NCBI GenBank assembly: GCA_902786285.1
Contig: CADABX010000006.1
Span: 1-54,064 of the forward strand
DNA: 54,064 nt
Reading direction: 5' to 3'
Origin: Oscillospiraceae bacterium
GTDB taxonomy: Bacteria > Bacillota > Clostridia > Oscillospirales > Acutalibacteraceae
In this document: piece after piece, positions 1 to 54,064 of the stretch
Layout: the number at the start of each line of letters is the position of its first letter
How positions within the stretch are numbered: position 1 is the stretch's first letter
The notes under the pieces: generated by a model
The model's input: only the letters and a program-made list of their open reading frames with translations
Databases searched by the model: none
Told to the model about the DNA's origin: nothing
Program-made: the position numbers and the translations under genes

Positions 1-141
1 AAATCTGACACTCTTTTCTCCGGTTCAAGAAACCAAATCCATTGCATCATATTTTTTTGAGGAAAACTGTTACCTATCATTGACGACTCTACAAGAATCA
101 GCAGGTTGTTTTTGAATATCTATTGAAAAGATTTGTTAAAT

Positions 142-174
142 TTGATAAAATTAAAGGAAAATTTTCGTTATAAT
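142..174 (+). promoter_or_regulatory. Weak candidate promoter upstream of the response-regulator remnant
   Basis: A perfect TATAAT lies at 169-174 in an AT-rich stretch, ahead of a good ribosome-binding site (AGGAGG around 195-200). The only TTGATA-like -35 (142-147) has an over-long 21-base spacer, so the -35 is doubtful. Positions 1-168 hold no gene I can recognise and are clearly more AT-rich than the rest of the window. Confidence 0.35.
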
Positions 175-207
175 GTTCAAAACTTTTCATTTGCAGGAGG
201 GGATCCG

Positions 208-322
208 ATGCATATTATTGTCGTCGATGATGAACGATTTATTCTCAACGGTGAAGTGGATCTGATTTGCCGTACCGTGCCCGACGCGCAGGTACTCGGG
301 TTTACCGTTGGCGCGGATGCGC
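208..322 (+). pseudogene. Truncated response-regulator receiver domain (N-terminus only)
   Basis: An ATG at 208 follows an AGGAGGGGA ribosome-binding site and opens with MHIIVVDDERF, the first beta strand and acidic pair of a CheY-like receiver, followed by a helix like those of LytTR-type regulators (VDLICRTVPDAQVLGF). The homology stops after about 38 residues, before the phospho-acceptor Asp. The frame then runs on through unrelated sequence. Immediately after the break, another frame carries a sortase C-terminus, so this is a deletion remnant, not a functional regulator. The receiver assignment is good; which regulator it came from cannot be told. Confidence 0.7.
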
Positions 323-469
323 TACCGCTACATCATCACAACCCGGGAAACGCTGTTTCCGACCGAGGTGGAGCGCATGATCGACGCGCAGGACGACTGG
401 GATCTGACGCTTTTTACCTGTTTCATCGGCGGCAGAACCCGCTGCACGATCCGCTGCACACGGGTTTAA
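311..469 (+). pseudogene. C-terminal fragment of a sortase
   Basis: In a different frame from the upstream receiver remnant, 52 codons read ...YRYIITTRETLFP, then WDLTLFTC, then GGRTRCTIRC, ending in TAA at 467-469. LTLFTC followed by a basic residue about five positions on is the sortase active-site signature (catalytic Cys in the TLxTC motif and the downstream Arg). The upstream two thirds, with the catalytic His, are absent and there is no start codon or ribosome-binding site of its own. A stem-loop terminator follows directly. I read it as the tail of a cell-wall-anchoring transpeptidase left after a deletion that joined it to a regulator gene. No LPxTG-type substrate is obvious in the window. 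Confidence 0.72.
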
Positions 470-483
470 CAAACACACACAGA

Positions 484-518
484 ACGCTGAAGACGCGATC
501 GGTCTTCGGCGTTTTTTC
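484..518 (+). terminator. Rho-independent terminator after the sortase remnant
   Basis: An 11-bp stem (484-494 with 502-512, one G-T pair) is followed by a run of T. It probably was the terminator of the original sortase gene. Confidence 0.8.
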
Positions 519-556
519 TTTTTATAAAGGGATCTGTGCAAGCGGCGAAAAGCGGC

Positions 557-585
557 TTGATTTTGCCACGGGATTATGCTATAGT
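557..585 (+). promoter_or_regulatory. Promoter of the metallophosphoesterase-GH2-GH3 operon
   Basis: TTGATT (557-562), a 17-base spacer and TATAGT (580-585), about 60 bases before the ATG at 644. Confidence 0.7.
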
Positions 586-643
586 TTATTTATAAAACTG
601 AAAAAACGGCAGAGACAAACGCCGTTTGAAAGGACGGTTCCTG

Positions 644-1477
644 ATGCAACTGGAAAAAACAACACTCCACATCGGACTGGAAAAACCGGTCCGGCTTTTG
701 CATGTGACCGACAGCCATATCGGACTTGCGGATGAACGTGACAACGAGCGCAAGCGGGCGCTGGCCGCCCGGCTGTCCACCCCCGAAAAAGCGCTGTATC
801 TGGAGGAACACATCGCCTATGCGAAAGCGCATTGCGACCTTTTGGTTCACACGGGCGATCTGATGGATTTTGTTTCACACGCAAATGTGGAAAAAGCGCG
901 ACAGATCGTTGCGGACGAGGATTTCTTCTTCATTGCCGGCAACCACGACTATTCGCAGTATGTGGGCGAAGCGTGGGAGGACAACGCCTACCGGATGAAC
1001 AGCTATATGGAGATGGGCTACGGCCTCGGCGTGCCGATGTTTTTCAACGCGAAAACGGTCGGCGGCGTCAATATCGTCGGGATCGACAACAGCTATTACC
1101 AGTTTGAAGATTGGCAGCTCTGGCGGCTGCAGCGCGAAGTCGAAAAGGGACTGCCGATCATTCTGGCATTTCACGACCCACTGTTTGAAGAATCGCTGTT
1201 CCAATATCACCTTGTGCGCGTGCCGAACGATTGCACCTATCTTGTCGGCTGCGACGAGGAACATCTGCTGTATTACAACGAATTCCGCGCCGTGCAGCAG
1301 CGGCCGACCGAAGCGACGCTGCGGTTTATCGATTATGTCAAACACGAACCGCTGATCAAAGCGATTCTGACCGGTCATCTGCATTTCAACTATACGAGCA
1401 TGATCACCGACACTCTGCCGCAATATGTCACGGGCGGCGGGTATGACGGCATCGCGCGCGAAGTGACGATCATCTGA
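644..1477 (+). CDS. Cytoplasmic calcineurin-like metallophosphoesterase
   Basis: A 277-residue protein of the binuclear-metal phosphoesterase superfamily. The metal-ligand motifs appear in order: DSHIG (Asp23, His25), GDLMD (71-75), GNHD (99-102), FHD near the middle and a GHLHFN motif near the end. There is no signal peptide, so it acts in the cytoplasm. I start it at ATG 644, nine bases after AGGA; an upstream TTG in the same frame overlaps that ribosome-binding site. It is the first gene of an operon with a GH2 and a GH3 glycosidase (gaps of 40 and 36 bases), so its substrate may be a phosphorylated sugar or a small phosphodiester arising from glycan breakdown; that is inference. Confidence 0.88.
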   Translation: MQLEKTTLHIGLEKPVRLLHVTDSHIGLADERDNERKRALAARLSTPEKALYLEEHIAYAKAHCDLLVHTGDLMDFVSHANVEKARQIVADEDFFFIAGNHDYSQYVGEAWEDNAYRMNSYMEMGYGLGVPMFFNAKTVGGVNIVGIDNSYYQFEDWQLWRLQREVEKGLPIILAFHDPLFEESLFQYHLVRVPNDCTYLVGCDEEHLLYYNEFRAVQQRPTEATLRFIDYVKHEPLIKAILTGHLHFNYTSMITDTLPQYVTGGGYDGIAREVTII

Positions 1478-1517
1478 CAATCCATGGTTTTGCCGCAAAG
1501 CAAAAGGAGGTTTTTCT

Positions 1518-3266
1518 ATGCAAGCACAACAAGCAGCAGCGCCGAATCCGCAGTTTATGCGCATGGAGTGGCAAAGTCTGAACGGCCCGTGGCAGTTCGG
1601 CTTTGAAAAAGCAAAGCCCGGATTCCGCTTTTCTTTGGACGCGCAAAAGGCGATCGGACGCCGGAAAGAAGCGGCATATCCGCTGCAGATCCGGGTACCG
1701 TTCTGTGTGGAAAGCAAATGCTCCGGCATCGGTTACACCGGCTTTGTCAACGAGGTATGGTACCGCAAAACCGCACAGATCCATGCCGAAGGTCGCCGTG
1801 TCTTTTTGCATATCGGCGCGGCGGACTATTTGACGACCGTGCTGGTCAACGGAAAGGAAGCCGGCCGCCACAAGGGCGGCTACACGTCGTTTTGCTTTGA
1901 AATCACCGACCTGGTGCAGGATGGCGAAAACGAACTGTTTATCCTTTGCGAAGACAATGTGCGCGATCCGCTGGTCATGCGCGGCAAACAGAGCGAACGC
2001 AAAGAAAGCCACGGCTGCGACTATACGCGCACGACCGGCATCTGGCAAAGCGTCTGGCTGGAATATACGCCGCAATCCTATATCCGGTCGTTCCGCCTGT
2101 TCCCCGATGCGGCAAACGGTCTTTTGACCGTGCAGGCGCAGCTTTGCGGCAGCGCACCGTTTTCCTGCAAAGCGACGTATGACGGCAAACCGGTCGGCGT
2201 GGCCGCGCTGGATACGGCCGACGGATATTGCACGGTGCAGCTTAAACTCACGGAAAAGCACCTGTGGGAGGCCGGACACGGCCGGCTGTATGATCTGACC
2301 CTGCAGTTCGGCAGCGACGTCGTATACAGCTATTTCGGTCTGCGTGACGTGGGCCTTGACGGCATGAAATTCCGGCTCAACGGCAAATCCGTATTCCAGC
2401 GCCTGGTGCTCGACCAGGGCTTTTACCGCGACGGCATCTACACCGCGCCCGACGACGACGCGCTGCGGCGCGATATCGAGCTTTCGATGGATCTCGGCTT
2501 CAACGGTGCGCGGCTGCACCAGAAGGTCTTTGATCCGCGCTTTTTATACCATTGCGACAATTTGGGCTACCTCGTCTGGGGCGAATATCCCAACTGGGGA
2601 CTGGACTATTCCAACCCGAAAAGTGTGGCGGTGTTTTTACAGGAATGGGCAGAGAGCGTGGCACGCGACTGCAATCATCCGGCGATTATCGGCTGGTGCC
2701 CGTTCAACGAAACGTGGAACTACCACGGCAGACAGCAATACGATCCGCTGCTCTCGTCGGTCTATCATTACACCAAAGCCGTCGACCCGACGCGGCCGTG
2801 TATCGACACCAGCGGCAACTTCCATGTGGTGACGGATATCTATGACGTCCACGACTACTGCGGCGATCCGGTGGTGTTCCAGGCGCGTTACGACAAACTG
2901 GCGACCGACGGCGAGCTGTATGATGCGGTTCTGGAAGGCAATCCCGGTCGGCAGAAATACACCGGCGGTCCGGTCTTTATGAGCGAATACGGCGGCGTCA
3001 AATGGGCCGGCGACCCGTCGATTCAGTCCTGGGGCTACGGCGAAGATGTGCAGACGCCTGCGGACTTTGCCGCGCGCTACTGCGGACTGACCGACGCGCT
3101 GGTGCAAAACGAAAAAATCTGCGGCTTTTGCTATACGCAGCTTTACGATATCGAGCAGGAGCAAAACGGCCTGTATACCTATGACCGGCAAAAGAAGTTC
3201 AGTGATGAGATCTATGAGCTGATCCGTGCGTCCAACGCCGCAAAGGCCGCGATCGAAGACGAATGA
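1518..3266 (+). CDS. GH2 family beta-glycosidase
   Basis: A 582-residue glycoside hydrolase family 2 enzyme (beta-galactosidase, beta-glucuronidase or beta-mannosidase type). The N-terminal jelly-roll domain (LNGPWQFGFE, then EVWYRKT) is followed by an Ig-like domain and a TIM barrel. The acid/base is Glu398 in PFNETW and the nucleophile Glu490 in MSEYGG. An AAAGGAGG site precedes the ATG. There is no signal peptide, so it should act on imported oligosaccharides. It is shorter than LacZ-type enzymes and lacks their C-terminal domains. Exact specificity cannot be read from sequence. It sits between a metallophosphoesterase and a GH3 gene in one operon. Confidence 0.9.
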   Translation: MQAQQAAAPNPQFMRMEWQSLNGPWQFGFEKAKPGFRFSLDAQKAIGRRKEAAYPLQIRVPFCVESKCSGIGYTGFVNEVWYRKTAQIHAEGRRVFLHIGAADYLTTVLVNGKEAGRHKGGYTSFCFEITDLVQDGENELFILCEDNVRDPLVMRGKQSERKESHGCDYTRTTGIWQSVWLEYTPQSYIRSFRLFPDAANGLLTVQAQLCGSAPFSCKATYDGKPVGVAALDTADGYCTVQLKLTEKHLWEAGHGRLYDLTLQFGSDVVYSYFGLRDVGLDGMKFRLNGKSVFQRLVLDQGFYRDGIYTAPDDDALRRDIELSMDLGFNGARLHQKVFDPRFLYHCDNLGYLVWGEYPNWGLDYSNPKSVAVFLQEWAESVARDCNHPAIIGWCPFNETWNYHGRQQYDPLLSSVYHYTKAVDPTRPCIDTSGNFHVVTDIYDVHDYCGDPVVFQARYDKLATDGELYDAVLEGNPGRQKYTGGPVFMSEYGGVKWAGDPSIQSWGYGEDVQTPADFAARYCGLTDALVQNEKICGFCYTQLYDIEQEQNGLYTYDRQKKFSDEIYELIRASNAAKAAIEDE

Positions 3267-3302
3267 GAAAACGCAGCATCTGACTGAAAAGGGAGAAACA
3301 CG

Positions 3303-5357
3303 ATGGATTTTCAACAGGCAGCAAGAACCTATCGGCAAAACCCGACCGACGCGCAGCTCTATGCGTCCGCCGCCGCGCTGTGCCGCGAACTGAAGACGCG
3401 GGAAAAGCTGCACATGCTGTCCGGACAGCGCTTTTTTGCCCGCAACGGCGTGGATCTGATCACCAAGGGACAAAAGTACAACTGTCGCCCGTGTCTGAGC
3501 GGCGGCGTCAAACGGCTCGGCATCCCCGCCGTCGCGTTTTCCGACGGTCCGCGCGGCATCGTGATGGGCAACAGCACCTGCTTTCCGGTTTCCATGGCGC
3601 GCGGCGCCGCGTTTGACGACGCGCTCGAATACGAGATCGGCGCCGCGATGGCCGACGAAGCGGCGGCACAGGGCGCCAACTATTTTGCCGGCATCTGCAT
3701 CAACCTGCTGCGCAATCCGCGCTGGGGCAGGGCGCAGGAGACCTACGGCGAAGATCCGTTTCTGCTGTCCAGAATGGGCGCGGCGCTGACAAAAGCCGTG
3801 CAGGACAAGGGCATCATCGCCTGCCCGAAGCACTACGCCGTCAACAGCATCGAAAACATCCGGTTTGACGTGAATGTGGAGGCGGACGAAAAGACGCTGC
3901 ACGAAGTCTATCTGCCGCATTTCAAAGCCTGCATCGACGCGGGCGCCATGTCGATCATGGGCGCCTACAATCTGTTTCGCGGCGAACACTGCTGCGAAAG
4001 CCGCTATCTGCTCAAGGACGTGCTGCGCAGCCAGTGGGGCTTTACCGGCTTTACGATCTCCGACTTTCTGATGGGTGTGCGCAGCGCGCCGCGTGCGCTG
4101 ACGGCCGGGCTCGACATCGAGATGCCGCAGATCATGCACTATGCGACGCTGCCGCTCGATCTGAAAACGGGCAAAGTGACGATGGCGGATATCGACGCCG
4201 CCGTGCAAAGCATTCTGCGCGGCCTGATCAAGATCACGCCTAAAAAGAAACCCGTTTCCAAAACGGTGATCGCCTGCAAAAAGCATACCGATCTCGCCCG
4301 CCGCGCCGCGCTCGAGGGCACGGTGCTGCTCAAAAACGACGGCGTGCTGCCGCTCATGCCGACCAAAAAGATCGCCCTGATCGGCCGCTATGCCAACAAG
4401 ATCAACGTCGGCGACCACGGTTCGAGCTCCGTCTTTGCGCCCTATACCGTCACACCCTATGAGGGCTTGTGCAATCTTTACGGCAAGCAAAACGTGGTGC
4501 TTTGCGAAGGCACCGATTTTTCGGCAAAGCAGCGCGAAATCGAACGCTGCGACGCGGTGATTTTGTGCGTCGGCAGCGACTATAAACAGGAGGGCGAAAA
4601 CCTCGCCAATTTTTCCAAGAGCGACAAAACGACCCAAAAGGCGATGGGCGGCGACCGCTATTCGCTGCGTATCCCGCCCGAGGAAACGGCGCTGATCCAC
4701 GCCGCCTGCCGCGCGTTCGACCGCGTGGTCGTCAACATCATCGGCGGCAGCGCGTATATCATTGAGGAGTGGAAAAACGAAGCGAACGCGATTTTGCATT
4801 CGTTTTACAGCGGCATGGAGGGCGGCAACGCGCTCGCGCTGCTGGTTTCGGGCAAGGAAAACTTTTCCGGCCGGCTGCCGTTTACGATGGCGAAGGACGA
4901 AAACGACTATCCCGATTTCCTCTTTCCGGGCGACAAAACAAGAACCATCACCTACGGCTACTACCACGGCTATACGCTGCTCGAACAGCAGAAAAAGAAA
5001 GCCGCGTTCCCGTTCGGGTTCGGCCTGTCCTATACGACCTTTGCCTACACCGATCCGCAAATCACCGATGAGGGCGACCGCTATGCCATATCGCTGACCG
5101 TTCAAAACACCGGCGACCGCGACGGAAAAACGGTGATCCAGGTCTATGCCGCCGCGCCGGGCGAGCGGGCGGAAAAGAAGCTGAAGGGGTTCCGGAAAGT
5201 CTTTATCAAAGCCGGCGAAAGCACGACGCAGACGGTCTATGTGGAAAAAGAGGATCTGCGTTTTTATAACCCGGAACAAAAGACGTGGTATCTTGCCGAC
5301 TGCTACGAGTTCTTTGTCGGGCAGCATTGCGAAGACACGCAGCGTATACAGTTCTGA
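3303..5357 (+). CDS. GH3 family beta-glycosidase
   Basis: A 684-residue family 3 enzyme without signal peptide. The N-terminal barrel carries LSDGPRG-like (FSDGPRG), NPRWGRAQETYGEDP and KHYAVNS motifs. The nucleophile is Asp254 in TISDFLMG. An alpha/beta sandwich domain follows (ALIGRYANKINVGDHGSSSV onward) and the last about 100 residues form the fibronectin III-like domain usual for beta-glucosidases and beta-xylosidases (VQNTGDRDGKTVIQVY). It is the last gene of the operon starting at 644 and is followed by a terminator. A beta-glucosidase, beta-xylosidase or beta-galactosidase activity is possible; I cannot choose. Confidence 0.92.
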   Translation: MDFQQAARTYRQNPTDAQLYASAAALCRELKTREKLHMLSGQRFFARNGVDLITKGQKYNCRPCLSGGVKRLGIPAVAFSDGPRGIVMGNSTCFPVSMARGAAFDDALEYEIGAAMADEAAAQGANYFAGICINLLRNPRWGRAQETYGEDPFLLSRMGAALTKAVQDKGIIACPKHYAVNSIENIRFDVNVEADEKTLHEVYLPHFKACIDAGAMSIMGAYNLFRGEHCCESRYLLKDVLRSQWGFTGFTISDFLMGVRSAPRALTAGLDIEMPQIMHYATLPLDLKTGKVTMADIDAAVQSILRGLIKITPKKKPVSKTVIACKKHTDLARRAALEGTVLLKNDGVLPLMPTKKIALIGRYANKINVGDHGSSSVFAPYTVTPYEGLCNLYGKQNVVLCEGTDFSAKQREIERCDAVILCVGSDYKQEGENLANFSKSDKTTQKAMGGDRYSLRIPPEETALIHAACRAFDRVVVNIIGGSAYIIEEWKNEANAILHSFYSGMEGGNALALLVSGKENFSGRLPFTMAKDENDYPDFLFPGDKTRTITYGYYHGYTLLEQQKKKAAFPFGFGLSYTTFAYTDPQITDEGDRYAISLTVQNTGDRDGKTVIQVYAAAPGERAEKKLKGFRKVFIKAGESTTQTVYVEKEDLRFYNPEQKTWYLADCYEFFVGQHCEDTQRIQF

Positions 5358-5371
5358 TTGAAAAGAAAACG

Positions 5372-5411
5372 AAAACCGACCGCGAAGGGGTGCCCTGTGC
5401 GGTCGGTTTTT
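5372..5411. terminator. Bidirectional terminator between converging GH3 and GH43 genes
   Basis: An inverted repeat (AAAACCGACCGC with GCGGTCGGTTTT) is flanked by T-rich sequence on both strands and lies between two genes that converge. Confidence 0.82.
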
Positions 5412-5426
5412 CTGTTGGTTATGTTG

Positions 5427-6275
5427 TTATTTGAGCGCCACGCTGTCGCCGGTGTCTTCGATCTCCAAAAACTGCGGATGCTCCAGACCGCTCTGATTCG
5501 GTGTGTGAAACGTCAGATACAGCTTGTCTTTACCCTGAAAGATCATGCCGTGGCCGCCGTCGTCGTCAATCAGCGGCGGCAGATGCTCGAACGCGTGTTT
5601 GATGCTGCCGTTTTCGAATCGCACCAGACACTCCGCGTACTGATCGTTGATAAACGTGGACCAAAGCATCAAAAGTGTGCCGGTTTTCGTGCGGTACATG
5701 AACGGTCCGTCGGTCACATAGTGGCTGTCTTTGCCGCGTTCTTCGATATAGTACGGCGACAGCCCCGAAAACAGCGTGACGGCCTCGCCGGCGGCTTCTT
5801 TCAAATCTGCGGAAAGCTGCACATAGCAGACCGTGCCGTTGAGGATCTGGGTGTGCTCGTGGCAAAACACGAGGTAGGGCACGCCGTCTTCCACATAGAG
5901 CGTGCCGTCCAGACACTCCCAGCCGTCCGGCGTCACGGCACCGTCGCTGTGCGGACGAAACGGGCCGGTCGGCGCGTCGGCTTTCATGATATAGGTGCCG
6001 CGCAAGCCGTTCTTTTGTGTGAAGGTGGCAAACATGTAATAGGCGCCCTCATATTTATGCACCTCCGGCGCCCAGTTGACGCCTTCGTTCATCCCGAAAT
6101 CCGCCGAGGAAAACACGGCAATTGGGTCGCTCCACGTCTCCAGATCGTCGGAGACATAGACGTCAAATCCGGCGGTGCCGAAGCCGAACGACGCGGCGCG
6201 GGTGCCGTACATATAATACTTGCCGTTTTCCAAAAGGACGAACGGGTCGCGGATATTGATATCCTGATTCTTCAT
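5427..6275 (-). CDS. GH43 family glycosidase (arabinosidase/xylosidase type)
   Basis: A 282-residue five-bladed beta-propeller glycosidase. The start IRDPFV supplies the usual catalytic-base Asp (residue 10), WAPEVHKY marks the second blade, and VTDGPFMYR stands where many family members have an E-GP motif with the acid Glu; here it is Asp, as seen in some subfamilies. The C-terminal HGMIF supplies the conserved His. No signal peptide, so it is cytoplasmic. It is the last gene of a minus-strand operon behind a secreted metallophosphoesterase (28-base gap) and a DUF4038 glycosidase. Removal of arabinofuranosyl or xylosyl groups is the most likely role. Confidence 0.85.
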   Translation of the reverse strand: MKNQDINIRDPFVLLENGKYYMYGTRAASFGFGTAGFDVYVSDDLETWSDPIAVFSSADFGMNEGVNWAPEVHKYEGAYYMFATFTQKNGLRGTYIMKADAPTGPFRPHSDGAVTPDGWECLDGTLYVEDGVPYLVFCHEHTQILNGTVCYVQLSADLKEAAGEAVTLFSGLSPYYIEERGKDSHYVTDGPFMYRTKTGTLLMLWSTFINDQYAECLVRFENGSIKHAFEHLPPLIDDDGGHGMIFQGKDKLYLTFHTPNQSGLEHPQFLEIEDTGDSVALK

Positions 6276-6303
6276 AAATACGCTCCTGTTCTTTTGAAAA
6301 TGG

Positions 6304-7677
6304 TTATTCAGCGGGTGTAGTGATCGTTGTTTTCAGCGGTGCTCCGCCCTTGAGCCAGGCGTTGAGCGGCGTCACGGTCAGTTCATAGGTCGTGCCGGCG
6401 GCAAGGCCCTCCACCGTTGCCGAAAGCGTTGCGGGCATCGGCTCGAAGTAGTACTGGGAATAGATCTCTTTTTCGATCTTCTTGAGCGGATGCGCCGGGT
6501 CCTTGAGTGTAATGCGGTAGCCATAGACGCACACATCGTCCTCGGCCTGCGGGAAGGAAACGGTCACTTTGTCCGCATCCAGCTTGTCGATCGTGACGCT
6601 GTCGCCGTCCTCAAAATACGGGGTGGAGGCCGTCTTTTTACGCGCAGCGGTATAGGGATAGTTCGCCGTGTCGCCGGCGTCATGCACAAAATAGACAAGT
6701 TGCTTGTCCGGGTCGTCCGTGGTGGCGGGCGTTTTCATAAAGTCGTTTGTCAGCAGGTTAAACGGCTGGATCTTGATCCGGTTGTCCTTGTCGACCTCCA
6801 CAATCAGGTACTGCGCGGCGTTGCGTGCGCCTTCGGGAATCGTGGAATCGCCAATGTCGCGCTCCATCTCAAAATAGAACAGCGTGCCGCAGGCGACAAG
6901 TGTATAGCTGTTTTGCCAGATGCCGAACGGATGGTTGACCGGGCTGTGGGAATGGCCGGAGAAGTTGACCACCTGCGGATACTTCGCATAGACAAGATGC
7001 AGCGGCAGCGACATCTGCGTATACCAGCTCCGGCTGACATACACGGTGTTCCAGATATGGCCGTGCTGCATGGTAAAGATCGGCTTGTCCGGGTCGGCCT
7101 TGGCGGCTTTGCGCAGCTCGTTGTCCATCCAAAACATTTGCCTGGGCGTCTGCCAGGTGTCGCTCGGATCGGGAGAAATGCCGATGAAATGGAAGCCTTT
7201 GACCACTTCGTGCTTGTCGAGTTCCTCGCCCATATTGCGCACATAGCCCGCATGGCCGGTGGTGTTGAACTCATGGTTGCCCATGATCGTAATCAGCCTG
7301 GTCTCATCCTTGCGGATCCCTTTATTCAGCACGTCGGTCAGAAGGGCATATTCCTCATCGGTACCCTGATCCACATTGTCGCCCGCCAGCAAAAACGCGT
7401 CGAGTGTTTTGTAGGTCGGGTGGTTGTCGCTGTAGTTGTAGGCTGTTTCGATCATCTGCCCGAGCCGCTGTGTGTTCAGCGGATCGCCGGCGGAGATATG
7501 GACGTCGGAGCCGATCACGAAGCGGAACACCGGCGTAAAGTCGCCCTGTATCTCTTCCTCCAGCGCGGCCTCCAGCTTTTGCTGTTTGGCCTTCGGAATC
7601 GGGGAAACCTGCGCGATCAGCATGAAGGCCGCGAGCGGCAGGGAAAGAATGGCGATGATGCGCCTGAAAATGGACAT
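6304..7677 (-). CDS. Secreted metallophosphoesterase with C-terminal FN3-like domain
   Basis: A 457-residue exported protein: signal peptide over about residues 1-23 (RRIIAILSLPLAAFMLIAQ), then a calcineurin-like phosphoesterase domain with SDVHI (Asp58, His60), AGDN (98-101), GNHE (133-136), a QHGH-type histidine motif and GHSHS. The last about 110 residues form a fibronectin III-like beta sandwich ending in YELTVTPLNAWLKGG. It lies in one operon between the DUF4038 glycosidase and the GH43 gene. The extracellular phosphatase could remove phosphate or phosphodiester groups that block glycan hydrolysis, but no substrate can be read from the sequence. Confidence 0.87.
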   Translation of the reverse strand: MSIFRRIIAILSLPLAAFMLIAQVSPIPKAKQQKLEAALEEEIQGDFTPVFRFVIGSDVHISAGDPLNTQRLGQMIETAYNYSDNHPTYKTLDAFLLAGDNVDQGTDEEYALLTDVLNKGIRKDETRLITIMGNHEFNTTGHAGYVRNMGEELDKHEVVKGFHFIGISPDPSDTWQTPRQMFWMDNELRKAAKADPDKPIFTMQHGHIWNTVYVSRSWYTQMSLPLHLVYAKYPQVVNFSGHSHSPVNHPFGIWQNSYTLVACGTLFYFEMERDIGDSTIPEGARNAAQYLIVEVDKDNRIKIQPFNLLTNDFMKTPATTDDPDKQLVYFVHDAGDTANYPYTAARKKTASTPYFEDGDSVTIDKLDADKVTVSFPQAEDDVCVYGYRITLKDPAHPLKKIEKEIYSQYYFEPMPATLSATVEGLAAGTTYELTVTPLNAWLKGGAPLKTTITTPAE

Positions 7678-7711
7678 CGTAAAACCTCCTAAACCTTGAA
7701 AATGGGGTTGT

Positions 7712-9721
7712 TTATGCTTTTTGGATCAGCAATACCATATCCGTATCGTCCGGCCGCGTGCCGGCAAACCAGGTGCCGATGGCGGAGGCGCGGAACGTGC
7801 CGCTGTCCACCGTGACGCCGTGGATCGGGTCAAACCACTGATAGTTGTATTTGCCGAAAGGTACAAGAGAGCCGACCGTGCCGGTCAGGATGCCGCCGTC
7901 CTTTTTGGTGTTGAGGCGTTCGGCGATCGACGGATCAGTGTAGGAATAGAAGTACAAGACCATTTCGGTGTTCTTTTTGTTGCTGGCGCAGTAGGCATAG
8001 ACGTTGGAACTCGGCACGAAGTAGGCCCAGTTGTTGAAGCGCGGAATCAGGTTATACCATTCCGTTTGCTCCATAAAGGTACGCATATAGCCCATCTGAT
8101 AGGAGCTCGGATATTCCAGCGCGTCCGGCCAGTCGGGCGCCTGCTTTTCTTCGGGCCGGATCAGATCCACGCCGTCGTCGGACGGGATATCCTTCTGGAA
8201 TCCGTTGTGATACGCCCAGGTCGGTTGTCCGCCCCAGGAGCAGCCGTAAAGACCGGTGAGATACGACGCCCACGCCTGCGCTCTTGCGCCGTAGTTTTTG
8301 GTCCACAGATAGCAGTACAACCCTTCAAAGTTGACCACCGGCTTGCCCTGTCCGTTATACCAATAGTCGCGTGCGGACATATAGTCGTCGCGCTTGGTCA
8401 GATGCGGATGCCACTGCGCGGCATACATCGTATGTGCGTCAACATGACGGAATGCGGACGGCTGTGCGCCGGGGTACCAGATCATGTGCACTTCGCCGGT
8501 GCCAAGGCCGTTGCCGTAGGCCACGGTGTCGCCGGTGCTCTCCTGATGCGCGGTCACCGGATGGGCATACGGGTCATGCTTGCCGAGGTATTCCGCCAGA
8601 TATTTATACGGATTGTTGACGGCGTTCCATTCGGAGTTTTCGTCCTGATACGGGTCGTTGTCACATTCCTGACCGAGCGTCCAGATCGTGGGATAGGCGC
8701 TGTAGCGCGCCACCCAGTAGCGGGCGAGCAGCTCGAGATAGGCCTTCGCTTCGTCCGACACGTCAGGCATGGTGACCTTCTTGGTGCCGAGCATCCCTTT
8801 GATTTTCGGTTCGGTCCAGCCGCCGTGGGCGCGGATGGTCGGCGCCATGCCGCCCAGCGGCCAGAAGTATTCGGTGTTGGCGTGGGTCAGACCGGCGTCG
8901 GCAATGATCTCGAAATATTTGTCGAAAATATGGAAGCCTTCCATATCGCTTTCGTCCACACCGTCAATCACGTTATACTTGACGGAGCCGGGCTGGCTTT
9001 GCCAGACGGTGAAGCCCTGCGACACACGCTTGTCGCAAATTGTCTTCACCATCTCATACGATTCGTCACCCAGCTGCCAGTGGGTGTCGCCGAGATAACA
9101 GAACGGAGTGCCGTCCTCATAGGTCAGGTATTTCTGTCCGTAGCGGGTGGTGACAAAGCCGTGCTTGTATATTTCAAGGTCGCCGCTGTATTCGGAGCAT
9201 TCCACCAGCGCAGTCCTGTCGTGGAGACCGGCGTTGTCGGCGTCGGAGCAGACAGTCCTGCACTGCCACGTACCGGCCGCCGGGCAGACGAAGCGAGCGC
9301 GCCAGGTATCGCCGCCGTCCCAGAAGCACGGGATAGTGTAAAGTCTGCCGTTTCCGAACAGCAGCATGTCGACCGTGACGCCGCCGAACGGATCGTTATA
9401 GGTTTTTTCGCTTTCAAAGGCGAGCTCGACCGGCCGCCACGTTTCGGCGGTCAGCGATTGTTCGGCGTCGCCGTCAAACAGCGCTTTGTCCGACGCCGTG
9501 CCGGCCCTGTCGCGCGGATCGGCTTTTTGGATCCGGCTCTCGTCGGTCAGCGTGACAAGCTTGAGCAACTGCCCGAGCACATTGGCAACCGCGCCGCCGG
9601 CGCGTTCAAAGACGAGCGTGGCGGTGCTCGGCGCGGTCGCTGTGTCCGCGGCAAACGCGCAGGGTGTCAGCACGCCAAACAGCAGAAGTGTGGATAAAAC
9701 GAGCGCAACGATTCTTTTCAT
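7712..9721 (-). CDS. Secreted DUF5060/DUF4038 glycosidase-like protein
   Basis: A 669-residue protein with a clear signal peptide (MKRIVALVLS...PCAFAA), started at 9721 after a GGAGG site. Residues about 85-165 match the DUF5060 beta sandwich (WRPVELAFE, YNDPFGG, FWDGGDTW, GTWQC). Residues about 180-530 match the DUF4038 TIM barrel (FCYLGDTHW, TIWTLGQECDND, VVNFEGLYCY), the fold of apiosidase-like GH140 and related enzymes; likely catalytic acids are the Glu of GQECD and of NFEGL. The C-terminal part ends in a beta sandwich. It heads an operon with an exported metallophosphoesterase and a GH43 gene. The frame extends upstream of 9721 but contains no better ribosome-binding site and would cross a terminator. 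Confidence 0.82.
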   Translation of the reverse strand: MKRIVALVLSTLLLFGVLTPCAFAADTATAPSTATLVFERAGGAVANVLGQLLKLVTLTDESRIQKADPRDRAGTASDKALFDGDAEQSLTAETWRPVELAFESEKTYNDPFGGVTVDMLLFGNGRLYTIPCFWDGGDTWRARFVCPAAGTWQCRTVCSDADNAGLHDRTALVECSEYSGDLEIYKHGFVTTRYGQKYLTYEDGTPFCYLGDTHWQLGDESYEMVKTICDKRVSQGFTVWQSQPGSVKYNVIDGVDESDMEGFHIFDKYFEIIADAGLTHANTEYFWPLGGMAPTIRAHGGWTEPKIKGMLGTKKVTMPDVSDEAKAYLELLARYWVARYSAYPTIWTLGQECDNDPYQDENSEWNAVNNPYKYLAEYLGKHDPYAHPVTAHQESTGDTVAYGNGLGTGEVHMIWYPGAQPSAFRHVDAHTMYAAQWHPHLTKRDDYMSARDYWYNGQGKPVVNFEGLYCYLWTKNYGARAQAWASYLTGLYGCSWGGQPTWAYHNGFQKDIPSDDGVDLIRPEEKQAPDWPDALEYPSSYQMGYMRTFMEQTEWYNLIPRFNNWAYFVPSSNVYAYCASNKKNTEMVLYFYSYTDPSIAERLNTKKDGGILTGTVGSLVPFGKYNYQWFDPIHGVTVDSGTFRASAIGTWFAGTRPDDTDMVLLIQKA

Positions 9722-9763
9722 AGATCTCTCCTCCGTCCGGGCGATAGCGCCGAATTTTTCTTT

Positions 9764-9794
9764 ATTGTAGCATCCGCTGTCAAACAAATGTCCA
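9764..9794 (-). promoter_or_regulatory. Candidate promoter of the DUF4038-MPP-GH43 operon
   Basis: Read on the minus strand: TGGACA, a long 19-base spacer and an extended TGCTACAAT. The -10 is good, the -35 spacing poor. Confidence 0.4.
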
Positions 9795-9846
9795 ACAAAT
9801 TTGCCGAAAGCCGAAAAAAATTCAGCAAAAATGCAGCACACGACCA

Positions 9847-9880
9847 AAGAAAAAACACCGAAGCGTCCGGCTTCGGTGCT
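9847..9880 (-). terminator. Terminator of the beta-propeller-like gene
   Basis: On the minus strand, AGCACCGAAGCC, a four-base loop, GCTTCGGTG and six or more T. It separates the gene at 9925 from the operon starting at 9721. Confidence 0.85.
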
Positions 9881-9924
9881 GCTCATTTGCTCTTGCAGTA
9901 CGGATTCGGTTCCGCGGACCGCAT

Positions 9925-10746
9925 TCAGACGTCCGCGCCGTCCGGTTTGCTGTAGCGGCGGATGGCAAGCGTGAAGGGATAAAGCACGTCGAGCTGGTGG
10001 AAAAACGAGCCGTCCGCCATCGGGCAGATCGTGATACCCTCCGATTCCACCAGATTTTTGCCGGCGTCGCGCTCCATCACGAGCTTCGTCTCGCCGGTTG
10101 CCGGGTCGATGGCATAGATATGCTTTTTCGGCCAGGTGTCGTGGCAGGAGATATAGATCAGACCGCCCCACATTTCACCGCCCTGTGTGTGTTCCACCAC
10201 GCGGCTGATCGGGATGCTGCGGATGAAATCCAATGTGTCGATATGGAATTCGTTGATATGGTCGCAATGGTTGAAAAAACCGGTATAAAGCAGACGCTTT
10301 TCTTTGTCTGCCGCGCACCAGGGCAGATTGCCGTTCGGCTGGATCTCGGGGCCGAGGATCCGGTATTCGCCGGTGAATGCGAGCGTATCCGCGCTGAACA
10401 CGCCGATACACGGATGCTTGCTGTTCCTGTCTTCAATCGCAACATACAGCTTTCCTTCAAAATACGTGCAGCCGCCGTAATGATGAAAGCCCTTGTCCGC
10501 GAGCGCTTTCGGCAAATACTTTTTTCTTTTGAGCAGCACTTCGCCGGTTTGTATGTCGATTTTGGAAAGGCCGTGGAAGCCCAGCGGCAGAACGGTGCCG
10601 GTGCAATAGTAGTACCGTCCGTCGTTTGTAATGCCCTGCGCGGACGCGAAAAAGTCGGTGCCGGTATAGTAGCGGCTGCCGACAAGACGGATGCCGTCGG
10701 TCAGCGATTTGCCGCTGAAATCCAAATGCTTCAATGATTCCTTCAT
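9925..10746 (-). CDS. Uncharacterised beta-propeller-like protein
   Basis: A 273-residue soluble protein, started at ATG 10746 after AAAAGGAG; an in-frame upstream start lies inside the promoter. The sequence has repeated short strands of the type 'LYVAIEDRNSKHPCIGVFSA', 'GLIYISCHDTWPKKHIYAID', each ending in an aspartate plus T/L, which suggests a propeller of about five or six blades. I recognise no catalytic motif and no family name. It has its own promoter and terminator and lies between a sugar transporter and a glycosidase operon, so a role in sugar or glycan metabolism is possible but unproven. No signal peptide is present. Confidence 0.8.
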   Translation of the reverse strand: MKESLKHLDFSGKSLTDGIRLVGSRYYTGTDFFASAQGITNDGRYYYCTGTVLPLGFHGLSKIDIQTGEVLLKRKKYLPKALADKGFHHYGGCTYFEGKLYVAIEDRNSKHPCIGVFSADTLAFTGEYRILGPEIQPNGNLPWCAADKEKRLLYTGFFNHCDHINEFHIDTLDFIRSIPISRVVEHTQGGEMWGGLIYISCHDTWPKKHIYAIDPATGETKLVMERDAGKNLVESEGITICPMADGSFFHQLDVLYPFTLAIRRYSKPDGADV

Positions 10747-10783
10747 GGGTTGTTCTCCTTTTTTCGGGGATTTGCGTTGTTTC

Positions 10784-10813
10784 ATCTTATCATGTTCGCG
10801 AAATGATTGTCAA
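10784..10813 (-). promoter_or_regulatory. Promoter of the beta-propeller-like gene
   Basis: Minus strand: TTGACA (10813-10808), 18-base spacer, TAAGAT (10789-10784) with a TG two bases upstream. Confidence 0.75.
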
Positions 10814-10845
10814 TGTTTTTTGGCAAAAACCGGTCGCTCCGCCGC

Positions 10846-10872
10846 AAAAAAACCGGCCGCATCCGGCCGGGC
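10846..10872 (-). terminator. Terminator of the GPH transporter gene
   Basis: Minus strand: CCGGCCGGATGCGGCCGG hairpin followed by seven T, just after the transporter stop codon. Confidence 0.82.
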
Positions 10873-10883
10873 ATCAGGCAGCT

Positions 10884-12209
10884 TCAGTTTTCCGCGGCCG
10901 CGCCGATTTGCTTCGGATAGAAGAAAAACGGAACACAGGCGGCAAGCGAGCTCAGTGCAGGAATCAGTGAAATGGACAGAAACACCGTGTCCTTCATGTG
11001 CGTTGTGATCGCGACGCCGGATTCATAACCCACCGAAACGATGATCAACGAGAACACACCGGTGGCGACAGCGGTCATGATCTTGCTCGAAAACGTCAGA
11101 CCGGAGAAGCAAACGCCTTCGCGGTTCCGGCCGGTCCGGTATTTGATCTCGTCCACGGCGTCGGCGATCATCGCGGTTTGCGTGACCATAAACACGCCGC
11201 CGAGCAGCCCGTTCAGCAGCACCATGATCATCAGACCGATCAGGCTCTCGTAACCGACAAAATACATGGCGACAAAGACGGCGGCAGACAGCAGATTGGA
11301 GCCGATCATCGTCTTTTTGTTGCCGAATTTTTTCGTGAGCAGCGGTGTGAACAGCGACGCCGCCAGCATGCCGATGATGATCATTGCCCCGAGATACATA
11401 TACAGGTTTTCATCGTTCATCACAATAATGGCAAACACGGAGCCGGCCACCTGGATCATGTTTTTGCCGAAGGCCAGAAAGCTTCCGAGCAAAACGATGA
11501 GCAGCGGGCGGCAGGAGACCGTTGTGCGAAAAATGTCGCGCAAGGTCACATTTTCGTCCATGTGATCGTTCTTTTCCTTTGTAAAGAAGAACGCCAGCAA
11601 AAACAATCCCATACCGACCACGGAAATGATGAGCGCCGCCAGCGTCCAGCCGCTGCCGGTGGCTTCCGCCGCGCCCTTGCCGCTGCAGAGCTTTGCAAGC
11701 TGATAACCGAACAGAGTTACAAGGCCGAGGGTCAGCATCTGCGCCGCGCGGGTCACGCCGATCGCCTTTGTGCGCTCGTTCGGATCATTGGAAAGGCGCG
11801 ACGCAAGACCCCAGTAGGGTACGTCGCAAAGGGTATAGAAGGTTTCCCAGATCAGATAGACCACAGCAAAATAGACCAGCTTCATCGTCTCGCTGAACGA
11901 TTGCGGAATCGAAAAGATCAGCGTTGTGAGCACGGCGATGGGCACGGCGGTGATCAGGATATACGGGCGCAGTTTGCCGAACCGGGTGTGGGTCTTGTCC
12001 ACGACCACGCCCATGATCGGATCGTTGACCGCGTCCCAGATCTTTGACGCCGTCATAAACACACCGAGTGCAGCAACGCCTTTTGCGGTCAGCCCCACGG
12101 CCGAGGAATACATATAGGTGAGCAGAAATGTGCCGATGAGCGTATTTACCATGTTTTGTCCGGCGCCGGCAACAGCGAACGCCGCTTTTTCTTTTCTGGT
12201 AATATCCAT
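10884..12209 (-). CDS. GPH/MFS-type sugar:cation symporter
   Basis: A 441-residue, roughly 12-helix membrane protein of the glycoside-pentoside-hexuronide symporter group. Typical landmarks are KIWDAVNDPIMGVVVDKT with RFGKLRPYIL (the conserved loop between helices 2 and 3) and the late DAVDEIKYRTGRNREG motif. I start it at ATG 12209 after GGGGAGGAAAGG; an in-frame extension upstream is rich in Cys and Arg and lacks a ribosome-binding site. It is monocistronic with a terminator. Likely imports a disaccharide or glycoside from the glycan degradation around it; substrate unknown. Confidence 0.9.
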   Translation of the reverse strand: MDITRKEKAAFAVAGAGQNMVNTLIGTFLLTYMYSSAVGLTAKGVAALGVFMTASKIWDAVNDPIMGVVVDKTHTRFGKLRPYILITAVPIAVLTTLIFSIPQSFSETMKLVYFAVVYLIWETFYTLCDVPYWGLASRLSNDPNERTKAIGVTRAAQMLTLGLVTLFGYQLAKLCSGKGAAEATGSGWTLAALIISVVGMGLFLLAFFFTKEKNDHMDENVTLRDIFRTTVSCRPLLIVLLGSFLAFGKNMIQVAGSVFAIIVMNDENLYMYLGAMIIIGMLAASLFTPLLTKKFGNKKTMIGSNLLSAAVFVAMYFVGYESLIGLMIMVLLNGLLGGVFMVTQTAMIADAVDEIKYRTGRNREGVCFSGLTFSSKIMTAVATGVFSLIIVSVGYESGVAITTHMKDTVFLSISLIPALSSLAACVPFFFYPKQIGAAAEN

Positions 12210-12444
12210 GGTCCTTTCCTCCCCAAAACAGGATAGGTGTGCGCTTTTGAAACCCTGCAGAGCCTGCGGGCGGCCGGAGCAGCGGACAGATCCTACAGAC
12301 ACAGTTTACTAAATGCCGCCGTAAAAAGCAATCCCTTCCGGGCATATTGCGCAGAAAATCATCAATTTTCGGGCTGAAACAGCAGGCCGGCTGGCGCAGC
12401 GGAGCCGTTTTTGTGCCGGTCGGGCAACAGGACTTCCATAAAAG

Positions 12445-12479
12445 AAAAAAGACCGGATCCAAACGGATTACCGGCCTTT
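12445..12479 (-). terminator. Terminator of tRNA-Arg(CCT)
   Basis: Minus strand: GGCCGG and ATCC pair with GGAT and CCGGTC around a small bulge, followed by six T. Confidence 0.62.
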
Positions 12480-12554
12480 TGGCACCCCCTGCGGGAATCG
12501 AACCCACAACTAACCCTTAGGAGGGGTTTATTATATCCATTTAACTAAGGAGGC
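12480..12554 (-). tRNA. tRNA-Arg (anticodon CCT)
   Basis: On the minus strand, acceptor arm GCCTCCT pairs fully with AGGGGGT (two G-T wobbles), D stem GTTA/TAAT, anticodon stem AACCC/GGGTT around loop CTCCTAA, and T arm GTGGG-TTCGATT-CCCGC. The discriminator is G and CCA is encoded. It reads the rare AGG codon. It has its own promoter with an unusual inverted repeat and its own terminator. Confidence 0.95.
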
Positions 12555-12562
12555 GTGATTTC

Positions 12563-12594
12563 GGACGCATTTGATTTTATCACCAAATGCGTCC
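12563..12594. promoter_or_regulatory. Operator-like inverted repeat around the tRNA-Arg(CCT) -10 box
   Basis: GGACGCATTTG at 12563-12573 and CAAATGCGTCC at 12584-12594 are perfect 11-bp arms with a 10-base centre that contains the -10 box of the tRNA promoter. Most of it would not be in the transcript, so a protein-binding site is more likely than an RNA hairpin. Confidence 0.6.
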
Positions 12595-12602
12595 GTTGTC
12601 AA
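12574..12602 (-). promoter_or_regulatory. Promoter of tRNA-Arg(CCT)
   Basis: Minus strand: TTGACA (12602-12597), 17-base spacer, TGATAAAAT with -10 TAAAAT at 12579-12574. Confidence 0.82.
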
Positions 12603-12621
12603 CTGTTCCGTTTGGTTCTGT

Positions 12622-13611
12622 TCAATAGGTGAAGGTCCAGTTTTGCGTGCTGAAGCCCTCAAAGCTGGCTGTGCCGGCCAAAAAGCCCATCTTTGCCGCG
12701 CCGGAGCCGTCCATCGGCAGATGGATCTGCAGCTGGCGCACGCGGCCGTCGCTGTCCACGGTCACGGTTACGGACGAGCCGGGGTAGTGCATACGGGCGT
12801 CGGTGATGGTGGCGCCGGGCATCTGGAGATCCGTCATCTTCAGATAGCCGATCGCCTGCGAATTATAGGTCGGCACCGGCTGCGCAAGGGTGGCGGACTC
12901 CTCCTTGAGCTTGATCGTGTAGGTGGTAAAGGCGCCGTTTTGCGCGGCGGACGCGGAGGCCACGCCGGCTTCCGGCAACGTGAAGGCCGCGTCGGTGGGC
13001 GGGATCACCTGGTTCGGCGTCACTTCGCCTTCATCCTTGATTTCTTTGCCGCTGTCGTCAACGCCGACCGCTTTGCCGTCCTTGAAAGCGTAGGTCACGA
13101 TTTTGTCGCCGGCCTTTTTGCTGATAAAGGAATTGATCAGATTGATGGCGGATTTTGCCGAGCAGTCTGTGATCTGGATGGAGATGGTCTCCTGGTTGCG
13201 TGCGGTCATGTTTTTGGCTGTTTTCAGCTTGTTGATCGCTTCGGTCGCGCGCTGCAACACCTGCGTTTTGGAAAGTTTGGAAGCGTCAGCGGCGGTGGGC
13301 GCGGTCTTTTGGGTTGTTGTTTCTTTTTCGGTCGGTGCCGCTGCAACCTCGTTGTCCGGATAGGTGGTGATCACGTCGATCGCGTTGCCGATCGAGGGAG
13401 TCGGCGCGGTGTCGGATGCCGCAGCCGGTGCGGCGGTTGTCGTTGGCGCTGTCGTCGTTGGTGCGGTCGGTTCGGTCTGCGGCTGCACCTGCTGTGTGCC
13501 GAGCTCGGCGGAGATCTTTTGCTTTTCCACATAGGAGCCGATCTCGAACCCCATGAAAAACAGCCAGAGCGCGAGAATGGCGGCGATGACGGCCTTGAGT
13601 TCTTTTCGCAT
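12622..13611 (-). CDS. Membrane-anchored or secreted protein with Thr/Pro/Ala linker, unknown function
   Basis: A 329-residue protein. A short basic start (MRKELKAV) and one hydrophobic segment (about residues 8-24) act as a signal anchor. A low-complexity Thr-Ala-Pro linker follows (about 38-75), then a soluble region containing VLQRATEAINKLKTAKN and two beta-rich segments ending in STQNWTFTY. I do not recognise the folded domain. Start chosen at 13611 after AAAGGA; ten further codons upstream are in frame but poorly supported. It has its own promoter. The layout (anchor, flexible linker, small beta domain) resembles cell-surface sensor or lipid-binding-type domains, but no function can be assigned. 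Confidence 0.8.
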   Translation of the reverse strand: MRKELKAVIAAILALWLFFMGFEIGSYVEKQKISAELGTQQVQPQTEPTAPTTTAPTTTAAPAAASDTAPTPSIGNAIDVITTYPDNEVAAAPTEKETTTQKTAPTAADASKLSKTQVLQRATEAINKLKTAKNMTARNQETISIQITDCSAKSAINLINSFISKKAGDKIVTYAFKDGKAVGVDDSGKEIKDEGEVTPNQVIPPTDAAFTLPEAGVASASAAQNGAFTTYTIKLKEESATLAQPVPTYNSQAIGYLKMTDLQMPGATITDARMHYPGSSVTVTVDSDGRVRQLQIHLPMDGSGAAKMGFLAGTASFEGFSTQNWTFTY

Positions 13612-13660
13612 CTTGGTTTCCTTTCCCGGCTTCGCCGGCAATAGATTCTCAGGTACTTAT

Positions 13661-13689
13661 ACCATACTGAAAAACGCCGCAGTTGTCAA
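13661..13689 (-). promoter_or_regulatory. Promoter of the anchored Thr/Pro-linker protein
   Basis: Minus strand: TTGACA (13689-13684), 17-base spacer, TATGGT (13666-13661). Confidence 0.68.
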
Positions 13690-13728
13690 GAGAAAGCGTG
13701 CAAAAAGAACCATCCTTTTTCTGCCGGA

Positions 13729-14823
13729 TCAGCCCGTTTTTGACAGTTGTTCGTTAAAGATGCGGGCAACCAGCGCGTCCGTTTCCCGCTGCATGCGCGC
13801 AAAGTCCATGGCTTCGATATAGATTCGCTCGAGCTTGTCGTGGGTCTCTTTGGCTTTTTGCAGCATCTCGATGCTCTCGTCGACGAGCGCGCGCTGCAGC
13901 TTTTGCTGAAACAGCAGCTTTTGTTTGTGACCGCGGACGGCGTCGGAGTGCAAAAACCGCTCCATGTGCAGCGTGCGCGCCGCGGGCAGAGCGGCCGTCT
14001 GCGGTGTTTTGCGGAAAAGCGCCACCGCACCCTCCGGCAGCAGCAGCCCCAGCGGATCGCCGTGGGGATCCAGCGGATCGAGTGCGAGCGTCACATCATA
14101 GCCGTGCGCGAGTGCGCGGGCGGCGATGCGCTGCAGCAGCATGCCGGCCGCCGGAGAAAACGGATCGTCGAGCAGAAGGATTTCCGTGGCGGCCGCTGCG
14201 ACCGTGTCGGCAAAAAAGACTTCGCCCTGCGGGGTAACGGCGCTCAGAAAGCGGCGGGTCGTTTTGCCGGGCGCGCATTTTTTATTCGGCAGCATCCGCT
14301 TGCAAAAACGCAGGGCATAGCCGTTCAGCTTTTCCTCCAGCACCTGCGGCGCAAGAAACTGCAGCGACGACAGTCGCAGTGCACCGGCGGCAGCAAGAAA
14401 CCGCACGCTGCGGCGGTGATACAGCGCGCATTCGAGCGTATATTTGCGGATCTCGTCCGCCGTGTCATGCAGCTTCTTTTCGTCCCAGTAGGCGCCGAGG
14501 TTGATGATGTTTTCGCATGCGCCGGGGAACCGCGGCTCCACCACATGCGGCGCCGTGCCGTCGCAGACAAAGAGCGACAGCGCCGGCACCGCCACGGCGT
14601 CGAGGCTCGACGGGTCGCTGCTGCAATGGACGCGCTCGGTATCAAAGCCGTGCGCTTCCGCCGTGGCGGCGATTTTTTTCATCAGCGTCGATTTGCCGCA
14701 GCCCGGGCCGCCCTTGATGATATGCAGATTGTGGTCTTTGTACGGATCATACAGTTCGTCGAACAGCGACACAAACCCGTGCGGGGTGTTGGCGCCGAGA
14801 AAACTGTGTGTTTGATATGCCAT
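13729..14823 (-). CDS. P-loop ATPase of unknown role (PRK06851-like)
   Basis: A 364-residue soluble NTPase. Walker A is IIKGGPGCGKSTLMKKI near residues 33-50; the partner acidic motif is likely ILLLDDPFSP near the middle. The opening HSFLGANTPHGFVSLFDEL and the repeated use of the same phrases are typical of a conserved Firmicutes ATPase family with a duplicated, partly degenerate ATPase half; its substrate is not known to me. The last about 80 residues are helical and charged and may form a coiled coil (LQRALVDESIEMLQKAKETHDKLE). Start at 14823 after GGGAGG; the in-frame extension upstream is arginine/lysine rich without a ribosome-binding site. Transcribed divergently from galT. Confidence 0.78.
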   Translation of the reverse strand: MAYQTHSFLGANTPHGFVSLFDELYDPYKDHNLHIIKGGPGCGKSTLMKKIAATAEAHGFDTERVHCSSDPSSLDAVAVPALSLFVCDGTAPHVVEPRFPGACENIINLGAYWDEKKLHDTADEIRKYTLECALYHRRSVRFLAAAGALRLSSLQFLAPQVLEEKLNGYALRFCKRMLPNKKCAPGKTTRRFLSAVTPQGEVFFADTVAAAATEILLLDDPFSPAAGMLLQRIAARALAHGYDVTLALDPLDPHGDPLGLLLPEGAVALFRKTPQTAALPAARTLHMERFLHSDAVRGHKQKLLFQQKLQRALVDESIEMLQKAKETHDKLERIYIEAMDFARMQRETDALVARIFNEQLSKTG

Positions 14824-14914
14824 AAAAAGCCTCCCATGTCGTTTCTTGCTCCATCCTATTCGTTTTGACAACGGTTTGTCACAATTTTTTTACAGAAAAT
14901 TAGGCGGGCGGGGC

Positions 14915-14943
14915 TACCATTTCCGGCCGCAGTGTTGTATAAT
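14915..14943 (+). promoter_or_regulatory. Candidate promoter of galT
   Basis: Perfect TATAAT at 14938-14943, 25 bases before the galT start. The -35 (TACCAT at 14915-14920) is weak, which may mean activator dependence. Confidence 0.5.
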
Positions 14944-14967
14944 ATTTCCAAACTGGAGGAATGTACG

Positions 14968-16455
14968 ATGATTGATATGAACATCCGACAACTCATTGCC
15001 TACGCGATCGACCGCGAGCTGATCGACCCGCGCGACAGCCGCTGGGCGGTGAACCGTCTGCTGGAGGTGCTGGGACTGGACGCGATCGAAGACGGCGAAA
15101 TCCCGACGGAGATCCCGCCGCTCGAAGAGATTCTGGCGCCGATGCTGGACGACGCGGCCGCACGCGGCTTGATTGAAAACAGCACCACGAGCCGCGATCT
15201 GTTTGACACCAAACTGATGGGCGCCTTGACGCCGCCGCCGTCTCAGGTGATCGACAAGTTCCAGTCGCTCTATGCCGAATCCCCGGAAAAGGCCACGGAT
15301 TTCTTCTACCGCTTCAGCCGCGACACGGACTATATCCGCCGTTACCGCGTGAAGAAGGATCTGAAGTGGAAGACCGAAACGCCCTATGGCGAGCTGGACA
15401 TCACGGTGAATCTTTCCAAACCGGAAAAGAGCCCCGAAGAGATTGCCGCCGCCAAAAAAGCGAAGCAGGGCGGCTACCCGAAATGTCTGCTCTGTCCCGA
15501 AAACGAGGGCTACGCCGGCCGGCTGAACCATCCCGCACGGCAAAATCACCGCATTTTGCCGATCACGGTGGACGGCAGCGCGTGGGGCTTTCAGTATTCG
15601 CCCTATGTCTATTACAACGAGCACTGCATCGTGTTCAACACGCAGCATATCCCGATGAAGATCGACCGCAGCGCGTTCAACAAGCTGCTCGATTTTATCA
15701 CACTGTTCCCGCATTACTTCATCGGCTCCAACGCCGATCTGCCGATCGTGGGCGGTTCCATTCTGACGCACGAGCATTTCCAGGGCGGCCGCTATGAATT
15801 CGCCATGGCGAAGGCGCCGGTGGAGGAAGCGTTCACCGTTTCCGGTTTTGACGCAGTTGATTGCGGCATCGTGCGCTGGCCGATGTCCGTCATCCGGCTG
15901 CAAAGCGCCGACCGCGCGCAGTTGGTCGATCTTGCGGACCGTATCCTCGGCAAATGGCGCGCCTATACGGACGCGGACGCATTCATTTTCAGCGAAACCG
16001 ACGGCGAACCGCACAACACCATCACGCCGATTGCCCGGATGCGCGACGGCAAATACGAGCTCGACCTTGTGCTGCGCAACAACATCACGACCGACGAGCA
16101 TCCGCTGGGCGTGTTCCATCCGCACAAGGAGCTGCACCATATCAAAAAAGAGAATATCGGCCTGATCGAAGTCATGGGCCTGGCCGTGCTGCCGGCCCGG
16201 CTCAAAAACGAACTGGCGCTGCTGGCCGACGCGCTGCTGTCCGGCGCCGATATTTCGGCGGATGAAACGCTCAAAAAGCACGCCGACTGGGTAAAGAAGC
16301 TGCGCGAAAGCTATACGTTTACCCCCGACAATGTCAACGGGATTTTGCAAAAGGAAGTCGGCGTCGTGTTTGCCGAGGTGCTCGAACACGCGGGCGTCTT
16401 TAAACGAAACGACAGCGGACGCGCCGCGTTCCGCCGCTTTATCGCATCGATCTGA
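14968..16455 (+). CDS. galT: UDP-glucose-hexose-1-phosphate uridylyltransferase, class II
   Basis: A 495-residue GalT of the class found in Firmicutes. It exchanges UMP between UDP-glucose and galactose-1-phosphate in the Leloir pathway. Landmarks are CLLCPENEGYAGRLNHPARQNHR, then NEHCIVFNTQHIPM, and the active-site HEHFQGGRY around residue 270, plus HPHKELHHIKKENIGLIEVMG. Start at ATG 14968 after GGAGGA; a TTG-like start 12 codons upstream overlaps the promoter. The next gene follows after 16 bases, so the two may be cotranscribed. Its presence indicates that galactose is released by the neighbouring glycosidases. galK and galE are not in this window. Confidence 0.95.
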   Translation: MIDMNIRQLIAYAIDRELIDPRDSRWAVNRLLEVLGLDAIEDGEIPTEIPPLEEILAPMLDDAAARGLIENSTTSRDLFDTKLMGALTPPPSQVIDKFQSLYAESPEKATDFFYRFSRDTDYIRRYRVKKDLKWKTETPYGELDITVNLSKPEKSPEEIAAAKKAKQGGYPKCLLCPENEGYAGRLNHPARQNHRILPITVDGSAWGFQYSPYVYYNEHCIVFNTQHIPMKIDRSAFNKLLDFITLFPHYFIGSNADLPIVGGSILTHEHFQGGRYEFAMAKAPVEEAFTVSGFDAVDCGIVRWPMSVIRLQSADRAQLVDLADRILGKWRAYTDADAFIFSETDGEPHNTITPIARMRDGKYELDLVLRNNITTDEHPLGVFHPHKELHHIKKENIGLIEVMGLAVLPARLKNELALLADALLSGADISADETLKKHADWVKKLRESYTFTPDNVNGILQKEVGVVFAEVLEHAGVFKRNDSGRAAFRRFIASI

Positions 16456-16471
16456 GAAAGGAGTTTTCCAA

Positions 16472-18469
16472 ATGAAAAAGCAATCCATGTTTTCCCGGCT
16501 GTTTGCCGTGCTGATGGCGATCCTGATGGTCTGCACCGTGGTGCCGGCCGCGTCGTTCAGCTATGCTGCCGCCGCCAAAACAAGCACATCCGCAACCGCC
16601 GCCAAAAACATGTCCAAGGTCAAGGTGAGCTACACCAAAGAGCTTTCCTATACCGGCAAGGCCAGAAAGCCGAAAATCACGGTGACCTACGGCAAGACCA
16701 CACTCAAAAAGGGCACGGACTACACCGTGAAATACAAAAACAACACCGAGATCGGTGTTGCGCAAATCATCATCAAGGCCAAAGCGGGCTCCGGCTATAC
16801 CGGCTCCAAGACCGTGAAATTCAAGATCATTCCCGCAAAAGCCAAGAACCTGACTGCCAAAAAGGCCACGACCTCTGCCGTGAAGCTGACCTGGTCCGCC
16901 GTCAAAGGCGCCAAGGGCTATATCGTTTACCGCTATGACGCCAAGACCAAGACCTATACCAAGATCAAAGCGACCAAAAAGCTCGCACTGGCCGTGCGCA
17001 GTCTCGACGCTGCAACCCTGTATCGCTTTGCGGTACGCGCGTATGCGGTGGCCGGCAAAAAGTATTATGGCTTTTATTCCAAAGCCATCAAGGTGAAGAC
17101 GGCAGCGCAGACAACGCCGGTGGATCCGACGAACCCCGTCGAACCGACGAATCCGACAACGCCGACCGATCCGACAACCCCGACGAATCCGACCGATCCC
17201 ACAACCCCGACGAATCCGACCAACCCGACCGATCCCACAACGCCGACCAATCCGACAACGCCAACCGATCCGACAACCCCGACCAACCCGACGACCCCGA
17301 CCGTTGAAAAGCCGGCAGCCGTCACCGGTTTGCGGGCAACGATCAACGGCAGCGACGTCACGATCACATGGACGGCCGTTGCCGGCGCCGCGGGCTATGA
17401 AGTGGCGCAGTATCTGGGCGGCACAAGCTATCGGATGATGGCCGGCGTGGTCGGCACCTCTGCGACGATCAGGGATCTGGATAAAGATACCCTCTATCAG
17501 TACGCGATTCGCGCCTATGTGAAAAACGGCGACGAAAAGGTTTACAGCGATTATTCCGAGCTGGTTTCCGTCACGATCGTATCCGTCAAGCCCGTGGAGC
17601 CGACGGACATTGCCAAGGTCATCAATGTGAAGGCTGAAAAGAAAGACGCCGTTGTCACCCTGACCTGGTCCGCGGTCAACGCCGTCACAGGCTATGAGGT
17701 CGCAACGGTCGACGGCACGAAATATACGCCGGTTGCAACCGTGACCGCCGCTTCCGCAAGGCTCGACAAGCTGGAGCGCCACAAGCAGCTGCAGCTTGTG
17801 GTCCGCGCCTATGTGACGCAGGACGGCAAGAACGTCTACGGGCCGTATTCCGATCCCGTGTCTGCGATTGTCTATAACGCCGACTATTACGGCGCAGCGT
17901 TCCGCTCGGGCACCTTCCGTATGTCCATGATGATGGATATGGGCGACGGCAGCGGCGAACAGCTTGTCAGCATGGCATTCAAAAACGGCAATATGAACTT
18001 CTCGGCGACGATGCCGTTTGATACGATGAAAGTGCCGATCGAAATGCGTATGCTGAACAACGGCAAAAACGTCTATATGAAGCTCGGCAGCGGCGCGCTT
18101 GCCCAGTGGTTCGACGCCTCCGAACTGATGGAGGAGGGCGGCGAATTCGGCGACATGAGCAGTATGCTGGATATGGGCACCATGTTCTCCGGTATCTCGT
18201 TTGACACCACCGGAACGGTTGTCATGTCGACCGAAACCAGAGACGGCAAGACCTATGAAGTGGAAACGATCAAAAATGACGGCCAGGAAGTCAGAATTTA
18301 CACCCAGAACAACGAGCTGAAGATTCTGTATATTCAGGACGCCTACGGTGTGACCGAAACGAAGATCAGCAGCTTTTCCACCACTGTGAGCGACGAACTG
18401 TTCCAGGCGCCGAGCAATCCGCAAAACCTGAAGGAACTGATGGACTTTATGCAGATGCTCGCCGGGTAA
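16472..18469 (+). CDS. Secreted multi-domain protein: Ig-like, three FN3 domains, Pro/Thr linker, C-terminal lipoprotein-like domain
   Basis: A 665-residue exported protein. Signal peptide at residues 1-34 (MFSRLFAVLMAILMVCTVVPAASF...AAA). Residues about 45-125 form an Ig-like domain with ELSYTGKARKPKITVTYG, GTDYTVKYKNN and GSGYTG motifs. FN3 domains follow at about 127-210, 285-375 and 385-470. The first is separated from the second by a Thr/Pro/Asn/Asp repeat linker. The last about 180 residues (from AAFRSGTFRMSM) are methionine-rich beta structure resembling LolA/LppX-type lipid-binding folds. A shorter paralogue lies at 34248. A surface-binding or adhesion role is inferred; no anchoring motif is seen. 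Confidence 0.85.
   Translation: MKKQSMFSRLFAVLMAILMVCTVVPAASFSYAAAAKTSTSATAAKNMSKVKVSYTKELSYTGKARKPKITVTYGKTTLKKGTDYTVKYKNNTEIGVAQIIIKAKAGSGYTGSKTVKFKIIPAKAKNLTAKKATTSAVKLTWSAVKGAKGYIVYRYDAKTKTYTKIKATKKLALAVRSLDAATLYRFAVRAYAVAGKKYYGFYSKAIKVKTAAQTTPVDPTNPVEPTNPTTPTDPTTPTNPTDPTTPTNPTNPTDPTTPTNPTTPTDPTTPTNPTTPTVEKPAAVTGLRATINGSDVTITWTAVAGAAGYEVAQYLGGTSYRMMAGVVGTSATIRDLDKDTLYQYAIRAYVKNGDEKVYSDYSELVSVTIVSVKPVEPTDIAKVINVKAEKKDAVVTLTWSAVNAVTGYEVATVDGTKYTPVATVTAASARLDKLERHKQLQLVVRAYVTQDGKNVYGPYSDPVSAIVYNADYYGAAFRSGTFRMSMMMDMGDGSGEQLVSMAFKNGNMNFSATMPFDTMKVPIEMRMLNNGKNVYMKLGSGALAQWFDASELMEEGGEFGDMSSMLDMGTMFSGISFDTTGTVVMSTETRDGKTYEVETIKNDGQEVRIYTQNNELKILYIQDAYGVTETKISSFSTTVSDELFQAPSNPQNLKELMDFMQMLAG
17120..17303 (+). 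repeat. Coding repeat for a (T/N/D)P-T linker
   Basis: About twenty reiterations of a nine-base unit (CCGAC + AAT/GAT/ACA variants) encode PTNPT, PTDPT and PTTPT steps. This is a flexible, wall-spanning type of linker and likely length-variable between strains. Confidence 0.85.
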
Positions 18470-18492
18470 ACAAACAAAGCAACAGCAACCGA

Positions 18493-18531
18493 AAAGCCCC
18501 GAACCAAACGGTTCGGGGCTCGCCTTTTTAT
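18493..18531. terminator. Terminator between converging genes
   Basis: AGCCCCGAACC, loop AAAC, GGTTCGGGGCT, then CGCCTTTTTA on the plus strand; the minus strand also has CTTTTC after the stem. Confidence 0.85.
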
Positions 18532-18535
18532 GGGT

Positions 18536-19093
18536 TCATTTTCTGTCAAACGCGCTGGTGGCAGTCACTGCGCCGGCAAAATCCGCTTTGGCGCCCAGCA
18601 GCTCCACGGTTTTTTCTTCACCCGCAAACAGCGAAAACCCGTTTTCGGAAAACCGGTAGCCGCCGCAAGAGAGCGTCACGTTTTCGGCATAGCACGCGGC
18701 GCGGACCGAAACGAACACCCGTCCGGCACGCAAAAAGACCGCTGTGTCCAGCTTCGGGTCACACAGCTTGGGCTGCCGCAGACCCTTGCCCTGCGCAGTC
18801 GTCCGCTGCAAACAGACGCCGCCTTCGTCAAACAGCTCGATGCAAAGCCGCTCCTTGCGTTCGTGCAGCTCGCGCCGGTCAAAAAAGATCAGCCGGACGG
18901 TGGTGCTTGCGGGCACTTTCACTTCGTCGCGCAAATTGCCGCGCGTGCGGCCGTCGGCGCGTTCGATCCGGTAGCGGACAAAGCCCTGAAACGGCTGCGC
19001 GGTGCGGTTGGTGAAAAAGACGTTGATCTGTTTCTTTTCGATCGTGGTGTGCAAAAACACGGGCATTTTTGCCGTGTCAGCGGGTTGCGTCAT
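18536..19093 (-). CDS. Uncharacterised beta-sandwich protein translationally coupled to the GH63-like gene
   Basis: A 185-residue soluble protein whose start lies 17 bases inside the end of the GH63-like gene, so the two are probably coupled in translation. It begins with MTQPADTAKMPVFLHTT and contains strand-rich segments (QINVFFTNRTAQPFQGFVRYRI, FVSVRAACYAENVTLSCGGYRFSENGF) like the Ig-like C-terminal domain of GH2 mannosidase-type enzymes. It has no catalytic motif I recognise. It may be a split-off accessory domain that works with the GH63-like enzyme. Third gene of the operon beginning at 22270. Confidence 0.72.
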   Translation of the reverse strand: MTQPADTAKMPVFLHTTIEKKQINVFFTNRTAQPFQGFVRYRIERADGRTRGNLRDEVKVPASTTVRLIFFDRRELHERKERLCIELFDEGGVCLQRTTAQGKGLRQPKLCDPKLDTAVFLRAGRVFVSVRAACYAENVTLSCGGYRFSENGFSLFAGEEKTVELLGAKADFAGAVTATSAFDRK

Positions 19094-20765
19094 AGGGGCC
19101 TCCGGGAAATGCGTTTTGGATCATCAGCAGCGTAAAGCAGGCGGACCAGTTGAAATCGGTGATGGCGTGCATGCGGATGCGGTAGTCGGGCACCGGCGGC
19201 TGCGGCCCTTTGCGGTTGAGGTGCCACGGCGCGGTTTTGTCTTCCGCATCATAAAACTCGAACACGTTGCCGGTCTCACGGAACCAGCGATCCACGCTTT
19301 GCAGCGTGCGGCTTTGCAGCGCTGCGGCTTCGTCGGCAAAACCGTACTGCCGCAGGCCGAGAACCGTGAAATAGTTGAAGTTGAGCCACACACAGCCGCG
19401 CCACATGTCCGCGCCGTAGTCGGGATGGTTGCGGGAGATGGACGCCACCGGCAGCGGCGTTGCAAACGTGGCGTCGTTGTGGAGATGTGCAACGAGCTTT
19501 TCTGCGCGTTCCGGGGTGCAGACGCCGGCAAACAGCGGCAAAAACGAACAGACGGAGAGCACATGGGTCAGCTCGCCTGCCAGCGTGCGGTCGCAATAGG
19601 CGCCGATCGTGTCGTCCCATAGCAGATCGTTGATCTTTTGCGTCATGTTGTCCGCGATTGTTTGAAAGCGCGTCGCCTCCGGTTCGTTGCCGAGGATGCG
19701 GTAAACCTCACTGAGACACCGGCAGTCGTGCACCATAAAGCACGAGGCGTCGATCGCGTCGAGCGTTTCGGTGGTGTCAAACCGCGGCGAATTGTCCATC
19801 CCGCTTTCGTCGCAGCGGCAGCGCACGTTGCTGTAATCGGTTTTCCATTCGAGCAGGCCGTTGCCGTTCAGGTCGCGGTTTTCGAGAAACCACCGCTCAA
19901 ACGCAGCGATTTTGTTGGCGCAGAAGGCGAGGAATGCGTTGTCTTTTGTCGCCTGATAGACCGCCAGCACCGCCCAGGCGACGACCTGCGGCTGGGTGAT
20001 GGCGGATGTGACCGTCGGGCTTTTCATCATATGGGGCAAAAAGCCGTCTTCCTTTTGGGCTTGCAAAACAGCGAGGATCGATTCCTTCGCCATCTGCGGA
20101 TCATATTGCGCAAAGGTGATGGCGTGAAACATAGAATCCCACAGCCACATGTGTTTGTGCGGCAGCCGGTCGGGCGTGGTGTAGCGGCAAAGAAAGCCGT
20201 TTTGCGGGCTGTAGACATTCACGCGGTTGACCGACAGGCACTTATAATAGAGCTTTTCATACCGCGCGTCGCGGCAGCGCGGCTTTTCGTTGTAATAATC
20301 GAGAATCTGATCGCGTAGGGCATACGGGTCGCGCTGCAACGACGCCTGTGCTTTTTCCGTGGCGTCCGCCGCCGTTTTCGCGCGGCAAAGGGCAAATCGT
20401 CCGTTGCACCACAGCAGCGCATAGCAAAATCCGTTGGCGCAAAGCAGTTGCAGATCTTTGGCCGTTTCGGTTGTGGCCGTCTGCGCAAAGAGCTGCGGCC
20501 GGTTGGCGCTGCGGCCGATGACGGTTTCCTTGTCGGCAAACACGACCAGCGCCTGCCGGCATTGCAAAACGTCGGACAAAACGAAGTCCATCTGTGTGTT
20601 GTCCACAGGCAGATGCAGCGTGACCGGGTCGGCGGCGTCAAACCGCAGAGAAATCGGCTGCGGCATCGTTATGGCGGCGAAGTCCGCGTCGCCGTAGTCG
20701 TTGTCTCCGGCAAGTCCGCTATAGGCGAACAGGGTGCCGTAGTTGTAAGTATCGGGGAGTCTCAT
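19077..20765 (-). CDS. GH63-like (alpha/alpha)6-barrel glycosidase
   Basis: A 562-residue soluble enzyme with the landmarks of family GH63 and related trehalase-like glucosidases: WLWDSMFHAI (about 207-216), QKEDGFLPHMM, ITQPQVVAWAV, NGNGLLEW and ESGMDNSPRF with the candidate catalytic Asp324. A C-terminal NVFEFYD (about 515) is a candidate for the base. There is no signal peptide. The N-terminal about 150 residues form a beta domain. The ATG overlaps the stop of the GPH transporter gene by four bases, so transporter and enzyme are coupled: an imported alpha-linked oligosaccharide is the likely substrate. GH63 versus related clan GH-G families cannot be settled by eye. Confidence 0.82.
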   Translation of the reverse strand: MRLPDTYNYGTLFAYSGLAGDNDYGDADFAAITMPQPISLRFDAADPVTLHLPVDNTQMDFVLSDVLQCRQALVVFADKETVIGRSANRPQLFAQTATTETAKDLQLLCANGFCYALLWCNGRFALCRAKTAADATEKAQASLQRDPYALRDQILDYYNEKPRCRDARYEKLYYKCLSVNRVNVYSPQNGFLCRYTTPDRLPHKHMWLWDSMFHAITFAQYDPQMAKESILAVLQAQKEDGFLPHMMKSPTVTSAITQPQVVAWAVLAVYQATKDNAFLAFCANKIAAFERWFLENRDLNGNGLLEWKTDYSNVRCRCDESGMDNSPRFDTTETLDAIDASCFMVHDCRCLSEVYRILGNEPEATRFQTIADNMTQKINDLLWDDTIGAYCDRTLAGELTHVLSVCSFLPLFAGVCTPERAEKLVAHLHNDATFATPLPVASISRNHPDYGADMWRGCVWLNFNYFTVLGLRQYGFADEAAALQSRTLQSVDRWFRETGNVFEFYDAEDKTAPWHLNRKGPQPPVPDYRIRMHAITDFNWSACFTLLMIQNAFPGGPYDATR

Positions 20766-22270
20766 GCCAACACACCTTCCAGTTCAGATTCTTCTGCGGC
20801 GATTCTCTGCTGCCGCATGGCGTCGAGTTCCTGCAAAATCTCATCTCTGCGTCTGCCGGTAAAGCGGTCGAGTGCATACATGACCGCCGGCAAAAAGTTG
20901 CCGATGGCGCCGCACAGCGCCACCACAAAGTAGATCCCCTTCAGTGTGGATTCCGACTGCACCACCTTGATCGTGTTGCCGGCGGCGTCTTTTTTGCCGC
21001 TCTGGTAGCCGATGGCCATCAGCGACAGATTCTTGACGTTGACGCGGATCAGCTTGTTCAGCTGGCCGACAATGCTTTGCGCCGCAACCAGCAGGCCGTC
21101 GGAGCGGATCGCTTCGCCGAGATGCTTTTCGCTGTACCACTCCATATAGTCCGTCGAATCGGCAACGATGATCTTGCGCGCCGCGTCCATCCCGGAATTC
21201 GGCATACCCGACAGACCGATCAGCACACCGACGAGGTATCGCCATTTGCGCACACGGGTCAGATCAAATTTTGCGCCGAACAGCGCAATCGCAGTATAAA
21301 ACGCGGTGGAATACAGATGGCCGCCGACGAGCATCGACCGGCCGGAAACGTAGTTGCCGATGATCGGCACGAGAAACAGACCGACATACGACAGCGAGCC
21401 GCTGATCATGTCGATGAACGCCTTCATGCCGTAGTTGTCGAACGTTTCGCGGTACAAATCTGGCAGCAGGTCGTAGGTGACCTTGCGGATCGTTTCAAAC
21501 ACCGACGCGAGCATCGCGATCATAAACGGCTTGTTGTGCAAGATCGCGGAGATCTTCTTGCGGTTCCATGTGACCTTTTCCTCGCCTTCTTTGGGCGTCA
21601 CGTTCACCTTTTCGTTCAGCGTAAAATACGGCGCGTGCATGACCGACACGCCGAGGATGCAGAAGAACAGCGCAACGAAGAAGTGCGCCCATTTCTGCCC
21701 GTTGATATCGGAAAACCGTTCCACAACGATCGGCAGCAGCCAGCCGGGCAGCATGGAGCCCAGCGACCCCGCGAGGGAGGCGATGGTATAGAAGTTTTTG
21801 CGGTCCTTTGCGTTCGTTGTCATCCGCAGCGAGATGGTCGTCATCGCCATGTCGAAAAAGGCGTCGACCGTTTCAAACAAAATGGTGAAGATGAACGCCC
21901 AGATCAGATTTATCAGCGGACTGCCCGACGGCACGACAAACAGCAGCAGACTCGTCAGCGCAAACGGGATCGGCGTATAGCGCAAAATCGTTTTGGCCGT
22001 GCTGCGCTTGCCCGGCAGCGTCGGCCGGTCAAGGATCGGACCGGCGATGGGCGGGATGAGGAAGGAGAAGACAGCCGACACGGTTTCCAGCAGCGTCAGC
22101 TTGCCCGCGTCGATCATCTGAAAGTCGCGGTTGAATTTGCTGGAGTAGGTGTAGACGCAGTCCTGTCCCATCGTGTTGCCGAAGATACCGCCGGAATAGC
22201 CGAGCTGTTCCTTCACGGTGAAGGACGGATTGTTTTTGATCGCCATGAGTTTTTCTTTCAGGGATGCCAT
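20762..22270 (-). CDS. GPH/MFS-type sugar transporter
   Basis: A 502-residue membrane protein with about 12 helices. YSGGIFGNTMGQDCVYTYSSKF near the start and the IPPIAGPILDRPTLPGKRS loop are typical of a GPH-like branch; the C-terminal tail is long, soluble and charged (GRRRDEILQELDAMRQQR...). Start at 22270 after AAAGGAGG. It heads an operon with the GH63-like enzyme (4-base overlap) and the 185-residue protein. It probably imports the substrate of the GH63-like enzyme. Confidence 0.88.
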   Translation of the reverse strand: MASLKEKLMAIKNNPSFTVKEQLGYSGGIFGNTMGQDCVYTYSSKFNRDFQMIDAGKLTLLETVSAVFSFLIPPIAGPILDRPTLPGKRSTAKTILRYTPIPFALTSLLLFVVPSGSPLINLIWAFIFTILFETVDAFFDMAMTTISLRMTTNAKDRKNFYTIASLAGSLGSMLPGWLLPIVVERFSDINGQKWAHFFVALFFCILGVSVMHAPYFTLNEKVNVTPKEGEEKVTWNRKKISAILHNKPFMIAMLASVFETIRKVTYDLLPDLYRETFDNYGMKAFIDMISGSLSYVGLFLVPIIGNYVSGRSMLVGGHLYSTAFYTAIALFGAKFDLTRVRKWRYLVGVLIGLSGMPNSGMDAARKIIVADSTDYMEWYSEKHLGEAIRSDGLLVAAQSIVGQLNKLIRVNVKNLSLMAIGYQSGKKDAAGNTIKVVQSESTLKGIYFVVALCGAIGNFLPAVMYALDRFTGRRRDEILQELDAMRQQRIAAEESELEGVLA

Positions 22271-22317
22271 GAAACCGCCTCCTTTTGCCGGGCGCGTTTG
22301 CCGCGCCTCTTTCTTTC

Positions 22318-22345
22318 ATTATATAGCGAATCGGAAGAATGTCAA
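22318..22345 (-). promoter_or_regulatory. Promoter of the transporter-GH63 operon
   Basis: Minus strand: TTGACA (22345-22340), 16-base spacer, TATAAT (22323-22318). Divergent from the promoter at 22365, with the two -35 boxes 19 bases apart, so one regulator could act on both. Confidence 0.85.
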
Positions 22346-22364
22346 TCAAAAGACAAAAAGAGGA

Positions 22365-22392
22365 TTGCTTTTTTTGTGAAGATTGGTATAAT
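22365..22392 (+). promoter_or_regulatory. Promoter of the metallophosphoesterase-TIM barrel-GH51 operon
   Basis: TTGCTT (22365-22370), 16-base spacer, extended TGGTATAAT with the -10 at 22387-22392. Confidence 0.75.
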
Positions 22393-22438
22393 GAAGACAG
22401 CAAAAGATCAAAACAGCAACCCAAAGGAGGAGGAAGAC

Positions 22439-23548
22439 ATGAAAAAGAAAACCAAGATTCTGCTTTGCGTTTTGTGTGCGGCGGTTGTTTTGCTGGCTGT
22501 TGCCGGCGTCATCGTCTGCAGCAAGCTGCCGCGCGCACTGAACTATCCTATCAAAGAAATTAAACCGATTGAACACGGAACGGTGTCGATTGTGGCGGAA
22601 GGCGACGACATGGTCACACTGCAAAAGGGCGACGCAGGCGCGTTCAAGGTTTTGATGTTTACCGATCAGCATCTGGACGGCAACAACAAAACGAGCTACA
22701 AAACCGTGGAACGCATGGTCGACGCGATCCAAAACGAGCAGCCAGATCTGGTGCTTGTCGGCGGCGACAATGTGACGAGCGGCCTCAACAAAAAGCGCGC
22801 CAACCAGTACGCGCAGATCTTCGAGCAGCTCGGCGTCTATTGGGGCGGTGTGCTCGGCAACCATGAGGGCGACAATCCCTACTCCGTTTCGCGCAGCGAG
22901 ATGGTGGACATTTTTGCGTCCTATGATCACTGCGTGATGCGCAAAGGCGTTGCCGGCATCGATGGCGACTGCAACTATGTGATCCGCCTGCTCGGCCACG
23001 ACGGCAAACAGATGCAGACCATTTTCTGCCTTGATACATTCGACGAGATCGGCGACGAGATTTTAAACAGCAAAACCATTTTTTCCAATAAGTCGCCCTA
23101 TGACGGCGCGCATGAAAACCAGATTGAATGGTACCGTCAGACGGCTGCGGAGCTGAAAGAACTTGACGGCGACTACCGGTCGATTCTGCTACAGCATATT
23201 CCGCTGCCCGCGTTTGACAAGGCGATCGAAACCAAACTGTTCCTTTACGGCGACAAGCGCGAAAACATCTGCTCCACCTGCTATGAAAACGGACTGTTCG
23301 ACGCGATCAAAGAAACCGGCGTCACGCAGGCGGTCTTTTGCGGCCACGACCATCTGAACAATTTCGGTGTGGAATACGAGGGCATCCTGCTCAGCTATAT
23401 CGAGCCGTCGGGCTACGGCGCCTACGGGATGGGTAAACGCGGCGCACCCGAAAGCGAGTGGCTGCAGGGCTATACCGTGCTGGATCTTCTGCCGGACGGC
23501 ACGTTCAGCCAGCGGCAGGAACGCTACGCACAGATCTACAACGACTGA
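22439..23548 (+). CDS. Membrane-anchored extracellular metallophosphoesterase
   Basis: A 369-residue protein with an N-terminal hydrophobic anchor or signal (about residues 6-27) and a calcineurin-like phosphoesterase domain: MFTDQHLD (Asp76, His78), VGGDN (107-111), LGNHE (139-143), LQHIP and FCGHDH near residue 305. The sequence resembles the Dcr2/PurD-like (Ser/Thr phosphatase-like) group with the NHEGD and SYIEPSGYG phrases. Start at 22439 after AAAGGAGGAGG. It begins an operon with a sugar isomerase-like TIM barrel and a secreted GH51 enzyme. Acts outside the cell; substrate unknown. Confidence 0.88.
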   Translation: MKKKTKILLCVLCAAVVLLAVAGVIVCSKLPRALNYPIKEIKPIEHGTVSIVAEGDDMVTLQKGDAGAFKVLMFTDQHLDGNNKTSYKTVERMVDAIQNEQPDLVLVGGDNVTSGLNKKRANQYAQIFEQLGVYWGGVLGNHEGDNPYSVSRSEMVDIFASYDHCVMRKGVAGIDGDCNYVIRLLGHDGKQMQTIFCLDTFDEIGDEILNSKTIFSNKSPYDGAHENQIEWYRQTAAELKELDGDYRSILLQHIPLPAFDKAIETKLFLYGDKRENICSTCYENGLFDAIKETGVTQAVFCGHDHLNNFGVEYEGILLSYIEPSGYGAYGMGKRGAPESEWLQGYTVLDLLPDGTFSQRQERYAQIYND

Positions 23549-23603
23549 GGCTTTTTCGGCCGCTTGTTCAACCGTTTGCAGTTTTTTCGATGGAGGTATC
23601 AGT

Positions 23604-24392
23604 ATGAAATTCGGAGTATGTTTCGGTGTTGATCAGCCGCAGCAGGTCAGACTGGCAAAGGACGCCGGGTTTGACTATGTGGAGTGCGGCTTTCAGTCGA
23701 TTGTTTTGGACAGCGAAGCACAGCGCGCGGCGTTCGTCAAGGCGCTGCACGACAACGATATCCGCTGCGAAGCGGCCAACTGCTTTTTGCCGGGCGCGAT
23801 GAAGATCATCGGCACGGATTACAAACGGCAGGAGATGCGCGATTTTATCGAGACCGGTTTTCGCCGCGGCAAGGAATGGGGCCTCAGGGTGGTGTCGTTC
23901 GGCTCCAGCGGCGCCCGGCGTCTGCCGGACGACGTAACTTATGGCGACGGTGTGCGCCAGCTCGGGCTGTTTTTGCGCGACGTGGTGGCGCCGCTTGCCG
24001 AAAAATATGACATCACGGTTGCCGTGGAGCCGCTCAATGTGCAGGAAACCAATATCATCCACACGCTCAACGAGGGCGTGATGCTCGCCTCGTTTGCAGG
24101 CAGCAAGCACATCTCGTGCCTTGCGGACGTGTATCACATGCAGTTTGTGAACGATACCAACGACGATATCCGTCGCCTCAAAGGCTGCATCGCCCACGGC
24201 CACATCTCCAACCCGAAGCCGGCCGTGCCCGAACACAAGCGCACGTTCCCGAAAGACAAAAACGAGTTCGACTATGCCGGATTCGTTGCCGCGCTGGAAG
24301 ACGCGGGCTGCGCGCGCTGCTCGATCGAAGCGCGGTGCCTGGATTTCCCGACGGAGGTCAAAGCGTCCGGCGCCCTGCTGCAAAGCCTGTAA
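23604..24392 (+). CDS. Sugar phosphate isomerase/epimerase-like TIM-barrel protein
   Basis: A 262-residue soluble protein of the AP-endonuclease-2/xylose isomerase-like superfamily. MKFGVCFGVDQPQQVRLAKDAG starts the barrel; VAVEPLNVQETNIIHT and CLADVYHMQF carry the expected metal-binding Glu, Asp and His; HGHISNPKP and CSIEAR complete the site. Start at 23604 after TGGAGG. Sugar epimerisation or isomerisation is likely, perhaps of an arabinose- or uronate-derived sugar, given the GH51 gene 28 bases downstream. Confidence 0.85.
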   Translation: MKFGVCFGVDQPQQVRLAKDAGFDYVECGFQSIVLDSEAQRAAFVKALHDNDIRCEAANCFLPGAMKIIGTDYKRQEMRDFIETGFRRGKEWGLRVVSFGSSGARRLPDDVTYGDGVRQLGLFLRDVVAPLAEKYDITVAVEPLNVQETNIIHTLNEGVMLASFAGSKHISCLADVYHMQFVNDTNDDIRRLKGCIAHGHISNPKPAVPEHKRTFPKDKNEFDYAGFVAALEDAGCARCSIEARCLDFPTEVKASGALLQSL

Positions 24393-24419
24393 TAAGAAAC
24401 ACAACAGGAGGGGAATTAC

Positions 24420-27152
24420 ATGAAATACACCGTACTTGTTTTTTTTCGCAAGGTGATCGCTGCGCTGACCGCATTTCTGGCGGCGCTGTGTGCGGGCAAA
24501 ACCGCGCCTGTACAGCCGGTGCGTCCGGCAGAAAACACCGTCGGCGTCTACAACGAAGCGGACGCGGACTATGCGTTGTCGATCGGGGCGGATGCGGAGC
24601 TCGACGAGATTTCGGAGCTGCTGTTCGGCATCTTCTTTGAGGACATCAACTTCGCGGCGGACGGCGGGCTCTATGCCGAAATGGCGGTCAACCGGTCGTT
24701 TGAATTCAACCAATTTGCCGCGGGCGATCAGCTTTACGGCTGGTCGGCGGTCGGCGATGCGGCGCTGCAGGTTGTGACAGATCAGCCGCAGAACGCGCTC
24801 AACGAGAACAACCCGAATTTTGTTACGGTCAAAAACGATGCCGACGCGCCGGCCGGACTTGCCAACCGCGGCTTCCTCGACGGTATGGCGATCGAACAGG
24901 GGAAAAAGTACAAGCTGTCGTTCTATGCGAAGAGCGAAACCTATGCCGGCGATGTGACCGCGCGGCTGTGCGTGGGCGATGACGTTGCCGCCGAGACGGT
25001 TGTACGTGTCGACGGCGACAGCTGGACAAAATACACCGCCGTTCTGACGGCCGACCGCACCGCACACGAAAATGTGACGCTGCAGCTTTTGACCGGCAAA
25101 GGCGAACTTTGTTTCGACATGATCTCGCTGTTCCCGGAGGACACCTATAAGGGCCGCGACAACGGGCTGCGCAAGGATCTCGGACAGATGCTTGAGGAGA
25201 TGCACCCCCGGTTTTTGCGGTTCCCGGGCGGCTGTGTGATCGAAGGCTATGACAAAGAAACCGCTTACAACTGGAAAGATTCCATCGGCGTCGGCCGCGA
25301 CGGACTGCCGCTGCAGTTCGGCGGCACCTACGGCGATGTGGCGGCCCGCAAGCAGGGGATCAACATCTGGACCGACGTTGCCGCAACAGAAGATCCGTGG
25401 CCGAGCTTTATGAGCTACGGGCTGGGTTTTTATGAATTTTTCCTGCTCGCCGAAGACCTCGGCGCCGCGCCGGTGCCGGTGCTCAACTGCGGCCTGTTTT
25501 GCCAGATGCGCGGCCGCGGCCCGGTGGCGATGGATGATCCGCTGTTTGGGCAGTATGTCCGGGATATGCTCGACCTTGTGGAGTTTTGCCGCGGCGGTGC
25601 GGATACCACCTGGGGCAAGGTGCGCGTGGCGCTCGGACATGAAGCGCCGTTCGACCTGCCGTTTATCGCGATCGGCAACGAGAACGAGGGCAGCGACTAC
25701 TATGAACGCTTTGCTGCGTTCCGCAAGGCATTTGACGACGCCAAAGCCGAAGATCCCGCCCTGTTCGGCGACACGGAGCTGATCTATTCCGCCGGCGCGT
25801 CCGACGCGACCCACGGCGCGAATTACATCAAATCCTACGAATACGCCGAACAGTGGCTCAAAGATCACCCGGGCAAAACGGCGCTCGATTTTGCCGGCGC
25901 GACCGATCAGCACTACTACAACGACCCGCAGTGGTTTTTACAGAACACCGATTACTATGACCGCGGCGTCTACGGCCGCACGGATGACGAGATCACCGCC
26001 ACGCGCTACGGCGGCGCGATTCCGGTCTTTTTGGGCGAATATGCGGCGCGTTCCAACCAGCTGCGCGCGGCGATCGCCGAAGCCGCGTATATGACCGGCC
26101 TCGAGCGCAACGGCGACATCGTGCGCATGGCGGCCTATGCGCCGCTCTTCGGCAACCTGACCGCGCGGCACTGGGCGCCGGACCTCATCTGGTACAACAA
26201 CCATCAGGTCACGGGCTCCATCAACTACTATGTCCAAAAGCTGTTTATGCTCCATCAGGGCAAAACGCTGCTGCAGTCTGAGCTGACCGGCGCGGCCGTG
26301 CCGCAAAAGGATATCAGCGGTAAAGTCGGTGTCGGGACCTGGAACACGGCGGCCGCGTTCGACAATGTGAAGGTGACCGACAACAAGACGGGCAAGGTGC
26401 TCGCACAGGACAAGTTCAGCCTGCCGGGGTATTTCTTCAACTGGACAACCCCCACCGACGGCAAATGGCGCACCCGCTGCGGCCGGCTGATGCAGTTGAA
26501 TACCGATATGGATTATTCCGAAACCGGCTCCGTCGCCTATTTCGGCGACCCGGCCTGGACGGACTATACCTATGAAGTGGACGCCGAAAAGCTGGACGGC
26601 AAGGAGGGCTTCATGCTCTCGTTCGGCATTCAGGACGTCAAAAACAACATCATCTGGAACATCGGCGGCTGGGAGAACACGGTGTCGTGTCTGCAGATCC
26701 TCGAAAACGGCGCCAAGACCGGACAGGTGCCGGGCACGGTGAAGCCGTTTGCGGCCGAAACGGGCAAAACCTACCATCTCAAGATGGTTGTCAGCGGCCG
26801 GCACATCGAGTGCTATATTGACGGCGAACAATATGTGGACTTCACCGTCGGCTCCGACAGCGAGGCCGAGGCGTATCAGGTCGTTTCCACCGATGACACC
26901 GGCGATCTGATCGTCAAGCTCGTCAACGTCACCGATACCGCGCGCACTTTCGCGGTGCAGATCGACAGCAAAGCGGCGATCGCCGACACGGCGGACGTCC
27001 ACCAGATCAAAGGCACCAGCCTTGACAACGACAACATTCTCGGCGCGCCGGAGGACTGCAAGATCGAAGACTTCACGCTGTCCGGCGTCGGCAGCAGCTT
27101 CAACTACACCGCGCCGCAGTATTCCGTCACGGTTTTGCGCCTGCATCGATAA
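24420..27152 (+). CDS. Secreted GH51 alpha-L-arabinofuranosidase with extra beta-sandwich domains
   Basis: A 910-residue enzyme. A signal-like hydrophobic start (residues 1-25) precedes FGIFFEDINFAADGGLYAEM, a GH51 hallmark. A carbohydrate-binding-like insert (about 105-240, WSAVGDAALQVV to LCFDMISLFP) follows. The catalytic barrel has RFPGGCVIEG, acid/base Glu421 in IGNENEG and nucleophile Glu540 in FLGEYAAR. After the barrel (about 640-810) there is an inserted LamG/DUF1080-like sandwich (DKFSLPGYFFNW...HIECYIDGEQYVDF) before the usual C-terminal domain resumes (LIVKLVNVTD). Most GH51 enzymes are 500-650 residues. It releases arabinofuranose from arabinan, arabinoxylan or arabinogalactan side chains outside the cell. 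Confidence 0.92.
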   Translation: MKYTVLVFFRKVIAALTAFLAALCAGKTAPVQPVRPAENTVGVYNEADADYALSIGADAELDEISELLFGIFFEDINFAADGGLYAEMAVNRSFEFNQFAAGDQLYGWSAVGDAALQVVTDQPQNALNENNPNFVTVKNDADAPAGLANRGFLDGMAIEQGKKYKLSFYAKSETYAGDVTARLCVGDDVAAETVVRVDGDSWTKYTAVLTADRTAHENVTLQLLTGKGELCFDMISLFPEDTYKGRDNGLRKDLGQMLEEMHPRFLRFPGGCVIEGYDKETAYNWKDSIGVGRDGLPLQFGGTYGDVAARKQGINIWTDVAATEDPWPSFMSYGLGFYEFFLLAEDLGAAPVPVLNCGLFCQMRGRGPVAMDDPLFGQYVRDMLDLVEFCRGGADTTWGKVRVALGHEAPFDLPFIAIGNENEGSDYYERFAAFRKAFDDAKAEDPALFGDTELIYSAGASDATHGANYIKSYEYAEQWLKDHPGKTALDFAGATDQHYYNDPQWFLQNTDYYDRGVYGRTDDEITATRYGGAIPVFLGEYAARSNQLRAAIAEAAYMTGLERNGDIVRMAAYAPLFGNLTARHWAPDLIWYNNHQVTGSINYYVQKLFMLHQGKTLLQSELTGAAVPQKDISGKVGVGTWNTAAAFDNVKVTDNKTGKVLAQDKFSLPGYFFNWTTPTDGKWRTRCGRLMQLNTDMDYSETGSVAYFGDPAWTDYTYEVDAEKLDGKEGFMLSFGIQDVKNNIIWNIGGWENTVSCLQILENGAKTGQVPGTVKPFAAETGKTYHLKMVVSGRHIECYIDGEQYVDFTVGSDSEAEAYQVVSTDDTGDLIVKLVNVTDTARTFAVQIDSKAAIADTADVHQIKGTSLDNDNILGAPEDCKIEDFTLSGVGSSFNYTAPQYSVTVLRLHR

Positions 27153-27223
27153 GGGCAAAAAGCCAAGGACGCGGGCAGCGTGATGCGTAAAGCCGCAGCA
27201 GGTGCCGCGCCGAAAAGAAAAGA

Positions 27224-27257
27224 GAGCAGCAGCCTTTTTCGGCTGCTGCTGTTTTTT
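27224..27257 (+). terminator. Terminator of the GH51 operon
   Basis: GCAGCAGCC (27226-27234), a six-base loop, GGCTGCTGC (27241-27249) and a T run. Confidence 0.88.
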
Positions 27258-27282
27258 GCTGTTTATGGCGCCGTCGGTAGCT

Positions 27283-27798
27283 TTATTCCTCAGCGGACGC
27301 TTCCTGCTCTGCTTTGACAGCGGAGTTTTCGCTGCCGCGGAACACGACGAATTTCTGGAACAGGAATTCCGTGATCATGTTGATGACCATGGTGATGCCC
27401 AAAACGATGTATTCGATGGCGGGGAAGGAAGCGAATTTTGCGGTAAAGTAGTTGCCGAGGATTGTCGAGATCGGGGTGAAGACCAGATAGTAGCCGAACA
27501 CCTTGAGCATGGCAACGGGGATATTGTTGGCGGATTTGAACGTAAACTTGCGGTTAAAGGTGAAGTTCCAGATCACGGAAAGGATCAGCGCGATCAGATA
27601 GCACGGGCCGTATTCGTTCTGCATGATCCGGGCGAAGGTCTCGCTGTTGGCCATCGCGTTTTGCAGCAGGTCGGTTTTGAGCACGACCTCATTGAGCAGG
27701 GTGAACGAGCCGATCTGGATGAGGCCGGCGGAGGCGGAAAAAAGCGCAAACTTGATAAACTGAAAAATGTTCTTTTTCTTGCTTTGTTGTTCTTCCAT
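27283..27798 (-). CDS. GtrA-like membrane protein
   Basis: A 171-residue protein with four predicted membrane helices and the GtrA-family marks FIKFALFSASAGLIQIGSF, VIWNFTFNRKFTF and FLFQKFVVFRG. GtrA-like proteins are thought to flip or carry lipid-linked sugars for surface polysaccharide modification; no glycosyltransferase partner is adjacent here. I start it at 27798 after AAAGGAG; a start 20 codons upstream would lie in the promoter. Confidence 0.88.
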   Translation of the reverse strand: MEEQQSKKKNIFQFIKFALFSASAGLIQIGSFTLLNEVVLKTDLLQNAMANSETFARIMQNEYGPCYLIALILSVIWNFTFNRKFTFKSANNIPVAMLKVFGYYLVFTPISTILGNYFTAKFASFPAIEYIVLGITMVINMITEFLFQKFVVFRGSENSAVKAEQEASAEE

Positions 27799-27829
27799 TT
27801 TTGCAGCTCCTTTGCTGTGTGTTATCTGT

Positions 27830-27858
27830 ATTGTAGCACAGAACCCGGCAGAGTGCAA
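27830..27858 (-). promoter_or_regulatory. Promoter of the GtrA-like gene
   Basis: Minus strand: TTGCAC (27858-27853), 17-base spacer, extended TGCTACAAT (-10 at 27835-27830). Confidence 0.8.
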
Positions 27859-27933
27859 GGGTGCAGACCAAAAACAGAAGGGGAAGATAACATGATTTTT
27901 TTGCGCGCGGGGAAAGTTTTTTCAAAAAAGAAC

Positions 27934-27962
27934 TTGACAACCGCCCTCGTTTGTGATAGTAT
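27934..27962 (+). promoter_or_regulatory. Promoter of tRNA-Arg(ACG)
   Basis: TTGACA (27934-27939), 17-base spacer, extended TGATAGTAT (-10 at 27957-27962), 18 bases before the tRNA. Confidence 0.85.
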
Positions 27963-27980
27963 ACTTTGGCACAAACAAAT

Positions 27981-28057
27981 GCGCTGCTAGCTCAGCTGGA
28001 TAGAGTGTTTGGCTACGAACCAAAAGGTCAGGGGTTCGAGTCCCTTGCAGCGCGCCA
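27981..28057 (+). tRNA. tRNA-Arg (anticodon ACG)
   Basis: Acceptor arm GCGCTGC/GCAGCGC, anticodon stem TTTGG/CCAAA around loop CTACGAA, T arm AGGGG-TTCGAGT-CCCTT, discriminator G and encoded CCA (28055-28057). The ACG anticodon should be modified to ICG and read CGT, CGC and CGA. Partial copies of its 3' end lie downstream on both strands. Confidence 0.96.
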
Positions 28058-28062
28058 TGTGC

Positions 28063-28097
28063 AACGAGTCGTTCAACAGAGCGGCTCGTTTCTTTTT
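28063..28097 (+). terminator. Terminator of tRNA-Arg(ACG)
   Basis: ACGAGTCG (28064-28071) pairs with CGGCTCGT (28082-28089), followed by TTCTTTTTG. Confidence 0.75.
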
Positions 28098-28120
28098 GTG
28101 TAAAAATAAAAAAAGAGGAA

Positions 28121-28140
28121 CGCTGCAGGGACTCGAACCC
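28121..28140 (-). repeat. Inverted partial copy of the tRNA-Arg(ACG) T arm and acceptor
   Basis: CGCTGCAGGGACTCGAACCC is the reverse complement of the tRNA 3' part (28032-28053) with one base missing. No tRNA 5' half adjoins it, so it is not a second gene. Confidence 0.75.
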
Positions 28141-28153
28141 GGAGCGGGTGAGG

Positions 28154-28222
28154 CGCGTGAAGAAAACAGTCCGGGGGACTGTTTTTAGCGCCGAAGTCCG
28201 AGCGCACCCCTGCGCGAGGACG
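28154..28222 (-). repeat. Palindromic intergenic element, inverted copy
   Basis: Read on the minus strand, TCCTCGCG is followed about 35 bases on by a perfect AAAACAGTCC-NNN-GGACTGTTTT palindrome (28163-28185) and CTT-ACGC. The same order of modules occurs on the plus strand after rpsI at 42419-42493 and 42571-42645. Confidence 0.7.
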
Positions 28223-28253
28223 GCAGACGCAAGGCGCAGCCGCGGCGGCTGCG

Positions 28254-28311
28254 TCCCTTGCAGCACGCCAGAGCCCGAGCCGTTCGAAAGAGCGGCTCGT
28301 TTCTTTTTGTG
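28254..28311 (+). repeat. Direct duplicate of the tRNA 3' end and its terminator
   Basis: TCCCTTGCAGC-CGCCA and the following hairpin ending AGCGGCTCGTTTCTTTTTGTG repeat 28041-28100 with a 213-base offset and a few changes. From here to the promoter at 28426 I see only short GC-rich inverted repeats and no gene. Confidence 0.78.
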
Positions 28312-28425
28312 CAACCGCAGAAAACCGGTTGACCACGCAGGGTCAGCCTGCGCGGGCAACTGCTGCATCGTTGTGCGCAACCGGCGGTTGCGGAAAGAAA
28401 AACGCGGTGTGTCAGCTTCGCTTGC

Positions 28426-28454
28426 TTGTTGTTTTCGTTCGGATGTGCTATAAT
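28426..28454 (+). promoter_or_regulatory. Promoter of the HTH-lipase gene
   Basis: TTGTTG (28426-28431), 17-base spacer, extended TGCTATAAT (-10 at 28449-28454). Confidence 0.78.
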
Positions 28455-28485
28455 GACGCCAGAACCCGGAAAAGGAGAGATCGCC

Positions 28486-30171
28486 ATGACCATAGGGGTG
28501 CGGATCGCCGCATTGAGAAAAGAACACGGTCTGTCGCAGGAGTCGTTTGCCGAACAGGTGGGCGTGTCGCGGCAGGCAGTTTCCAAATGGGAATCGGACG
28601 CAAGCGTGCCGGAGGTTGACAAGCTTGCACAAATCAGCACACTGTTTGGCGTTTCCATTGATTATCTGATCAAGGGCGCGCCCGACGAACCGGCGCCGCC
28701 GGCTGAACCGGAAACGCCGCCGGTCACACCGCCGGTGAACGCAGACACTTTTCATATCGACGTGGCTTCGGAAGTTCTGCCGCCCTTGCCGCATACGCCG
28801 GAAGCGACACCTGCTGCCGCTGCGCCTGCCGTTGTCGAAAAGCCTGCGAAACACGGAAAAAAGAAAGCAAAAAAATGGATCGCACTGCTGCTTGTCGTGT
28901 GTCTGCTGGCTGCCGGCACGGTGCTGCAGATTCGGTATGATTTCATCCGCGAAGCGTGGTGGGCGCTGAACGGCGGCAAGGTGCAGTACCCTTATGTGCT
29001 GGTACACGGCCTCGGCGGCTGGGGCAGCGGCGACGGAATCAACCGGACGGCGCAGTATTGGGGCGCAGACACCGGCGACCTGGTGGAATATCTCACCGAT
29101 GAAGGCTACACAGTTGTTGCGCCGAGCGTCGGTCCGGTGTCGAGCGCGTGGGATCGCGCGTGCGAGCTGTATGCCCAACTGACAGGCACCACTGTGGATT
29201 ACGGCGCTGCCCACGCGGCACAGCACAACCATGCGCGGTTCGGTCGCAGCTACGCACAGCCGCTGGTTGAAAACTGGGGCGGCCGGGTACGCGGCTTTCA
29301 GCGGGTGAAGATCAATCTGGTCGGCCATTCCTTCGGCGGCGCCACGGTGCGGCTGCTGACCAGTCTGCTCGCGTTTGGCAGCGAAGCGGAGCAGGCAGCC
29401 ACCGGCAAAGAGACGTCGGGACTGTTTACCGGCGGCAAGGGCAGTTGGGTCAACAGCGTCACAACGCTGTGCGCGCCGCACAACGGCTCGTCGCTGACCT
29501 GCGTTTTGGGAACGCTCGGCAGCATCGTCGGCATCAGCGACCCAACGCAGCTTTTGGCCAATTTGTGCTTTGCGCTGGCCGGCGCGGCAACACCGCTTGC
29601 CGGAACCTATGATTTTATGCTCGATCAGTTCGGTATCTCGCAGACGGCCGGCACAGCCGACAGCCTGCGGCAGGCGGTCTCCATGCTGACCGCGCAGGGC
29701 AACGACCATGCAGGCTATGACCTTTCGCCGGACGGCGCAAAAGCGTTGAACGATACGATCCGTACAGTGAAGGGTGTCTATTATTTTTCCTATTCCTACT
29801 GTACCACGCAGCAGGGCAAGCTGCTTGGCGGTCAGGTGCCGGTGTCCGGAACGCTGCCGGTGCTGCTGCCCTTTGCAACGGCGATGGGGATGTATCGCGG
29901 CACAACGCCCGGCGGGATTGAAATCACGGCGGACTGGCAGCCGAACGACGGTCTTGTCAGCGTTGTTTCCGCGCAGTATCCAACCGGCGCGCCGCACAGC
30001 GCCGTTCCGGAGCAGGCAGACGACGCGCGCGCTTATCACAAAGGCGTGTGGTATGTGGAGGAAACGCTGCCGGGCGACCACGGCACGGTGATCGGGTTGA
30101 ACGCCGACACCGAAGCGACCCACGCGTTCTGGAATGCGCACCTGTCGCTGGTCGACGATCTTCGAAGATAA
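28486..30171 (+). CDS. XRE helix-turn-helix / transmembrane / lipase fusion protein
   Basis: A 561-residue single-frame fusion. Residues 1-65 are an XRE (HTH_3) DNA-binding domain (GVRIAALRKEHGLSQESFAEQVGVSRQAVSKWESDASVP). A Pro/Glu/Ala linker (66-125) leads to a Lys-rich stop and one membrane helix (131-147). Residues about 165-561 form an extracellular alpha/beta-hydrolase like staphylococcal and thermoalkaliphilic family I.5 lipases: YPYVLVHGLGGWG oxyanion region, GHSFGG with Ser282, a late Asp in PNDGLVSV and a His in PGDHGTVIG. Orientation N-in/C-out follows from the charge distribution. All catalytic parts appear present. A lipid-sensing membrane-bound regulator or a lipase tethered near DNA are both conceivable; neither is shown. 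Confidence 0.86.
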   Translation: MTIGVRIAALRKEHGLSQESFAEQVGVSRQAVSKWESDASVPEVDKLAQISTLFGVSIDYLIKGAPDEPAPPAEPETPPVTPPVNADTFHIDVASEVLPPLPHTPEATPAAAAPAVVEKPAKHGKKKAKKWIALLLVVCLLAAGTVLQIRYDFIREAWWALNGGKVQYPYVLVHGLGGWGSGDGINRTAQYWGADTGDLVEYLTDEGYTVVAPSVGPVSSAWDRACELYAQLTGTTVDYGAAHAAQHNHARFGRSYAQPLVENWGGRVRGFQRVKINLVGHSFGGATVRLLTSLLAFGSEAEQAATGKETSGLFTGGKGSWVNSVTTLCAPHNGSSLTCVLGTLGSIVGISDPTQLLANLCFALAGAATPLAGTYDFMLDQFGISQTAGTADSLRQAVSMLTAQGNDHAGYDLSPDGAKALNDTIRTVKGVYYFSYSYCTTQQGKLLGGQVPVSGTLPVLLPFATAMGMYRGTTPGGIEITADWQPNDGLVSVVSAQYPTGAPHSAVPEQADDARAYHKGVWYVEETLPGDHGTVIGLNADTEATHAFWNAHLSLVDDLRR

Positions 30172-30206
30172 CAACAAAAGAGCAGCCGCCCCGAGGGGTG
30201 GCTGCT
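30170..30206 (-). terminator. Terminator of the PAP2-family gene
   Basis: AGCAGCC(A/G)CCCC hairpin with loop; on the minus strand it is followed by CTTTTGTTGTT. It also lies just past the stop of the lipase fusion gene and may act on both strands. Confidence 0.7.
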
Positions 30207-30224
30207 TTGCTGACTGCTGACAGC

Positions 30225-31214
30225 TTATTTCCCAAACATCGCTTTGACATTCGCGCCTTTGCAAACGATCACTTCGCGGCAAAGGATCATGCAAACGAAA
30301 GCGCAGGTGCCGCCGACGAGCACGTCGCTGAAGAAGTGGGCGCCGACGATGATGCGGCTGACTGCGGTCAGACCCGTGATGATCACCGGGATGATCCACA
30401 TGAGCGCGCGCACGCCCTTGTTTTTGATCTTGAGCGCGTCGTTGAGCATCGGCATCAGATAGGAGGCGCCGGCGGCGTTGGTGTGGCCGCTGGGGAAGGA
30501 TTTGAGCGCGTCGGTGGTGCCGAAGAGCGCCACCATGTCCTCCTTGGTGATCCACTGTCCGTTGTGTTCATACCAGCGGGCGAATTTTGCAAAGCCGTAG
30601 TCGGGCGAATCGGGATTCATGTTCATCGCGCGGTAGCGGATCCGGCCGACGGGACCCTTGATCAGATGCAGCACCACGGTGGACAGAATCAGGAACGCCA
30701 GCGTGGCGATCGCCACTTTGAACAGCGCTTCGATCTGTGCGTCGGTGAAGTTGCGCACAGCCAAGAGGCCCAGCGCCCAGAACGCACACGCCACGATCAC
30801 ATTGATCAGCAGCATCCAGCCCGGCGTGGTCAGGTTGGAGTGTTCAATCATCATCACATGCTCCTGCACATAGTCCATCGTGTCGGTGACCATGACATAG
30901 TTTGCAATGTAGGCGCAGACCGCCATGATGACGGCGAAGATCACGCGCGGCGCCGCGGAGAGCGACTTTTTGCGGTAGCAGTACCAGAACAGAATCGAGA
31001 ACGCGAACGCGAAGCCGATATAGACCGGGTCACTGCCGAGCGCTTCAAACGCCACGCCGAAGGTGTCGCTGGTGAGGTAGGTGTGGGCGGAGAGCGCTTT
31101 GGCTGTCAGAAACGAGCTGACCTGAAAATCGGTGAATGTCGCCGTGCAAAGCAGACCGCCGAAGATCACTACAAACAGCGCGAAGCTCAGCCAGTTGCGG
31201 GTTTTGGTTTTCAT
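30225..31214 (-). CDS. PAP2-superfamily membrane phosphatase
   Basis: A 329-residue polytopic membrane protein with the three PAP2 phosphatase motifs: KGPVGRIR (186-193), FPSGHT (PSGH 241-244) and SRIIVGAHFFSD (286-297). These form the histidine-based active site on the outer face. Likely substrates are undecaprenyl pyrophosphate, phosphatidic acid or a related lipid phosphate. It is larger than BcrC-type enzymes and carries extra N-terminal helices. It has its own promoter and terminator. The neighbouring lipase fusion on the other strand is suggestive of lipid metabolism but not proof of a link. Confidence 0.9.
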   Translation of the reverse strand: MKTKTRNWLSFALFVVIFGGLLCTATFTDFQVSSFLTAKALSAHTYLTSDTFGVAFEALGSDPVYIGFAFAFSILFWYCYRKKSLSAAPRVIFAVIMAVCAYIANYVMVTDTMDYVQEHVMMIEHSNLTTPGWMLLINVIVACAFWALGLLAVRNFTDAQIEALFKVAIATLAFLILSTVVLHLIKGPVGRIRYRAMNMNPDSPDYGFAKFARWYEHNGQWITKEDMVALFGTTDALKSFPSGHTNAAGASYLMPMLNDALKIKNKGVRALMWIIPVIITGLTAVSRIIVGAHFFSDVLVGGTCAFVCMILCREVIVCKGANVKAMFGK

Positions 31215-31246
31215 TTCTTACTTCCTCCAATCGGTTGGTTTGTCTT

Positions 31247-31275
31247 ATTGTAGCACGCACGGGCCGTTTTTGCAA
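31247..31275 (-). promoter_or_regulatory. Promoter of the PAP2 gene
   Basis: Minus strand: TTGCAA (31275-31270), 17-base spacer, extended TGCTACAAT (-10 at 31252-31247). Confidence 0.8.
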
Positions 31276-31315
31276 GAAAAATTATCCCCCCAACCCCGGC
31301 AAGTGGCGCCGGATA

Positions 31316-31344
31316 TGAAAAAAGCACCCCGCGGGTGCTTTTTC
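31316..31344 (-). terminator. Terminator of the DUF4474 gene
   Basis: Minus strand: AAGCACCC-GCGG-GGTGCTT hairpin followed by a run of T. Confidence 0.82.
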
Positions 31345-31350
31345 GTTCGG

Positions 31351-32577
31351 TTAAAATGTAACGTAGATCGTCAAGCCGTCGATCACATAGGTGATGTCGC
31401 CGGTGCCCTCCGCGTCGATGGCGGCGGCAAATGCGTGCAGCATCTCTTCGTCCGGCATTTCCATCTCGAACTTCATGGTCAGATCCTTCGGCTGATAGAT
31501 GTTCTTGGTGATTTTGAATCCGTTTGCCCACCAGTGGCGCATCGGACCGATGGAAAAGATCTGGTCGTCCTTGTGATACAGCTGCAGCGTGATGTTCATC
31601 ATTTCGTCGTCGCTTGCGCATTCGTAATAGGTGCCCTTGGAGCCCGGCGCACGGTTATAGATGCCGACCTCCGCGCCGTTGGTGATCAGCGCGTAGTTGC
31701 CTTTCCAGATCTGGATCATCCATTCCTTGTTGTTGTAGTTGAACTTTAGACGGCGGGTCTGATAGTTGAACAGCGGCGTGGAGTTCGCAAGGATATCATA
31801 CAGCAGCATAAAGCCGAGGTGGCGCTGCCACGCGCCGATGGTCGCATAGACGACCAGCTCCGGAATCTGGCAGTTGAAGCCGAGCCCGATCATACCGCCC
31901 TCGCCGTCGCCGGTTGCTTCGCCGGTTTCGGTGTTGATATACAGGCCGGGATACATCACATGGCGGTAGCCGTCATAGTAGGTGACCGTGACCTGCACCA
32001 TCACTTCGTGCTCCGGGTCGCGCTTGGACGGCACGGCGTTGATTTCGACCTTTTCGATCACGCTCAGATAGGCGCCGATCAAAAACAGCAGGTTTTCCTT
32101 GAACCAGTCGCCTTCGCGGGCCGCTTCGTCGCGCAGCGCATAGATCCGGCCGCGCAGCTCGGTGGTGTTCACGCCCAAAACTTCGGCGCCGAACTCAGCG
32201 GGGCCGTTGAGATTCGGCACATGGGTCAGCAGCCGCTCCAGATCGAAGCCGGTGTTTTCGGCAACATAGGTGCAGAACTCGGAAAGCGTTTCGTCAAGCT
32301 TGACGTCCAGATACGCCTCTTCTTCCCGGTCGAGAACCTGGCCGTGCAAAATTTTGCGGACGATATCGGCCGGCGCGAGGCGGCGCAAAAAGGTGTCGGT
32401 GTCAAACGACGGTGCACCGCGCTCCTGCACATAGTTGATATAGTCGCTGAGCGAATGCAGATTTTTCAGATCGCTCCATTGGAAGACCTTGTCGTTGCGC
32501 GCGCCGAACGCCGCCGGCATCAGCGTATACATAAACAGGATCGGAATCATCAAAATGGAAACAAGCTTTTGGAACAT
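31351..32577 (-). CDS. DUF4474 domain protein, exported
   Basis: A 408-residue protein with an N-terminal signal peptide or anchor (MFQKLVSILMIPILFMYTLMPAAFG). The central and C-terminal part matches the DUF4474 family: GLGFNCQIPELVVYATIGAW, RRLKFNYNNKEWMIQIWKGN, GAEVGIYNRAPG, YYECASDDEMM and GPMRHWWANGFKI. Family function is unknown. Start at 32577 after AAAGGAGG. It is monocistronic, divergent from the GH30 operon, with a strong AT-rich promoter. Confidence 0.85.
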   Translation of the reverse strand: MFQKLVSILMIPILFMYTLMPAAFGARNDKVFQWSDLKNLHSLSDYINYVQERGAPSFDTDTFLRRLAPADIVRKILHGQVLDREEEAYLDVKLDETLSEFCTYVAENTGFDLERLLTHVPNLNGPAEFGAEVLGVNTTELRGRIYALRDEAAREGDWFKENLLFLIGAYLSVIEKVEINAVPSKRDPEHEVMVQVTVTYYDGYRHVMYPGLYINTETGEATGDGEGGMIGLGFNCQIPELVVYATIGAWQRHLGFMLLYDILANSTPLFNYQTRRLKFNYNNKEWMIQIWKGNYALITNGAEVGIYNRAPGSKGTYYECASDDEMMNITLQLYHKDDQIFSIGPMRHWWANGFKITKNIYQPKDLTMKFEMEMPDEEMLHAFAAAIDAEGTGDITYVIDGLTIYVTF

Positions 32578-32619
32578 GGGGAGCCTCCTTTGGGGAATCA
32601 CGATTTTTCAGTATTTTTT

Positions 32620-32648
32620 ATTATATATTTTTTGTGAATAAAAAGCAA
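32620..32648 (-). promoter_or_regulatory. Promoter of the DUF4474 gene
   Basis: Minus strand: TTGCTT (32648-32643), 17-base AT-rich spacer, TATAAT (32625-32620). Confidence 0.78.
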
Positions 32649-32674
32649 TATGTTTCTGATTAATTTTTATTTGT

Positions 32675-32704
32675 TTGACAACCTCCGCCCGGATATGGTA
32701 TAAC
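32675..32704 (+). promoter_or_regulatory. Promoter of the GH30 operon
   Basis: TTGACA (32675-32680), 18-base spacer, extended TGGTATAAC (-10 at 32699-32704), 24 bases before the GH30 start. Confidence 0.82.
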
Positions 32705-32727
32705 TAAACCCGAAGGGAGGCATCGTC

Positions 32728-34251
32728 ATGCAGAACGTGAAACGTATTTTCGTCAAGGTCGTTGTGTTCCTGCTCGGCCTTTCCACCGCTGTGAGCGCGT
32801 GGGCCGGCGGACTTGGGAAAAACGCGGCAGATATCACGCTTGCGCTTGCGCCGTCGGTCTGTCAGCAGGAGATCACAGGCTTCGGCACCTCGGCGTGCTG
32901 GTGGAGCCACCGGGTCACAGACGACAGTATGCGCGAGGATCTGATGAAACAGCTCTATTCGGAAGACGGGCTTGCGCTGAATATCTATCGTTACAACGTC
33001 GGCGGCGGCGTCAATCCGGACCACAACCGTGTTTCCAACACCTGGCACAACACCGAAAGCTTCTATGTCTTTGACGAAGAGAGCGGCAAATGGGCCTTTG
33101 ATTTCACCCGCGACGCCTATGCGCAAAAGGCGCTGCAGACAGCGCTGTCGTTCGGTTGTATCGATACGGTGATTTTGTTTGCCAACAGTCCGCACTATTC
33201 GATGACCGTGTCGGGTGAAGCGAGCGGCGGCGTGGCGGACGGCGATCCGAACCTTGACCCGGCGCACGAGCAGGATTTTGTCGACTACTTTTTAACCATC
33301 ACGCAGCACTTTCTCGACGCGGGTGTGCCCGTGAAATACATTTCGCCCATCAACGAACCGCAATGGGGCTGGGGCGGCCCGTGGGTCCACCAGGAGGGCT
33401 GCCACTACGAAACCGAACAGCTCGCCCGGGTGCTGCATTTGTTTGCCGAAGGGATCGAAAAGCGAAACCTGCCCGTCAAACTGTCGGTGCCCGAATCGGG
33501 CGAGATCGGAGATCTGACAAAAGAATATTTCACCGCCATCGGCAGCGACCCGGTGATTTTGCGCAACACAGGCTCATTTGCCTACCACAGCTACTGGAAG
33601 GACACGCTGCTGGAAGACAAGGCGCATTTTCGCGACTGGTTTGACGAACAAAACTATGCCGACCGCACGCTCGACATGACCGAGTGGTGCGAGCTGCCGA
33701 ACAAACATGCCACCACCGATCCGATGGCCGCGGTCATCATGGCGCGTGTGATGGCGAATGACCTCAATTTCAGCCGCGTCAACAGCTGGTCGAGCTGGGT
33801 CGCGGTCAACGGAGAGGGAATCAACGACGAAGGGCTGGATTTCAGCGACGGTCTGTTCAGCGCGGACGAAGCGTTCACGCATTACGAAAAAAGCTTTCGC
33901 TATTGGGCGATGGCGCACTTCAGCAAATTCATCCCCGCCGGATCCTATCTGGTGCCGTTTGCGTCCACACCGGACGACTACCGCAAATCGACCTATGACC
34001 GCCGGGTGGACACCGACTTTGCCGCCTTCCGGACGCCGCAGGGCAAAACCGTACTGGTCATCTCCAACGAGGGACCGGAAAAAACCATCCGTCTGCAAAC
34101 ACCGGGCCTGCATATGACGGTCTATACGACCGACGAAGCACGCCGGCTGGAACCAACCTACAACGGCCGCCGGTTGCCGACGCTGACGATTCCCGCCGTC
34201 AGTGTGACAACGGTGGTCATCGACAATGATTTGGGAGGTCTTTTCCGATGA
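32728..34251 (+). CDS. Secreted GH30 glycosidase, endo-beta-1,6-galactanase type
   Basis: A 507-residue exported enzyme (signal peptide about 1-26, ending AVSAWAGG). The mature start ITGFGTSACWWS and LALNIYRYNVGGG are typical of the GH30 branch that holds endo-beta-1,6-galactanases. The acid/base is Glu210 in SPINEPQWGW, followed by VHQEGCHY, and the nucleophile is Glu319 in DMTEWCEL. The C-terminal beta sandwich completes the fold. The next gene starts inside the stop codon (ATGA overlap), so the two are coupled. Cleavage of the beta-1,6-galactan side chains of type II arabinogalactan would fit the neighbouring arabinofuranosidases and galT; other GH30 activities are possible. Confidence 0.88.
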   Translation: MQNVKRIFVKVVVFLLGLSTAVSAWAGGLGKNAADITLALAPSVCQQEITGFGTSACWWSHRVTDDSMREDLMKQLYSEDGLALNIYRYNVGGGVNPDHNRVSNTWHNTESFYVFDEESGKWAFDFTRDAYAQKALQTALSFGCIDTVILFANSPHYSMTVSGEASGGVADGDPNLDPAHEQDFVDYFLTITQHFLDAGVPVKYISPINEPQWGWGGPWVHQEGCHYETEQLARVLHLFAEGIEKRNLPVKLSVPESGEIGDLTKEYFTAIGSDPVILRNTGSFAYHSYWKDTLLEDKAHFRDWFDEQNYADRTLDMTEWCELPNKHATTDPMAAVIMARVMANDLNFSRVNSWSSWVAVNGEGINDEGLDFSDGLFSADEAFTHYEKSFRYWAMAHFSKFIPAGSYLVPFASTPDDYRKSTYDRRVDTDFAAFRTPQGKTVLVISNEGPEKTIRLQTPGLHMTVYTTDEARRLEPTYNGRRLPTLTIPAVSVTTVVIDNDLGGLFR

Positions 34252-35417
34252 AGCAAAACCGAGTTCTGAAACGTCTGCAGGCGCTGTGCCTTTGCGTGCT
34301 GTGCCTTTGCGTGTTTCTGCTGCCCGCCGCGGCGGCGAAAAAAGGAACGACGTCGTTCCGGCATTCCAGCGTGAAGGTGAAGCTTGCCTATACCCATACC
34401 GTCTACAGCGGCAAGGCGAAAACGCCCGCCGTCACCGTGAAGCACGACGGCAAGCAGCTCCGGGAGGGCGAGCACTACACACTTCACTACCGGGACAACG
34501 TGGAGGTCGGCGACGCGACGGTGATCATCAGATCCGTCAGCGGCAGCGGCTACACCGGCAAGCGGGTCTATACGTTTTCCATTGTGCCCAAAAAGGTGGA
34601 GCAGCCGACGCTGGTGAAGGCGACCGAAACCTCCCTGAAGTTCCGCTGGGCGCCCGTCACGGGCGCGACGGGCTACGTCGTTTACAACTACAACGCGATC
34701 AAAAACACCTATAAAAAGATCAAAGCAACGCATAAAACCGCGATGACGGTCGACGGTCTGCAGCCGGACACGACCTACCTCTTCTGCGTGCGCGCCTACA
34801 CGCTGACCGACACGAACCGTCTCTATGGCAAATATTCCACCTGGCTGAACGCCAAGACCAAAGCGGACGCCGGCAGCAGTCTGCTCTCGCCATACCGCAG
34901 GCTGCTGAAAAACGGCACGTTCACCCTCACCTTCACAAAGGACGACGACGCGTTCGCCGGCACGCCGGTGACGGTTTGCAGCCAAAGCGGGAACCTCAGC
35001 GTTCAGACGAAGCTTGCCGGGTCGAATATCAAACTGATCCGCCGGGCAGACGGCGTGTATCTGCTGCTGCCGCGGCTGAAACGCTATACGGCGATCAGCG
35101 ACAGTATGCTGCGCGACACGCTCGACGCCGCCGACTATGACGATCTGGTGGAGGATCTGCTGCAAACAACGGCCGGGGCTCCTCAAAAATACACCGTGCG
35201 CAGCGGCAAAAAGCTGCTGCAGCGCGAGCTATATACCGACAGCGACGGCGACACGATCGCCTGCGATTTCGACGGCGAAACGCTGGTGCGGCTGGTCTAT
35301 ACGGACGCGGACGGCGAAGTGAATGTGACAACGATTTCGGCGTTTTCCGGCGATGTGCCGGCCGACGCGTTTGAAATCCCGGACAGCTACACGCTGTCGC
35401 AAACGCTTTCTCTTTAA
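34248..35417 (+). CDS. Secreted Ig-like + FN3 protein, paralogue of the 16472 protein
   Basis: A 389-residue exported protein. A cysteine-rich signal segment (LCLCVLCLCVFLLPAAAA) precedes an Ig-like domain (TVYSGKAKTPAVTV, GEHYTLHYRDN, GSGYTG; about 35-115), one FN3 domain (about 117-205) and a C-terminal beta domain of about 170 residues (LLKNGTFTLTF... to YTLSQTLSL). The domain order matches the ends of the longer protein at 16472, without its two middle FN3 domains and Pro/Thr linker. The 4-base overlap with the GH30 gene points to a partner role, such as substrate binding or presentation. Not a recognised enzyme. Confidence 0.85.
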   Translation: MKQNRVLKRLQALCLCVLCLCVFLLPAAAAKKGTTSFRHSSVKVKLAYTHTVYSGKAKTPAVTVKHDGKQLREGEHYTLHYRDNVEVGDATVIIRSVSGSGYTGKRVYTFSIVPKKVEQPTLVKATETSLKFRWAPVTGATGYVVYNYNAIKNTYKKIKATHKTAMTVDGLQPDTTYLFCVRAYTLTDTNRLYGKYSTWLNAKTKADAGSSLLSPYRRLLKNGTFTLTFTKDDDAFAGTPVTVCSQSGNLSVQTKLAGSNIKLIRRADGVYLLLPRLKRYTAISDSMLRDTLDAADYDDLVEDLLQTTAGAPQKYTVRSGKKLLQRELYTDSDGDTIACDFDGETLVRLVYTDADGEVNVTTISAFSGDVPADAFEIPDSYTLSQTLSL

Positions 35418-35424
35418 ATCACAA

Positions 35425-35460
35425 ATCGGCAACCTTCACAAAAAGGCTGCCGGTTTTTTG
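35425..35460 (+). terminator. Probable terminator of the GH30 operon
   Basis: CGGCAACC and GGCTGCCG form a stem with one mismatch, followed by GTTTTTTG. Confidence 0.6.
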
Positions 35461-35484
35461 TTTGGATTGTTTGTGCCGCACCGA

Positions 35485-35513
35485 TTGTTTTTTACAAGAA
35501 AATTTGGTATAAT
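35485..35513 (+). promoter_or_regulatory. Promoter of the exported metallophosphoesterase
   Basis: TTGTTT (35485-35490), 17-base spacer, extended TGGTATAAT (-10 at 35508-35513). Confidence 0.8.
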
Positions 35514-35570
35514 ACGAACGCATAAGCGGCCAATCAGACGCCGCAACGATTCAGAAAGGAAGTATGCATT

Positions 35571-36782
35571 ATGAAAAAACTCATCAGCCTGTTCCTTGCC
35601 GTTCTTATGATGATCGGCTGCTGCAGCATCGCGTTTGCCGAAGACGCCGCGACAGGCCGCAAGGGGGATCAAACCTTGAAGTTTAACGAAAACGGCAAAT
35701 TCAAGATCATGCAGATCAACGATACGCAGGACACCGACAAGATGAACAAGCGCACCGAGGAATTCATCCGCAAAGCGGTTGCGCAGGAGAAGCCCGACCT
35801 TGTGGTCATCCCGGGCGACGTGTGCAACGATATCTTCATCGGCGCCAATGAAAAGCGCGTCAAGCAGTCGCTGCGCAACCTTGCGTCTTTGCTCAACGAG
35901 CTGAAGGTGCCGTTCGCCTATACGCCGGGCAACCACGACCACGACAAGGACGACATGGTCTCGACGCTCGAGCAGATGCAGGTGTTCAACGAATTCGAAT
36001 ACAACATGTGGGACGCAACCAAAACGAACGATCCCGGCACGTATAACATCCCCATCATGTCGAGCGACGGCAGCCGGATGGCGCTCAACGTCTATATGAT
36101 CGACTCCCAGAACAAGAGCGGTCTTGCCAACGGCTACACCGGCCCGAATCCGGAGAGCGTGGAATGGTATAAAGCGAAGAGCGACGAGCTCAAAGCGGCC
36201 AACGGCGGCGAGGTTGTGCCGTCGCTGGTGTTCCAGCATGTGCCGGTGTGGGAGATCTATCAGTGCCTGACTAAAACCGACGTCAAGCACGCGAACGACG
36301 CGATCTTCAGCCTCAACGACAATAACTGGTATCTTGTCAACAACGACAAGCTGTTTACGGACGAGACCCGCATGAAGAAAAACGACAACTATGTCGGCGA
36401 AGCGCCCTGCTCCGAAATTGAAAACGCGGCGGGCAACGAGTATGAAGCCTGGCTCGAAAAGGGCGACGTCATCGGCGCGTTCTTTGCCCACGACCATGTG
36501 AACCACTTTGTGATGAAGACGAACGAAGGTATCCTGCTCGGCTACAACGGCGGCACGGGCTTTGCTGCCTACGGCCGCGCCGACAAGCGCTCCATCCGGA
36601 TTTATGAAGTGGACGAAAACGATGTGGAAAACTACACGATCGACTCCGTCTATTACAGCGATATCACGGGCAAGCATTTCGGCTACTATGTGTCCGACTT
36701 CATGTCCACCGCCATCTTCGGCGACATCCTGCGGTTCCTTGCCCGCCTGGTGTTCATCACCCCGTGGAAGGGCAGCAGATAA
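35571..36782 (+). CDS. Exported metallophosphoesterase
   Basis: A 403-residue protein with signal peptide MKKLISLFLAVLMMIGCCSIAFA. The phosphoesterase domain shows MQINDTQD (Asp51, with Gln-Asp in place of the common His), PGDV (81-84), GNHDHD (120-125), QHVPVWE and FFAHDHVNHF, resembling the Dcr2-like group of secreted phosphatases. The C-terminal tail contains a hydrophobic stretch (IFGDILRFLARLVFITPW) that could hold it at the membrane. It has its own promoter and terminator and follows the GH30 operon. Substrate unknown. Confidence 0.87.
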   Translation: MKKLISLFLAVLMMIGCCSIAFAEDAATGRKGDQTLKFNENGKFKIMQINDTQDTDKMNKRTEEFIRKAVAQEKPDLVVIPGDVCNDIFIGANEKRVKQSLRNLASLLNELKVPFAYTPGNHDHDKDDMVSTLEQMQVFNEFEYNMWDATKTNDPGTYNIPIMSSDGSRMALNVYMIDSQNKSGLANGYTGPNPESVEWYKAKSDELKAANGGEVVPSLVFQHVPVWEIYQCLTKTDVKHANDAIFSLNDNNWYLVNNDKLFTDETRMKKNDNYVGEAPCSEIENAAGNEYEAWLEKGDVIGAFFAHDHVNHFVMKTNEGILLGYNGGTGFAAYGRADKRSIRIYEVDENDVENYTIDSVYYSDITGKHFGYYVSDFMSTAIFGDILRFLARLVFITPWKGSR

Positions 36783-36797
36783 GCATTTGCAAATATA

Positions 36798-36826
36798 AAA
36801 GCAGGGCGGTTGCCCTGCTTTTTTTG
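36798..36826 (+). terminator. Terminator of the exported metallophosphoesterase gene
   Basis: AGCAGGGC-GGTT-GCCCTGCT followed by seven T. Confidence 0.9.
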
Positions 36827-36837
36827 GCAAGAGACCC

Positions 36838-36896
36838 TTGCCCTCCCCGCCGGCGGGGAGGGTGGCAGTGTGCGCAGTGCACTGACGGGTGAGGTG
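36838..36896 (+). repeat. Dispersed GC-rich intergenic repeat, copy 1
   Basis: TTGCCCTCCCCGC and GGGGAGGGTGGCA form a hairpin and are followed by TGACGGGTGAGGT. The same modules occur at 41091-41212. Confidence 0.75.
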
Positions 36897-36898
36897 GA

Positions 36899-36926
36899 AA
36901 CAAGCACAGGCGCGCCTGTGCTTGTT
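36899..36926. repeat. Perfect 28-bp palindrome at the 3' end of the restriction-modification gene
   Basis: The half-site AACAAGCACAGGCG (14 bases) is repeated exactly in inverse with no spacer. It ends 11 bases before the stop codon of the minus-strand gene and is followed on the plus strand by a T-rich run, so it may act as a terminator for convergent transcription. Confidence 0.7.
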
Positions 36927-36936
36927 CGTTTTGTTT

Positions 36937-39717
36937 TTACGCTTCCGCCGTCAGTTCTTGATACAGCTTCATCAGCTCGGCAACACAGGCGCTTTCCGTC
37001 ATGGTGCGCCAGTCGAAGCCGTAGGCCTGCATCACAGCCTTGTCGTTTTCGCGGTGGGCGTTCAGCAAATCTGCAAAGAGATACATTTTTTCGCCATACA
37101 TATCTGCCAATGAACAATTGGGATGCTTGGCACGTGCTTCAAGAATCTTTTGAGCAGTCTGCTCAATCGTAGCTTTTTGTTCATTAGTTGGTGCAGGCCA
37201 CGGAAAGTTATTGTAGACGATGTTTATTGAATAGCGATATCTCATTTCTAAGCGTCCCGCAACTGCACGCATCCATGCCATATGAACATTTGATGTGAGG
37301 ATTCCGAAGTGGTAAAGATCAGCATTTGGTATTATTTGAACAGCGTCATTTGCAATGATTTCTGGTTGAATAAATCCGATTGGAATATATTTACGACCTT
37401 CAGAAGAATGTCTTGGAACAAGAATGTATTGTGAATCGGGCTGCCTAATTTCGCCGAAAACCATTGGCGTCATTGCAAGTTTTTTAGTTGCCTCTCTATT
37501 ACTGTTCGCTCGTATGCATTCAACTTCTTTAATTGCATTGCAAATTGGTGGAATATGAATATATTCCTCAGGAGAAACATCTTTAAGCCAAAGACACCAA
37601 CGTTCTCGATTGTTGATAAACTCATCAGCACCAAGTATTCTCTTAAAAAACTTCTTTGCACAAGGATATTTTGAAACGATTCTGTTTTTATCTTCAACTG
37701 AATAATTACTTAAAAAACCCTTGTCGTTTGGCATGCTTCCAATGTCCATTGAAGGAATGTTACAGAGCGGTTTGCGCCGGCTAGCTATAAAAACATTTGG
37801 GGCATTTAATAAATATGCATTGATGTTTTGGACCTTTTTAAAATTATCTGAGTCATAGAGAACCTTGTCAAACTTATTGACATAAGAAAAGCCAACAATT
37901 ACACAATGTACATGGGCTTTGATGTTTGCTTCACTGTCCCACCGGAACGTTCGATGTGCAAAGTTAAAATGAATGCCTCTTTCAAAAAGAGGTTTCCAAA
38001 GGTTGGCAACGCTTTCACCCTGTGTCACAGAATTAGTTGAAACCAATGCCGCCTCAATAGCGGTTTCCTGCATATAGTCCGCAGCCTTTTTATACCAGCA
38101 GGCAACATAATCGAGATTGCCGACATTTTTCCATTTTGCGCCAAAGATGAAAAGTACATCTTCTTTTTGTGCTTTGCTCATAAGCCTTGCGCCCACAAAC
38201 GGCGGGTTGCCCATAATGTAATTCAGTTCCGTTTTCGGCACAACGTCGTTCCAGTCCAGCCGCAGGGCGTTGCCCTCCACGATGCTGGCGTTTGTTTTCA
38301 GCGGCAGAAAACTAATATTGTAGTTCTGGAGGATGATTTCCGTTTCGCGCAGCATCTGGCTTTCTGCAATCCACAGAGCAGCCTTTGCGACCGCAACGGC
38401 AAAGTCGTTGATCTCGATGCCATAGAACTGATTGATTTTGACCTTGATCGGGTTTTCAAAAGAGCCCATCGTGATCTGGTTGTTTTTGATGATTTTCAGC
38501 GCTTCGTTTTCTAGCCGCCGCAGCGACAGATAGGTTTCCGTTAAGAAGTTGCCCGAACCGCAGGCGGGGTCGAGGAATTTCAGCCCGGCCATTTTTTGGC
38601 AGAACTGTTCTAGCTTTTCGTTCCTTGTTTTGGGCTGCTTTAACTCTTTGATCTCAGCAAACTCGGCTTTGAGATCATCGAGAAACAGAGGGTCGATCAC
38701 TTTGTGGATATTTTCGATCGAGGTATAGTGCATCCCGCCGCTGCGGCGTGTTTCGGGGTTCAGTGTGCTTTCAAACACTGCGCCGAAAATGGTCGGGCTG
38801 ATTTCAGACCAGTCAAATCCTTCGCTTGCGTTTTTAAGAATCAGGGTTCTGATTTCCTCGGTAAACTGAGGAATCTCGATATTTTCGTCGGCGAACAGCC
38901 CGCCGTTCACATAGGGAAATGCGGCAAGCTCTGGATCCATATAGGGGTCGCGGTTTTTCTCTTCGGTGTTCAACACCTTGAATAGTTCAAGCAGTGCGGA
39001 ACGGAAATGTTGTGCTTTAAATCCACGCATATAATCATGGAACATGAGATGCTTTCCAAAAATATCGGCATCCTCCGCATAGAAGCAAAACACCAGCCGC
39101 ACGCAAAGAATATTTAAACTTTTCACCGAATGCTCGTTCGTTAGGTCGTGATACTGTTTGCTGAGCGCATCATAGAGTTGGCCAACGATTTCGCCCGCCT
39201 TGATGGAAATCTCCATTTCTCGTATGATGTTGATATTTTCAGTTTCTACAAGGAAGTTTAAGCGGTAATATTCTTTCGGCAGGTTTTCGAGCAAAATGCT
39301 TTCCGGCTCGCCGTTGGGCCTCTCCATATCGTAAACAAGGAATTCTTTGAAGTTGCAGGTGATAATCCAGCGCGGACGCTGGGAATAGGGAAGGTTCAGG
39401 CTGTATTTCTTTGCCTGTTCAAACGGCGTCAGAAGCGATCCGTCGGATTGCCTAATGGCTTTTCGCAAATCCTTGTCAACACTTTTTTGCTCAATCATGA
39501 CGTGCGTGGACGGAATCATCACGTCGATAAAGCTGGTGTGATCCAGTTTGACCTGTTCTTCAAAACTGACAAACTGTTCCGGCTTTTCTACGCCGAAAAC
39601 GTCGCGCAGCAAAGAAAGCCAGTACGGCTGGCTTTCGCCTTTTTCATAGCCTCTGCCCTTCCAGTATGCGGCAAACTGTTTTGCCGCTTCTTTTCTCTTT
39701 TTTTCGTCCAACGTCAT
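36937..39717 (-). CDS. Type IIL (MmeI-like) restriction endonuclease-methyltransferase
   Basis: A 926-residue single-chain restriction-modification enzyme. The N-terminal nuclease region has a D-ExK pattern (IDVMIPS...IEQKS; about Asp65, Glu76, Lys78). A helical spacer leads to the gamma-class N6-adenine methyltransferase with motif I DPACGSGNFL (about 383-392) and motif IV NPPF (504-507). The target recognition region follows (about 610-840) and a short C-terminal helical region ends the protein. Codons for roughly 37200-38000, the recognition region, are much more AT-rich than the rest, as expected if it was exchanged horizontally. Start at ATG 39717, with AAAAGGGA just upstream; a GTG one codon earlier overlaps that site. 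No separate S or R gene is present. Confidence 0.88.
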   Translation of the reverse strand: MTLDEKKRKEAAKQFAAYWKGRGYEKGESQPYWLSLLRDVFGVEKPEQFVSFEEQVKLDHTSFIDVMIPSTHVMIEQKSVDKDLRKAIRQSDGSLLTPFEQAKKYSLNLPYSQRPRWIITCNFKEFLVYDMERPNGEPESILLENLPKEYYRLNFLVETENINIIREMEISIKAGEIVGQLYDALSKQYHDLTNEHSVKSLNILCVRLVFCFYAEDADIFGKHLMFHDYMRGFKAQHFRSALLELFKVLNTEEKNRDPYMDPELAAFPYVNGGLFADENIEIPQFTEEIRTLILKNASEGFDWSEISPTIFGAVFESTLNPETRRSGGMHYTSIENIHKVIDPLFLDDLKAEFAEIKELKQPKTRNEKLEQFCQKMAGLKFLDPACGSGNFLTETYLSLRRLENEALKIIKNNQITMGSFENPIKVKINQFYGIEINDFAVAVAKAALWIAESQMLRETEIILQNYNISFLPLKTNASIVEGNALRLDWNDVVPKTELNYIMGNPPFVGARLMSKAQKEDVLFIFGAKWKNVGNLDYVACWYKKAADYMQETAIEAALVSTNSVTQGESVANLWKPLFERGIHFNFAHRTFRWDSEANIKAHVHCVIVGFSYVNKFDKVLYDSDNFKKVQNINAYLLNAPNVFIASRRKPLCNIPSMDIGSMPNDKGFLSNYSVEDKNRIVSKYPCAKKFFKRILGADEFINNRERWCLWLKDVSPEEYIHIPPICNAIKEVECIRANSNREATKKLAMTPMVFGEIRQPDSQYILVPRHSSEGRKYIPIGFIQPEIIANDAVQIIPNADLYHFGILTSNVHMAWMRAVAGRLEMRYRYSINIVYNNFPWPAPTNEQKATIEQTAQKILEARAKHPNCSLADMYGEKMYLFADLLNAHRENDKAVMQAYGFDWRTMTESACVAELMKLYQELTAEA

Positions 39718-39739
39718 CACTCCCTTTTATTCATCAGTC

Positions 39740-39768
39740 ATTATACACGATTCCGTGCGAAGATACAA
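39740..39768 (-). promoter_or_regulatory. Promoter of the restriction-modification gene
   Basis: Minus strand: TTGTAT (39768-39763), 17-base spacer, extended GTGTATAAT (-10 at 39745-39740). Confidence 0.78.
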
Positions 39769-39815
39769 GTAGAATCAAAGTGTGCGGTCAAAAAGATTTC
39801 GTTGGTGCCGTCGTC

Positions 39816-39844
39816 TTGCAAAGCGGCGCAATGTCTGCTATAAT
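39816..39844 (+). promoter_or_regulatory. Promoter of the TIM-barrel gene at 39871
   Basis: TTGCAA (39816-39821), 17-base spacer, extended TGCTATAAT (-10 at 39839-39844). Confidence 0.82.
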
Positions 39845-39870
39845 ACCCCCAGACCAAAGGAGGTGCTGCC

Positions 39871-40653
39871 ATGCGTATCGGGATGTCGTCATCGTGCTTT
39901 TATCCGCAGGAAACGGAAGCGTCCCTGCGCCGGATCGGCGAAGCGGGAGCCAAAACGGCGGAGATTTTTTTCAACGCGCCGAGCGAGCTGGAAGGCGAAC
40001 TGCTGCGCGAGCTGTGCGCAATCCGCGACCGCTACGGGATGGAGATCGTGTCGATCCATCCGTTCATGTCGTTTGCGGAATTCTTCTATCTGTTCAGCGA
40101 CTACCGCCGCCGGTTTACCGACAGCCTGGAGCTGTATCAGCATTTCTTTGCCGCCGGCGCGGCGCTGGGCGCGCGGTGGTTTGTGCTCCACGGCGCCACA
40201 AAACTCGTGATCGACAAAGCGGACTACGCCGAGCGGCTGTGGCGGCTCAACGAAACGGCGAAGCCCTTCGGCCTTTGTGTGGCGCACGAAAACGTGGTGC
40301 ACTTTGTGGGCGAGGATCCAGCGTTTATGGCGTATCTGTACGGACAGCTCGGCGACGATTTCCATATGGTGCTCGACCTCAAACAGAGCCGCCGCGCCGG
40401 GGTCGATCCGTTCTCGTTTATCGAACAGGTCGGGCCGCGGATCGAACATGTGCATATCAGCGACAGCGACGCGTACCGCGACTGTCTGCCCCCGGGCAAA
40501 GGCAGCTTTCCGTTCGGGAAGCTGTTTGCCGCGCTTCAGGCGCAGGGCTACCGCGGCAAATATATCATCGAACTCTACCGGCAAAACTTCGGCGACGAAG
40601 CCGACCTTACCGCGGCGCAGCGGTTTTTGCGCGGCGTGCTGGGCGAAGACTGA
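39871..40653 (+). CDS. Sugar phosphate isomerase/epimerase-like TIM-barrel protein
   Basis: A 260-residue protein of the xylose isomerase-like TIM-barrel superfamily. Opening MRIGMSSSCFYPQETEASLRRI, then IVSIHPFMSF, WFVLHGA, VAHENVVHF, MVLDLKQSRR and HVHISDSDAYRDCLPPGKG-F supply the typical His, Glu and Asp metal ligands; YIIELYR ends the barrel. It differs clearly from the TIM barrel at 23604. AAAGGAGG precedes the ATG. Monocistronic with a strong promoter and terminator. Sugar isomerase, epimerase or a nuclease-like activity cannot be separated from sequence alone. Confidence 0.84.
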   Translation: MRIGMSSSCFYPQETEASLRRIGEAGAKTAEIFFNAPSELEGELLRELCAIRDRYGMEIVSIHPFMSFAEFFYLFSDYRRRFTDSLELYQHFFAAGAALGARWFVLHGATKLVIDKADYAERLWRLNETAKPFGLCVAHENVVHFVGEDPAFMAYLYGQLGDDFHMVLDLKQSRRAGVDPFSFIEQVGPRIEHVHISDSDAYRDCLPPGKGSFPFGKLFAALQAQGYRGKYIIELYRQNFGDEADLTAAQRFLRGVLGED

Positions 40654-40679
40654 ACCGGACACGACCCAGTTTCTGTGTG

Positions 40680-40718
40680 CGCAGATGTAAAGCATAGCAG
40701 CTTTACATCTGCGTTTTT
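40680..40718 (+). terminator. Terminator of the TIM-barrel gene
   Basis: A perfect 13-bp stem (CGCAGATGTAAAG with CTTTACATCTGCG) with an 8-base loop, followed by TTTTTCGCTTTTTT. Confidence 0.93.
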
Positions 40719-40731
40719 CGCTTTTTTCTAT

Positions 40732-40883
40732 TGTGGAAAACTCTGAGGAAAATGTGGAAAACCCCGGGAAATCGGTGGGAAAATCCTGCGAAAACTGTGA
40801 AAAAACGTATGAAAAAGCTGTGCAAAGATTGCCGAAAACCGCCCGTGACCGCAGACGGGCAGGGAACAAACGGCTGTGGAAAA
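40732..40883 (+). repeat. Phased array of TGTGGAAAA-like boxes
   Basis: Exact TGTGGAAAA at 40732, 40753 and 40875, with related boxes near 40775 (GGTGGGAAAA), 40796 (TGTGAAAAA) and 40819 (TGTGCAAAG). The first five are 21-23 bases apart, all in one orientation. The motif is one base from the complement of the DnaA box TTATCCACA. There is no gene here. Confidence 0.6.
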
Positions 40884-41090
40884 CAACCCATAGCAGTCAG
40901 CGGTTAGCGATGAGCGGTCAGCAATGTAGCGCCGATCAGCGATCGGCTATGATTCCATGCCGTCCGCGCCCAGTCGATCGACCCCTTTCGACATCGCGCT
41001 TGTGGCGCGATGCCACTTTCCCCGCAAGCGGGGACAGCAACTTTGGTAGCTGCCTGCGGCAGCATTGTATTCGACGCTACGGGCGCTTTC
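40884..41090. other. Non-coding stretch of degenerate short repeats and hairpins
   Basis: AGCAGTCAGCGGTTAGCGAT-type runs (40904-40925) are followed by several small hairpins (TCGCGCTTGTGGCGCGA, CCCCGCAAGCGGGG, GCTGCCTGCGGCAGC). I see no gene. Similar GCGGTTAGC/GGTCAGC words recur at 53850-53880. Confidence 0.55.
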
Positions 41091-41212
41091 TTGCCCTCCC
41101 CGCTGGGGCTGCGAAGCAGACACAGCTTCATGGGGAGGGTGGCACGCGCCCACACGATTCGCGGTAAGGCGACAACATCCGATGCGCGTGACGGGTGAGG
41201 TTGGAACGTGCG
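41091..41212 (+). repeat. Dispersed GC-rich intergenic repeat, copy 2
   Basis: TTGCCCTCCCCGC, an inner segment, GGGGAGGGTGGCA, a second inner segment and TGACGGGTGAGGT: the same order as at 36838-36896, with longer inserts. From 41213 to the promoter at 41427 the sequence is AT-richer toward the right and holds no recognisable gene. Confidence 0.72.
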
Positions 41213-41426
41213 GTTTGATGATCGGTGACGGATGGATGCGAATCACGCTGTGTTTCAGCGCATCGTTTCCCTGCGCGGCGGTCCGTTTTCCCGCGCCGCC
41301 GGCGTTTTTCGCGTCCCGCCCCAAAAAAAAGTTGAAAATCGATCATCAGAAAAAACGAGGAAAAACGAGGAAATCGGCGAAAATCAAAGCATTCGATTTG
41401 TATATTAAAAAAGTTTCAAAAATGGG

Positions 41427-41455
41427 TTGACATCCGTTTCGCGTTGTGATAAACT
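41427..41455 (+). promoter_or_regulatory. Promoter of rplM-rpsI
   Basis: TTGACA (41427-41432), 17-base spacer, extended TGATAAACT (-10 at 41450-41455). The roughly 55-base leader has one small hairpin (GGCGCGCTGCGCC) and no convincing ribosomal-protein leader structure. Confidence 0.88.
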
Positions 41456-41514
41456 ATGTCAGCAATTTGACATCGGGCGCGCTGCGCCAAAGAATTTGAT
41501 TGGAGGAAACCAAC

Positions 41515-41943
41515 ATGTCAACTTATATGCCCAAAGCCGGCGACATCACCCGCAAATGGTATATTATTGATGCCGAAGGCCAGACGCTCGGCAAGGTGGC
41601 AACCAAGGCTGCCGACCTGCTGCGCGGCAAACACAAACCGACGTTTGTGCCCCACATGGACTGCGGGGATCATGTGATCATCATCAACGCAGACAAAATC
41701 GTGCTCACCGGCAAAAAGCTGGAGCAGAAAATGTATTATCATCACACCGGTTATATCGGCAACATGAAGCAGGTCAAGTATAAGACGCTGCTCGAAAAGA
41801 AGCCGGAATTCGTGATGACCAAGGCTGTCAAGGGTATGATCCCCGACACCACCATCGGCCGTCAGGCGCTCACCAGACTGCGCGTGTTCGCAGGCGCCGA
41901 GCACACCCACGCCGCTCAGAAGCCTGAAAAGGTTGAACTTTAA
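41515..41943 (+). CDS. rplM: 50S ribosomal protein L13
   Basis: A 142-residue ribosomal protein, the usual length. WYIIDAEGQTLGKVATKAADLLRGKHKPTFVPHMDCGDHVIIINADKIVLTGKK and the internal VKGMIPDTTIGRQALTRLRVFAG segment are diagnostic. L13 binds 23S rRNA early in large-subunit assembly. I start it at ATG 41515 after TTGGAGGAAACC; a TTG five codons upstream would use the ribosome-binding site as coding sequence. rpsI follows after 17 bases, the normal pairing. Confidence 0.98.
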   Translation: MSTYMPKAGDITRKWYIIDAEGQTLGKVATKAADLLRGKHKPTFVPHMDCGDHVIIINADKIVLTGKKLEQKMYYHHTGYIGNMKQVKYKTLLEKKPEFVMTKAVKGMIPDTTIGRQALTRLRVFAGAEHTHAAQKPEKVEL

Positions 41944-41960
41944 GAGGGAGGTAACGAACT

Positions 41961-42359
41961 ATGTATGAAACAACTCCGTTCTTCTACGGCACCGGCCGCA
42001 GAAAGAAATCCATCGCGCGCGTTCGTGTCTATGCCGGCACCGGCAAGATCACGATCAACGACAGAGACATCGACGACTACTTCGGTCTCGATACCCTCAA
42101 GCTCATCGTTCGTCAGCCCCTTAACGTGACCGAACTGAACGACAAGTTCGACATCGTCTGCCGCGTCACCGGCGGCGGCGTGACCGGTCAGGCCGGCGCC
42201 ATCCGCCACGGTCTTGCCCGCGCACTGCTGCAGTATGACGAATCCCTTCGCCCGGTACTCAAGAAGGCAGGCTTCCTGACCCGCGACCCGAGAATGAAGG
42301 AAAGAAAGAAATACGGTCTCAAAGGCGCTCGCCGTGCACCGCAGTTCAGCAAGAGATAA
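41961..42359 (+). CDS. rpsI: 30S ribosomal protein S9
   Basis: A 132-residue protein with [17 protein letters not shown] at the start, [20 protein letters not shown] in the middle and the conserved C-terminal [17 protein letters not shown], whose last Arg reaches the P-site tRNA anticodon. AGAGGGAGG precedes the ATG. The final six codons and the terminator are duplicated several times downstream. Confidence 0.98.
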
Positions 42360-42375
42360 CAATTTGCTATCTATC

Positions 42376-42408
42376 AACCTCGTCCGTTTGGGCGGGGTTG
42401 TTTCTTTT
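42376..42408 (+). terminator. Terminator of rplM-rpsI (first of three copies)
   Basis: AACCTCGTCC-GTTT-GGGCGGGGTT (two G-T pairs) followed by GTTTCTTTTCTTT. Near-identical copies start near 42529 and 42680. Confidence 0.85.
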
Positions 42409-42418
42409 CTTTGGCGAA

Positions 42419-42493
42419 CTGCGGGTCCTCGCGGCACAGCCGCTGCGGTCGCAGCTAAAAACAGTCCACCGGACTGTTTTCTTAACGCTGCGA
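42419..42493 (+). repeat. Palindromic intergenic element, copy A
   Basis: CTGCGGGTCCTCGCGGCA, then GCCGCTGCGG, then the perfect palindrome AAAACAGTCC-ACC-GGACTGTTTT (42458-42480) and CTTAACGCTGCGA. Confidence 0.82.
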
Positions 42494-42570
42494 CAGTTCT
42501 CCAAGAGATAACCTGTTGCCCTTTATCAACCTCGTCCGTTTGGGCGGGGTTGTTTCTTTTCTTTGGGAAA

Positions 42571-42645
42571 CTGCGGGTCCTCGCGGCATAGCCGCTGCGG
42601 TCGCAGCTAAAAACAGTCCACCGGACTGTTTTTTTTACGCTGCGA
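42571..42645 (+). repeat. Palindromic intergenic element, copy B
   Basis: Same modules as copy A, 152 bases on; palindrome at 42610-42632, followed by TTTTACGCTGCGA. Differs at only a few bases. Confidence 0.82.
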
Positions 42646-42719
42646 CAGTTCAGCAAGAGATAACAATTTGCTATCTACCAACCTCGTCCGTTTGGGCGGG
42701 GTTGTTTCTTTGCTTTGGA

Positions 42720-42783
42720 AGGGCCGAGGGCCAAGGGTAAAGGGCAAAGGGCCGAGGGTAAAGGGCAAAGGGCCGAGGGGCGG
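42720..42783 (+). repeat. Purine-rich tandem repeat
   Basis: Repeated AGGGCCGAGGG(T/C)AAAGGGCAA units. Similar AAGGGC-type runs lie at 46831-46860 and 53766-53795. Confidence 0.8.
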
Positions 42784-42827
42784 TAAAGCCTGACAGTTCA
42801 GCAAGAGACAACAATTTCTTCAAAATA

Positions 42828-42876
42828 CAAAAAGCCCCCGGAAACAGGGCGTTTCCAAGGGCTTCTTTTGTGATGA
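42828..42876 (-). terminator. Terminator of the GH29 gene
   Basis: Minus strand: GCCCTTGGAAACGCCC loops back on GTTTCCGGGGGC and is followed by TTTTTG. Confidence 0.75.
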
Positions 42877-42908
42877 TCGGCAACCGGAGAAGCGGCGCTG
42901 CTTACACG

Positions 42909-44192
42909 TTAAAGCGACAGCAGTCTGTCTCCGCCGTGGAGCTGCGGAAACAGGTTGCCGCGGTCCTGCTCCGGTTCCGTTTCAAAGATCAGCTCCACGA
43001 CGCCGATGTTGCAGACGGGATCGGGTGAACGGGCGGGCAAGCCTTTCACCGTGATGCGCGCCGCATCCTGTGTGAAGGGCAGCGCCTCCCCGGTGGCGGG
43101 CAGCCGCGCCGAAAGCAGCTTTGTGTAATAGCCACCAAGGGTAAATTCTCCGTTGTCCGGCCAGATCCAGTTCCACACAAAAACGCGATTTTGCTTGCGG
43201 GTGGTGCTGCGGACGCTGAATTCGCCGACGGCCGGGGAAACCTGTCCGTACACCGCGTCGCCGTTGGCGGAAAGCCAGCGGCCCACCTGTGTGAGCGGTT
43301 CCACCGCCTCCGCAGGGACGGAGCCGTCCGGCGCGGGGCCGATATTGAGCAGCAGATTGCCGCAGCTCGCCGTCACGCGCCACAGCATCCGCAGGATACG
43401 CTGCGCGTTGTAGCTGTAAGGCGCCGCCTGCGCGGAATCGATATAGCCCCAGCTCAGCTCGTTGAAGGTCATGCAGGCCTCCCAGTCGCGGTCCTGCGGA
43501 CGGATCTCCTCCTCCGGTGTGCCGAAATCCTCCTCCAAATGGGAACGGTTGTTGATGATGATATCCGGCTGCAGCGCGCGCAGATGCTGGTTGCGGCGCA
43601 GCGAATCCCAGCCTTCAAAGCTTTCCAGCGGCATAGGGCAGTCATACCAGAGAATGTCGATCTTGTCGTAGTTGGTCAGCAGCTCGGTGTTGAGCGCCGT
43701 CAGATAGTCGTTGTAGCGCCGCCGCGCGTCCGGGTCGGTGGCGCAGTCTCTGCCGTCCGGGTGGTGCCAGTCCATCACGGAGGAATAAAACCCCACGCCG
43801 AGGTCATATTCCCGGCAGGCGTCTACAAACTCCCGTACAAGATCGCGGTGCGGCCCGAAGTTGACGCTGTTAAACGGGTTGACCTTGGAATCCCACAGGG
43901 AAAAGCCCTCGTGATGGCGGGTGGTCAGCACCATATATTTACAGCCTGCGGCTTTGGCGAGCTTGGCCCATTCGCGGGGCGCGCCGGGCTTCGGCTGAAA
44001 TCGCTCCGCGAGCTTTTCGTATTCCTCCGGCGGGATATTCTCGTTTGCCATCGCCCACTCCTGCCGGCCGAGCAGCGCGTATAATCCAAAATGGACGAAC
44101 ATCCCGAACCGCGCCTCGCGCCACCATTTCATGCGCTTATCACGCGTTGCGGCGGTCGCCGCTTCATATTCCGCTTTGGAAAGATATTGCAC
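42909..44192 (-). CDS. GH29 alpha-L-fucosidase
   Basis: A 427-residue soluble family 29 enzyme. MKWWREARFGMFVHFGLYALLGRQEW opens the barrel, CKYMVLTTRHHEGFSLWDSKVNPFNS holds the conserved His pair, and the nucleophile is Asp184 in DILWYDCP. A C-terminal beta domain begins near residue 320. No signal peptide, so it should act on imported fucosylated oligosaccharides. It stands alone with its own promoter and terminator, between rpsI and the EF-G paralogue. It releases L-fucose; the linkage preference cannot be read. Confidence 0.92.
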   Translation of the reverse strand: MQYLSKAEYEAATAATRDKRMKWWREARFGMFVHFGLYALLGRQEWAMANENIPPEEYEKLAERFQPKPGAPREWAKLAKAAGCKYMVLTTRHHEGFSLWDSKVNPFNSVNFGPHRDLVREFVDACREYDLGVGFYSSVMDWHHPDGRDCATDPDARRRYNDYLTALNTELLTNYDKIDILWYDCPMPLESFEGWDSLRRNQHLRALQPDIIINNRSHLEEDFGTPEEEIRPQDRDWEACMTFNELSWGYIDSAQAAPYSYNAQRILRMLWRVTASCGNLLLNIGPAPDGSVPAEAVEPLTQVGRWLSANGDAVYGQVSPAVGEFSVRSTTRKQNRVFVWNWIWPDNGEFTLGGYYTKLLSARLPATGEALPFTQDAARITVKGLPARSPDPVCNIGVVELIFETEPEQDRGNLFPQLHGGDRLLSL

Positions 44193-44227
44193 AGTCAGAC
44201 ACTCCTTTGCTTTTTGGTTGTATCCAC

Positions 44228-44256
44228 ATTATAGATTGCCCGGAGAGAAAAAACAA
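44228..44256 (-). promoter_or_regulatory. Promoter of the GH29 gene
   Basis: Minus strand: TTGTTT (44256-44251), 17-base spacer, TATAAT (44233-44228). Confidence 0.78.
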
Positions 44257-44291
44257 CGGCCTTTCTTTTTTATATATTTTTTAAAAAAACT

Positions 44292-44320
44292 TTGCCTTTT
44301 ACGCTTTGCTGTGCTAATAT
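44292..44320 (+). promoter_or_regulatory. Promoter of the orphan signal-peptide ORF
   Basis: TTGCCT (44292-44297), 17-base spacer, extended TGCTAATAT (-10 at 44315-44320), with AGAGGAAA at 44339-44346. Confidence 0.7.
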
Positions 44321-44362
44321 AAAACGAACCTAACGATTAGAGGAAATTTTCTGAATAAACAA

Positions 44363-44503
44363 ATGCGCAAACCCATCAGCGTTTTGCTGAGCCTTGTGCT
44401 GGTTTTGACGCTTGCGTTCAGCAGCGTGCTGCCGGCAATCCCGCCGCTGGCCGATAGCTGTCGACTGCCGACTGCGCCGTGCGGCGCAACTTATGCAGTG
44501 TGA
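44363..44503 (+). pseudogene. Remnant of a secreted protein: signal peptide only
   Basis: A 46-codon frame from ATG 44363 (or CTG 44351, better spaced from the AGAGGAAA site). Residues 1-31 are a textbook signal peptide (MRKPISVLLSLVLVLTLAFS then SVLPAIPPLAD). The mature part is replaced by repeat-like DNA (GATAGCTGTCGACTGCCGAC) and a stop at 44501. With its own promoter upstream, this is the start of an exported protein gene whose body has been lost, less likely a true micropeptide. Confidence 0.6.
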
Positions 44504-44539
44504 ACAAAAAAGAATCCACAAAATTAGTCATAAATCAGT

Positions 44540-44568
44540 TTGAAAGTTTATGCAGAATATGATACAAT
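44540..44568 (+). promoter_or_regulatory. Promoter of the EF-G paralogue
   Basis: TTGAAA (44540-44545), 17-base spacer, extended TGATACAAT (-10 at 44563-44568). Confidence 0.82.
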
Positions 44569-44574
44569 ATGCGT

Positions 44575-44686
44575 TGACAGCTTTGCGGACAGACGGGATA
44601 CCGCGCCGACTGTGAAGCCGACCCGGGACCGATCCCCGAAAAGAAGAATCGCACCGCGGCTTTTGTGCCGACGGGTGCAAGGAGGT
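44575..44686 (+). promoter_or_regulatory. Long GC-rich 5' leader of the EF-G paralogue
   Basis: About 115 transcribed bases before the start. They can form paired segments (for example CACCGCGGC with GCCG pairs and CGACCCGGGACCG), but I match them to no known riboswitch or leader class and see no T-run attenuator. Confidence 0.4.
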
Positions 44687-44693
44687 TTTTATT

Positions 44694-46763
44694 TTGAAAG
44701 CATACGATGCGAACCATATCCGAAATATTGCCATTGCCGGCCACACCGGAAAAGGTAAGACGAGCCTTGCCGAAGCGATGCTCTATCTTGCCAAGGCGAC
44801 CGACCGTCTGGGTAAAATTGCCGACGGCAACACCGTGCTGGACTTTGACCCCGAAGAAAAGAAACGCCAGTGCTCTTTGTCCACCGCGTTTGCGCCGCTG
44901 GAATGGAAGGACTGCAAAATCAACCTGCTCGACGCGCCGGGCAAATTCGACTTTGAAGGCGGCGTCTATGAAGCGATGCGCGCTGCGGAATGCGCCCTGA
45001 TCGTCACGTCTGCCGGTTCCGGCTTCGACGTCGGCGCGGAAAAGGCCATCAAGGCTGCCGATGCCCGCGGCATTGCGAAGTTTTTTGCCATCACGAAGGT
45101 CGACGCGGAAAACCGCGATTTCTATAAAACGTTTGAAGCGCTGAAGGAAGAGATCGGCGCAAAGCTCTGCCCGGTCGTCGTGCCCCACATGGTCGGCGGC
45201 AAAGCGGAAAGCTATGTCAACCTTTGCTCCGGCAAAGCGTTCTCCTATAAAAACGGCAAAGCAACCCCGGTCGATATGCCGGCTGACCCGCATTTCGACG
45301 AGATGAAGGAAGTGCTCATGGAAGCGGTCGCTTCTGTGGACGACGACCTCATGATGAAATACTTCGACGGCGAAGAGCTGACGAAGGAGGAGATCATCAA
45401 CGGCCTGACCAAGGGCGTGGAGACCGGCGAGATCTATCCGGTTTATGCCTGCTCCGGCACCACGCTCGACGGCGTGGATCTGCTGCTGGACGCCATCGTC
45501 TATTCCGCACCCGCCCCGGCCCAGGCCGGCGGCGAAACCGCGAAGGACGACGACGGCAACGACGTGGAGGTCAAGTGCGACCCGAACGGCCCGCTTGCCG
45601 CGATCTGCTTCAAAACCGTTGCCGACCCGTTCGTGGGTAAGATGAGCTTTGTGAAGGTCGTTTCCGGCAAAATCACCGCCGACGTGCCCGCCTATGTGGC
45701 CCGCACCGGCAGCAGCGAACGTATGGGTAAGCTCATCAGCGTCCGCGGCAACAAGCAGGAGGACATCAGCGCGATCGGCGCCGGCGACATCGGCGTCATC
45801 ACCAAGCTGAACTCGCTTGACACCGGCGACACGATCTGCGACCCGAAAAAGGTTGTGAACCTGGAGGGCGTGAAGTTCCCGGCACCGTCGCTTTCCATGG
45901 CGATCGTCGTCAAGAAGAAGGGCGAAGAAGACAAAGTCGCCGCCGGTCTGCGCCGGATCATGGGCGAAGATCCGACCGTCGTGTTCTCCACCAACGAAGA
46001 GACCCGCGAAATGATTCTTTCCGGTCTGGGCGAACAGCATCTGGACATCGTGCTTGCCAAGCTGAAGAGCAAGTTCGGCGTAGAGATCGACCTCAAGATC
46101 CCGAAGGTGGCCTATCGCGAAACCATCCGCAAGTCCTGCTCCGTGCAGGGTCGTCACAAGAAGCAGTCCGGCGGTTCCGGTCAGTTCGGTGACGTGTGGA
46201 TCCGCTTTGAGCCGCACGACGGCGACGAGCTGATCTTCGAAAGCGAAGTGGTCGGCGGCTCCGTGCCGAAGAACTACTTCCCGGCTGTTGAAAAAGGCTT
46301 GCAGGAAGCGATCCAGAAGGGCCCGCTTGCCGGTTATCCGGTCGTTGGCCTCAAGGCTGTGCTGTACGACGGCTCCTACCACCCGGTGGACTCCAACGAT
46401 ATGGCGTTCCGTACCGCCGCGAAGATCGCGTATAAGAACGGTATGGCGCAGGCCGCACCGGTCATCCTTGAGCCGATCGGCGATCTCAAGGTCTACATCC
46501 CCGACGCCAACCTCGGCGATATCATGGGCGATATCACCAAGAGAAGAGGCCGCGTGATGGGTATGGGCGCCGCGGACGAGCCGAAGATGCAGGAACTGGT
46601 TGCCGAAGTGCCGATGGCCGAAATGGGCGATTTCTCCACCATGCTGCGTTCCGTGACCGCAGGCCGCGGCTACTTCACCCTGACCTTCGCGCGCTATGAA
46701 GACGCGCCGGCCAACGTGGCCCAGAAGGTCATTGAAGACGCAAAGGCGGAAGCCGAAGAATAA
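44694..46763 (+). CDS. EF-G-like GTPase (FusA paralogue)
   Basis: A 689-residue translation-factor GTPase with the five-domain EF-G layout. G1 is GHTGKGKT (16-23), switch I is reduced to DFDPEEKKRQCSLSTA, G3 is DAPG (80-83, usually DTPG) and G4 is TKVD (134-137, usually NKxD). Domain IV has SGGSGQFGDVWIRFEP and domain V ends with GRGYFTLTFARYED. This belongs to the EF-G-like branch common in Firmicutes beside the true fusA; whether it translocates ribosomes, recycles them or has a stress role is unknown. It begins with TTG at 44694, eight bases after AAGGAGG. No resistance-type Tet(M) signature is evident. Confidence 0.88.
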   Translation: MKAYDANHIRNIAIAGHTGKGKTSLAEAMLYLAKATDRLGKIADGNTVLDFDPEEKKRQCSLSTAFAPLEWKDCKINLLDAPGKFDFEGGVYEAMRAAECALIVTSAGSGFDVGAEKAIKAADARGIAKFFAITKVDAENRDFYKTFEALKEEIGAKLCPVVVPHMVGGKAESYVNLCSGKAFSYKNGKATPVDMPADPHFDEMKEVLMEAVASVDDDLMMKYFDGEELTKEEIINGLTKGVETGEIYPVYACSGTTLDGVDLLLDAIVYSAPAPAQAGGETAKDDDGNDVEVKCDPNGPLAAICFKTVADPFVGKMSFVKVVSGKITADVPAYVARTGSSERMGKLISVRGNKQEDISAIGAGDIGVITKLNSLDTGDTICDPKKVVNLEGVKFPAPSLSMAIVVKKKGEEDKVAAGLRRIMGEDPTVVFSTNEETREMILSGLGEQHLDIVLAKLKSKFGVEIDLKIPKVAYRETIRKSCSVQGRHKKQSGGSGQFGDVWIRFEPHDGDELIFESEVVGGSVPKNYFPAVEKGLQEAIQKGPLAGYPVVGLKAVLYDGSYHPVDSNDMAFRTAAKIAYKNGMAQAAPVILEPIGDLKVYIPDANLGDIMGDITKRRGRVMGMGAADEPKMQELVAEVPMAEMGDFSTMLRSVTAGRGYFTLTFARYEDAPANVAQKVIEDAKAEAEE

Positions 46764-46793
46764 GATTTCCCGTACATTTCAATATACACACAC

Positions 46794-46828
46794 AACAAAA
46801 GCCGCTCCGTCTGGGGCGGCTTTTGTTA
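46794..46828 (+). terminator. Terminator of the EF-G paralogue
   Basis: AACAAAAGCCGC and GCGGCTTTTGTT form a 12-bp stem. Confidence 0.85.
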
Positions 46829-47071
46829 GTGCAAAGGGCAAAGGGCATAGGGCCAAGGGACGCGCTCGACGCGGCGGGTGACGGGGAGGTGACCGCCGCG
46901 AAGGGGAAAAGGCTTGTTGTGGCGACGTTCAAACCTCACCCGCCGTCGCGTTTATGCGTGATACTCCCACCGTGAAAGCTGTGGCGCGACGGCATTCTCG
47001 GCTGCCGCCTCGGTCGTTGCTTCTCAGCCTACGGCTGAGAGGTCGCCACCGGCGACCCGCAACCCTCGGCC
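46829..47071. repeat. Intergenic stretch of AAGGGC repeats and CACCCGCCGTCGCG-type repeat
   Basis: AAAGGGCAAAGGGC words (46831-46860), then CGGCGGGTGACGGGGAGGT and, inverted about 50 bases on, CCTCACCCGCCGTCGCG; a short hairpin CTCAGCCTACGGCTGAG lies at 47026-47042. I see no gene. Confidence 0.65.
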
Positions 47072-48181
47072 CTAAAACGAAACCCACATCGCCGGCCGCA
47101 CCGCTGTGCCCGTATCCTCCACGGGTTCGCCGAAGATGCTGGTCAGCGCGCCGATCGCCATCACGCGGCCGGGTGCGCTACCCGGGGTACGCGTCCACCA
47201 TTTCGCGCTCAGGCGGTAGTCGGACGTGTCCTTGACCGAGGCCCACGCGGTGGCTTTGCAATAGGCGGATTCGGCAAGCGAAAAATAGGTGCGCACTTCG
47301 CTGCGGCTCAAAACGAACAGTCTGTCTTTGGTCGCGTCGCCCGGATCGGCGCCGAAGGCCGGGTTTTTGTCGGGTAAAACGGTCGTTTTGGCGATCTTTT
47401 CCCGTTCCGCTTTGGTAAATGCTTCGCGCAAAAAGTCGCCGTTGAGCCACGCGCGCAGGCTGCCATTTTGCCAGGTGACGTCGCCGTCTTTACCGTATGG
47501 ACGGAAATCGAGCGCGTATTTGCTGACAAGCAGGGCTTTACCGTCGGCTTTGTCGAGCACGATCCAGAAGATGTCCTCTTTGCCGTCGGCGGCTTTGTTG
47601 TCCTGTTCAAAGGTGCCGAAAGTCACCTCGTCTTTGACGCCGGCGTTTGCAATCGCCTGCATCTGGGCTTTGAGCCGGATCTCCTGCCGCTTGTCGGCGC
47701 TGTCTTTGTAGCCACGCAGCAGTACCAGCGTGCGGTAGGCCGTCGCGTAGTCGCCGCTGTCGATCGCAGTCATCGCCTTTTGATAAAAGCTGTGCGGCAA
47801 AATCGCCGTTACGGTCAGTGTGCCGAGCACAAGCAGCACGAGCAGCACGAGTGCTTCGATTTTCAGCCGTTTGCGGCGGCGCTGTTTCTTTTGAGCTTTG
47901 CGCTGTGCGGCGGCTGCGGCCGCCTGTTCTGCGGCAAACGCAGCTTTGGCGTTCCGGTCTTCAAACGGTTTTTGTGCGCCCGGCGGCGGAGACTGCGCGG
48001 ATTGCTGCTGCGGTGCAGATCGGTTCGGTTCCGGCTGTTTCGGCGCGGGCTGCGGGTGCGGCGCCTGCGCGGACGGTTCACCCACGGTCTGTTTGGTGCC
48101 GCAGTATTCGCACACGCCGACGTTGCTGCCCTCCGGCACGTCAAGGTCGCCGCCGCAGATCTTACATTGATAAATGGCCAT
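47072..48181 (-). CDS. Zinc-ribbon / transmembrane / DUF6273 protein
   Basis: A 369-residue protein. An N-terminal zinc ribbon (CKICGG...CEYCGT, residues 7-28) is followed by a Pro/Gln-rich linker, an Ala/Lys coiled coil, a membrane helix (about 109-128) and an external C-terminal DUF6273 domain (VTFGTFEQDN, DIFWIVLDK, LVSKYALDFRPYG, WLNGDFL, LFVLSRSEV, AVRPAMWVSF). DUF6273 is common in surface proteins of Clostridia and has no established function. Third gene of the SPFH operon, nine bases after its neighbour. It would link a cytoplasmic zinc ribbon to an outside domain. Confidence 0.85.
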   Translation of the reverse strand: MAIYQCKICGGDLDVPEGSNVGVCEYCGTKQTVGEPSAQAPHPQPAPKQPEPNRSAPQQQSAQSPPPGAQKPFEDRNAKAAFAAEQAAAAAAQRKAQKKQRRRKRLKIEALVLLVLLVLGTLTVTAILPHSFYQKAMTAIDSGDYATAYRTLVLLRGYKDSADKRQEIRLKAQMQAIANAGVKDEVTFGTFEQDNKAADGKEDIFWIVLDKADGKALLVSKYALDFRPYGKDGDVTWQNGSLRAWLNGDFLREAFTKAEREKIAKTTVLPDKNPAFGADPGDATKDRLFVLSRSEVRTYFSLAESAYCKATAWASVKDTSDYRLSAKWWTRTPGSAPGRVMAIGALTSIFGEPVEDTGTAVRPAMWVSF

Positions 48182-48190
48182 ACTGTCCCC

Positions 48191-48880
48191 TTATTTGCTG
48201 CGCTTGCAAAGCTCATTGCGCGTTTGCAGCGCAGTCTGCGTTTGCAAAATCGTCTTGCGCGCGGCGGCAAAGTCGCCGGCGGCAACAGCGGTTTGCAGTT
48301 CGTCGAGCAAAACGGAGAGCTGCAGCTCCTGCGCGCTTGTCGCGTCACAGCTCATCGGGTCGCTGAAACGGAAATCCTCCGCGAGCTTTTGTAGGTAGGT
48401 TTTGGTTTCGGCGTCGTCGCACGCACCGGCAATCGCCGCTGCTTTGGCTTGAAGCATGCGCATGTTGCCGGCGGCGTCCTTCACTTTTTCGTCCTGGGCT
48501 TCCGCAAACTCGCGTGCCGCGTCCGCGCCGACAAGGCCGACGGCAAACGCCGCAAACAGCAGCACATAGCACACTGCGCCGCACCACAGCGGCACCCGGT
48601 CGCCCAGCGCCATGCCCAAAAAGCCGAGCAGCATCTGCACGATGAGGTAGACCACGCCAAGGCGTGCGATCGGAAAGCCGTAGAACTTGCTTTTATAGGT
48701 TTCGCCCTTGTGAAACGCGAGGCCGATCGTGACGGCCTGCATCAGCACGGCGAACAGCGAAAACGCGAACGCCGTCCAATACAGCTTGGTATGTTCAAAA
48801 GGAATGACGAACGCGAGCACGAGAAACACGGCCAGTGCCAGCGCCACCAGCACGATTTCGCGAACAAGATTCTTTTTCAT
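48191..48880 (-). CDS. Membrane protein with four helices and a cytoplasmic helical tail
   Basis: A 229-residue protein, start at 48880 after AGAGGTG. Four hydrophobic segments occupy about residues 8-120; the remaining about 100 residues are soluble and helical (AKAAAIAGACDDAETKTYLQKLAEDFRFSDP...). I recognise no named family. The gene lies 21 bases after the SPFH gene and 9 before the zinc-ribbon/DUF6273 gene, so it is the likely membrane partner of the SPFH protein. Confidence 0.82.
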   Translation of the reverse strand: MKKNLVREIVLVALALAVFLVLAFVIPFEHTKLYWTAFAFSLFAVLMQAVTIGLAFHKGETYKSKFYGFPIARLGVVYLIVQMLLGFLGMALGDRVPLWCGAVCYVLLFAAFAVGLVGADAAREFAEAQDEKVKDAAGNMRMLQAKAAAIAGACDDAETKTYLQKLAEDFRFSDPMSCDATSAQELQLSVLLDELQTAVAAGDFAAARKTILQTQTALQTRNELCKRSK

Positions 48881-48901
48881 GGAAAGCACCTCTTTCTTTC
48901 G

Positions 48902-50167
48902 TTACTGCGGCTGCTTGGCGCCGCAATCGGGGCAAAAGCGCGATGTGATGCCTGCTTTGCCGCAGGCGGGACAATTCCACGCCGCCGGCAGCGGCTTTTT
49001 TGTGCCGCAGTTGGGGCAAAAGGCGCTCGGGATCTGCTTGGTGCCGCAGGTCGGGCAGTCCCAGCCGTCTGCTTTCGGCGCAGCGACGCCGGAGAGCATC
49101 GGTTCCACCACGTCTTTGGTCATACCGGCAATGCCGCCCATGGCGCCTAGCGCAACGCCGAGACCGGCCACGTCGCCGATGGACGAGCCGCCGCTGCCGC
49201 CGATGCCGTTTTGCATCGCCTCCATACCGACCATGCGCGCCGTTTCCTGGCTGTAGGTGTAGCCCTTCATGCGCATGGCTTCGGCTTCGGCCTCGGCTTT
49301 CATTTTATATGCTTCGGCTTCGGCCTGTGCGCCGATCAGCCGCAGGTGCGCTTCGGTCTGCGCCTCCACTTCGCGGCGTTTTTGCGCGGCTTCGGCTTCG
49401 AGCTTGCGGATCTCCTCCTGCTGCACGGCAAGATAGCGGTCGGCGTACTGCTGGCGCAGGCGCTTGAAATTGGGGTCGTCGTCGGGTGTGACGATGCGCG
49501 AGATGAAGAATTCCGGCATAAACAGACCGTAATCCGCAATCGCTTCGTTGATCCGGTCGCGCAGCGCTTCGCTGAGCTTTAACAGCTGGGCGTCGATTTC
49601 GAGCACGGCGATGCCGCAGTCTTTGATCGTCTGGGCCAGATAAGCCTTGACCTGCGTCATCACCATGGCGCGCATGACGCCGCGGCAGTCCGCGGTGCCG
49701 AGCAGCTGCGACAGACCGAGACCGCCCGACGTGCCCACAACCTTGAGCAGCAGGCGGCGGAAATCCGACACGCGGATGTTGAATTCGCCGCTCGCGCCGA
49801 GCTCGACATGCATGCCCGTTGCCGGGTCAAACAGACGCACCTTGCTGTCGGTGCCCCATTTGACGCCCATGAGCGTCGCTTTGTTGCAAAAATAGACTTC
49901 GCTGTGGAAGGTGGTTTTCGTATCCGTCGGCAGCTTGTAGACCGCATCCATCTTCGGCAGAAGCTGCGTTTCCAGCGTATAGCGTCCGGCGCCGAACAGA
50001 TCGAGCGCCTGTCCGTCGCGGAAAAAGATCGCCTCCTGCGATTCGTGCACGATGAGTTGGGAGCCGAGGGTGAAGTTTTCCGCCGGATGTTTATAGATCA
50101 GGGTGTCGTTGTTTCCCTCATACAGGATTACGCTTGCAAGATTGTCCTGTGTGTTCAGGTTCTCCAT
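48902..50167 (-). CDS. SPFH-domain protein with two C-terminal zinc ribbons
   Basis: A 421-residue protein of the SPFH (stomatin/flotillin/virion-core-like) superfamily. Residues about 40-240 form the SPFH domain (SQLIVHESQEAIFFRDGQALDLFGAGRYTLET near the start). An Ala/Glu/Lys coiled coil follows (about 250-300). The C-terminus has two zinc ribbons (CPTCG...CPNCG and CPACG...CPDCG) after a Gly-rich linker. The arrangement resembles Bacillus subtilis YdjI, which recruits the PspA envelope-stress protein; no PspA gene is next to it here. Start at 50167, ten bases after AAAGG. First gene of a three-gene operon. Confidence 0.9.
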   Translation of the reverse strand: MENLNTQDNLASVILYEGNNDTLIYKHPAENFTLGSQLIVHESQEAIFFRDGQALDLFGAGRYTLETQLLPKMDAVYKLPTDTKTTFHSEVYFCNKATLMGVKWGTDSKVRLFDPATGMHVELGASGEFNIRVSDFRRLLLKVVGTSGGLGLSQLLGTADCRGVMRAMVMTQVKAYLAQTIKDCGIAVLEIDAQLLKLSEALRDRINEAIADYGLFMPEFFISRIVTPDDDPNFKRLRQQYADRYLAVQQEEIRKLEAEAAQKRREVEAQTEAHLRLIGAQAEAEAYKMKAEAEAEAMRMKGYTYSQETARMVGMEAMQNGIGGSGGSSIGDVAGLGVALGAMGGIAGMTKDVVEPMLSGVAAPKADGWDCPTCGTKQIPSAFCPNCGTKKPLPAAWNCPACGKAGITSRFCPDCGAKQPQ

Positions 50168-50199
50168 CGGGGTCATCCTTTCTTTTGTGAGATCGCTTC

Positions 50200-50228
50200 A
50201 TTATAGCATAGCTTCGTTTCTTTTTCAA
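50200..50228 (-). promoter_or_regulatory. Promoter of the SPFH operon
   Basis: Minus strand: TTGAAA (50228-50223), 17-base spacer, extended TGCTATAAT (-10 at 50205-50200). Confidence 0.87.
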
Positions 50229-50234
50229 TCCTTA

Positions 50235-50392
50235 GTACCCTGTAACACCTAAAACTTTTAAAGCATTGCGGCGTCTGTTCGTGTCGCACTGCGTCTGCGT
50301 CCTTGCAGGGCGTCAGCCCTGCGGCGTCCTTATCCTTGTTCGACGCAAACATACTTGCAATCAGATATAAACTTTTAGATGTTACAGGGCAC
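50235..50392. mobile_element. 158-bp MITE-like element with 20-bp terminal inverted repeats
   Basis: GTACCCTGTAACACCTAAAA at the left end and, on the other strand at the right end, GTGCCCTGTAACATCTAAAA match at 18 of 20 positions. The interior has GC-rich inverted repeats (TTGCAGGGCGTCAGCCCTGCGG). The right end contains the last codons and stop of thiN. No coding capacity. A target duplication is not clear. Confidence 0.62.
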
Positions 50393-50993
50393 TGGTCACA
50401 ATCAGCAGCACGCCGTTTTTGACGCTGACCGTCGCGGGTTTGCCGGTAAAATGATTGCTCACGCCGAGTGGAAAGCCGTTGGTCAGCACGATATCCTTCG
50501 CTTCATAGAACAGCCCTTCGATCGTGACGCCCTCGCTTTTTTCCGACAGCGAAAACACCGAGACGCCGCCCTTGCGCTTTGCATCAAAGTGCACCGCCGC
50601 GTCCTTGATGACGGTGAGCGTCTCCTTGTCGCCGACCAGCATTCCCTGTGCGCCGTGTTCGGCGAGATACTGCAGATGCTGGATGTTGGCGAGCGTGTGG
50701 TCGAGCCGGCCGCCGACGCAGCCGTAGAACACAAAGCGGTCAAAGCCGCGTTTTAGCCCCTCTTCGATGGCGATGAACGAATCGGTCACATCCTTTTCAA
50801 CGGGATAGACGACCACATTGTCGCCCTTCGGCACAATGCCGAGCGAATCGAAGTCGCCCACAATGAGATCGGGCGTGATGTTATAATTGGCGGCTGCGGC
50901 CAGCCCGCCGTCGGCGCAGATGACAAACGCATCGGCCGGCACCGAAAGCTTGCGGGCGGGGCCGGCGCCGATGACAACACAGGTTTTGGACAT
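50382..50993 (-). CDS. thiN: Thiamine pyrophosphokinase
   Basis: A 203-residue enzyme that turns thiamine into thiamine pyrophosphate with ATP. Motifs are ADGG (27-30), PDLIVGDFDS (41-50), the KDVTDS acidic patch (67-72) and GGRLDHT (94-100), all normal for the family. Start at 50993 after AAGGAG; the frame extends far upstream but overlaps the divergent ArsC-like gene. Its last three codons and stop (GCC CTG TAA) lie inside the inverted repeat of the element at 50235-50392, so the C-terminus may have been reshaped by it. Confidence 0.93.
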   Translation of the reverse strand: MSKTCVVIGAGPARKLSVPADAFVICADGGLAAAANYNITPDLIVGDFDSLGIVPKGDNVVVYPVEKDVTDSFIAIEEGLKRGFDRFVFYGCVGGRLDHTLANIQHLQYLAEHGAQGMLVGDKETLTVIKDAAVHFDAKRKGGVSVFSLSEKSEGVTIEGLFYEAKDIVLTNGFPLGVSNHFTGKPATVSVKNGVLLIVTSAL

Positions 50994-51022
50994 GGAAAGC
51001 GCTCCTTCCTTGGCCGTTTTGC

Positions 51023-51051
51023 TTGACGAAACGGCAAAAATATGATATAGT
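51023..51051 (+). promoter_or_regulatory. Promoter of the ArsC/Spx-like gene
   Basis: TTGACG (51023-51028), 17-base spacer, extended TGATATAGT (-10 at 51046-51051). Confidence 0.82.
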
Positions 51052-51083
51052 GAGTCGATCAATCGAAAGAAACGGGTGTAGCT

Positions 51084-51437
51084 ATGAATATCCAGATCTA
51101 CGGCACGGCAAAATGCTTTGACACCAAGAAGGCGCAGCGCTTTTTTCAGGAGCGGCGGATCAAGGTGCAGTTTGTCGATCTTTTGAAATTCGGCATGAGC
51201 AAGGGCGAGCTGCGGTCGGTGAAGACGGCGCTCAAATGTAAATGTGACGATCTTGTGAGCGACAAGGCAAAGCAGGGCGACGCCGCCGTAATCGCGTATC
51301 TGGCGAGCGAGGAAGCCAAAGAGGAAAAGCTGCTGGAAAACCAGAGCTGGCTCAAAACGCCGATTGTGCGCAACGGCAAGCAGGCGACGCTCGGCGTGCA
51401 GACGGAGATCTGGAAACAATGGGAGGCACAGGGCTGA
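51084..51437 (+). CDS. ArsC/Spx-family thioredoxin-like protein
   Basis: A 117-residue thioredoxin-fold protein: MNIQIYGTAKCFDTKKAQRFF carries a single active-site-type Cys (residue 11), and LKTPIVRNGKQATLG is the conserved cis-Pro loop. The family covers arsenate reductase and the RNA-polymerase-binding regulator Spx; the lack of a CxxC pair and of an ars operon makes a generic ArsC-like role uncertain. The next gene starts one base before its stop ends, so the two are cotranslated. Confidence 0.85.
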   Translation: MNIQIYGTAKCFDTKKAQRFFQERRIKVQFVDLLKFGMSKGELRSVKTALKCKCDDLVSDKAKQGDAAVIAYLASEEAKEEKLLENQSWLKTPIVRNGKQATLGVQTEIWKQWEAQG

Positions 51438-51646
51438 TGGTGACACAAGAGCAGATTGCGCGGATCAACGCGCTTGCGAGAAAATCGAAAACGCCCGCAG
51501 GTCTGACCGACGAAGAACGCAACGAGCAGAAAATGCTGCGTGAGCTGTATATCGCGTCGTTTCGCGAAAGCTTAGTCGGCCAGCTCGAAAACACCTATAT
51601 CGTGGACGCGCACGGCAACAAGCGAAAAGTGCAGCGCCGCAAATAA
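51437..51646 (+). CDS. UPF0291/DUF896 family small protein
   Basis: A 69-residue basic, helical protein with MVTQEQIARINALARKSK, GLTDEERNEQKMLRELYIASFRESL and the end IVDAHGN, the complete UPF0291 pattern (Bacillus subtilis YnzC/YaaZ-like group). Function is not established. It starts at 51437, sharing one base with the preceding stop codon. Confidence 0.9.
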   Translation: MVTQEQIARINALARKSKTPAGLTDEERNEQKMLRELYIASFRESLVGQLENTYIVDAHGNKRKVQRRK

Positions 51647-51651
51647 CACGT

Positions 51652-51677
51652 TCGCCGGTTTTCCGGCGTTTTTCTTT
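51652..51677 (+). terminator. Terminator of the ArsC-like/UPF0291 operon
   Basis: CGCCGG-TTTT-CCGGCG followed by TTTTTCTTTT. Confidence 0.88.
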
Positions 51678-51683
51678 TGCAAA

Positions 51684-51709
51684 GCAAAAATGCCGATCGG
51701 GGATCGGCA
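51684..51709 (-). terminator. Terminator of the phoH-ybeY-dgkA cluster
   Basis: Minus strand: GCCGATC-CCC-GATCGGC followed by ATTTTTGC. Confidence 0.78.
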
Positions 51710-51716
51710 CAAGCAT

Positions 51717-52211
51717 TTACTTTTTGGTGTTGTCGTCCTGTTTGCGGCCGCCGAAAAAGATAAACGCGGTGGCGGGGACGATGCTCAAAACAAACAGCGC
51801 GAACGCCCACAGATGCGTTTTGAAATACAAAAACATCTGGCTAAACGCCTGCGGCTGCAGCAGAATGCACAGCCCGACCAGCACGGCAAAGATCGCGCAA
51901 ACCAGCACGGCGCCGGCCGCGGCGTCCTTGGCTTTTTTGGCGAGCGGATGGCGTTCCTGTGTGGCAAGATCGACCACGCTTTCAAGCGCGGTGTTCACAA
52001 TCTCCATGGAAAGCACCAGCGCACACGCCAAAAGCAGCACCGCCCAGTCGGTACGGGAAAGAACGAACCAGTCGGTCAAAAGCAAAAAGCCGAGCATGTA
52101 GCCGATACAGGTCAGGTGGATGCGGAAATTGCGTTCGGTGCGCAGCGTGTTCCACACACCGGCGAACGCGTAGCCGAAGCTCTTGAAGAGCTTTTTGTAC
52201 TGTTCTTTCAT
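51717..52211 (-). CDS. dgkA: Diacylglycerol/undecaprenol kinase
   Basis: A 164-residue membrane kinase with three core helices, longer than the usual about 120-130 residues because of an extra C-terminal helix. RTERNFRIH (24-32), MEIVNTALESVVDL (Glu70, Glu77) and AKDAAAGAVL (Asp96) are the active-site motifs. In Gram-positive bacteria the enzyme mainly phosphorylates undecaprenol. It lies four bases after ybeY. Confidence 0.94.
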   Translation of the reverse strand: MKEQYKKLFKSFGYAFAGVWNTLRTERNFRIHLTCIGYMLGFLLLTDWFVLSRTDWAVLLLACALVLSMEIVNTALESVVDLATQERHPLAKKAKDAAAGAVLVCAIFAVLVGLCILLQPQAFSQMFLYFKTHLWAFALFVLSIVPATAFIFFGGRKQDDNTKK

Positions 52212-52215
52212 ACGT

Positions 52216-52722
52216 TTATTCTTCCACGGTGTAATAGCTGCCGCTGCGCTCGAGACCGAGCTGGGTCAGCACCGCCTCTTCCCGCTCGCGCATCCGCACA
52301 AGTTCGAGGCCGCCGGCTTCGTGGTCGTAACCGAGCAGATGCAGCATGGAATGGACGGTCAGAAACGCGATCTCGCGGTCAAAGCTGTGGCCGTACAGCT
52401 CCGCCTGTTTTTTTGCGTGTTCAATGGAGATCACAATATCGCCGAGCATCTGGGCGCCGGTGTCGTTGTTGATGTCATATTGGCCCTCCGCACCGAGCGG
52501 GAAGGAAAGCACGTCGGTGGAGCGATCCACGTTGCGGTACTTTTTGTTGAGTTCATGGATCTTTTCGTCGTCCACGATCGTTACGCTGATCTCCGCCGAG
52601 CCTTTGAACTGTTCGTTGACCAAAACGGCGTTGCAGCAGCGGCGGATGAGCATCCGCAGGCCGCGCGGCAGTTTTTCGACCGTCTGATCGTTGCTGATGA
52701 TCACCTTGATATGGTCCTTCAT
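52216..52722 (-). CDS. ybeY: Endoribonuclease YbeY (rRNA maturation factor)
   Basis: A 168-residue metal-dependent endoribonuclease needed for 16S rRNA 3'-end maturation. The zinc site is HSMLHLLGYDH with His124, His128 and His134; STDVLSFPL (68-76) and LGDIVIS (93-99) are the other family marks. Its ATG overlaps the stop codon of phoH by four bases. Confidence 0.97.
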   Translation of the reverse strand: MKDHIKVIISNDQTVEKLPRGLRMLIRRCCNAVLVNEQFKGSAEISVTIVDDEKIHELNKKYRNVDRSTDVLSFPLGAEGQYDINNDTGAQMLGDIVISIEHAKKQAELYGHSFDREIAFLTVHSMLHLLGYDHEAGGLELVRMREREEAVLTQLGLERSGSYYTVEE

Positions 52723-53684
52723 TTCTTCTTTTTGCCCTCCTCAAATTTCTCATACGCTTTGATGATGTCCTGCACCAGCTTGTGGCGCACCACATCCTTT
52801 TCCGAAAAGCGAATGGTTTCAATGTCCTCTACGTTTTTCAAAATGCGAATGACGTCCACGAGACCCGAACGTTTGCCGTCCGGCAGGTCGATCTGTGTGA
52901 TGTCGCCGGTGACGACGATCTTGGAGCCGAAGCCCAGTCGCGTCAAAAACATTTTCATCTGTTCCGGGGTGGTGTTCTGCGCTTCATCAAGGATGATGAA
53001 GCTGTCGTCGAGCGTGCGGCCGCGCATATACGCCAGCGGCGCCACTTCGATGTTGCCGCGCTCCTGATAGCGCTGGAACTGCTCCGCACCGAGCATGTCG
53101 AACAGCGCGTCGTACAGCGGCCGCAGATAAGGGTCGACCTTTTGCTGCAGATCGCCCGGCAGAAAGCCCAGCTTTTCGCCCGCCTCCACGGCAGGACGCG
53201 TCAAAATGATGCGCTCGACCTCCTTGGCGCGGAAGGCGCTGACCGCCATAGCCACGGCAAGGTAGGTTTTGCCGGTGCCGGCGGGCCCGACGCCGAGGAC
53301 GATCGTCTTTTCGCGGATCGCGTCGACGTACTTCTTCTGGCCGAGCGTCTTGGCTTTGATGGGTTTGCCCTTGGCGGTGATGCAAACGCAGTCGCTGCCC
53401 ATACTTTTGAGACTGTCGGCGCTCCCCTCTTTGACCATGGCGATGACGTAGCGGACATTTTGTTCGCCCAGCGTTTCGCCTTTTTGCAGCAGATGCAGCA
53501 GCGACAGCACCGCCTTTTCGGCCTGCATCACCTGTTCCACATCGCCCTGAATCTTGAGCTCGGCGCCGCGGATGACGATATGCACGTCAAACGATTGCTC
53601 GATCAGCTTGATATTTTCGTCAAAAGAGCCAAACAGCGAGATCGCCGTTTCCATGCGCTCGATATTGATCAGCCGTTCAAACAT
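52719..53684 (-). CDS. phoH: PhoH-like ATPase
   Basis: A 321-residue P-loop ATPase. The N-terminal about 90 residues form a KH-like RNA-binding domain; Walker A is GVGPAGTGKTYLAVAMA (131-147) and Walker B FIILDEAQNTTPEQMK. It is the usual upstream partner of ybeY and is thought to act in RNA or ribosome maturation. AGGAGG precedes the ATG; it starts the phoH-ybeY-dgkA operon, in which all three genes overlap or nearly so. Confidence 0.95.
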   Translation of the reverse strand: MFERLINIERMETAISLFGSFDENIKLIEQSFDVHIVIRGAELKIQGDVEQVMQAEKAVLSLLHLLQKGETLGEQNVRYVIAMVKEGSADSLKSMGSDCVCITAKGKPIKAKTLGQKKYVDAIREKTIVLGVGPAGTGKTYLAVAMAVSAFRAKEVERIILTRPAVEAGEKLGFLPGDLQQKVDPYLRPLYDALFDMLGAEQFQRYQERGNIEVAPLAYMRGRTLDDSFIILDEAQNTTPEQMKMFLTRLGFGSKIVVTGDITQIDLPDGKRSGLVDVIRILKNVEDIETIRFSEKDVVRHKLVQDIIKAYEKFEEGKKKK

Positions 53685-53707
53685 ACCGTCACCTCCTGTT
53701 CTCTGCT

Positions 53708-53736
53708 ATTGTATCATAAAGTTTTGCATTTGTGAA
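53708..53736 (-). promoter_or_regulatory. Promoter of phoH-ybeY-dgkA
   Basis: Minus strand: TTCACA (53736-53731), 17-base spacer, extended TGATACAAT (-10 at 53713-53708). Confidence 0.78.
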
Positions 53737-53739
53737 TAG

Positions 53740-54064
53740 AGTTTACAATTATTTTAAAGAAAAAAAGGGGTTGAGGGGCTAAGGGATGAAGGGACTGGGA
53801 ACTAAGTGAAAAATAAAAACCAAACGGGAAGATAAAATTCAAGTATAGGCTGACGGCTAACCGCCGACCGCTGATTGCTTCCCAGCGCGGAGCGGCGTTT
53901 TCCGTTATGCACACGTTTCCCGTGTCACTTCTCCCCTCAATCCCTTCACCCCTCAATCCCTATAGAAATGTTATGGTACAATTGATGGGTAACAAATAAA
54001 AGAAGAAATTCAACTCAAATGTGATATGATGTTAATAACCACAAAAACACATATCAAGGGAGAG
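53740..54064. other. AT-rich intergenic end of the window with repeat words and upstream signals of a following gene
   Basis: Plus-strand GGGGTTGAGGGGCTAAGG runs (53766-53785), GGCTGACGGCTAACCGCC near 53848-53866 and the inverse CCCCTCAATCCCTTCACCCC near 53933-53955 are short repeat words. A TGGTACAAT extended -10 at 53974-53982 and an AAGGGAGAG ribosome-binding site at the very end (about 54056-54064) suggest that a plus-strand gene begins just past the window. No gene lies within. Confidence 0.5.

Follow-up and report, generated by a model that had tools for sequence, protein, structure and literature searches.

Gene-less palindromic mini-elements behind rpsI and tRNA genes of gut Clostridia carry arms matched to the host gene end

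Why does the end of rpsI recur four times behind the gene, and what are the palindromes that lie between the copies? The window analyzed here is the whole 54,064-nucleotide stretch of contig C6 from a 2.39-Mb, 67-contig Oscillospiraceae assembly. The last 18 bases of rpsI were found in it at spacings of 152, 152 and 148 bases (TRF period 152, score 649), and the first two units are 91% identical over 152 nt (Table 1). An earlier note had described this array, and the description was borne out: the CCTCGTCCGTTTGGGCGGGG terminator is present in gene-end copies 1-3 and absent from copy 4, a near-identical palindromic element lies between copies 1 and 2 and between copies 2 and 3, and a different, purine-rich repeat (TRF 42719-42779) separates copies 3 and 4. 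The Ser codon is AGC in the first and third gene-end copies (T1 and T3) and TCC in the second (T2), which fits gene-end exchange among the copies. An assembly artefact, which the note had asked to be checked, is unlikely, since similar units form arrays in other assemblies as well (L077, L046, L207). Chance was excluded as the origin of the 17-mer core copies in the window: with up to 2 mismatches 0.07 were expected and 3 were seen, a number reached in none of 100 shuffles. The third of them lies 3' of tRNA-Arg(ACG). Elsewhere in the window, at 17124-17303, there are tandem 9/18/36-base units (CCGACNAATC..), perhaps encoding a repetitive protein stretch.

The rpsI array is one case of a wider family at gene ends. 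The earlier note overlooked both the inverted copy of the gene end, on the left side of the element, and the copies linked to tRNA genes. The genome holds seven exact copies of ACAGTCC-NNN-GGACTGT, all 3' of a gene end: two behind rpsI and one each behind tRNA-Arg(ACG), tRNA-Ser(GGA), tRNA-Asn, tRNA-Gly(GCC) and tRNA-Leu(GAG). The core ACAGTCCNNNGGACTGT has the same seven exact matches and one with a single mismatch (L014), whose locus contains no tRNA. Copies elsewhere without duplicated gene ends had been named as evidence against the array's interpretation, and in this genome the other five exact copies all have duplicated tRNA ends. A long direct copy (12 to 26 nt) of the gene's own end was found 3' of 6 of the 29 tRNA genes detected by ARAGORN in the loci of this genome, namely the five with an exact palindrome and tRNA-Leu(CAG), whose element has no palindrome. 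An exact inverted copy of 9 to 16 nt accompanies the direct one at five of these six; at tRNA-Asn no more than 7 nt are exact in inverted orientation, a length that chance also gives, and its T' is left-shifted with mismatches. The remaining 23 tRNA genes showed direct runs of at most 11 and inverted runs of at most 10, and the longest of these, two direct runs of 11 and one inverted run of 10, derive from tRNAs nearby or from their element; 2 of the 29 genes had no more than 100 bases downstream. Across the genus the core was present in 24 of 34 genomes, and a reversed control pattern gave 0 matches in each. Palindrome repeats with flanks like GGGGATTCTCGCCTGTCGGCTC were also seen at L070-L073 and L037 (G033), where no gene-end copies were seen.

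Table 1. Positions of the rpsI array, of the tRNA-Arg(ACG) element and of the short-hairpin arrays (window coordinates unless a locus is named)
Feature	Position	Strand	Source
rpsI (ribosomal protein S9), host gene, 3' end = target	41961..42359	+	ORF, ortholog search
T1, functional rpsI 3' end (CAGTTCAGCAAGAGATAA)	42342..42359	+	repeat comparison
R1, terminator hairpin and T-run of unit 1	42375..42412	+	sequence, unit split
T' of unit 1, inverted rpsI end (TTGGCGAACTGCGG against CCGCAGTTCAGCAA, 86% complementary)	42411..42424	+	inverted pair
Body of unit 1: GC-rich hairpin, then stem GTCGCAGC..GCTGCGAC around the palindrome	42425..42493	+	fold of 8 rpsI-type elements
Palindrome of unit 1, AAAAACAGTCC-ACC-GGACTGTTTT	42457..42480	+	sequence
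Gene-end copy 2, Ser codon TCC, not AGC	42494..42511	+	repeat comparison
Unit 2 (T, R, T', body), 152 bp	42494..42645	+	repeat comparison
Palindrome of unit 2, AAAACAGTCC-ACC-GGACTGTTTT	42609..42632	+	sequence
Unit 3, 148 bp: T and R near those of unit 1; purine-rich repeat replaces T' and body	42646..42793	+	TRF, unit split
Gene-end copy 4, CAA at the stop codon position	42794..42811	+	repeat comparison
tRNA-Arg(ACG), second target in the window	27981..28057	+	tRNA search
T' of the tRNA-Arg element (AGGGACTCGAACCC)	28127..28140	+	inverted-copy search
Palindrome ACAGTCCGGGGGACTGT of the tRNA-Arg element, type C body	28166..28182	+	core search
T0, copy of the tRNA-Arg 3' end, 2 mismatches in 19	28252..28270	+	direct-copy search
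Short-hairpin arrays	L055 gene strand +210 to +400; L135 14026-14240; L059; L371		

In the relatives, the usual order on the tRNA strand is the gene end T1, the terminator R1, a spacer, the inverted gene-end copy T', the left part of the body, the palindrome, the right part of the body, in most cases a direct gene-end copy T0, and the flank. The unit T-R1-T'-body is about 110-200 bp long and gene-less. The palindrome loop starts with G on the tRNA strand, and at rpsI in the window it is ACC. Body types were labelled A, B, C, E, N and R in this analysis, and different types were found at the same tRNA. Within a type, the inner edge of T' and the start of T0 are near-constant relative to the T-loop (tail index 26/27 for A, 25/30 for B, 23/31 for C and 25-26/28 for E), with exceptions such as L018, L027 and L053. 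The gene end copied is that of the adjoining tRNA: within 3 mismatches, the own-tRNA end was present as T0 at 41 of 52 tRNA-linked sites (33 exact), compared with 58 of 2652 comparisons with ends of other isotypes. These 52 are the usable sites among 55, three having been dropped because fewer than 100 bases remained to their right. Some entries are chance palindromes from unrelated genomes, for example L191 and L232, and such palindromes account for some of the 11 sites with no T0 within 3 mismatches. The fit of T' varies: it is poor in L018 and L027, and in L035, which is the cleanest insertion, it extends over only 7 nt. T' also runs beyond x, the putative insertion point inside the gene end, and there matches T1 and not the T0 side. 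A general role of the palindrome as a plain bidirectional terminator was rejected because the stem of type A bodies is not flanked by a T-run. Likewise, a long palindrome formed by T' and the distal terminator R0 (a hairpin-capped end) was rejected because R1 and R0 have the same orientation where they are alike, and a retroviral-type primer site because T' stops short of CCA.

Empty and filled sites could be compared among congeners, in which the presence of elements differs. A tRNA-Gly(GCC) with a tRNA-Cys within the 60 bases after it was matched in 13 of 34 genomes (14 loci). At 11 of these loci the tRNA-Gly end is followed directly by tRNA-Cys with no unit, the upstream part of the empty locus being cut by a contig end in L300 and L306, and an element is present at the other three (L302, L303, L305). 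The L305 insertion is a clean 122-bp T-R1-T'-body unit that leaves the tRNA whole. Its distal flank (agttaatatggtacc) matches the empty locus L297 (gttaaatatggtacc) and its proximal spacer is unrelated, as expected for insertion at x. Similarly, in L323/L069 the usual tRNA-Leu(GAG) terminator is distal and another terminator is proximal. A T copy was found at 11 of 29 tRNA-Arg(ACG) loci and at 2 of 28 tRNA-Leu(GAG) loci, with the palindrome only at 2 more; the empty calls at these loci hide a few degenerate elements, such as L318, L350 and L366, in which T' is visible, and three of the Leu loci had less than 50 bases downstream. At L006/L303 (G000:C37 ~9123-9153), T0 abuts a tRNA-Cys(GCA) that is missing its first four bases (GGTA) compared with relatives, which is either a true deletion via the shared CCA or an assembly error.

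Both T' and T0 are present at 47 sites. At 21 of them R1 resembles R0, and at 26 the comparison of the two scored low, with L109, L005 and L213 borderline within this group. Since the two are not clearly alike in 26 of 47 sites, R1 often seems to have been brought in. Eleven of the 21 alike sites continue into a next T' (one a remnant). At the other 10, which are single insertions, the similarity stops -1 to +6 nt from the end of the T-run in 10 of 10 cases, not all of them independent since L003/L348 and L362/L368 are orthologs. The earlier note had offered insertion with a long target duplication as one of two origins, and this option comes close to what the comparison revealed. It is not a classical fixed-length target-site duplication, because the left end is near-constant for each body type and the similarity stops at the terminator T-run. 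The idea that each insertion leaves a whole gene end, mostly with a terminator, was supported.

The arms are predicted to pair. A shared fold was predicted for 20 type A elements, which come from viral contigs, from this genus and from other named genomes; it has a T':T0 stem, a GCGG:CCGC stem and a palindrome stem, and double changes occur at 9 of the 25 predicted pairs. The named structure has 93.7% of cells paired, compared with 86.4 ± 0.7% when shuffled and at most 39.0% when slid, and its covariation score of 0.252 exceeded the shuffled value of 0.104 ± 0.011 (0 of 500). Two of the five measures were not above the shuffles: pairs with double changes numbered 8 compared with 6.1 (47 of 500), and pair types 15 compared with 16.0 (430 of 500). 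In the T':T0 helix, 86.3% of cells are paired and 6 of 11 pairs have double changes, whereas compensating changes were seen at 2 of 9 pairs of the palindrome helix, 7 being invariant. Since target copying would give the same covariation, it is no proof of selection for the stem. The 8 rpsI-type elements also fold, with double changes at 4 of 31 pairs, and in 2 of the 8 the palindrome is altered on both sides (ACAGTCC to TGCTCC).

The rpsI-end arrays differ between species. Their terminator classes run a, b, a in G027, whose RpsI protein is 99% identical, then a, b, a and a remnant on a G008 contig (L046) that is not joined to the rpsI contig, and b, b, b in this genome. The spacers track species and not terminator class, and the pattern points to exchange and homogenisation among the repeats. 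Thirteen sites have a clear type A body together with T0; among them, bodies at different tRNAs of the same genome have a mean distance of 0.09 (0.11, 0.04 and 0.11; 3 pairs), bodies at one tRNA across genomes 0.36 (6 pairs), and bodies sharing neither 0.28 (69 pairs). This likeness within genomes may reflect movement of the body between tRNAs or gene conversion. In G012 and G019 (L362, L364), R1 and R0 differ at the same place and the terminator loop is genome-specific, which suggests homogenisation. In two relatives rpsI is split over contigs (L102/L105 in G001, L099/L104 in G026), as might be expected if gene-end repeats break assemblies.

We thus observed a recurrent layout, T' and T0 matched to their target, empty and filled alleles, tandem arrays and paired stems. 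Our favored reading, held tentatively and at a little less than even confidence, is that the family consists of gene-less mini-elements which insert site-specifically by a tyrosine-recombinase-type exchange at a folded T':T site. T' and T would fold into a stem with the body as its loop, mimicking the core of the gene end much as the CTX phage hairpin site or integron attC does, and an enzyme of the tyrosine-recombinase type would act in trans by conservative site-specific recombination at x, a near-fixed point in the tRNA T-loop or the rpsI tail. The host gene would be left with a complete 3' end (T1), in most cases followed by a terminator, and the end that was displaced would persist as T0 ahead of the native flank. 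Tandem amplification would follow insertion, with changes in copy number and homogenisation through recombination between direct repeats. Recombination at x explains the clean insertions, the foreign R1, the native R0, the kept gene ends and the arrays. It does not explain how the T' and T of a body come to match a new tRNA. The uneven fit of T', its reach past x, the sites with no T0, the two structure measures that did not exceed the shuffles and the likeness of bodies within genomes also count against this reading. In favor of recombination, we counted the presence of elements with an integrase at the same gene ends. In L151, a 6-kb element with a 377-aa tyrosine integrase and a T copy lies between rpsI and the mini-element, and we would guess it to be IME-like. 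Phage-type integrases end beside a 3' part of tRNA-Met in L155 (a viral contig) and L207 (a Clostridia MAG), followed by one mini-element in the former and two in the latter.

The right edge at the T-run fits the 3' end of an RNA at least as well as it fits recombination. In an RNA-templated insertion, the 3' part of an RNA, either a mature tRNA ending at CCA or a primary transcript ending at the terminator, would be copied by a reverse transcriptase together with body RNA, and pairing of T' with the T-arm would pick the target. The edge of the duplication at the T-run in all 10 single sites whose terminators are alike (fewer than 10 independent events, since two or more ortholog pairs are included), the edge at CCA in the tRNA-Gly/Cys case, the complementarity of T' to the T-arm across x and the predicted hairpins of the body agree with this route. 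We nevertheless regard it as unlikely: terminators may diverge straight after the T-run in any case, R1 is not clearly like R0 in more than half of the sites, and only tRNA and 5S families reached the Rfam gathering score in the window and five loci. At the array alone nothing was above that score, and a low-threshold search gave five weak matches, the lowest E-value being for RF02604 (19.7 bits against a gathering score of 137). It is less probable still that the units are CIME-like remnants, that is, decayed integrative elements which keep attL and attR and are moved passively by the integrases of IMEs or prophages using the same att sites. The mini-elements do lie just distal to integrase-bearing elements at the same gene ends, and accretion CIMEs at gene ends and Tyr-integrase IMEs at the rpsI 3' end are described in the portion of PMC5704250 available to us. 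That portion does not describe such an inverted gene-end copy, independent decay would not be expected to yield a small set of structured bodies that recur, with near-fixed edges, at many different targets, and the right end of the L155 element starts at the tRNA-Met anticodon loop, not at x.

Equally improbable to us is an old set of elements, fixed beside many tRNA genes and rpsI, kept alike by gene conversion and now immobile. Bodies are indeed similar within genomes and the terminators of L362 and L364 suggest homogenisation, but the presence of elements differs among congeners and the same tRNA may carry different body types. The other origin offered by the earlier note, local duplication of the gene end by slippage or unequal recombination at the palindrome, seems very improbable as a full account. 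Tandem units of near-equal length with spacers alike within a genome are in its favor. It cannot yield, at many genes with similar bodies, a T' and a T that fit each target, and empty alleles share the distal flank of the filled allele. Slippage cannot have made the first copy, because like bodies stand beside unrelated gene ends, each copied in both orientations, and it is thus contradicted for the first insertion. For copy number it is plausible: how many units an array contains is probably governed by slippage or unequal recombination, given that the terminator classes alternate and that the spacers of one genome resemble each other.

A partner enzyme for the favored exchange was sought near the elements. 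Clustering of 687 ORFs from 102 loci (L152-L253), a set that left out 40 further loci of the GTDB contig scan, found no dedicated linked recombinase at the sites. The commonest clusters, ABC-transporter ATPases (12 loci, at varied distances) and HTH regulators (5 loci), were taken as chance neighbours, and the sole recurrent recombinases were phage-type integrases at 4 loci, 162-172 nt from the palindrome. The distribution of PF00589 and PF01797 over the 34 genomes revealed no partner. Eight PF00589 regions were judged by eye, with Pfam on one of them, to be Xer-like or phage-like, and no integron integrase was identified among the matches judged in this way. G020, G021 and G032, which are incomplete MAGs, have sites and a single PF00589 match each, and we read these proteins as Xer-like.

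In some loci mini-element ends are located 1.1 to 8.6 kb behind a tRNA with genes in between (L055, L135, L137, L140), including an SF0329 protein in L055, a 653-aa protein in L135 and a VWA protein in L137. The SF0329 segment stands behind tRNA-Arg(CCG) in L055/L143, and L134 carries the T of a related tRNA-Arg variant. It is conceivable, if rather doubtful, that gut Clostridia have an integron-like system in which tRNA genes and rpsI serve as attI-like entry points and re-matched hairpin stems admit gene-less and gene-bearing cassettes, each entry bringing a new gene end. The SF0329 segment, the 653-aa gene and the VWA gene would be its uncertain gene-bearing candidates. Since no T copy was seen at the right end of the cargo in L134, L135, L137 and L055, these segments are not claimed as cassettes.

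The mini-elements resemble several known systems in part. As with integron cassettes, the units are short, form tandem arrays behind a fixed target, may fold into a site of inverted arm, variable loop and direct arm, and in some cases cap gene-bearing segments (L055, L135, L137). Pairing of the arms around a variable loop, as in attC, was found in the T':T0 helix for type A only (20 sequences), where target copying would look the same. Integron cassettes are bounded by a GTTRRRY box; in contrast, the mini-element boundaries lie inside or behind the T-loop GTTCRA, depending on type, rpsI and the T-loops of tRNA genes serve as targets, the arms are matched to the gene targeted and most units are gene-less. 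The attP of CTX phage has arms at a spacing of similar size and occurs in tandem arrays. Like its single-stranded form, which exploits Xer, the mini-elements have inverted core-like arms around a body of similar size, and this arrangement could fold to give a recombination site; they too form arrays. They differ in matching the host gene end and in carrying no phage genes in the unit. The CTX phage stem mimics double-stranded DNA, according to the part of PMC4792948 available to us, whereas T' and the T0 side are unpaired left of x. With CIMEs and IMEs at tRNA and rpsI 3' ends the mini-elements share flanking direct gene-end repeats, a preserved gene end and tandem accretion at the same site, and like CIMEs they have no integrase; they are set apart by their gene-less length, too short for a gene, their inverted gene-end copy and hairpin bodies that recur at many targets. 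Like REP/BIME and MITE sequences they are small, palindromic, non-coding intergenic repeats, but they have a defined position and orientation behind tRNA genes and target-derived ends. Unlike in REP/RAYT systems, PF01797 (Y1 transposase), present in 21 of the 34 genomes, is missing from 7 of the 24 site-positive ones, these MAGs being incomplete. Unlike in MITEs, the ends follow the target and the duplicated length varies with the terminator, with no fixed TIRs or TSD length. Group IIC introns are located just behind terminators, as the mini-elements are, whereas the units are too short for an intron or RT and gave no group II Rfam match at the gathering level.

The elements look like an undescribed route by which DNA enters 3' of essential genes and spares them: a unit only 110-200 bp long recognises many essential gene ends, has arms matched to each and leaves the gene end whole. 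If the enzyme were found, it would show how a site-specific system changes its target, which is thought to be rare for ordinary integrases, and it may give a family of safe-harbour insertion sites. The elements account for the duplicated tRNA ends in these gut Clostridia and, as many copies are near contig ends, perhaps for some contig breaks. Four strings of the core had no match in a text search of 5.39 million papers. No description of tRNA-linked mini-elements, integron-like tRNA systems or folded attP at tRNA genes was found by title and start of abstract, which is not proof that they are unpublished.

Beyond the genus, a GTDB contig scan for ACAGTCCGGTGGACTGT gave at least 120 matches, mostly from Oscillospiraceae, Ruminococcus and Clostridia MAGs among the matches listed (80 titles), and a viral scan gave 22 stretches. 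Here the association with duplicated gene ends, complete for the exact copies in the genome of the window, is partial: a T copy (up to 3 mismatches) of the upstream same-strand tRNA was found at 11 of 105 sites in 102 loci, and in many repeats the same core stands with no tRNA end beside it. T' and T are plain in L153, L155, L160, L163, L207 and L228, with no whole tRNA in the stretch. The ACAGTCC-GGT-GGACTGT core also occurs in other Ruminococcus and Clostridia repeat families that no tRNA adjoins (L174, L177, L181, L184, L189, L201, L253 and others); in L189, for example, GGGGTGAATTTCAAA precedes it and TTTGAAAGAGGGGACG follows. The hairpin is thus a module common to several repeat families, with gene-end matching in only part of them. 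At several loci, short-hairpin arrays (TATGTAATC.., TATATCATC.., GATATCCGTTCC..) follow the tRNA end or T0, and they have the look of another type of element that occupies the same positions.
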